From contig JALUXI010000236.1 of NCBI GenBank assembly GCA_027019045.1, forward strand, positions 1 through 36,038: a DNA stretch of 36,038 bases, given 5' to 3'. A program made the translations under genes and the position numbers. Shown here in pieces: positions 1 to 36,038 of the stretch. Below the pieces are notes generated by a model. That model saw only the letters and a list, made by a program, of their open reading frames with translations, made no database searches and was not told the origin of the DNA. Numbering within the stretch: the stretch's first letter is position 1; every line of letters begins with the position of its first letter. This stretch comes from Piscirickettsiaceae bacterium. Its GTDB lineage: Bacteria > Pseudomonadota > Gammaproteobacteria > Thiomicrospirales > Thiomicrospiraceae.

Positions 1-2
1 TG

Positions 3-2015
3 ACACTTGCCTGCCTGATGGCTACCTACCCTTTCCTATCCGCCACCGCTGACGAGGTTCTGCCTCAAATCTCGGTGACCGAAGAAGACTCCCCTTCTGT
101 TGAACAACGCCCAACCGAAGTGATACTAAATACGGGGAATACTGAAACTGGCACACTGCTTAAACAAATTACTGGTGTTGATGCTGTTCGTAAAGGGGGA
201 CATGGATTAGATGTAATGATTCATGGTCAAACGGCTTCTCGACTCAATGTGCTCTTAGATGGTGCCAAGATCCAAGGCGGCTGTCCTAACCGTATGGATC
301 CCCCAACCTCTTATGCCGAAGTCGAAAGTTATGATGAAGTCAAAGTGTTGCAAGGTGTTCAATCCTTACAATATGGCGCAGGTGGCAGTGGAGGAACGGT
401 GGTTTTTGAACGCAAAGCCCCTTCCTATGATCCGAATCAAGCGGTTCACGGTCAAGTCTCAGCCCTCACTTCCAGCAATGTGATGAAATATGATGCCAAT
501 GCCGAAGTATCCGCCGTAGGCAAAAAAGGATTCGTGGTGATTCAAGGCACCCAAAAAGAAGCCAATGACTATAAAGACGGCAATGGCGATCAAGTTCGCT
601 CAAGCTATCAAACCACTCAAGGTCATATCGATCTAGGCTTCACCCCAAATGAACAAGACAGCTTTAAGCTCTCTTTAGAACGCTCTCGGACTGAAGATGC
701 ACTCTACCCAGGTGCCTCCATGGATGCCCCTGAGACAGAAGGCAATATGGTTCGGCTCCAATATGCTCGTAAAAAGGTAGCAGACAATCTTCAGCATTTA
801 AAAGTAGAACTGTACCGTTCAACGGTTGACCACTTAATGGATAACTACTCTTTCAGAAACACACCTGCTAACCAGCAATCCAAAGCCCCCACTTCCACCA
901 CCACACAAGGTGCCAAAATCCAAGCACAAAGTCAGTGGCAAAAAAGTTTACTCACCTATGGAGTGCAATTGCAAAGCATTGAAAAAGATGCACGCGTAGA
1001 AAAGCCGAACGGCACACCTAAAACAGCACTTTGGCCAGATGTAGTCACCACCACCAACAGCGCTTTTATCGAAAGCCAAACGCCGCTTCAAAATCAAATG
1101 CGGCTAACAGCAGGTTTACGATATGACCTCGTCAATGCCAAAGCCCGAGACGGCCATACTACCATTGGCAGTACCATCCCTGCTAATCTTTATGCCGCCA
1201 CTTACACTGGATACAGTGGTCAAACTTCACAAGATGAAGGTAACCTTAACCTCTTGCTGCGACTACAAGGAAAAGCCACAGCAACCACACAATGGTTTGC
1301 AGGCATCAGCCGCACGGCGAGAACGGCGGATGCAACAGAACGATTTGTGGCTAAAAATGTGATGGGCGGCCCTAAGTCATGGATTGGTAACCCTGACCTC
1401 AACCCTGAAATTCATAACCAATTAGACTTAGGGATGACAGGCGCTTCAGACTCCATCAGTTGGCAAGCCAATGTTTGGTATGATCAGGTCAATGACTATA
1501 TTTTCCGTGATCAAGCCAAAAACCAGTCTGCCGCTACCGCCAGTGATGCACGCACCATCTATGTCAATGTTGATGCACAACTTTATGGTGCCAATGCAGA
1601 GATGAATTACGCTTTAAATGACAACTGGGACTTGGGCGGACAGGTGAGCATCACCAAAGGGTATAACACCACAGACCACCGCAACCTCAGCATGATGCCA
1701 GCACCGAGTGGCATGCTCAAAGCGGAATATACGCAAGACAAATGGTCAGCTGGCAGTCGTTTTAACTTTGCTCTAGAGCAGAATGATATCGACAACAAAA
1801 ATCCTAATGAGCAGAAAACCCCAGCATGGAGTACGGTTGACCTCTATGGCAACTATCAAATCAACAAAACCTTTAGTGTCGAAGCAGGTGTTGATAATCT
1901 TTTCAATCACGCCTACTATAGCCACCTAAGCTATGACCCTGTTGATGGTAGCGGTCTGATCCACACCAATGAACCTGGTCAAAATATCTGGATGAAAGCA
2001 CAGGCCCGTTTCTAG
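3..2015 (+). CDS. TonB-dependent copper receptor (NosA/OprC family), 5' end truncated by window edge
   Basis: ORF 18..2015. The frame is open to the window start and reads TLACLMATYPFLSATA, a signal-peptide-like stretch, so the true start is probably upstream. Plug domain contains GGCPNRMDPPTSYAEVESYDEVKVLQG, typical of OprC/NosA receptors. Ends with the beta-barrel terminus ...IWMKAQARF. Confidence 0.85.
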   Translation, partial: TLACLMATYPFLSATADEVLPQISVTEEDSPSVEQRPTEVILNTGNTETGTLLKQITGVDAVRKGGHGLDVMIHGQTASRLNVLLDGAKIQGGCPNRMDPPTSYAEVESYDEVKVLQGVQSLQYGAGGSGGTVVFERKAPSYDPNQAVHGQVSALTSSNVMKYDANAEVSAVGKKGFVVIQGTQKEANDYKDGNGDQVRSSYQTTQGHIDLGFTPNEQDSFKLSLERSRTEDALYPGASMDAPETEGNMVRLQYARKKVADNLQHLKVELYRSTVDHLMDNYSFRNTPANQQSKAPTSTTTQGAKIQAQSQWQKSLLTYGVQLQSIEKDARVEKPNGTPKTALWPDVVTTTNSAFIESQTPLQNQMRLTAGLRYDLVNAKARDGHTTIGSTIPANLYAATYTGYSGQTSQDEGNLNLLLRLQGKATATTQWFAGISRTARTADATERFVAKNVMGGPKSWIGNPDLNPEIHNQLDLGMTGASDSISWQANVWYDQVNDYIFRDQAKNQSAATASDARTIYVNVDAQLYGANAEMNYALNDNWDLGGQVSITKGYNTTDHRNLSMMPAPSGMLKAEYTQDKWSAGSRFNFALEQNDIDNKNPNEQKTPAWSTVDLYGNYQINKTFSVEAGVDNLFNHAYYSHLSYDPVDGSGLIHTNEPGQNIWMKAQARF

Positions 2016-2023
2016 GAGAACCC

Positions 2024-2656
2024 ATGAGCACCAAACAGACAAACATCTCTCTACATAGGCTCCTCCTGCTCGCCATTGTGGCAGCAGGACTGGGGATTTT
2101 GGGATGGAAGTTTCTGATTTCATCCCAAACGCAAGACAGTGCAACGGAAACGGCAAATATTGCCGCCCGTCCAATGGGAGGTGATTTCACCCTGATGTCG
2201 AGTCATGGTCCTATCTCCCTGCATGATTTTAAAGGTAAACTGGTGCTGCTCTATTTTGGCTACACCTACTGCCCCGATATCTGCCCGACCAATCTCGGCA
2301 ACCTTTCACTGGCTTACCGTCGACTCCCACCTGAATTGCAGAAACAAGTGCAGATTATTTTTGTCTCCGTCGATCCTGAACGAGACACGCCAAAGCACTT
2401 GCAACAATACTGTGATTACTATCAAGCCAATATGCTAGGTTTAACGGGAACTAAGGCAGACATTGACAAGGTGGTTAAACAGTACGGCGTTGTGTATCAA
2501 ATCCATAAAGAGGGCAATAACCCTAACTATTCCGTGGATCATTCTGCCTTCACCTATGTGATAGATCCTCAAGGAAAGTGGGTCACCCAACTACCACACG
2601 CCACCTCACCCGATCAATTTATAAAAACCATTCACCAATACTTAAAAGGAAGTTAA
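2024..2656 (+). CDS. SCO1/SenC/PrrC family copper chaperone/thioredoxin-like protein
   Basis: N-terminal TM, FGYTYCPDICPTNL (CxxxC), VSVDPERDTP, and a conserved His in VDHSAFTYVIDPQG. Confidence 0.9.
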   Translation: MSTKQTNISLHRLLLLAIVAAGLGILGWKFLISSQTQDSATETANIAARPMGGDFTLMSSHGPISLHDFKGKLVLLYFGYTYCPDICPTNLGNLSLAYRRLPPELQKQVQIIFVSVDPERDTPKHLQQYCDYYQANMLGLTGTKADIDKVVKQYGVVYQIHKEGNNPNYSVDHSAFTYVIDPQGKWVTQLPHATSPDQFIKTIHQYLKGS

Positions 2657-2658
2657 TC

Positions 2659-3132
2659 ATGATACAAAATTCACTCAAAGCCCTAAGCTTATCCGCCATT
2701 GCATGGATGCCGATGATGGCACAGGCCAATAGTGCAGATCAAATTGAAGTCAAGCACGCTTATGTGAGAGAAGTCCCACCAACTGCAATGGCAACAGCAG
2801 CGTTTATGACCTTGAAAAACAACGGTGATCATGCGATTTTACTGACCAAAGCAGACAGCCGTGCAGCTAAGATCGTCCAACTCCACACTCATATTCACGA
2901 CAACGGCGTGATGAAAATGCGACAGGTTCCTAATATTCGCATCCCCGCCCATGGTGAAACCAAACTCCAGCCAGGTGGTTATCACATCATGCTTATTCAA
3001 CCTGTCAAGCCACTGAAACAAGGCAACCAAGTCAAAATCACACTCACTTTTGACGATGGCAGTCACAAAACCATTACCGCCCCAGTTAAATCAGTGATGG
3101 GAATGTCAATGCATCACATGATGCAGCACTAA
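2659..3132 (+). CDS. Periplasmic copper chaperone PCuAC (DUF461)
   Basis: Start set at MIQNSLKALSLSAIAWMPMMAQA (signal peptide). Copper motif H-T-H..MKMR...PGGYHIMLI. Met/His-rich C-terminus MGMSMHHMMQH. Confidence 0.88.
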   Translation: MIQNSLKALSLSAIAWMPMMAQANSADQIEVKHAYVREVPPTAMATAAFMTLKNNGDHAILLTKADSRAAKIVQLHTHIHDNGVMKMRQVPNIRIPAHGETKLQPGGYHIMLIQPVKPLKQGNQVKITLTFDDGSHKTITAPVKSVMGMSMHHMMQH

Positions 3133-3182
3133 TCTCTCAACAATAACTCCACTGGCCGTTATCTTTTAAAACAAACCAAACA

Positions 3183-3214
3183 AAAGCCCCAGCAAATATA
3201 CTTGCCAGGGCTTT
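3183..3214. terminator. Bidirectional intrinsic terminator between the convergent copper unit and cheW
   Basis: AAAGCCC(CA)GCAA-atatac-TTGC(CA)GGGCTTT, with an A-rich left flank and T-rich right flank. Confidence 0.75.
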
Positions 3215-3272
3215 CTTATAAAGAATACCTCCTACCTTTAAGATATGAGGTCTACTGTCTGTACGCTACTCG

Positions 3273-3785
3273 CTAATCGTCAATCTCTTCAAACATACTG
3301 TCGATATCGATCAGAATCACAACATTATCATTGTAATGTGCAATCGCTTGGATATGACGGCCTGCGACACGATTGGTATCTTTACCCGTAACCGTATCAA
3401 ATTTATCTTCAGGAATATCTTTAACTTCCATCACCGAGTCAACCAATACACCCACCATTTGATCCTCATCCAATTCAAAAATGATAATTCGAGAAAGGTC
3501 ATCATGATCTTTAGGTTGAATACCGAAGAATCGACGCAAATCTAGGATGGTGACAATCACCCCACGAACATTGATCACGCCTAATACCTGCTCTTCCGTA
3601 CCAGGGACAGGGCGTATCGTTGAAACACGAAGAACCTCTTTGACTTTTTTAACATTAACGCCATAAATTTCAGAATCTAACTCAAACAATACACAGCGAA
3701 TGCTAGGACCAACATAATCTTCATCCATGCCAGGAATAGCGCCACTGCCTACTTGAGAGGCTGCAATTTGATTATTTATTTCCAT
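3273..3785 (-). CDS. cheW: Chemotaxis coupling protein CheW
   Basis: CVLFELDSEIYGVNVKKVKEVLRVSTIRPVPGTEEQVLGVINVRGVIVTILDLRRFFG. Confidence 0.95.
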   Translation of the reverse strand: MEINNQIAASQVGSGAIPGMDEDYVGPSIRCVLFELDSEIYGVNVKKVKEVLRVSTIRPVPGTEEQVLGVINVRGVIVTILDLRRFFGIQPKDHDDLSRIIIFELDEDQMVGVLVDSVMEVKDIPEDKFDTVTGKDTNRVAGRHIQAIAHYNDNVVILIDIDSMFEEIDD

Positions 3786-3797
3786 TCTTCCTTCTCC

Positions 3798-5801
3798 TTA
3801 TTGAAAGCGCTGAATCACACCAGGTAAATCTAAAATCAGAGCAATATTTCCATTCCCTGTGATGGTCGCACCCGCATAGCCTTCAACATGTTTCAACATC
3901 ACGCCTAGTGGCTTAATCACGACCTCTTCTTGACCATTCACTTGATCCACTACCAAACCGACGCGTTGATTTCCCACAGCGACAATGACCACTTTATTAT
4001 CAGAGTAATCATGCGTTTCTTCACCATTAGTTGACAACCATTCTGTCAAAAAGAAAAGAGGAATGCTTCTTTCACGAAGACGAATCATCATTTGACCATC
4101 AATACGGTTTGTCTGGTCTGCATCATAATCAAAGATTTCTTGCACACTGGTCAATGGAATCGCATAACTTTCAATACCGAAACTCACCATTAAGGTTGGC
4201 AAAATTGCCAAAGTTAATGGAACACGAATGATAATTTGAGTGCCTCTATCAACTTCAGAATTGATTTCAATACTTCCGTTTAACTTTGAAATCATATTCT
4301 TAACCACATCCATTCCCACACCACGACCAGAAATATCACTGATCGTTTCAGCGGTTGAGAAGCCTGCCGCCATAATCAATTCAAAGGCTTCCTTATCAGA
4401 AAGCTGATTAGCTGCCACTTCATCCATCAAGCCTTTTTCAACTGCTTTACGGCGCAACATATCGGGATCCATTCCCTTTCCATCATCTGTAATTGAAAGT
4501 AAAATATGATCCCCTTCTTGTTTCGCCTCAAGAATGATTTTTCCAACTCTCGGTTTGCCTTTTCGCTCACGATCATCAGGCATTTCAACCCCATGATCAA
4601 CAGAATTTCGAACCAAATGCACTAAAGGATCTGCTAAGGCTTCAACCAAGTTTTTATCTAAATCAGTATCTTCTCCTTTCAGCTCTAGTTCAATCTCTTT
4701 GCCAAGCTTTCTAGCCAAATCTCGCACTACTCGAGGGAAACGACCAAATACCTTTTTCACAGGCTGCATTCGTGTCTTCATGACTGAGTTTTGAAGATCA
4801 GTGGTTACATGATCCAAATTAGCCACCGCTGTCCCTAACTCATCACCCGAGTCTTGGCTATCTTTTAAAGTCAATAAACGGTTACGCACCAATACCAACT
4901 CACCAACCAAGTTCATAATCTCATCTAAACGACGCGTATCCACACGCACCGTTGATTCAGTTGTACTGGCAGTTTTTGCCGCTGGTTTGGCATCTGATTT
5001 TGCCGCTGACTTGTTAGCACCAGCAGCAGAAGCATTGCTCTGTTCAGGCTTTTTCTGTTCCGTTTGAGTTGATTGAGGTGCCATTTTTGTTTCCGCCTCT
5101 TTAGATTGAGGAGATGAAGGTGAAGTCTCTTGAATCAAACCATCGCGTTGTTGCAAAAGCGCTTCAAACTCTTCATCACTGATTTCACCATCGGGATCTA
5201 CCCCCTCTGGCAATTCCAATTTAACTTCTGCTTGAGATGTAGCGCCCTCATGTGAAGAGCTACCACTGACCACCTGATCTCTTTGTGCCAATAAAGCCTC
5301 AAACTCTTCATCACTAATCTCACCATCTGGATCCACTCCTTCAGGTAGCTCTAGCTTAACATCCACCACAGGTTCTGATGCACTGGCTACTGCCGGCTGA
5401 TGATCATCTGCTTGAGCCACATGTCCTTTTGTCAAAGCATCTAACTCTTCTAGTAGCGTTGCATCAGGCTCAGGAAGCTCTCGCTCTCCTTCATTTAACG
5501 CATTGATATAATCTGAAATCACATCAAAAGCGCGTAAGATGACATCTGCCACATCATTATCATAAGCCAAGTCACCATTACGGATTTTGTCAAATACATT
5601 TTCTGCTCGGTGACAAACTTCAATCAGCGGTTTAACGCCTAGAAAGCCTGCGCCCCCTTTAATTGTATGGAAAGCTCGAAAAACGGCATTTAGTAATTCG
5701 TTATCTTCAGGCGTTTTTTCAAGGTCAACCAGCATCTCATTAAGCTGCTCGACCAACTCCATGGCCTCGACTAAAAAGTCTTGTAAAATTTCTTCATCCA
5801 C
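3798..5801 (-). CDS. cheA: Chemotaxis histidine kinase CheA, with P2 replaced by a duplicated short motif
   Basis: HPt FRAFHTIKGGAGFLG, H-ATPase NSVDHGVEMPDDRE, GRGVGMDVVKNMI, CheW-like C-terminus. Start set at GTG (5801) behind AAGGAGTGTTACA. The longer ORF start at 5879 would read through a sigma54 promoter. Confidence 0.95.
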   Translation of the reverse strand: MDEEILQDFLVEAMELVEQLNEMLVDLEKTPEDNELLNAVFRAFHTIKGGAGFLGVKPLIEVCHRAENVFDKIRNGDLAYDNDVADVILRAFDVISDYINALNEGERELPEPDATLLEELDALTKGHVAQADDHQPAVASASEPVVDVKLELPEGVDPDGEISDEEFEALLAQRDQVVSGSSSHEGATSQAEVKLELPEGVDPDGEISDEEFEALLQQRDGLIQETSPSSPQSKEAETKMAPQSTQTEQKKPEQSNASAAGANKSAAKSDAKPAAKTASTTESTVRVDTRRLDEIMNLVGELVLVRNRLLTLKDSQDSGDELGTAVANLDHVTTDLQNSVMKTRMQPVKKVFGRFPRVVRDLARKLGKEIELELKGEDTDLDKNLVEALADPLVHLVRNSVDHGVEMPDDRERKGKPRVGKIILEAKQEGDHILLSITDDGKGMDPDMLRRKAVEKGLMDEVAANQLSDKEAFELIMAAGFSTAETISDISGRGVGMDVVKNMISKLNGSIEINSEVDRGTQIIIRVPLTLAILPTLMVSFGIESYAIPLTSVQEIFDYDADQTNRIDGQMMIRLRERSIPLFFLTEWLSTNGEETHDYSDNKVVIVAVGNQRVGLVVDQVNGQEEVVIKPLGVMLKHVEGYAGATITGNGNIALILDLPGVIQRFQ

Positions 5802-5850
5802 TGTAACACTCCTTGTCTGAATGGGTTGATGCTTGTGTTTTTCAAAATTT

Positions 5851-5867
5851 AAGCAATGTTCGTGCCA
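5851..5867 (-). promoter_or_regulatory. Sigma54 promoter upstream of cheA
   Basis: Minus strand TGGCACGAACATTGCTT: GG-N10-GC, matches TGGCAC-N5-TTGCW, in the 108-bp cheZ-cheA gap. Confidence 0.8.
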
Positions 5868-5909
5868 CCTTTCAGACAATTTTTTGGCATTTTCGGCCTC
5901 TTCAGACTT

Positions 5910-6557
5910 TCAAATGCCTAAATCAGCCAAAAGATCATCCACATCTCCTTGACCATCCACCGCATCTTGTTTAGATTTAGCAGTGACATTTGGTCCAATC
6001 CCTTTCTCTCGATCCTCTTTCGTTTCTGCTATATCAGGAATCACATCCATATCAATCCCAGCTTTCTCAATCAGACTTTTTAAATTATCTTCTAACTCTG
6101 TCACTAGAATTATCACGCGCTTTAAAACCTGCCCCGTTAAGTCCTGAAATCCTTGAGCTAAAATAATCGTATTCATCTGCTCCTTAGCTTGGGACAGTTC
6201 CGTTTTTAATGATTCATCATCAATCTTATTTGCTAATTCATCCAGTTTGTCATACACCGCTTCTGCAGCTTCCAAAGTGGTATGACTGGCTTTTTCGGTC
6301 TCTTCAATCACATAATTTAATCGCTCAGAAGCATCTGGAAGATCATGCTTTGCTTGGCTTAATAATGCACTCTCTTCACCAAAACTACTTAAAGCCTTAG
6401 ATACCTTATCTGCAATCTCCTCAACCCCTTCAACCAATTCTCTTTCTGTTTGCTGAAAAAGTTGATGAAGATAGGTATCTGCTTGCTCATAATCTTTTGC
6501 TTCAATTGAAGACTGAAGTTTTTTTAACAATTCAAGTTCAATATTTTTACTTAACAT
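5910..6557 (-). CDS. cheZ: CheY phosphatase CheZ
   Basis: Helical protein with AQGFQDLTGQVLKRVI and C-terminal CheY-binding peptide DVDDLLADLGI. Confidence 0.93.
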   Translation of the reverse strand: MLSKNIELELLKKLQSSIEAKDYEQADTYLHQLFQQTERELVEGVEEIADKVSKALSSFGEESALLSQAKHDLPDASERLNYVIEETEKASHTTLEAAEAVYDKLDELANKIDDESLKTELSQAKEQMNTIILAQGFQDLTGQVLKRVIILVTELEDNLKSLIEKAGIDMDVIPDIAETKEDREKGIGPNVTAKSKQDAVDGQGDVDDLLADLGI

Positions 6558-6595
6558 AATAAGCTCTCTTAAGAATTAACAATGGATAAATAAAA

Positions 6596-6630
6596 AAGCC
6601 CCTTGCTTATTTGTGTTCAGCAAGGGGCTT
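6596..6630 (-). terminator. Strong intrinsic terminator between cheY and cheZ
   Basis: Minus strand AAGCCCCTTGCT-gaacacaaata-AGCAAGGGGCTT followed by TTTTATTTAT; perfect 12-bp stem. Confidence 0.9.
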
Positions 6631-6666
6631 CTGATTATAGGGTGATTCGAATAAGTTTCATCACAC

Positions 6667-7083
6667 TTAGCCTTGAGCAGCTGCCTTTTTACGCTCGGCA
6701 TAACGCTCAAAAATCTTCTGCACTTTCTCATTCAAAGTGGCCGCGGTAAAAGGCTTCACAATATACCCATCCACGCCTGCTTGTGCTGCTTCTAAAATCT
6801 GACTGCGTTTAGCTTCGGCCGTAATCAATAAAAAAGGCGTGTCTTTAAGCTTTTCATCAGCTCTTACTTTTCGTAGCAGATCGATTCCTGTCATTTTGGG
6901 CATATTCCAGTCGCTGACGATAAAATCATATTTTCCCGTCTGAATCATCGGCCAAGCTGTTGCACCATCATCCGCTTCATCAAATTTACTGAACCCTAAC
7001 TCTTTCAATAAATTCTTTACAATGCGACGCATGGTAGAAAAGTCATCCACAACCAAAATGTTAATATCGCGATCAATATTCAT
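6667..7083 (-). CDS. cheY: Chemotaxis response regulator CheY
   Basis: ILVVDDFSTMRRIVKNLLKELGF...DFIVSDWNMPKMTGIDLLRKVR...LLITAEAKR...GYIVKPFTAATL. Confidence 0.96.
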   Translation of the reverse strand: MNIDRDINILVVDDFSTMRRIVKNLLKELGFSKFDEADDGATAWPMIQTGKYDFIVSDWNMPKMTGIDLLRKVRADEKLKDTPFLLITAEAKRSQILEAAQAGVDGYIVKPFTAATLNEKVQKIFERYAERKKAAAQG

Positions 7084-7121
7084 TCTATTTTCCTATTCGT
7101 ATTTATACATCAATAATACTG

Positions 7122-7139
7122 AAGCAAGTTTAATTCCAA
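7122..7139 (-). promoter_or_regulatory. Candidate sigma54 promoter upstream of cheY
   Basis: Minus strand TTGGAATTAAACTTGCTT: GG-N10-GC spacing, TTGCTT -12 element, about 40 bp from the cheY ATG. Confidence 0.6.
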
Positions 7140-7144
7140 TTTAG

Positions 7145-7164
7145 TGTAATTATACATAATTACA
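7145..7164. repeat. Perfect 9-bp inverted repeat with 2-bp spacer
   Basis: TGTAATTAT-AC-ATAATTACA, immediately upstream of the candidate cheY sigma54 promoter. Confidence 0.8.
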
Positions 7165-7183
7165 GCAAATAAAAGTGAGTTAC

Positions 7184-7909
7184 TTAAATCCACTCTTTTA
7201 ATCTTGAGCGCAGCCGTTTAATCGCCTGACTGTGAATCTGACTCACACGAGATTCACTAACCCCTAAGACCTCTCCAATCTCTTTAAGGTTCAACTCTTC
7301 ATCATAATAAAGCGCCATCACCAATTTTTCTTTTTCTGGAAGATTTTCAATTTCTCGACTCAACTGCTCTTGAAATGAAAGATCACTGAGCTCTTTTACA
7401 GGTGTCTTAATAGAAGAGACCATTCGATCTTCTGACAACTCGTCATGATCAGGTTCGTCAATGGAGAGTAACTGTGTGGAATTCGTATCTTGAAGAATAT
7501 GATAGTATTCTTCAAGAGAAACCCCTAACTCCGCTGCCACCTCTTCATCTTTGGCTTCCCGACCTTCTCTACTCTCAACACGATTGATAGCCTCTGAGAC
7601 CTCTCGCCCTTTACGATAAACAGAACGAGGCGTCCAATCCCCCTTGCGAATCTCATCCAGCATGGCGCCCCGAATACGAATGCCTGCATAAGTTTCAAAA
7701 CTGGCGCCTTGAGATGCATTATATTTTGCAGCCGCCTCAATCAACCCAATCGTCCCCGATTGAATCAAGTCCTCAACAAATACACTATCAGGCAACCGCC
7801 CCTTTAGATGATAAGCAATTTTTTTGACCAAAGGCAAAAATGCTTCAATATCTATCGCCTCTTGTCGAGTGCTTTTTTCAATATTGGCATATGCCTGTGT
7901 TCCTGTCAT
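7184..7909 (-). CDS. fliA: RNA polymerase sigma28 factor FliA
   Basis: VEDLIQSGTIGLIEAAAKYNASQGASFETYAGIRIRGAMLDEIRKGDWTPRSV; region 4 LNLKEIGEVLGVSESRVSQIHSQAIKRLRSRL. Confidence 0.97.
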   Translation of the reverse strand: MTGTQAYANIEKSTRQEAIDIEAFLPLVKKIAYHLKGRLPDSVFVEDLIQSGTIGLIEAAAKYNASQGASFETYAGIRIRGAMLDEIRKGDWTPRSVYRKGREVSEAINRVESREGREAKDEEVAAELGVSLEEYYHILQDTNSTQLLSIDEPDHDELSEDRMVSSIKTPVKELSDLSFQEQLSREIENLPEKEKLVMALYYDEELNLKEIGEVLGVSESRVSQIHSQAIKRLRSRLKEWI

Positions 7910-7927
7910 TTTCTATATTGCCTTTTA

Positions 7928-8842
7928 CTATCCGTTTTGCTGAAAAAGTTGTTCTACAAAAAATTGTAAATACCCTGTTGGACCCTGCTGAACAGGCCAA
8001 GCATCGACTTTTCGGGCGATCTCCCTAAAAGCTTTTGCCGCATCACTATTCGGACTGGCTAAAGTCACGGGCGTTTGCTTTTGCACTGCTGATCGTAAGT
8101 CATGATCGAAAGGCACTGTCCCTAAATAATCAATGGCGACATCTAAAAATTGATCACACACCCGTGCCAATTTTTGGTACAACAACTGACCATGCTTAGC
8201 GCTTCGGGTCATATTAGCCAATAATCTAAATCTCGTCAATCCATAATCTCGGCTTAACACCTTAATTAAAGCATAAGCATCCGTAATAGAAGCTGGCTCA
8301 TCTGTTACCACCACCACCACTTCCTGCGCCGCTCGACAAAAACTGACCACACTGTCCGCAATGCCAGCGGCAGCATCAACAATCAACACATCAAGCTCAT
8401 CACTTAAATCAGAAAAGGCATTGATAATCCCTGCATTTTCCATTGGACTAAGTTGCGCCATGCGTTTTACACCTGATGCAGCTGGAATGACCTTTAAGCC
8501 TGCAGGCCCTTCAACAATCACCTCTTTTAAAGTCTTTTCTCCATCTAAAACATGGGATAGATTATAATCCGTCTGCAACCCCAACATAATGTCAACATTT
8601 GCCAACCCCATATCCGCATCCATCAACAACACTCTATGTCCAAGACGACTGAGAGCGACCCCTAGGTTGACAGAGACATTGGTTTTACCTACGCCACCTT
8701 TTCCACTGGCAACCGTAATCACCTTAATCGGTTGCTTTTCTGAAGAAGACTGAGCTGGCATATTTGCCTGTTGGATACTATTCTGTTGTATCCCTTGTGT
8801 CGCATGCATGGCTCTTAAACCTGCCGCTTGATCCTTAACCAT
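7928..8842 (-). CDS. flhG: Flagellar number regulator FlhG/FleN (MinD-like ATPase)
   Basis: VASGKGGVGKTNVSVNLGVALSRLGHRVLLMDADMGLANVDIMLGL. ATG at 8842; the ORF track starts at a GTG one codon upstream. Confidence 0.93.
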   Translation of the reverse strand: MVKDQAAGLRAMHATQGIQQNSIQQANMPAQSSSEKQPIKVITVASGKGGVGKTNVSVNLGVALSRLGHRVLLMDADMGLANVDIMLGLQTDYNLSHVLDGEKTLKEVIVEGPAGLKVIPAASGVKRMAQLSPMENAGIINAFSDLSDELDVLIVDAAAGIADSVVSFCRAAQEVVVVVTDEPASITDAYALIKVLSRDYGLTRFRLLANMTRSAKHGQLLYQKLARVCDQFLDVAIDYLGTVPFDHDLRSAVQKQTPVTLASPNSDAAKAFREIARKVDAWPVQQGPTGYLQFFVEQLFQQNG

Positions 8843-9995
8843 CACTTATTTCCTTTCCCATCCCTAATTTTAATGCTTCATTGTATGAGTGAAAATGTGG
8901 ATTTTGTTGACTGATCACAATCGCCTTATCAATAAGCGTTTTCACATCAACTCGTTCTAAATCCTCAGGCACCTTCTGTCCATTAGAGATGTATGATAAG
9001 GGTAACTTGTTTTCAATTAAGACTGTTAAAATATTACCTAATTGCAACGCCTCATCCATTTTGGTCATCACACACCCTTCTAAACCAATTTTGTCAAATG
9101 CCTGAACAATATCCTGCATCACATGTAGCTGGGTCGCAGCTGATATCACCAAGTAATTATGAACGCGATCAAAAGCCTCATTATGTGCAGTTAACTGTTC
9201 AGACAGTCTCAAATCCCGTTGCCCCATTCCAGCAGTATCAATCAAAATCAATTTCTTATTTGCCAATGAAGCCAACAAGGTGTAAAGCTCTCCTTGACTA
9301 CTCGCCACATGCACGGGGACTCCGATTAAATCTGCAAAAGTTTTAAGTTGTGCTTGAGCACCAATTTTATAACAATCTGTTGTCACCAAAGCCAATTCAC
9401 ATGCTGCATGACGCATCACAAAACGACTGGCCATTTTAGCAATCGTCGTAGTTTTGCCAACCCCTGTTGGCCCCACTAAAGCAATAATACCGCCTTTTTC
9501 AATTAAATCTTCTTGTTGAATAGGAATACGATTTTCAATCTCTTGAAGCAATAAGGTCCAGGCTCGTTCATAAGAAATATCGACGCTATTGACTAAATCT
9601 TGTGCCAACCCCCACCCAATGCCTAGACGCATCAAACGCTTCAATAAATCTACCTTATGAGGTTCTGTCACTTCTGTTTGATGCCATGCCAATCCAGACA
9701 ACTGATTTTCTAACATCGATTTCATCGCCTCAAGTTCTTTAGCCATTCTTGAGATTTCACGATGTGTTTGTTGAGTTTGAGGCTGTTCAATTTCAACAGA
9801 TTGATAGTGGCTTTTAGCTGTCGTCTTTGCTTGCTGTGCCTTCTGAGCCATCATCTCTGGATCAATTGCCGCCACCAACTCAACCCCTTCATCCGTATTA
9901 CGAGTGGACATAATGACAGCATCATTACCTAGCTCCTCCCGAACCAATGCCATCACCTCTCTTGTGGTAGGGGCAATATATCTTTTTAATTTCAT
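8835..9995 (-). CDS. flhF: Flagellar biosynthesis SRP-like GTPase FlhF
   Basis: ALVGPTGVGKTTTIAKMASRF, ALVTTDCYKIGAQAQL, LILIDTAGMGQRD, MTKMDEA. Confidence 0.95.
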   Translation of the reverse strand: MKLKRYIAPTTREVMALVREELGNDAVIMSTRNTDEGVELVAAIDPEMMAQKAQQAKTTAKSHYQSVEIEQPQTQQTHREISRMAKELEAMKSMLENQLSGLAWHQTEVTEPHKVDLLKRLMRLGIGWGLAQDLVNSVDISYERAWTLLLQEIENRIPIQQEDLIEKGGIIALVGPTGVGKTTTIAKMASRFVMRHAACELALVTTDCYKIGAQAQLKTFADLIGVPVHVASSQGELYTLLASLANKKLILIDTAGMGQRDLRLSEQLTAHNEAFDRVHNYLVISAATQLHVMQDIVQAFDKIGLEGCVMTKMDEALQLGNILTVLIENKLPLSYISNGQKVPEDLERVDVKTLIDKAIVISQQNPHFHSYNEALKLGMGKEISDG

Positions 9996-12109
9996 TGATT
10001 ATCCCCTTGTGCCGTATTCTGACCCACATTAGCCACAACACTGATGCGTCGATTTTCTGGCACTTCGGAATAGGCTAAAACATGCAAACTGGGCAAGCTG
10101 TATTTAAACAACCGTGCCAATTGAGCTCGAATTTGTGGTGCCACCAATAAAATGGCGGGGTGCCCATCCTCTTCTATCTTCTGAACCTCCTCTTTTAAAG
10201 CGGAGTGAAGCCGTTCTGCCAAACCTGGATCGATTGCAATCTGACCTTCAGGTGCGCCTTGAGTTGCCTGAAGCAACAACTGTTCCAAGCTTGGATCCAG
10301 TGTAATCACTTTTAACTCTTCATCAGGTCCTGCAATTTCTTGAACAATCGCCCTTCCTAAACCTTCTCGTACAACCTGTGTTAATTGCATAGGATCTTGC
10401 GTTAAGGCTGCTTTTTCTGTCAATGCCTCTAAAATTGTTCTCATATCTCGAATAGGCACCTTCTCCATCAATAAATTTTGTAACACCTGAACCAATATCG
10501 ATAGTGGTAATTTATCAGGAACCAACTCCTCAACCAATTTAGGAGAAACTTGCTTCACTTTATCCAACAGCTGCTGTACTTCATCATAACCCAATAGTTC
10601 ATATGCATAATCTTGAATCACTTGACTCAAGTGTGTTGCCACTACCGTACTCGCATCCACCACAGTATAGCCTAAAGCCTGTGCTTGCTCACGATCATTC
10701 GGATCAATCCAGACAGCGTCCAAACCAAAAGTTGGGTCTTTTGTCGGAATCCCTCTTACCTCCCCAAAAACCTGTCCAGGATTGATGGCTAACTCTTTAT
10801 CTGGATAAACCTCACCTTCCCCCGTCACCACACCTTGAAGCATAATCCGATACTGGTTGGGGTTTAAATCTAAATTATCTCTAATATGAACAGAAGGAAT
10901 TAAAAAGCCAAGTTCTTGAGACAATTTCCGCCGAATGCCTTTTACACGATCTAATAACTGACCATTCTGAGAAGGATCTACCATCGGAATCAGCCGATAT
11001 CCCACTTCTAAACCCAAGACATCTACATTCTGCACATCATCCCAACTTAACTCACTAGTTGACACCTCCTCTTCCGACTCCTCAGTCAATAATGTCTCAG
11101 TATCCTCTTTCTCCCCCTCTTCTTTTTGTTTTTTAGAAATCCAATAAGCCCCTAACCCAGCGATTGAAGCAAAAGAGAGGAAGGCTAAATTCGGCATCCC
11201 TGGAATCAAACCAAAGATTGCGACAATACCTGCAGTGGTCGACAAGGCTCTGGGGTTTCCAAACATTTGTGCCATCAACTGGTCATTGATTTCTCGTTTA
11301 TCAGAAGCCACGCGTGTCACAATAATTGCCGTGGCAGTTGAAAGCAGCAAAGACGGAATCTGTGCAACCAATCCATCTCCAAGCGTTAATAAGGTATAAA
11401 CCTGAACTGCATCGGAAAAATGCATATTATGCTGCCCCATTCCAATCGCAAATCCACCAATAACATTGATAAATAGGATGACAATCCCTGCAATTGCATC
11501 CCCACGAACAAATTTACTTGCTCCGTCCATCGACCCATAAAAACTTGCCTCAGCGGCAATTTCTTGCCGCCTAGCTTGTGCTTCTTCTTGGGTGATTAAG
11601 CCTGCATTGAGATCGGCATCAATCGCCATTTGCTTACCTGGCATGGAATCCAAAGTAAAACGCGCACTCACCTCTGCAACTCGTCCTGCACCTTTAGTAA
11701 TAACAACAAAGTTAATCACCACCAAAATAGCAAACACCACCAACCCTACCGCATAGTTTCCCCCAATCACAAATTCACCAAATGCTTCAATGACATGCCC
11801 AGCTGCCTGAGGACCATTATGACCTTCCAATAAAATGACACGGGTAGAAGCAATATTCAACGCTAACCGAAACAGCGTGGCGACCAAAATAATCGTAGGG
11901 AAAACAGCAAAATCTAAAGGACGCTTAGCATAAAGCGTCACCATAAGAACCACTAAAGAGAGCGCAATATTAAAAGTAAAAAAGACATCTAACAGAAAAG
12001 GGGGTAACGGAATCACCATCATTGCCAACAATGCTAAAATGGCAATAGGCACCCCTAAGCCACTCTGCTTAAACTGCTTCAATTTGTCAACAATTTGGTT
12101 AAAATCCAT
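9992..12109 (-). CDS. flhA: Flagellar export gate protein FlhA
   Basis: ITKGAGRVAEVSARFTLDSMPGKQMAIDADLNAGLI; 705 aa. Confidence 0.97.
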   Translation of the reverse strand: MDFNQIVDKLKQFKQSGLGVPIAILALLAMMVIPLPPFLLDVFFTFNIALSLVVLMVTLYAKRPLDFAVFPTIILVATLFRLALNIASTRVILLEGHNGPQAAGHVIEAFGEFVIGGNYAVGLVVFAILVVINFVVITKGAGRVAEVSARFTLDSMPGKQMAIDADLNAGLITQEEAQARRQEIAAEASFYGSMDGASKFVRGDAIAGIVILFINVIGGFAIGMGQHNMHFSDAVQVYTLLTLGDGLVAQIPSLLLSTATAIIVTRVASDKREINDQLMAQMFGNPRALSTTAGIVAIFGLIPGMPNLAFLSFASIAGLGAYWISKKQKEEGEKEDTETLLTEESEEEVSTSELSWDDVQNVDVLGLEVGYRLIPMVDPSQNGQLLDRVKGIRRKLSQELGFLIPSVHIRDNLDLNPNQYRIMLQGVVTGEGEVYPDKELAINPGQVFGEVRGIPTKDPTFGLDAVWIDPNDREQAQALGYTVVDASTVVATHLSQVIQDYAYELLGYDEVQQLLDKVKQVSPKLVEELVPDKLPLSILVQVLQNLLMEKVPIRDMRTILEALTEKAALTQDPMQLTQVVREGLGRAIVQEIAGPDEELKVITLDPSLEQLLLQATQGAPEGQIAIDPGLAERLHSALKEEVQKIEEDGHPAILLVAPQIRAQLARLFKYSLPSLHVLAYSEVPENRRISVVANVGQNTAQGDNQ

Positions 12110-12114
12110 ATAGG

Positions 12115-13248
12115 CTATACTTGTTCTGTTTGCAATTCTTCAGGGATCGGAAGCTCACTAAAATCTACTTCTGAAACCTTTTGTCCTTGTCGCATTTGAA
12201 ATACATAAGCTAAAATCGCTGCTACCGCCTTAAATAACTCATAAGGAATGGGCTGGTCAATCTCAGCATTATAGTATAAAGCCCTTGCCAACGGGGGGGC
12301 TTCTATAATTGGAATGTCATGTTCTGTCGCAATGGTTCGGATTTGACTCGCCATAAAATCCACCCCCATTGCCACCACAACAGGCTCATTCATACTTTCG
12401 GGATCATATTTCAGTGCCACGGCAAAATGGGTCGGGTTGGTCACAATCACATCCGCCTCAGGCACACTCTGCATCATCCTCTGCTGCGCCATCTGCCGCT
12501 GTAACTGTCGAATCCGCCCTTTTACTTCTGGGTTACCTTCTTGCTGTTTAAACTCCTCTTTCACTTCCTGCTTCGTCATTTTCAGCTGTTTCGTATGCTC
12601 CCACAATTGAAAAGGAACATCAATCATTGCCACAATCAACAAAGAAAGGCTTACAAACACAAAAGCTTGCATAATCAAAACAGCAGAATGGTACATTGCC
12701 TGATACAAAGCTTCTTGACTCACAGCAATCACTTGGTCGAATACCGAGTAGAGATAAAAAGAGGCAACAGAAAGCACTAATAAAAACTTAGCCATCGCTT
12801 TTAAAAGCTCCATAAGCGCCTTGGCTGAAAACATGCGTTTAATTCCAGAAACAGGATTCAACTTACTTAATTTAGGTATCCAAGTGGAGGTGGTAAAAGT
12901 CCATCCTCCCAATAACATAGGAGAAATAAAAGCAATCAACATCATTAAGAAAACAAAGGGGAGCAACATCAACAGTGCTTCTTGAAAAAGAGCGATAATC
13001 AAATCAAACATTTTCTTCATGTCATAAGCATGCTGACGATCAAAGGAGAGTCCTTTAGTCATAATGGTAATAAAACCGGACACCATGCCTTGACCTAAAA
13101 AAAGGAAATAGAGCGCTGACGAAAGGGTCATCAAAAGCGTTGACAACTCCTTAGAACGAGGAATTTGCCCCTTTTCTCTGGCTTCACGGAGCTTTTTATC
13201 AGAGGGGTCTTCTGTCTTTTCAGAACCATCAGCATTTTCTGCCATCAC
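12115..13248 (-). CDS. flhB: Flagellar export switch protein FlhB
   Basis: EKTEDPSDKKLREAREKGQIPRSKEL; autocleavage site VTNPTHFAVALKYD. Confidence 0.97.
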   Translation of the reverse strand: MMAENADGSEKTEDPSDKKLREAREKGQIPRSKELSTLLMTLSSALYFLFLGQGMVSGFITIMTKGLSFDRQHAYDMKKMFDLIIALFQEALLMLLPFVFLMMLIAFISPMLLGGWTFTTSTWIPKLSKLNPVSGIKRMFSAKALMELLKAMAKFLLVLSVASFYLYSVFDQVIAVSQEALYQAMYHSAVLIMQAFVFVSLSLLIVAMIDVPFQLWEHTKQLKMTKQEVKEEFKQQEGNPEVKGRIRQLQRQMAQQRMMQSVPEADVIVTNPTHFAVALKYDPESMNEPVVVAMGVDFMASQIRTIATEHDIPIIEAPPLARALYYNAEIDQPIPYELFKAVAAILAYVFQMRQGQKVSEVDFSELPIPEELQTEQV

Positions 13249-13254
13249 GCCCTC

Positions 13255-14025
13255 CTAAAAATGCAAATGGTGCAATAACTCAACTGCACGATTCATCAGC
13301 TCTTGAAAATGTGGTAAAAGAACAGGCGTAGTCAATCCAAGCATCACTAGGCCAACCATTAAAGTAACAGGAAACCCTACAGCAAAAATGTTCAACGCCG
13401 GGGCTGCCCGTGCAATCACGCCAAAAGAGATATTCACCAGTAACAAAGCCGTCACCGAAGGCAAAGCGATCAACAATCCCGCACTAAAAATATAACTTCC
13501 AAAGTTAAAAATCATTTTTAAGCTATCTGGGGAAAGGGAATGCAACCCCACAGGTAAATACTGAAAGGAGTCCGCCAAAAGATGAATCACCAACAGATGA
13601 CCATTCAACCCCAAGAAAAGTAATGAGACTAAAATAATGTAATACTGACTCACCACTGGAGATTGAACACCAGAAGCAGGATCCACCATTGTCGCAAATG
13701 CCAAGCCCATTGCCAACGAAATCATATGACCCGCAAAAACAAATGCCTGAAAAACAATTAAAAAAATAGTTCCCATTGCCAACCCAATCAATACCTGCTG
13801 CATAATCAGCAACACCCCTTGCCAAGTAAAAGGAGAAACGGGTTCAGGTAAAGGTAAATTAGGGGCAATAATCAAGGTAATCAAAAGAGAAAGAATAATC
13901 TTAGCACGGCTATTGAATGACTGACTACTGAACAACGGCACAATGGAAAACATCGCCGTCAAACGCACAAAAGGATAAAAATAGAGACCTACCAGTTGAA
14001 GAAAATCTGAATAGGAAAAGACCAT
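13255..14025 (-). CDS. fliR: Flagellar export protein FliR
   Basis: Hydrophobic; start re-set to ATG at 14025 (MVFSYSDFLQLVGLYFYPFVRLTAMFS), just after the fliQ stop. Contains NGHLLVIHLLADSF. Confidence 0.93.
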   Translation of the reverse strand: MVFSYSDFLQLVGLYFYPFVRLTAMFSIVPLFSSQSFNSRAKIILSLLITLIIAPNLPLPEPVSPFTWQGVLLIMQQVLIGLAMGTIFLIVFQAFVFAGHMISLAMGLAFATMVDPASGVQSPVVSQYYIILVSLLFLGLNGHLLVIHLLADSFQYLPVGLHSLSPDSLKMIFNFGSYIFSAGLLIALPSVTALLLVNISFGVIARAAPALNIFAVGFPVTLMVGLVMLGLTTPVLLPHFQELMNRAVELLHHLHF

Positions 14026-14030
14026 AAAGG

Positions 14031-14300
14031 CTAGCCAATTAAATTGGGGATATTGGCATAAAGCTCTCGTGTAAAGGAAAGTAAAGTATCCAACATCCAA
14101 GGGCCAGCAATAATTAAAACCAGTGCAACCACCGCCACTTTGGGGATAAAACTTAATGTCATTTCATTGATTTGCGTAGCTGCCTGAAACATCCCTACCA
14201 ACAGCCCAACAATCAAAGCTGGAATCAAGAGGGGAGCCGATAACAACACAACGACTTCCAACATTTTTTGACCAAGCGTTAAAACCGTTTCTGGCTGCAT
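14031..14300 (-). CDS. fliQ: Flagellar export protein FliQ
   Basis: MQPETVLTLGQKMLEVVVLLSAPLLIPALIVGLLVGMFQAATQINEMTLSFIPK. Confidence 0.96.
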   Translation of the reverse strand: MQPETVLTLGQKMLEVVVLLSAPLLIPALIVGLLVGMFQAATQINEMTLSFIPKVAVVALVLIIAGPWMLDTLLSFTRELYANIPNLIG

Positions 14301-15082
14301 TACACCCCTCCTGCCACAACAAAACTATTCGCCAAAGTCCCCATAATCAGCGCCCAACCATCAATCAGTACAAATAACATAAGTTTAAAGGGCAAAGAAA
14401 TAATCATCGGCGACAACATCATCATCCCCATCGACATCAACAAACTAGCAATCACCAAATCGATAATTAAAAAAGGAATAAAAATCATAAAACCAATCTG
14501 AAAAGCCGTTTTCAACTCACTTGTCATAAAAGCTGGGATCAATACCTTAAAAGGCACATCCTTTGGCTCATCCAGTTTAATACCCGCCATTTCAGCAAAC
14601 ATTCCCAAATCATCCTCTCGAGTCTGCTGTAACATAAAAGCATGCATCGGTTTGCTGGCGATCTCAACCGCCTGTGTAAACTTCATCTGTTCGTTTAAAT
14701 AAGGCGTCACAGCCTCTTTATAAATTTTATCCAAAATCGGCGACATGATAAAAAGTGTTAAAAACAGCGCTAAAGCAATTAAGACGCGACTTGAAGGTGT
14801 TTGCATAGTCCCCAACGCCTGCCGAAGCAGTGCCAAGACAACAATAATGCGTAAAAAAGAGGTTGTTGCAATTAACAGAGCAGGTAAAAGAGTTAGCCCT
14901 GTCATCAACAATAATATTTGAATTGTCAGTGTATAATCTTGATTCCCCTGTGCATCTGTCTGTACTGTAAAAGCGGGAATACCTGGCTCTGCAAAAGCAG
15001 TAATAGGAAGACAGACACCCATCAAAATAATTGACCAGCGTAAAATAAGATTAACTTTACACACGAAAAATTTACTTCTCAT
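14300..15082 (-). CDS. fliP: Flagellar export protein FliP
   Basis: SFLRIIVVLALLRQALGTMQTPSSRVLIALALFLTLFIMSP; PAFMTSELKTAFQIGFMIFIPFLIIDLVIAS. Start 15082 or 15100. Confidence 0.95.
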   Translation of the reverse strand: MRSKFFVCKVNLILRWSIILMGVCLPITAFAEPGIPAFTVQTDAQGNQDYTLTIQILLLMTGLTLLPALLIATTSFLRIIVVLALLRQALGTMQTPSSRVLIALALFLTLFIMSPILDKIYKEAVTPYLNEQMKFTQAVEIASKPMHAFMLQQTREDDLGMFAEMAGIKLDEPKDVPFKVLIPAFMTSELKTAFQIGFMIFIPFLIIDLVIASLLMSMGMMMLSPMIISLPFKLMLFVLIDGWALIMGTLANSFVVAGGV

Positions 15083-15575
15083 TTTGCTCTTGACGAGCAT
15101 TTAAAGCCTCTTTCAATTTTGTCGAGAAAGGGACTGTCGGTAATGGTTCAGAGGATTTAACCTCAATAGGTTTACTCAGTGTATGCAATTTTGTGATGTG
15201 CGTTGTGGTCACGCCCACTAAAATCTGCTCTTGACCCACTTGCAATATTACCACTTTTTCACGCTGACCTAAAGACACCCCCCCAATCACTTTAAGTTGT
15301 CCGTCTGCTGCGCCATTCACCAATGCCGTACGCTTTAAAAACCAAGCTGCAAAAAAGATAATCAATAAAATAAAGATTAGCGAAAGGAGAATCTGTAAAA
15401 AATAATCACTTGGATGCATTGCAAGCGTCTGAGATGCAACCGTTGAGCCTGCCGACTTTCCTGCCGCCATCGCTGAAAATGGTACCCATAAAAGAAATAA
15501 AAGAAAAAAAGCACGCCCTTTCAAAAGGGATGCTTGACATTTAAAGAAGTGCTGATTAAACAGACCTTTCCACAT
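15072..15575 (-). CDS. fliO: Flagellar protein FliO
   Basis: Small TM protein; LKVIGGVSLGQREKVVILQVGQEQILVGVTTTHITKLHTL, between fliN and fliP. Confidence 0.88.
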   Translation of the reverse strand: MWKGLFNQHFFKCQASLLKGRAFFLLFLLWVPFSAMAAGKSAGSTVASQTLAMHPSDYFLQILLSLIFILLIIFFAAWFLKRTALVNGAADGQLKVIGGVSLGQREKVVILQVGQEQILVGVTTTHITKLHTLSKPIEVKSSEPLPTVPFSTKLKEALNARQEQNEK

Positions 15576-15577
15576 AA

Positions 15578-16030
15578 TTATTTAAGCTTTTTAATCCGCT
15601 CTTGAGGACTCACCACATCCGTTAAACGCACCCCAAATTTATCGTTAATAACCACCACTTCACCATGTGCAATCAAGGTACCATTCACCAACAAATCTAA
15701 TGGCTCTCCTGCCAAACGATCCATCTCAATCACAGACCCTTGAGTATAAGACAATAAATTCCGAATTGTCGCTGTTGTTCGCCCAATCTCAAGTTGAAGG
15801 GTGACAGGAATATCTAAAACAACATCCAAGTCCACCTTGTCTGTGGCATCACCACGACTGGCTTTAAGTTCGTTTAAATCATCTTCTGACATTTCATGAT
15901 CAGTCGCCTCTGCCTGTTCATTTAGAGCGTCTGCCCATGGATCTTCTTCAATAGCATCAGGCTTGTCTTCGGCAGCAGCCTGCTCATTTAATGCATCCCC
16001 CCATGCGCTCAAATCATCTTCGTCACTCAT
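15578..16030 (-). CDS. fliN: Flagellar motor switch protein FliN with duplicated N-terminal motif
   Basis: DVVLDIPVTLQLEIGRTTATIRNLLSYTQGSVIEMDRLAGEPLDLLVNGTLIAHGEVVVINDKFGVRLTDVVSPQERIK. Confidence 0.95.
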   Translation of the reverse strand: MSDEDDLSAWGDALNEQAAAEDKPDAIEEDPWADALNEQAEATDHEMSEDDLNELKASRGDATDKVDLDVVLDIPVTLQLEIGRTTATIRNLLSYTQGSVIEMDRLAGEPLDLLVNGTLIAHGEVVVINDKFGVRLTDVVSPQERIKKLK

Positions 16031-17042
16031 CACTCCACTCCTTAGTATCTTCTATTGGTTTATCAGGATAAGCAGGATGACGGAAAATCTTTTCAACTTT
16101 CACTGCTTTTTTATTCTTACTCACGCCCAATTTTCCTTGATATAAAGGTATTTCACCTGTTCTGATAGTAATGACTTCGGGCTTATCAATCGGGATAATA
16201 TCACCCGCTTCCATTTTCATAATATCATCCATATTCAGCGAAATACTTGGCAACTCCGCCACCAACTCAATCTCAATATTTTTTGCCTCTTCTTTAAGGG
16301 TTCTAGACCAGCGGTTATCGCTTTCACCCTGAAGATTCTGTACCCCTTCTTCAAGTTTATCACGAATCGGCTCCAGCATGGCATAAGGCATCACAACATC
16401 CACTCGCCCCTCAACCCCCTCAAAACGAATATTCAATGGACTAATCACCACCATATCTGTTGGATCCACAATCCCCGCAAACTTAGGGTTCATCTCAGAG
16501 TGCATATACTCAATTTCAATATCCATCACAGGATGCCAAGCTTTATGCAAGTGCTCAGAAATGATATCCAAAATAGAACGAATCATACTCATTTCGACAG
16601 GCGTATACTCTCGTCCTTCGATTTTAAAAGGCAAAAGTCCTGTTCCACCAAAATAAATATCGACAGAGGTAAATACCAATTTTGAATCTAAGGTAAATAA
16701 AGAGACACCATTTAAGGGATTGATTCGATAAATATTCAAGCTGGTTGGCACAAAGAGGTTTCGCAAGTAATCAATCATTTTAATGATTTTGACCTCATTC
16801 GCCGTCACCTCAACAGAAGCCATCAGCATCTCATTAAGACTACGCTGAAAACCTCGCGCAAATCGCTCATTAATGATATCCAAAGCAGGCAGGCGACCGC
16901 GAACAATCCGCTCCTGGTTAGTGAAGTCATAGACTTTGGCACCCGTTGTATCGGAACCATCATCTGTTTCAACTTCAACATCGCCTCCACCCATGCCCTT
17001 TAAAAGAGCATCGACTTCGTCCTGACTAAGAATATCATCCAT
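16023..17042 (-). CDS. fliM: Flagellar motor switch protein FliM
   Basis: N-terminal CheY-binding peptide MDDILSQDEVDALLKG; RGRLPALDIINERFARGFQRSL. Confidence 0.97.
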   Translation of the reverse strand: MDDILSQDEVDALLKGMGGGDVEVETDDGSDTTGAKVYDFTNQERIVRGRLPALDIINERFARGFQRSLNEMLMASVEVTANEVKIIKMIDYLRNLFVPTSLNIYRINPLNGVSLFTLDSKLVFTSVDIYFGGTGLLPFKIEGREYTPVEMSMIRSILDIISEHLHKAWHPVMDIEIEYMHSEMNPKFAGIVDPTDMVVISPLNIRFEGVEGRVDVVMPYAMLEPIRDKLEEGVQNLQGESDNRWSRTLKEEAKNIEIELVAELPSISLNMDDIMKMEAGDIIPIDKPEVITIRTGEIPLYQGKLGVSKNKKAVKVEKIFRHPAYPDKPIEDTKEWSDE

Positions 17043-17068
17043 GAATTATCTGCCGTTATAGGATGCGA

Positions 17069-17656
17069 TTATTGCATCACAAAGCGATCAAAATAGACAC
17101 CTTCTAGAAGGTCTGGGTAAATATGGTGCTCTTTTAAAACCTCTTTAGCGACCTTTAACACACGCTTACGAAGCACCTCTTGCCCATCATCCTTATTCAA
17201 CTCACTAAAGCGTTGCTTACGCAATAGCTCCGTAATCTTATCTCGCAAAATCGGACGCAGATGTTCCATATCACCATGCTCACCAACAAGCTGAGGATAA
17301 TAAGACATAAACTTCAATGTCACCGCAAGGTATTTTGCCTGACCCTCTCCTTTAAAATTCACCACAAAAGGCTTCATTTCAAAGTATTCAGGTTCAGCAT
17401 CTTCTTTAGGAGGTTCATATTGTTTAAACTTGGGAGAATAGTGCTTAGCATGCTCATTCTCGCCCTCTCCACCTTGATCTGCAGAAGCTTCAGCTACCGC
17501 TTTTTCTCCACCTTTTTCATCATGCTTACCTTGACTAAGCATTAAAAATGCCATGACCCCCATTCCAATCATCATTAAGACAACAAGAACAATCAGAACG
17601 ATAATCAGGCCTTTACCTCCACCACTGCTTTTCTTTTCTTCAACTTCTTCTGACAT
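17069..17656 (-). CDS. fliL: Flagellar basal body protein FliL
   Basis: N-terminal TM after SSGGGKGLI; YFEMKPFVVNFKGEGQAKYLAVTLKFM; C-terminal GVYFDRFVMQ. Confidence 0.92.
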   Translation of the reverse strand: MSEEVEEKKSSGGGKGLIIVLIVLVVLMMIGMGVMAFLMLSQGKHDEKGGEKAVAEASADQGGEGENEHAKHYSPKFKQYEPPKEDAEPEYFEMKPFVVNFKGEGQAKYLAVTLKFMSYYPQLVGEHGDMEHLRPILRDKITELLRKQRFSELNKDDGQEVLRKRVLKVAKEVLKEHHIYPDLLEGVYFDRFVMQ

Positions 17657-17726
17657 TGTTAGCTCCTTTTCAAATTAAATGCCCGTATATTCTAATGATG
17701 TGCGGCAGGTTTTGCCATCTCTTTCT

Positions 17727-17901
17727 CTAGGGAAGCGCTGATTAACTCGCTTGAGCTTCTGCGGGACTTTAAGGGTGCAAATTCTAGACGGGCTTTGCAG
17801 GCAATGGCTAGCCCTTATCAAAAAGCCCAACAACGAAGTTGTACCCTTAAAGCCCCGCCCGAAGGGGGCTAAGCCAAGCCAGTTAATCAGCGCTTCCCTA
17901 G
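17727..17901. mobile_element. IS5-like MITE inserted at the motB 3' end
   Basis: TIRs GGAAGCGCTGATTAACT (17731-17747) and AGTTAATCAGCGCTTCC (17881-17897), flanked by CTAG on both sides (17727-17730, 17898-17901). Inner near-perfect inverted repeat 17762-17780 / 17839-17857. No ORF of its own. Confidence 0.85.
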
Positions 17902-18756
17902 TTGTTCTACCGTCGGCGCCTCACTCAAACTCTTCAAGCGTTTTTCTGCTTCTTGGTTCAGAACAATGATACTGATTCGCCTATTTCTCGGGTTATAAGG
18001 GTTTTCCTTATCAAAAGGTACCGTATCTGCTAATCCCACCACTTGAGCAATCTTTTTCGGATTGACGCCACCTTTAATCAACAATCTTCTCGCCGCATTC
18101 GCACGATCAGCCGAGAGCTCCCAGTTCGTATAATCAGGACTATTTCGATAGCCTGATGAATCAGTATGCCCCGCAATACTAATACGATTATTCGTATTTC
18201 TAAGGATCTTACCCACTTCTTTCAAGAGCTTAGCAGCATAATCTTTTGGCAAATCTACTCCCGCTTCAAACATTGGGCGCTTACGGTCATCCAGCACTTG
18301 AATCTGCAAACCATTTGGGGTCACATCAATTTTTAATTGATCTTTTAGTTTCCTTAAAGAAGGCGAACTATTTATTTTCTGTTCAAGTTGCTGTTTTAAG
18401 CTAATCATCTCTTGCTTTTCTTTCTCTTTCGCACCATCTTGAACCCCCTCTTTCATGCCATTCCCTTTAGGTGAAGACTTAAAGCCCCCCATATCAATCA
18501 CGGCATCATTGGGACGACCTGCACTTTTCGATTGAATCAGCACCTGCGGCGAGCCTTCAATCACCGTCGGATTACGGAAATATTCCGCCATCGCCTTCAT
18601 CTCTTCGTCATTTTCACCACCCAATACCCAAAGCATCAAGAAAAAGGCCATCGCAGCCGTCATAAAGTCAGCAAACGCCACCTTCCATGCCCCTCCGTGT
18701 GCACAGTGTGGGCACTTCGCAATGCGTTTTATGATTATGGACTGTTCATCACTCAT
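17887..18756 (-). CDS. motB: Flagellar stator protein MotB; C-terminus altered by MITE
   Basis: GGAWKVAFADFMTAAMAFFLMLWVLGG; OmpA-like ISIAGHTDSSGYRN...ELSADRANAARRLL...NRRISIIVL. The last codons (GG GAA... region) and stop lie in the MITE terminal repeat. Confidence 0.95.
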   Translation of the reverse strand: MSDEQSIIIKRIAKCPHCAHGGAWKVAFADFMTAAMAFFLMLWVLGGENDEEMKAMAEYFRNPTVIEGSPQVLIQSKSAGRPNDAVIDMGGFKSSPKGNGMKEGVQDGAKEKEKQEMISLKQQLEQKINSSPSLRKLKDQLKIDVTPNGLQIQVLDDRKRPMFEAGVDLPKDYAAKLLKEVGKILRNTNNRISIAGHTDSSGYRNSPDYTNWELSADRANAARRLLIKGGVNPKKIAQVVGLADTVPFDKENPYNPRNRRISIIVLNQEAEKRLKSLSEAPTVEQLGKR

Positions 18757-18776
18757 GACGGATTACAAAACTCTCA

Positions 18777-19628
18777 TTATTTTTGGGTTTGGAGATATTC
18801 ATCTAACTCTTGGAAAGTCGGGCGTTCGGCACCTGGAATTGCTTTTCGACCAAACTCCACCGCAATTTGCGGTGCATAGCCATTTAGATTAGCCATTAAA
18901 CAGGTTTTAATCGTACTAAAGAATGCACTACTATCATTGGCTCTGTTCGCCATATCCGCCGCAATAGGTGCAACAAAACCATAGGCTGCCAAAATACCCA
19001 AAAAGGTTCCCACCAAGGCCACCGACATATGGTGCGCAATTTCTAAAGGCCCCGCATCCAAATACCCCATCGTAATAATAATTCCCATAACAGCTGCAAC
19101 GATACCAAAACCAGGTAATCCTTCTGCCACCTTACCAACCGCTTCTGCTGGCATTGCACCTTCATGGTGGTGAATATCGAGTTCTAAAATCATTAAATCT
19201 TCTAACTGATAGGGGTTACTCGCACCACTAATCATTAAACGCAGATAGTCACAAATAAAATCCACTGCATGATGATCTGCCACCACTTTAGGAGAGGCAT
19301 TAAACAATTCACTGGAATGGGGATCTTCTACATCCGCTTCAATCGCCATCAAGCCTTCTCGGCGTGCTTTATTGAAAATTCTGAACATCAACCCCAACAA
19401 TTCTAAATAAGTTTCCTTGGTATAAGGATTCGGCTTAAAGAGTGCGATTGCATTAGCAAACCCCGCTTTAACTACCCAACCTGGGTTAGCAGTAATATAA
19501 GCACCAATGGACGCCCCAATGATTATCAATACCTCCAAGGGTTGAATAAGAATACCAAAGCTTCCATGAGGAAGGTATCCTCCAAGAATACAACCAATGA
19601 CAACTAAGGTTCCAACTATCCCTTTCAT
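18777..19628 (-). CDS. motA: Flagellar stator protein MotA
   Basis: MKGIVGTLVVIGCILGGYLPHGSFGILIQPLEVLIIIGASIGAYITANP; GLPGFGIVAAVMGIIITMGYLD; VGTFLGILAAYGFVAPIA. Confidence 0.96.
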   Translation of the reverse strand: MKGIVGTLVVIGCILGGYLPHGSFGILIQPLEVLIIIGASIGAYITANPGWVVKAGFANAIALFKPNPYTKETYLELLGLMFRIFNKARREGLMAIEADVEDPHSSELFNASPKVVADHHAVDFICDYLRLMISGASNPYQLEDLMILELDIHHHEGAMPAEAVGKVAEGLPGFGIVAAVMGIIITMGYLDAGPLEIAHHMSVALVGTFLGILAAYGFVAPIAADMANRANDSSAFFSTIKTCLMANLNGYAPQIAVEFGRKAIPGAERPTFQELDEYLQTQK

Positions 19629-19651
19629 ATCTTTTCCTTAAGGTGCTTAAT

Positions 19652-20659
19652 CTATGCAACGCGTGACAAAGTCACTTCCATTTGTTGATGGGTTTTCTGT
19701 AAAGATTCAAACCCTTGATGAATATTGATAAAAATCTCATTGATCTGTTCAGCCTCTGCCGCACTGCTATCCACATGTGCTTGACTCTGGTTCATCACTT
19801 CTACAGCATTTTCTGCCTTGGTTTGCAACGCTTCGACCAATTTTTCAATCTCTTCCGTCGCTTCTTGTGTACGAGTCGCCAGCCCACGCACCTCATCAGC
19901 AACCACGGCAAAACCACGACCATGCTCTCCCGCACGAGCTGCTTCAATTGCCGCATTCAACGCCAGCAAATTTGTCTGACCAGCAATATCTTGAATCATC
20001 GTCAAGACCCCGTTGATATTTTCGCTTTCTTGTTTCAGCTCATCAATCACCTGGGTGGCACTGTTGACCTCATCGGACAAAGCATTCATTTCAGTATCCA
20101 TTCTCGTTAAAACCTGCTCACCGTCTACCACTCGATGGTCCATCACACCGATTTCCTCAATCACCTCATCACAACGAGATTTCAACTCTTCTCGACAAGT
20201 TGCCACTTCCTCTAACGCTTGATGCAACTGTTCATCCGTCTCTTTGAAGCGAGCCAACTGGCAATCAATCTCCTCCAACTGTTTCATCAGCGTGCCCATT
20301 TTATCCACTGCTTGAGAAAGCTCAACCTGTTTGTGTGCGATTTTGTCATTAAAATATGCCACCAGCCGCTTCACCCAAGCAAACCGTTCCATCCCTGCCA
20401 AGTGGAAAATGTGCAATGACCACTGCGGATCATCACGATGAACCTGTTCTTCGAGATACCCCGTCAGCATGCGTTCTTCTTGACGAATTCGATTTTTCAA
20501 CCAAATTAAATAGCCAAGCGTCAACAGTAAAATAAAGCCCAAAAACCCCAGTCCTGTCCATAGCATTACATTGCTTTCACCCGCAAGCACAGGCATGGGC
20601 ATCAAACCCCATACCATCACTTGTCCGATAAAAAGCCCCCGTAGATGCTGTTTACGCAT
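19652..20659 (-). CDS. Methyl-accepting chemotaxis-like signalling protein without an evident sensor domain
   Basis: MCP hairpin tip [52 protein letters not shown]-terminal signal/TM segment, a few periplasmic residues, second TM, then coiled coil. Start overlaps the fliK stop. Confidence 0.9.
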
Positions 20660-22256
20660 AGTAATCCACCATCCCTTCTAAGGACGAATTAACGGCAATT
20701 GGAGTCATCTCTTCTTCAGACATTTCCGAACCTAAAGCACCATTAGAAACACCTTTTGTCCCCTTTCCACCTTCAGCCGTTTCACCTTCCGCCCCATGCT
20801 GAAAGCCTTGGTCAGCGACATCTAGATTCGCCAACTGCACGCCATTGCTTTCCAACATTTCGCGCAATCGTGGCATGGCATCCATCATGGCCTCACGGGT
20901 CATATGATGATTTGCTAAAAGGTTAACATGCAACTGACGATCCTTATCCATATGTAACCTTACTTGAATAGGCCCCAATTTTTCAGGATTCAGCGTAATC
21001 TGCATTTTCTGAATATCGCGACTGGCCGCCATTTGCAAATGCTTCCCTAAAGCCTCCCCCCATTTTTGCGACTGAATACTATGCGTAATGGTTTGATAGC
21101 TAGTCGGAACCATTTTATCTGCAGCTGCCGTTAAGGGCAAAGACAAGCTATCATTGCTTTTCAAGCTATTCCCATCAACCGTTCCCGAACTGCTCAATGT
21201 CTCTTCAGATTTCAACCTTTGTTGCTGCTTTTGAGACTGTATCTGCTGTTGAGCCTGCGCCATCATCGTGCTTATCCGTTGAATTGAAGCTTGTTGCCCC
21301 ATTGACTGCATCATATGGGGTAACGCCATCATTTGACTGACCGATGACTTATCTCCACTCAAAATAGACTGTGATAACTCGGTTTTAAAAAAGCCTTGAG
21401 TATCAGGTCGATCTTCTCCCTGTTGTATTTCAGGTTGAACCTTTATTTTTGTTGTAGAGAGGTTAAAAGGTACAGCAGCTACTCCTTCTTTCTTTACCCC
21501 CCCATTTTGATGTACTAAAGTTGTCATTAAAGGACTTGTTGATATCGTCTCTTGCTGAATAGACTGAAGAACTTGATCCTGTACAGAAGGCTCTATCTCC
21601 TGCTGCCCGACCAACGCCTTAGCATCACCTGAGATATGAATAGATTTTTCGATTATGGAATTCACAACCACATCAGGTGACACTTGGTTATCCCCAAATG
21701 ATACTGAATGGGTTTTAGAATCTGTTTTTTCCGTAATGGGATTCACCACAATGGGCTGTGATTGGGATAAAAGAGAGGCTGGCTCTGTTTTAATATCTGA
21801 TGTTGGTTTAACATTTGCAGAAGTAATAGACTTCCCCTCTGCCACTGAAACCGATTGTTCACTTGATGTCACAGACAATTCAACGACCGACTCCGTCAAT
21901 TTATTGTCATTCGACTCAATCGTTGCAATATTCGCTTCGCCTGCACCCGTGTGAAGCGCATCCTCTCCCAAAACTTTAGAGATCGACACGCCTCCCACTT
22001 CTAAATGCGGTGTACCTTGTAAAGAAAGTTGATTATCCTGCGAAGAGTGTAAAATTTGAGCAAAACTCTCTTGAGCTTGCGTGCCTTCTTCCCCTTGCTT
22101 TAAAGGCTTTAACACAGATTTAGTATCAGAGACACTTTCAACACCTAATGGTTCAAAGATAGAGGTTGCCTTCTCAGATTTTTTATGTGAAGTAACCATC
22201 CCCCCTTCAACAGAGCTAACTGCACTGCCACCTATTTCCCTTGTTGCTTGTAACAT
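20652..22256 (-). CDS. fliK: Flagellar hook-length control protein FliK
   Basis: C-terminal [64 protein letters not shown]; low-complexity Gln-rich N-terminus. Confidence 0.92.
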
Positions 22257-22293
22257 GATGCTATTCTCTTATTTTTATTTTCATTGATGAGAA

Positions 22294-22310
22294 AAGCAAA
22301 TAGCATGCCT
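22294..22310 (-). promoter_or_regulatory. Candidate sigma54 promoter upstream of fliK
   Basis: Minus strand AGGCATGCTATTTGCTT: GG-N10-GC spacing with TTGCTT -12, overlapping the fliJ stop, about 38 bp from the fliK ATG. Confidence 0.5.
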
Positions 22311-22797
22311 ATTTTTTACAACCGCCAGATTTTCTCTGAAATAAGTCGTTACTTTTTTCTAACATGCTTGCAGAAGCCAAATCATCCAACATATTCTGCT
22401 CTTGTCGTTGTGCACGCTTCTCCTGCTTCAGTTCCAAGTTTTTTTGAACTTTTTGCAACCCTTTCAAATAGGCGCGTTTCTCCATCCAATCCTCTCTCGC
22501 CCGATCCACCACCTCTTGCAACTGCAACACTTTTTGTTGCTCCTGTCCAAGCGCCACTTGAACTTTATGAATAAAAGCATGGGTATTTTGAAAATGGGAT
22601 GCAGACAGCGTCCCTAAGGATTGAGCTTTTTGACTTGAAAGCTCGTGTAAATACTGCGTTAAAGAGTCAACTTGAAATTGTGTCTGCTCAAGCTGAGTTT
22701 GAATGGCTCGCAAAGTCTGCCCTGCCTGCTCCAAATCCTGCTCTGCTAAAGAAATGACCGTTTTCATTCGATCAATTTTTTTCTGTTCCGTACCCAT
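22309..22797 (-). CDS. fliJ: Flagellar export chaperone FliJ
   Basis: Short coiled-coil protein between fliI and fliK; DWMEKRAYLKGLQKVQKNLELKQEKRAQRQEQNMLDDLA. Confidence 0.85.
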   Translation of the reverse strand: MGTEQKKIDRMKTVISLAEQDLEQAGQTLRAIQTQLEQTQFQVDSLTQYLHELSSQKAQSLGTLSASHFQNTHAFIHKVQVALGQEQQKVLQLQEVVDRAREDWMEKRAYLKGLQKVQKNLELKQEKRAQRQEQNMLDDLASASMLEKSNDLFQRKSGGCKK

Positions 22798-22798
22798 C

Positions 22799-24142
22799 TT
22801 ACTGTAAGCTCAATTCCAAAGCCTTTAAACTCTGCTCTAAATCAAAAGCTTCATGAATGCTTTGGGATAAAAATGCTTCTAATTCAGAATGCTTCTGAAT
22901 GGCTAGATCAATCTGAGGATCTGTCCCTTGCTTATAAGCTCCCACATTGATTAAATCTTTATTTTGCGCATACAAAGAATACAATTGCTTAAATCGTGCC
23001 GCTAACTGAAGATGTCTTTCTGAAGCGATATCCACCATCACTCGGCTGACTGAAGCCTCCACATCAATCGCAGGATAACGCCCCGATTCAGCAATCTCAC
23101 GAGATAACACAATATGTCCATCCAAAACTCCCCGTGCCGAATCCACCACTGGATCACTCTGATCATCCCCTTCAGCCAACACGGTATAAATGGCCGTAAT
23201 CGAGCCTTCACCCGAATCACTATTTCCCGCTCTTTCTACTAAATGTGGCAATTTAGCAAACACTGAAGGTGGATAACCTTTGGTCGCCGGCGGCTCTCCC
23301 ACCGCCAAAGCAATTTCTCGCTGCGCTTGTGCAAAACGGGTCAAAGAGTCCATTAACAATAATACATTCATCCCCAAAGAACGAAAATATTCCGCAATCG
23401 AAGTCGCCAACATCGCGCCATGCAGACGCATCAGTGGCGGGTCATCCGCTGGTGTAGCGACCACAACTGACCGTTTCAACCCCTCTTCCCCAAGATTATT
23501 GCGCACAAAGTCATTCACCTCTCGTCCCCGCTCGCCAATCAGCCCCACCACCACAATATCAGCAGAGGTATAACGGGTCATCATCCCCAACAGCACACTC
23601 TTTCCAACCCCCGTACCCGCCATCAAACCAACACGCTGACCTTTCCCCAGCGTCAGTAATCCGTTAATCGCCTTAATTCCCACATCCAACGGCTGTTCAA
23701 TGGGCGCTCTCTGCAGCGGATTCAGGCGAATACCCTCAATTGGCCAAGTATCCTCTGTGACAATTTCTCCTAGCCCATCCAGTGGTTTACCCGTTCCATC
23801 TAGCACGCGTCCTAACATCTGTTTGCCAACAGGCACCTGAATCCCACCCTGCAGAGGCACCACTTGTGCATTAGGAGACAATCCCTGAATGGGGCCTATT
23901 GGCATTAAATAGAGTGTATCTTGTTCAAAACCGACCACTTCTGCTTCAATCGGCGGTTGATTGGGTTGAAGGATATGACAACGCGAGCCGATGGCAGCAT
24001 AAGTCCCTACCGTTTCAATGGTCATCCCAACCATTCGAACCAAACGCCCTTTTACAGGCAGGACTGGGAATTCTGGCAATTTTTGCCGCAACTGTGATAA
24101 TTTGCTTGCCACTGAATCTGAAAGACGCTGTGTCATTGTCAT
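22799..24142 (-). CDS. fliI: Flagellum-specific ATP synthase FliI
   Basis: GQRVGLMAGTGVGKSVLLGMMTRYTSADIVVVGLIGERGREVNDF; LLLMDSLTRFAQAQREIALAVGEPPATKGYPPSVF. Confidence 0.97.
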   Translation of the reverse strand: MTMTQRLSDSVASKLSQLRQKLPEFPVLPVKGRLVRMVGMTIETVGTYAAIGSRCHILQPNQPPIEAEVVGFEQDTLYLMPIGPIQGLSPNAQVVPLQGGIQVPVGKQMLGRVLDGTGKPLDGLGEIVTEDTWPIEGIRLNPLQRAPIEQPLDVGIKAINGLLTLGKGQRVGLMAGTGVGKSVLLGMMTRYTSADIVVVGLIGERGREVNDFVRNNLGEEGLKRSVVVATPADDPPLMRLHGAMLATSIAEYFRSLGMNVLLLMDSLTRFAQAQREIALAVGEPPATKGYPPSVFAKLPHLVERAGNSDSGEGSITAIYTVLAEGDDQSDPVVDSARGVLDGHIVLSREIAESGRYPAIDVEASVSRVMVDIASERHLQLAARFKQLYSLYAQNKDLINVGAYKQGTDPQIDLAIQKHSELEAFLSQSIHEAFDLEQSLKALELSLQ

Positions 24143-24160
24143 CACGAGACCTTAAGCGCT

Positions 24161-24925
24161 TTATGTATTCGCATGAATTTCTTCTGTCTTATCAGAAGCG
24201 TATGCTTGAGCTGAAGCTTCTTGCCAAACTTTTGAAACTACTTCAGATAGCTGTTCACGCCAATCTGCATCAACCATAGAATTTTGATGTTTTAAGCGCA
24301 AACATCCTTTTTCAAGATGAGGATCTTGTAATAACCGCCAGCCCGCTGAAAAATGCTCTGTTTGTGCATCAAGATAATCATGTAAATGGGCATAATCCTC
24401 AGCAGACACAAACACCTCTATCTCTGCCTCTAACTCAGGCAACTGTTCTATTGCCCGCTGAAAAACTTCAACAATCCAAGTATCCGATAGCCTAATCTGT
24501 TGATGCACAACTCTTTCAGCCACCTCTAAAGATAAAGCAACCATCTGTTGAAACACCTCCTCTTCAAGCGTTTTCAAAGGCGTTTCGAAAGCCTCCAGCA
24601 AAGTTTTCATCTGCACCGCCGACTGCTCAAAAAGAGCCTCTTGCTTCTGCCTACCCTCTTCTAAAGCTTGCGCCAGTCCCGCTTGATAGCCCTCATCATG
24701 ACCCGCCTGAAATCCCTCTTCTTTGGCTTTTTGACGCAACTTCTCCTCTTCTTCTTGAGTTAACCGAGCCTGCTCAACCGCTTGTGCCGCCTGCTCTTCT
24801 GCTTTAGCCTCCAACTCCTCTTCAGTATAAAATTGTGCAAGCGACCAAGGCGACGCCTGAGGCACCTCTAACTCGGTTGCAGCAACCAATTTTGTTTGTT
24901 TAGGCTCTTCTTGAAAATCTGCCAT
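24161..24925 (-). CDS. fliH: Flagellar assembly protein FliH
   Basis: Acidic/Gln-rich N-terminus then VEVFQRAIEQLPELEAEIEVFVSAEDYAHL...GWRLLQDPHLEKGCLRLKHQNSMVDADWREQL. Start re-set to ATG 24925. Confidence 0.9.
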   Translation of the reverse strand: MADFQEEPKQTKLVAATELEVPQASPWSLAQFYTEEELEAKAEEQAAQAVEQARLTQEEEEKLRQKAKEEGFQAGHDEGYQAGLAQALEEGRQKQEALFEQSAVQMKTLLEAFETPLKTLEEEVFQQMVALSLEVAERVVHQQIRLSDTWIVEVFQRAIEQLPELEAEIEVFVSAEDYAHLHDYLDAQTEHFSAGWRLLQDPHLEKGCLRLKHQNSMVDADWREQLSEVVSKVWQEASAQAYASDKTEEIHANT

Positions 24926-24937
24926 CACCCATTCCAA

Positions 24938-25960
24938 TTACACAAACTCTTCACCCCCACCAGGCATCATAATCTTCTCTTCATCCGCTAGGCGACGCAC
25001 TGTTTGAATAATTTGTCGCTGTGCATCTTCTACATCAGACAACTTCACAGGCCCCATCATCTCAATCTCTTCTTTGAGCATCTCAGCTTGTCGTTTAGAC
25101 ATATTATTCAAGAACTTATCAATCAATGACTGATCAGCACCCTTCAAAGCCACCTTCAAGACATCCATAGGCACTTCTCCAGCGATGGTCTGCATGGCAC
25201 GATCATCCAACTGAATAAGATCTTCAAAGACAAACATCTTATCTTGAATCGCCTTACTAACATCTTCATGCTTAGCGGCAATCTCATCCAAAATTTTGGT
25301 GTCTTTTCCACCGCCGACTAAGTTAAGAATCTCTGCCGCCTTCTTATCCCCACCAATCGCAGCCAATTTTCCACCATCCCCACTGGCTTGACTTAACATC
25401 ACATCATTCAAATCAAATAACGCTCGAGGCTGAACAGTCGTTAAAGTTGCAATACGGTAAATCACTTCTGCTTGGAAGCGTTCAGGAATACCTTCTAAAA
25501 CTTGAGCAGCCTGATCAGGGTCAAAATAAGATAAAATCACCGCGACCACCTGAGGGTGTTCATTTTTTAACATATTAGCAATGGTAGAAGGATGCATCCA
25601 CTTTAATGCTTCCAATCCTTTTACCTGATCCGCCAACATGGAAACATCCATCAACTGACCCACCCCTTCGCCCAAGGTTTCGGTCATCAGTGTTTGAGCG
25701 AACTCGCTAGGATCCACACCCAAAGCATCTTCGCCCAACTCATCCAAAAAAGATCTTAAGGATTCCGTCACATCCTCATGACGCACATCTTCCAACTGGG
25801 AAATCGCATTCCCCACCTGTTGTACTTCTCTTGGATTTAAATTTGTTAATACCTTAGCCGCTAAATCTCGCCCCAATGAGAGCATCAATAATGCAGCTCG
25901 TTCAGGACCCGAACGAGGCTTTCGCTCCTCATCTTCAATCTCTTCCAACTCTTCAGGCAT
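24938..25960 (-). CDS. fliG: Flagellar motor switch protein FliG
   Basis: NEHPQVVAVILSYFDPDQAAQVLEGIPERFQAEVIYRIATL; MFVFEDLIQLDDRAMQTI. Confidence 0.97.
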   Translation of the reverse strand: MPEELEEIEDEERKPRSGPERAALLMLSLGRDLAAKVLTNLNPREVQQVGNAISQLEDVRHEDVTESLRSFLDELGEDALGVDPSEFAQTLMTETLGEGVGQLMDVSMLADQVKGLEALKWMHPSTIANMLKNEHPQVVAVILSYFDPDQAAQVLEGIPERFQAEVIYRIATLTTVQPRALFDLNDVMLSQASGDGGKLAAIGGDKKAAEILNLVGGGKDTKILDEIAAKHEDVSKAIQDKMFVFEDLIQLDDRAMQTIAGEVPMDVLKVALKGADQSLIDKFLNNMSKRQAEMLKEEIEMMGPVKLSDVEDAQRQIIQTVRRLADEEKIMMPGGGEEFV

Positions 25961-25963
25961 CTT

Positions 25964-27643
25964 CTATTCCTCTCTCAGCCACTCTCTCACAATATGTGCT
26001 GCAATCTTCGGATCGGCCTTCACAATCTCTTTCACTTTTTCAGCCAACTCCTCTTCCTCTTTCATCTCTTCTTCCGTCTGCTCTTCAACCATTTCCACTT
26101 CTTCATTCATCTGCTCCAACGCTTCAGAAATGGCATCCGCATTCTCCAGATCTTCTTCATCATCTTCTATTTCTGCGTCTTCAGGATATTCCAACTCAAA
26201 CTCTTCTGGCTTGGTCAAATCCTTCAACATTGGACGAATCACCCCAAAAATAATCAAGAAGATCGCGATACCCGCCAACACCTGCTTAACCAGCGTAATA
26301 AACCAACCTTGCTGCCAAATAGGCGTTTGATCCTTGACCACCTCTTTAGGTGCGAAAGAAGCATTCACTACACTCAGTGTATCACCACGGGTTTCATCCA
26401 ATCCAACCGCATCACTAACCAGACGACGATAACTCTGCAACATTTCATCTGTTCTAGGTTTGCGTTCAACCTTACCATCTTTATCAATCACCGTCTGATC
26501 ATCCACTACGACAGCAACAGAAAGGCGCTTAATATTCCCTACTGCACTCTTAATATGACTCACTGTGCGATCTAATTCATAGTTTTTGGTCGTTTTCTCT
26601 TTTGAGCTTTTTAAATTAGGATCTTTTTCAGGCGAATACCCCTCTTCTGGGGCAATGCCTGCTCTAGGGGGTTGATTAGTCAACGCCCCAGGAATCCCCT
26701 TAGGTCCTTCATTACGGTTAATCTCTTTAACTTCCTGCTCAGAACGAATCGCCTCTGGATCTGGCTCATAATTCTCTCTCGTTTGCTCTTGTTGGGTGAA
26801 ATCCAGCTCTGCAGTCACCTGGGCTCGCACCTTATCTTCCCCGCCCACAATAGGAGACAACAGTTGAATAATTCTTCTAGAAAGTGTGGATTCAATCTGC
26901 CGCGTATATTCCAGCTGTTTCATGCTCATACGCATACTGCCAGAAATCGCATTATCCGTTAGCAGATTGCCATTCTGATCCACCACGGTCACATTTTTCG
27001 GATCTAGATTGGGAACGCTGGCTGAAATAAGATGCACAATGGCCGACACCTGCTCTTCATCCAACGAACGCCCTGGATAAAGCTGAACTACTACTGACGC
27101 AGAAGCAGGCTTCTGCTTACGCACAAACACACTCCGCTTAGGTAAACCCAACATCACTCTTGCAGATTTAACAGGGGCTAAGGATGCCACCGATTTTGCC
27201 AACTCACCTTCTAATGCACGATGATATTGTGTCGTCTCCCTGAACTGGGAAATACCAAACCCTTGATCTTTATCTAACAATTGGTAACCCGTAGGGGTCT
27301 CTTTAGGAAAGTCTGCAGCAGCCAATTTGATTCTTAAAGGATAGACTTGATCTTCAGGCACTAGAACCGCACCTGTTTTTTCATCCAGCTTATAAGGAAC
27401 TTTATCCTTATCTAGCATCTCAACCACTTGGTTGACATCTTTGGGTTTTAAATTTCCAAAGAGAAGCGCATAATTTGAACTGCCAGACCAGACAACCACA
27501 CTGATTGTCAACGCCACTGTCGCCGCTAATGCAATCACTAAACTGACTTGTTTAGCGACGGAAAGGGAGGACAATCGATCAATCAGATTGCGTAAAATAT
27601 TCCCTTCTTGGGCAGGTTGGGCTGTGGCTGAAGCATCAGGCAT
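25964..27643 (-). CDS. fliF: Flagellar MS-ring protein FliF
   Basis: NYALLFGNLKPKDVNQVVEMLDKDKVPYKL; RALEGELAKSVASLAPVKSARVMLGLPKRSVFVRKQKPASASVVV. Confidence 0.97.
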   Translation of the reverse strand: MPDASATAQPAQEGNILRNLIDRLSSLSVAKQVSLVIALAATVALTISVVVWSGSSNYALLFGNLKPKDVNQVVEMLDKDKVPYKLDEKTGAVLVPEDQVYPLRIKLAAADFPKETPTGYQLLDKDQGFGISQFRETTQYHRALEGELAKSVASLAPVKSARVMLGLPKRSVFVRKQKPASASVVVQLYPGRSLDEEQVSAIVHLISASVPNLDPKNVTVVDQNGNLLTDNAISGSMRMSMKQLEYTRQIESTLSRRIIQLLSPIVGGEDKVRAQVTAELDFTQQEQTRENYEPDPEAIRSEQEVKEINRNEGPKGIPGALTNQPPRAGIAPEEGYSPEKDPNLKSSKEKTTKNYELDRTVSHIKSAVGNIKRLSVAVVVDDQTVIDKDGKVERKPRTDEMLQSYRRLVSDAVGLDETRGDTLSVVNASFAPKEVVKDQTPIWQQGWFITLVKQVLAGIAIFLIIFGVIRPMLKDLTKPEEFELEYPEDAEIEDDEEDLENADAISEALEQMNEEVEMVEEQTEEEMKEEEELAEKVKEIVKADPKIAAHIVREWLREE

Positions 27644-27695
27644 AGAGGTTAGAATTCTTTTTCAATTGAAAGTTAATTAAATCGTAGAACAGCAG

Positions 27696-28031
27696 TTAAA
27701 CAGGCATATTCATGACATCTTTATAGGCTTCAACCAACTTATTTCGAACTTGTGTCATCGCTTGAAATGAAAGGCTGGCCTTTTGAACTTGAAGCATCAC
27801 TTCAGACAACTCAACCCCTTCATCGCCTCGTTCAAACGCCTCTTTTAAATCACCTGCTTTATGTTGCTCGTGATTTACGGCTTTAACCGACTCCGTCAAT
27901 AAGTCAGCAAAGCTCTCCGAACTCGCCACACCTTCCTTCACTTCAGACACAGGGGTAGCGGGCTTAGAGGCTGCTTGAGCAGACAATGAGCGCATTTGTA
28001 ACATTAAACTTTGAGTATCTATCGGTTCCAT
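27696..28031 (-). CDS. fliE: Flagellar hook-basal body protein FliE
   Basis: [71 protein letters not shown]. Confidence 0.95.
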
Positions 28032-28059
28032 GGCATCCAGTTCACTTAAAAATCGGAAG

Positions 28060-28086
28060 TTATCGTCAAAATTTTAACAATCTTTA
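28060..28086 (-). promoter_or_regulatory. Candidate sigma28 promoter upstream of fliE
   Basis: Minus strand TAAAGATT-N11-GACGATAA versus consensus TAAAGTTT-N11-GCCGATAA (7/8 and 7/8, exact 11-bp spacing). Confidence 0.7.
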
Positions 28087-28105
28087 ATATTTTTTGTAAG
28101 AAAAA

Positions 28106-28121
28106 AGCAATCCTTGTGCCA
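28106..28121 (-). promoter_or_regulatory. Sigma54 promoter upstream of fliE
   Basis: Minus strand TGGCACAAGGATTGCT, a full match to TGGCAC-N5-TTGCW, directly after the flrC stop. Confidence 0.85.
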
Positions 28122-28122
28122 T

Positions 28123-29460
28123 TTAAGGAATCTCATATCCTTCTTCTTTTAATTTTGCCAGCTTATAGCGCAAGGTACGAGGACTCATATTCAGGGCATC
28201 TGCAGTTTTCTGACGATGTCCATTAAAATGTTTCAATGCCTCCAAAATCACCTCTGCCTCTTGATCTTTAAGCGGCTTTACCTCTTCGGTTAAATCCACT
28301 TTTTCCGGACTTTCAGCACTAAAGGCAGAAAATATCACGCCTTGGTCATCTAACAGAACATCCTGTTCTTGAATGGCATCACCCGACATCATCACTAAAG
28401 CACGCTGAATCACATTATCCAACTCTCGAATATTACCTGGCCACGCATATTCAATCAGCTTCTTCATTGCCTGAGCGGTAATCATCGGTTCCACCCGCTC
28501 AGAACCACAATGTCGCTGAAGCAACCTTTCAGCAATTGCGGCAATATCTCTTCGTCTTTCTCGAAGAGGCGGCAACTGCATCGGGAAGACATTTAGACGA
28601 TAATAAAGGTCTTCTCGGAAATCACCTGCTTCCACTGCTTTTTTTAAATCTACATTGGAGGCACTCAAAATGCGGACATTCAATTCAACCGTTTTCAAGC
28701 TGCCTAAGCGTTCAACCTCTTTCTCTTGCAAAACCCTCAATAGCTTAGCCTGAAGGTCAATATTCATTTCACCAATTTCATCTAAAAACAGCGTACCATT
28801 TTGTGCCTGTTCAAACTTTCCAGGCATCGCCTTCATCGCCCCTGTAAAAGCACCCTTTTCATAACCAAACAGCACCGCCTCTAACATCGATTCAGGAATC
28901 GCCGCACAGTTAATGGCCACAAAAGGCTGATTAGAGCGGGGGGAGTGTGCATGAATGTAACGCGCCAGCACCTCTTTACCCGTTCCACTTTCACCTGTAA
29001 TCATGACGGTGGCTTCACTTTGCGCCACTTTCAATGCCATCGCTTTCAACTGATGCATCACGGGTTCAGCCACCACAAAGTCTTCATCCGAAGAGGCATC
29101 ACGATTGAAATAAGCCTTCGCCTTTTCCACCAACACATCCGCTTCAAAAGGCTTCACAATATAATCGACCGCTCCAGCCTTCATGGAAGCCACAGCCTGC
29201 TCAATGGTGCCATAGGCAGTCATCAGTACGACAGGCAGATAGGGTTTGATGGAACGGATACGGGTCATCAGTTGATAGCCATCCATTCCATCCATACGAA
29301 TATCGGTAAACACCATGCCGATTTCATCGTCTAACGCCACCAAAGCATCTTCTGCACTCGCCACCGCCAGTACTTCAAACTCATTCAGCGTCAGCGTATC
29401 CTCTAGCGCTTCTCTGAGCTCATCGTCATCTTCAACCACTAAAATCTTTGCAATAGACAT
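28123..29460 (-). CDS. flrC: Sigma54-dependent flagellar response regulator FlrC/FleR
   Basis: REC domain [80 protein letters not shown]. Confidence 0.94.
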   Translation of the reverse strand: MSIAKILVVEDDDELREALEDTLTLNEFEVLAVASAEDALVALDDEIGMVFTDIRMDGMDGYQLMTRIRSIKPYLPVVLMTAYGTIEQAVASMKAGAVDYIVKPFEADVLVEKAKAYFNRDASSDEDFVVAEPVMHQLKAMALKVAQSEATVMITGESGTGKEVLARYIHAHSPRSNQPFVAINCAAIPESMLEAVLFGYEKGAFTGAMKAMPGKFEQAQNGTLFLDEIGEMNIDLQAKLLRVLQEKEVERLGSLKTVELNVRILSASNVDLKKAVEAGDFREDLYYRLNVFPMQLPPLRERRRDIAAIAERLLQRHCGSERVEPMITAQAMKKLIEYAWPGNIRELDNVIQRALVMMSGDAIQEQDVLLDDQGVIFSAFSAESPEKVDLTEEVKPLKDQEAEVILEALKHFNGHRQKTADALNMSPRTLRYKLAKLKEEGYEIP

Positions 29461-29488
29461 TCAAAGTTTCTCTTCTGTTGACTGATAT

Positions 29489-30709
29489 TCATCCAAAAAG
29501 GTCTTCTTGATTCATTTGTTTTTCATATAAAGGTAATCGAATCACAAAACGAGCACCATTGTTGGGAACTGAATATACCCATGCATCCCCACCATGTGCT
29601 TCTGCAACCGCTCTGACAACCGCCAAACCTAATCCTGTCCCCTTAGCCCGACTGGTAAAAAAAGGTTCAAAAATCTTTTCTTGCAATGCCTCTTCAACAC
29701 CAGGGCCATTATCACTGACAATCAAATCGATAAACCCCGTTTTATTCTGCTCAATCCCTACCTCAATGCGCACCCCACCTTCCTTAACCACATTGATGGC
29801 ATTCATAATCAGATTTTGCATCGCCGTCATTAAGGCATCAAAATCACCAAGGACTTTAAGCTCCCCCGCCTCTTCTTGGGGAATCTGAAACTTCAAATCG
29901 ACCTGCTCATTTTGAGAAGAGAATTCCAACCCACTGGACAACATCTCCAACAAATACGTCAAATCTATCACCTTATTACAGCTCCGCCCTCCCTTGGCAT
30001 ACTGCAGCATATCATTAACCAAAGCTTCTAAATGACGCAAACTGAGCAATGATTTTTGGATAAACCTTTGTCGTTTCTCTTCATCTAACTCCGTCGATGA
30101 TGCCATCTGAGAAAGATAGAGTAATGCTGAAGAGAGCGGGGTACGAATTTGATGCGCCAACGAAGCAGCCATCTCTCCCAAAGACTCCAAACGCTGATGC
30201 CGACTCTTATGTGCCTGCAACTCTCTTGAAGCGGTTACATCTTGCAATAGAAGAATCGCACCTTGATTTTCATCCAAAGTTTTTTCCGAAAGTTGATAAA
30301 CTGTTTTATCGTGTTTAACCAACTCCTTAGCCTCTGTGGCGTACAAAAAAACATTTCGCACCACCACTTCCCAAAGACGCCCCACCGCATCTTCCCCTAA
30401 AATCTGCTTGGCACTTTGGTTCATTTCGACAATTTTTCCCAATGCATTCAATACAACCACTCCAGCGGGCAGTAGCGTCAACAGCCTCTCTAGCCGTTCA
30501 GCAACCTTCACTCTTTCTCTGTCACTCTCTTCAAGCTGTTGCTGAAGATCAGCCACTTGATGCTGCAAAGCTTCATAGGCTTGTGTGAGCTGCATGGAGG
30601 TCTGATTAAACAACTCAAACGCCTGCTCCAACTCTGCAAGTCGCTGCTGTTCAATTGCACTCAATTGTGATTTCGTATCACTCATCTCACTTTCTCTCCA
30701 AGAGCTCAT
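29489..30709 (-). CDS. flrB: Flagellar sensor histidine kinase FlrB/FleS
   Basis: PAS-like [23 protein letters not shown]-box [23 protein letters not shown]-box [25 protein letters not shown]. Start 30709 or 30685. Confidence 0.93.
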
Positions 30710-31836
30710 CCGTTCAATTGATATTTTCTAATCTTCTCAACCAAAGTTGTGCGATTAGTTTTTAACAGCTTAGCAGCTTGCGAAACATTACCTTCTGTTT
30801 CTGACAGCGCCTGTTGAATTAACTGAATCTCCATTTCAACCAAATAAGACTTCAAATCTAACCCTTGATGAATATCTGGCATGCCTGAATTAAATCCTTG
30901 CAAAGGACTCTTTTCATCTTTATCCAAATCACCTGTTTCTGCATCTGCTTTATTATTTTTCTCTTCTTGTGATTCAGCCAGTTGCACTTCAGAGTGGCTT
31001 TCAACTTGCTGATTATCGCAGAGCTTTAACTCGGCTCCTTCAGGCACTTCCACTTGATATTTAGCAGGCAAGTCGGTGTAATCCACCATTGCATTAGGAA
31101 AGAGAATGGACAACCGTTCAGCCAAGTTACCTAACTCACGCACATTACCAGGCCATGGGTAATGCTGAAGTGCAATCAAAACCTTTTCAGTCAATTGCGG
31201 AATGGGGCGTCCACTTTGTTGAATTTTGTTGAACATGAATGAGAGTAAAGCAGGAATATCTTCCACTCGCTCACGCAGGGAAGGCATTTCAATAGGAAAG
31301 ACATTGAGACGATAGAAAAGGTCTTCTCGGAAGTTGCCCGCTTCAATCTGATCTTCTAAGTTCCGATGGGTTGCCGCAATCACACGCACATCACAGCTAA
31401 AGCTTTTATTGCCTCCCACCCTTTCATAAGTCCGCTCTTGAAGCACTCGTAACAGTTTAACCTGCATCGGCAAAGGCATATCCCCAATTTCGTCCAAAAA
31501 AATAGAGCCTTTTTCAGCCAACTCAAACCGCCCCTTTCGGGCTGTAATGGCACCTGTAAAAGCCCCTTTTTCATGACCAAATAGCTCACTCTCTAACAAC
31601 TCTGAAGGAATGGCGCCGCAATTGATAGGAACAAAAGGACGATCAGCACGATGAGAAAGTTGATGCAGTGCTTGAGCAACCACTTCTTTCCCCGTACCCG
31701 ATTCACCGAGAATCAAAACAGAGGCATCGGTCGTTGCAACCTGCTGAATCAGTTTTTTGACCTGTAACATCGCTGGACTCTGTCCAACAATAGAATTCAG
31801 TATACTTTCTGTATCTACTAACGGGGATGGAGACAT
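30706..31836 (-). CDS. flrA: Sigma54 activator of FlrA/FleQ family lacking the N-terminal receiver-like domain
   Basis: AAA+ [55 protein letters not shown]; FleQ-type [55 protein letters not shown] at 31836; the ORF track starts at a TTG one codon upstream. Confidence 0.88.
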
Positions 31837-31841
31837 CAACT

Positions 31842-31869
31842 CACACCTAATTTCTATACATTAGGTGTG
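31842..31869. repeat. Perfect 10-bp inverted repeat (operator or 5' leader hairpin) upstream of flrA
   Basis: CACACCTAAT-ttctatac-ATTAGGTGTG, ending a few bases before the flrA ATG and adjoining the promoter -10 box. Confidence 0.85.
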
Positions 31870-31898
31870 TTTATATATGGTTTTTCAGTCAATGTCAA
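31870..31898 (-). promoter_or_regulatory. Sigma70-type promoter for flrA(BC)
   Basis: Minus strand TTGACA-N17-TATAAA. Confidence 0.75.
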
Positions 31899-31911
31899 AA
31901 ATTTGGCGTAT

Positions 31912-32205
31912 TTATTCGAAATATTGAGAAAGCGCCTGCTGTTTCTGGCGTTGTTGAAGGTGGTCTTGCTTTAATTTGAGCATCGCATTTTCTACTGCCC
32001 GTTGAATCACATCGACCTGTTGGAGGAGAGATTTTAAAATTTCAGCCTTTTGTGCCTCATCAAGCTCAGTCTCTTCTGCCAAAACCTGTTTAAAACGCTC
32101 AAGCCAGTTGGCCTCAAGCGGCTGGAACTGAGCCCAATCCCCTTTTTCAGCCAACTGCTGCATACGAGCCATATCATTGATGAGATTTAACAACTGAGGT
32201 GACAT
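31912..32205 (-). CDS. FliT-like small flagellar chaperone
   Basis: 97-aa helical protein immediately after fliS with a 1-bp overlap; low sequence conservation, call mainly from position and size. Confidence 0.6.
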   Translation of the reverse strand: MSPQLLNLINDMARMQQLAEKGDWAQFQPLEANWLERFKQVLAEETELDEAQKAEILKSLLQQVDVIQRAVENAMLKLKQDHLQQRQKQQALSQYFE

Positions 32206-32657
32206 TAAGCTTGCTTCTGTTTAAGTTGTTTAACGCGTTCGATTTTTTCACGAGGCGCCTTCTTAAACTCATCAGGCATCTGCTCCCAGCCTTCTTTGAC
32301 TGTCCGCAATAAATCTGCTACTTCATCAAATTTTTCCGCACTATTTTCACGACTGGCTTCCAAAATTCGACGCCCCATATACTCATATAATGCATCTAAA
32401 TTTTGTGCCACTTCTCCACCATATTCAAAATCTAAACTTGAACGAAGGTTGAATAAGATAGCCGTTACTTTTGATACCTCTTCGGCTTTTGCTCTAAATT
32501 GCTGATGCGCCATAAATCCTTTTGCGCGTGCAATTTTTGCCAAAGCCCCATCATAAAGCATTGAAACCAACTTATGAGGGGTCGCTTCGCTGGCAGACGC
32601 TTCTAAATCAGTGGTTTGATATTGCTTTAAAAACTTCTGCTTCATTTGTGCATTCAT
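32205..32657 (-). CDS. fliS: Flagellin export chaperone FliS
   Basis: TPHKLVSMLYDGALAKIARAKGFM; LNFRSSLDFEYGGEVAQNLDALYEYMGRRILEA-type sequence. Confidence 0.94.
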   Translation of the reverse strand: MNAQMKQKFLKQYQTTDLEASASEATPHKLVSMLYDGALAKIARAKGFMAHQQFRAKAEEVSKVTAILFNLRSSLDFEYGGEVAQNLDALYEYMGRRILEASRENSAEKFDEVADLLRTVKEGWEQMPDEFKKAPREKIERVKQLKQKQA

Positions 32658-32672
32658 CTTGCCTATCCTCTT

Positions 32673-34700
32673 TTAATTACCTTGTTGTTGGCTTGTCGAA
32701 TTAAAGGTTGCCGCTAAATAAGAGCGGGTATTCTTCATTGATGCCAAAACGGATTGTAATGCACCGAATTGCATTTTATATTGCAACTCTAGTTTATTAT
32801 AACGATCCTGTATCTTAGTCTTTTCATCGGCCAACGCAGTAGTTTCTTTATTTAATTTGTCAATTTGAGAACCCACCAAACCATCTATACTATTAAACTT
32901 ATTAAATAGTTGAGAAAGCTTGTCTGCATATCCTCGAGTAAAACTGATAGAACCACGATTACCTGTTGCTGTGCCACCAATATCAAACTCTAACCCTTTA
33001 GGCATATCTGCTGCTGCATAGTTACTGACCGTAACATGCTGTCCTTGACCAGTAAAAAAATACTGTGTGCCTGTTTTTGCATTAGTCAGCGTTCCGCCTA
33101 CATCTGTACCTGCACTGGTGTTACCCGTTGCCAGCCCCACACTCCCCAAGACAGTCCCACCCGTGAAATTGATTGATGAAGCCGAACCGAACTTATCAGA
33201 AGTAAAGGTAAATTTATCCTGTGTCGCATCATAACTTACCGTAATTTTAGACCCCTGAGCTTTAAAATTAGCATCATTATTGATCACATTTTGCAACTCC
33301 TGCGCAAGTTGTGTACCTGTATAATTCCCTGCCGCCAGTGTCAAAGTAGATGAAGTCGCACCATCCAATTGTAAAGTGAGCGTATCGTTTGTTCCCGCCG
33401 TAATCGCGAAACTGTTTGCATTACCTGTCGCTGCCCCCGTAAAAGTTGCCTGTTTAGCCGCAGTGGTCACATTTATCTGAAAAGTCCCTTCGATTGTACT
33501 TCCCGTAGAAGCTGTATATTTTACAAATGGATCCGTAGAAATACCGCTGGCCGCAAAAAGTCGTCCAACCGAATCTGGAGCGGCACTGACCGCTTGATTG
33601 AGTTGTGCCGTATCTAACTGCAAACTACCATCTAATTGAGTCTTAATACCAATATCGGCCAAGGATTGTACTGACCCTGTCAAACCTGTAATTTGGGTCT
33701 GTAAAACTGCCTTCATCTGTTCTTTCATCATCCGAACACTAGAATCACTAGATAAAGAACCTTTCGTTGGATCATAATTCTTACTATTTGGATCGTCTTT
33801 TTTGTACGACTGCACCGTATTAAAAATATTATTCATCGAATTATAAAGATCTACAAAATCTTGCACTTTCTGACCAATACCCGAAGTATCTCTCGCCACT
33901 TCAATTCGTTTAGTTCTTCCCAAATCTGCACTGTAAAGGTTTAGCTCTACGCCAGGAATCACCTCACTTAATGTATTTTGGCTACTGTTAATCGTCAATC
34001 CATTCACCACGACCGTTGCATCCTGCGCGGCTACTGTCTGAGTCAAATTCCCCGTACTTAACTGTGACAACCCTACATTATCTGTATTATTACCATCATT
34101 ATCGGCCACCGAAATTTGAATTTGATTACTTGCCCCCGTGCTATTCGCCGTAAACATCAACTTATAGCCACTTCCTGTATTAACCGTTGTCGCGGTAACA
34201 CCAATCCCTGCCGCTTGCACAGCCTGTTGAATGCCTGTAAGCGTATTATTGGTATTATCAATCGTAATGGTATGCGCCACCCCTCCAACATTGATCGTTA
34301 AAGCACCTGTACCGACAACATCCGTCAGACTATTAAAAGTACTATTGGTGGCAAGTGTTTGGGCTGTGGCAATTTTTTGTACTTCAACATTATAAATTCC
34401 AGGCGTTGTACTGCCTTTAATCGTTGCATCAATCACCGCTTTATCTGATGAAGTCACATTCATTTTGCTAAAGGTATCAGGCTGGGTTAAACTTGCAATC
34501 TGCGTTCTAAACCCATCAAATGCCTTTTTTAATAGATCAAAACCGCCCAACCTCGAATCATGAAGCTTCTGTTTCGTATCTAAATTCGCATTCAATGCAG
34601 CAACATCAGCATTCGCTAACACCTTTGCCATATTTTTAACATTAAAGGTGGTTGCCCCCATGCTATTTAAGATATCTAAACCTAAATTATTATTTGCCAT
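32673..34700 (-). CDS. fliD: Flagellar filament cap FliD with extended central region
   Basis: LDILNSMGATTFNVKNMAKVLANADVAALNANLD; GIYNVEVQKIATAQTLAT; C-terminal DRYNKLELQYKMQFGALQSVLASMKNTRSYLAATF; 675 aa. Confidence 0.93.
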   Translation of the reverse strand: MANNNLGLDILNSMGATTFNVKNMAKVLANADVAALNANLDTKQKLHDSRLGGFDLLKKAFDGFRTQIASLTQPDTFSKMNVTSSDKAVIDATIKGSTTPGIYNVEVQKIATAQTLATNSTFNSLTDVVGTGALTINVGGVAHTITIDNTNNTLTGIQQAVQAAGIGVTATTVNTGSGYKLMFTANSTGASNQIQISVADNDGNNTDNVGLSQLSTGNLTQTVAAQDATVVVNGLTINSSQNTLSEVIPGVELNLYSADLGRTKRIEVARDTSGIGQKVQDFVDLYNSMNNIFNTVQSYKKDDPNSKNYDPTKGSLSSDSSVRMMKEQMKAVLQTQITGLTGSVQSLADIGIKTQLDGSLQLDTAQLNQAVSAAPDSVGRLFAASGISTDPFVKYTASTGSTIEGTFQINVTTAAKQATFTGAATGNANSFAITAGTNDTLTLQLDGATSSTLTLAAGNYTGTQLAQELQNVINNDANFKAQGSKITVSYDATQDKFTFTSDKFGSASSINFTGGTVLGSVGLATGNTSAGTDVGGTLTNAKTGTQYFFTGQGQHVTVSNYAAADMPKGLEFDIGGTATGNRGSISFTRGYADKLSQLFNKFNSIDGLVGSQIDKLNKETTALADEKTKIQDRYNKLELQYKMQFGALQSVLASMKNTRSYLAATFNSTSQQQGN

Positions 34701-34746
34701 AACTTTTCCACCTCTTCTTCATCAATTCCAACAGCTTTCAATGGAT

Positions 34747-34773
34747 ATATCGACCATATCCAATAAAACTTTA
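34747..34773 (-). promoter_or_regulatory. Sigma28 promoter upstream of fliD
   Basis: Minus strand TAAAGTTT-N11-GTCGATAT: -35 8/8, -10 6/8, exact spacing. Confidence 0.75.
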
Positions 34774-34800
34774 AGAAAGCACTGTTCAAATCACTTAAAC

Positions 34801-34884
34801 GAGAGCTTTGCATGAGTGGGACGCAAGAGAAAAAGGGGAATTTTAGCCTTTTTTATCCGTGTAGCCATCTCATGCAAAGCTCTC
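34801..34884. mobile_element. MITE copy A (84 bp)
   Basis: Perfect 16-bp TIRs GAGAGCTTTGCATGAG / CTCATGCAAAGCTCTC, flanked by TAAAC on both sides (34796-34800, 34885-34889). Confidence 0.85.
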
Positions 34885-34950
34885 TAAACTTATGCCGGAT
34901 GACAAGTACTCACACAAAAGATTTAATCATCACCACCCAGATAAAAAGCA

Positions 34951-34976
34951 AAAAAGCCGCCAAACTGCGACTTTTT
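34951..34976 (-). terminator. Intrinsic terminator downstream of flaG
   Basis: Minus strand AAAAAGTCGC-agtttg-GCGGCTTTTT then TGCTTTTTATC. Confidence 0.65.
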
Positions 34977-34980
34977 ATAT

Positions 34981-35140
34981 GAGAGATTTGCACGAGTGGG
35001 ACGCGAGAGAAAAAAGAGATAAAATTACTCGAATCGAGGCTGAAAACACAGGGAATAGCCCGCTATTGCCAAGTTTGTCAACGAAGAGTCGGGGAATTTT
35101 AGCCTTTTTTATCCGTGTAACCATCTCGTGCAAAGCTCTC
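34981..35140. mobile_element. MITE copy B (160 bp), related to copy A
   Basis: TIRs GAGAGATTTGCACGAG / CTCGTGCAAAGCTCTC (one mismatch), flanks TATAT / TATAC. Shares GAGTGGGACGC.GAGAGAAAAA and GGGGAATTTTAGCCTTTTTTATCCGTGTA.CCATCTC.TGCAAAGCTCTC with copy A. Confidence 0.85.
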
Positions 35141-35180
35141 TATACACCAAAACACAGATACATCTCACCCTCTCACTTTA

Positions 35181-35615
35181 TCAAGCTTGACTGTCCATAA
35201 TTAACCCTTTTGCATTAGAAGGACTATTTTGTTGTGACAAATAAGACTTAGCCTGTTGAATTCTTTCTAAATATTGCGTTAGATTCTTAGAAATTTTCAA
35301 AGCCTCTTCCGAAGGAATTTGACGAATGAGTTTTCCAGATTGCTCATCCTGGATTTTAATCACGACCTGATGCGTGCTATCGTCCACTTCAAAACGAAGG
35401 TGTGTTTGAGAAACTTTTAAAATATCATTTAATTGATTAAAACCCTTTCTCACGCCTTCAATAGAGTCTTGTAACATCTTTGTATTCGATGTTTGCTCAC
35501 CCAGCGTTTGACTAGATGAAATATCCATAACCCCCTGTTGGCCACTTTCAGATAGATGAGGTGATTGAGTATGAGATATCCCATGACTTGTCGTCGATGT
35601 TCTAATTGCCTCCAT
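35181..35615 (-). CDS. flaG: Flagellar protein FlaG
   Basis: LRFEVDDSTHQVVIKIQDEQSGKLIRQIPSEEALKI. Start re-set to ATG 35615 behind GAGGAGGGGCAA. Confidence 0.93.
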   Translation of the reverse strand: MEAIRTSTTSHGISHTQSPHLSESGQQGVMDISSSQTLGEQTSNTKMLQDSIEGVRKGFNQLNDILKVSQTHLRFEVDDSTHQVVIKIQDEQSGKLIRQIPSEEALKISKNLTQYLERIQQAKSYLSQQNSPSNAKGLIMDSQA

Positions 35616-35658
35616 TTGCCCCTCCTCAAAAATTTCAAAGATTACACTTTTTATCTTT

Positions 35659-35687
35659 ATTGTAAGTATTTTCAGCAAGATAGACAA
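35659..35687 (-). promoter_or_regulatory. Possible sigma70 promoter upstream of flaG
   Basis: Minus strand TTGTCT-N17-TACAAT. Confidence 0.4.
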
Positions 35688-35704
35688 ATTTTAAAGCAAA
35701 AAAA

Positions 35705-35732
35705 AACGGTAAGGACTGCGTCGCTTACCGTT
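35705..35732 (-). terminator. Intrinsic terminator downstream of flagellin gene
   Basis: Minus strand AACGGTAAG-cgacgcagtc-CTTACCGTT followed by a T run. Confidence 0.85.
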
Positions 35733-35856
35733 AACACACAAGGGAAACCCTTAAATAACATCGAGAGCTGAGCTGACTCTAAAGCCAACCAGGCATCTTC
35801 TTGTTATCAGAAAATATTATCCAACATAAAAGCTGTTAGGTAAATCTATTTTCCAT

Positions 35857-35891
35857 CAGGACTGGAGATTTTGGCAAAATTCCCAGTCCTG
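35857..35891 (-). repeat. Long hairpin in the flagellin 3' UTR
   Basis: CAGGACTGG-a-GATTTTGGCAAAATTC-CCAGTCCTG: 9-bp outer stem plus inner ATTTT/AAAAT stem, no following T run. Confidence 0.7.
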
Positions 35892-35932
35892 CTTGATATT
35901 TTTTAAAATGCTAGCGATTTTTTAAAGTTAAC

Positions 35933-36038
35933 CTACTTTAACAACTGCATCACATTCTGTGACTGTTTATTCGCTTGAGACAACATGCTCATCCCCGCTT
36001 GTTGCAATACTTGTGTCTTGGCAAGTGCCGCACTCTCT
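35933..36038 (-). CDS. fliC: Flagellin FliC, C-terminal fragment (N-terminus outside the window)
   Basis: Minus-strand translation ESAALAKTQVLQQAGMSMLSQANKQSQNVMQLLK*. Confidence 0.93.
   Translation of the reverse strand, partial: ESAALAKTQVLQQAGMSMLSQANKQSQNVMQLLK

Follow-up and report, generated by a model that had tools for sequence, protein, structure and literature searches.

Insertion of a MITE at the 3' end of motB

The window, a stretch of 36,038 nucleotides from a Piscirickettsiaceae bacterium, carries motB on its reverse strand with fliL and motA as neighbors according to Pfam. A 167-bp element is located at the 3' end of motB (17731–17897, plus strand). As an earlier sequence-only reading of this DNA had described, its terminal inverted repeats are identical at 17 of 17 positions and it is enclosed by CTAG duplications; complementarity extends to 22 of the 23 outer positions. 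The features of the locus are listed below, where R1 denotes a covariance model of one hairpin arm (arm 1) together with an adjoining mini-hairpin.

17069–17656, minus strand: fliL, the next gene downstream of motB
17692–17730, minus strand: stranded former 3' end of motB, coding for the lost tail EKEMAKPAAHH and a TAG stop
17727–17730: target duplication CTAG, first copy
17731–17897, plus strand: MITE, a 167-bp derivative, without arm 2, of a 260–262-bp full-length form
17731–17747, plus strand: left terminal inverted repeat, GGAAGCGCTGATTAACT
17756–17871, plus strand: conserved hairpin arm 1 and mini-hairpin, matching R1 at 111.7 bits, with sister copies of the same genome among the sequences from which R1 was built
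17881–17897, minus strand: right terminal inverted repeat, matching the left one at 17 of 17 positions
17887–18756, minus strand: motB as now read, 289 aa, with a TGA stop within the element and MotB_plug and OmpA domains
17898–17901: target duplication CTAG, second copy

Because the inverted end reads GGAAGCGCTGA in the motB frame, translation now stops after GKR instead of continuing into an 11-residue tail. The present C-terminus is ...TVEQLGKR*, and the TGA falls within the element end. The sequence-only reading had proposed that the element supplies the stop codon, that GKR replaced the last 11 residues, and that excision would give a longer MotB. When we removed the element and one CTAG in silico, we indeed obtained a 297-aa MotB ending in ...TVEQLEKEMAKPAAHH*, in frame and terminating 35 nt ahead of the fliL ATG, and the joined flanks restored the tail EKEMAKPAAHH. 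Relatives were expected to have an uninterrupted tail without the element, and this is what we found in two surveys covering partly the same species, with 27 and 35 loci, respectively (about 60 loci). The nearest named relatives by MotB are Thiomicrorhabdus, Hydrogenovibrio, Sulfurivirga, and Thiomicrospira. In the relatives, the next open reading frame starts 13–85 nt past the motB stop and looks FliL-like from its first residues, except in one distant locus (L070). None of the 27 + 35 loci has a gap after motB like the 230 nt in the window, and a search for the same spacer in relatives, or for a MotB natively ending in QLGKR, gave neither.

Within the 289-aa protein, the MotB_plug domain spans residues 11–63 and the OmpA domain residues 173–257. 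The loss of 11 residues was probably tolerated, since the relatives differ in both the length and the sequence of the tail that follows the OmpA domain, and the insertion, being placed in this tail, may have been nearly neutral. The end of the element reads TGA or TAA in two of the three frames, so an insertion near the end of a gene leaves a short and clean tail. A possible second case of an element-supplied stop was noticed at L006 (G000:C11), where an open reading frame (771–1398) ends inside the end of another copy. Taken alone, the motB insertion matters little, being a neat natural example of a stop codon provided by the end of a MITE.

The insertion also altered the spacer upstream of fliL, which is 230 nt long with the element versus 35 nt after its removal in silico. 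The sequence-only reading had called the spacer highly structured, and the predicted folding energy of the transcribed strand is −103.5 kcal/mol compared with −57.1 kcal/mol for shuffled sequences (z −11.6). A search of the transcribed strand of the spacer detected no intrinsic terminator, and there are two weak promoter-like matches, one of them within the element. An effect of the insertion on fliL expression is conceivable.

Copies in the host genome and the IS5-type ends

The sequence-only reading had suggested a BLAST of the 167 bp for genomic copies. A blastn search of the element against its own draft genome (1.87 Mb, 293 contigs, 85% complete) returned about 12 further copies with E-values down to 5e-59, about 13 in all (family A), so the element in motB is not a chance arrangement. 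We examined 11 complete copies, of which seven are 260–262 bp and four, the motB copy included, are 167–182 bp. An exact 4-bp duplication of the YTAR type (CTAG, TTAA, or CTAA) flanks nine of the 11. A second hairpin arm, present in the full-length copies, is absent from the motB copy, which is a deletion derivative of the 260–262-bp form. In the full-length copies, the stretch missing from the motB copy is flanked by AAGCCAA direct repeats at the base of arm 2. Because these repeats bound the missing stretch, we infer that arm 2 was lost by slippage between them, either before or after the insertion. Two solitary family A ends, with no partner in the examined stretch, were seen at L022 (G000:C37:12085–12101) and L035 (G000:C219:498–514), and at L008 and L026 (G000:C39:19077–19358) a full-length element is followed directly by another end copy (GGAAGAGCTGATTAAGT).

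The element is non-coding and, at 167 bp (260–262 bp in its full-length sisters), lies within the bound of about 500 bp for MITEs. It has terminal inverted repeats with a target duplication (17/17 ends, CTAG on both sides) and about 13 dispersed copies, and about 60 loci of relatives show the motB tail without an interruption. The other genomic copies, the YTAR duplications, and the uninterrupted tails bear out the proposed MITE insertion, and it is well supported that the event at motB was an ordinary one of this kind, in which a non-autonomous element with IS5-like ends evidently inserted at CTAG in the last codons of the gene.

The IS5 group is marked by ends starting with GGAA and by YTAR targets. 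Both features hold across the family A copies, so this part of the IS5 assignment made from the sequence alone stands; a parental transposase, in contrast, was not found, as the host assembly (85% complete, 293 contigs) gave no PF01609 match over the cut-off and no PF13586 match. An IS5 parent for the motB element is inferred from these ends and targets, and the element may have been moved in trans by an IS5-type transposase that is absent from the assembly. In other genomes, no two ends at the distance expected of a full insertion sequence were evident among the places listed.

A covarying core shared across the class

The core of the element extends far beyond its host. With an E-value of up to 1e-5, R1 found matches in 75 genomes and 60 genera out of a class sample of 369 genomes and 271 genera; with an E-value of up to 1e-6, it matched 39 of 399 sampled genomes of the phylum, some of which lie outside the class. 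E-values reached down to 6e-20 outside the family. The elements of relatives share this layout, with a length of about 260 bp and an identity of about 67–70%. The core of the motB element belongs to a broad, class-wide family of structured repeats. Neither this nor the origin of the motB copy by deletion could be seen by the sequence-only reading. Plasmid records gave no match for two queries and phage records none for one query. A scan of viral contigs for the core motifs gave 18 stretches, and since only one of the 18 matched R1, the family does not look phage-borne.

We inspected 29 class-wide loci and aligned 29 elements. The layout is that of inverted ends, a closing stem, arm 1, the mini-hairpin (CCCGAAGGG and variants), arm 2, the closing stem, and inverted ends, with the two arms in inverted orientation around the mini-hairpin. 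The arm-1 model also scores arm 2 on the opposite strand (76 and 68 bits in L183, for example), which gives the element a two-fold pseudo-symmetry. Two-sided compensatory change was found in 53 of 90 consensus pairs among 18 copies and in 91 of 100 pairs among the 29 elements. In the 29-element alignment, 90.7% of the cells are paired, two-sided cells number 939 compared with 296 in shuffles, and the covariation score is 0.793 versus 0.210 when shuffled and at most 0.156 when partners are slid by 1–3 columns; the fold was predicted on the same alignment as was counted, which favors the fold, but the slid and shuffled controls are far lower. Compensatory change thus maintains the core in many families of the class. 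In contrast to the variable stems, the motifs CAAGGCG, AATGG, CCTTGCCAAG, and GCAACRCCG in loops and internal loops are nearly constant.

Strand-related signals were also recorded. In paired columns, G-T combinations outnumber A-C ones (264 to 48 and 128 to 26), and folding was better on the arm's own strand for 84 of 101 arm-1 reads and for 41 of 49 arm-2 reads, both measures leaning toward the model because the matches came from one that allows G-U pairs. When two-arm elements are taken whole, their strands do not differ significantly (p 0.25, n = 24). Between co-directional genes, 23 elements lie in sense and 17 in antisense orientation, which, on crude ORF calls, is no marked preference.

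Dissimilar terminal repeats on the same core

The two-arm core is joined, in the same layout, to several dissimilar terminal repeats. In the relatives, some elements have IS5-like ends and some have the quite different end GGGCACCTCGAATAACCC. A rough motif sort of 93 elements with detectable inverted ends, in which some classes may intergrade, gave 30 of the GGAA type, 35 of the TA-GT type, three of the GGGCACC type, and 25 others, the last including GGGTCTGTT and ATTAACCCGG. For the GGAA type, a 4-bp duplication is indicated by L009, L172, and L182, where CTAA, which is not a palindrome, is present on both sides. For the TA-GT type, a duplication of TA fits, for example, the unequal flanks TTAG and CTAG of L183. 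Read from this diversity, the core may have changed its ends over time to match the available transposases. What makes the finding interesting is this family, with its class-wide covarying fold and the several dissimilar ends to which that fold is attached.

Possible role of the core

Taken as a whole, the account of a MITE with IS5-like ends in motB, whose covarying core would be selfish and would have exchanged ends, seems very probable to us. The core would be a module of selfish DNA that acts at the level of DNA or single strands and not as an RNA regulator of its neighbors. We favor such a role in its own spread because the sense of the arms lies on opposite strands, whole elements show no significant strand difference, and the elements have no clear orientation preference. 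As to how this would work, we tentatively propose a conserved single-strand hairpin module of many gammaproteobacterial MITEs, whose recognition by a shared factor of the host or of replication would aid the spread of these elements and which would persist for long times by swapping terminal repeats to suit the transposases at hand.

The strong covariation, the tolerance of G-U over A-C, the better folding of each arm on one strand, and the very stable predicted motB–fliL transcript would also suit a structured non-coding RNA gene or a cis-regulatory RNA spread by transposition, such as an RNase-processed spacer or attenuator in operons. We find an RNA of this kind doubtful, since the opposite sense of the arms means that both never appear in one transcript, the strands of whole two-arm elements do not differ significantly, orientation relative to genes shows no clear preference, and no Rfam family scored above its gathering score in the window or in the loci searched. 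Compensatory change could instead be a mutational by-product without selected function, as palindromes can in principle gain such changes by templated mutation without selection on structure, and the elements are long quasi-palindromes that readily lose arms, with forms of 167–182 bp in the host genome and other short forms elsewhere. Hairpin-templated correction alone would not, however, yield unpaired and internal-loop motifs that stay nearly constant amid variable stems, and we hold this account to be unlikely. That the element is an ordinary lineage-specific MITE derived from IS5, with the class-wide matches being hairpins of convergent origin that a permissive covariance model had collected, agrees with the IS5-type ends and YTAR duplications in the host genome; it is very hard to reconcile with matches down to 6e-20 outside the family that share the unpaired motifs and a layout of about 265 bp and that are mostly centered between inverted-repeat ends, a feature absent from the model. 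The model was also selective among the 18 viral stretches with a core motif string, matching just one, and we regard convergence as highly improbable.

Such a core would bear on how MITEs are seen. They are usually viewed as relics of one insertion sequence that die along with it, and a core that compensatory change maintains across many bacterial families while its ends differ would imply that non-autonomous DNA can survive after its transposases are gone. A selected fold would give a testable reason for the persistence of the element.

Relation to described elements

REPINs are paired hairpins in inverted orientation that are dispersed and non-autonomous, as are the elements described here, but they are shorter and tied to RAYT transposases. 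Unlike REPINs, the present elements have inverted ends with target duplications. With IS5-group MITEs, the motB family shares a short non-coding sequence, inverted ends starting with GGAA, a 4-bp YTAR duplication, multiple copies, and insertion at gene ends; it differs in that the parental transposase was not found and the core is common to elements with dissimilar ends. Correia, ERIC, Chunjie, and other bacterial MITEs, each described for one or a few lineages in the available text of PMC10969869, are likewise palindromic and intergenic with terminal repeats and target duplications and can alter gene ends or transcripts, whereas here one covarying core is present in many families with several end types. 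The Coxiella elements QMITE1 and QMITE2 are MITEs that likewise come from Gammaproteobacteria, fold stably, and occur in truncated forms; in the part of PMC5896051 available to us, QMITE1 is described as 300–400 bp with an IHF site and QMITE2 as 150–190 bp with 7–11-nt duplications, features that differ from those of the motB family. A class-wide core is not described in the available portions of PMC10969869 or PMC5896051.

No Rfam family reached its gathering score in the window, and nothing appeared at an E-value of up to 1 in five loci. In eight further loci, two matches below the gathering score both overlap the element: MIR8788 (L186 1406–1512, 29.3 bits against a gathering score of 124, E 0.25) and M23 RNA (L197 1609–1656, 28.8 bits against 41.2, E 0.065). 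We did not adopt either as the family identity and regard both as fortuitous hits on a long hairpin. In the open-access literature, the end and core strings tried had no text match, which is weak evidence of novelty, and nothing linked MITEs with Thiomicrospira. Provisionally, the structured hairpin family is apparently undescribed.

A probable one-arm relative in the same genome

The window contains two copies of another repeat, family B, both of which sit between fliD and flaG.

34801–34884, plus strand: family B copy, internally deleted, 84 bp, with the duplication TAAAC
34981–35140, plus strand: family B copy, 160 bp, with the terminal repeat GAGAG[AC]TTTGCACGAG

Family B has about 40 copies in the host genome at 87–94% identity. 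Nearly all full copies examined are 160 bp, with the ends GAGAGCTTTGCACGAGATGG. An exact 5-bp duplication (TAAAC, TTCTT, or AATTA, for example) flanks 10 of the 21 copies examined, and the remaining ones have a shorter duplication or no exact one. Two end types coexist in this genome, that of the two-arm family and that of family B. Family B has a single arm with motifs resembling those of the two-arm core. R1 matches its core weakly at 35014–35107 in the window (27 bits, E 4e-4) and scores 43 and 35 bits on the copies in L005 and L006, respectively. These shared motifs and modest R1 scores suggest that the arm of family B is homologous to the two-arm core. In other genomes, apparent one-arm elements lie beside two-arm copies, as at L172 168–254 and L183 1978–2065, with R1 scores of 33.6 and 50 bits, respectively.
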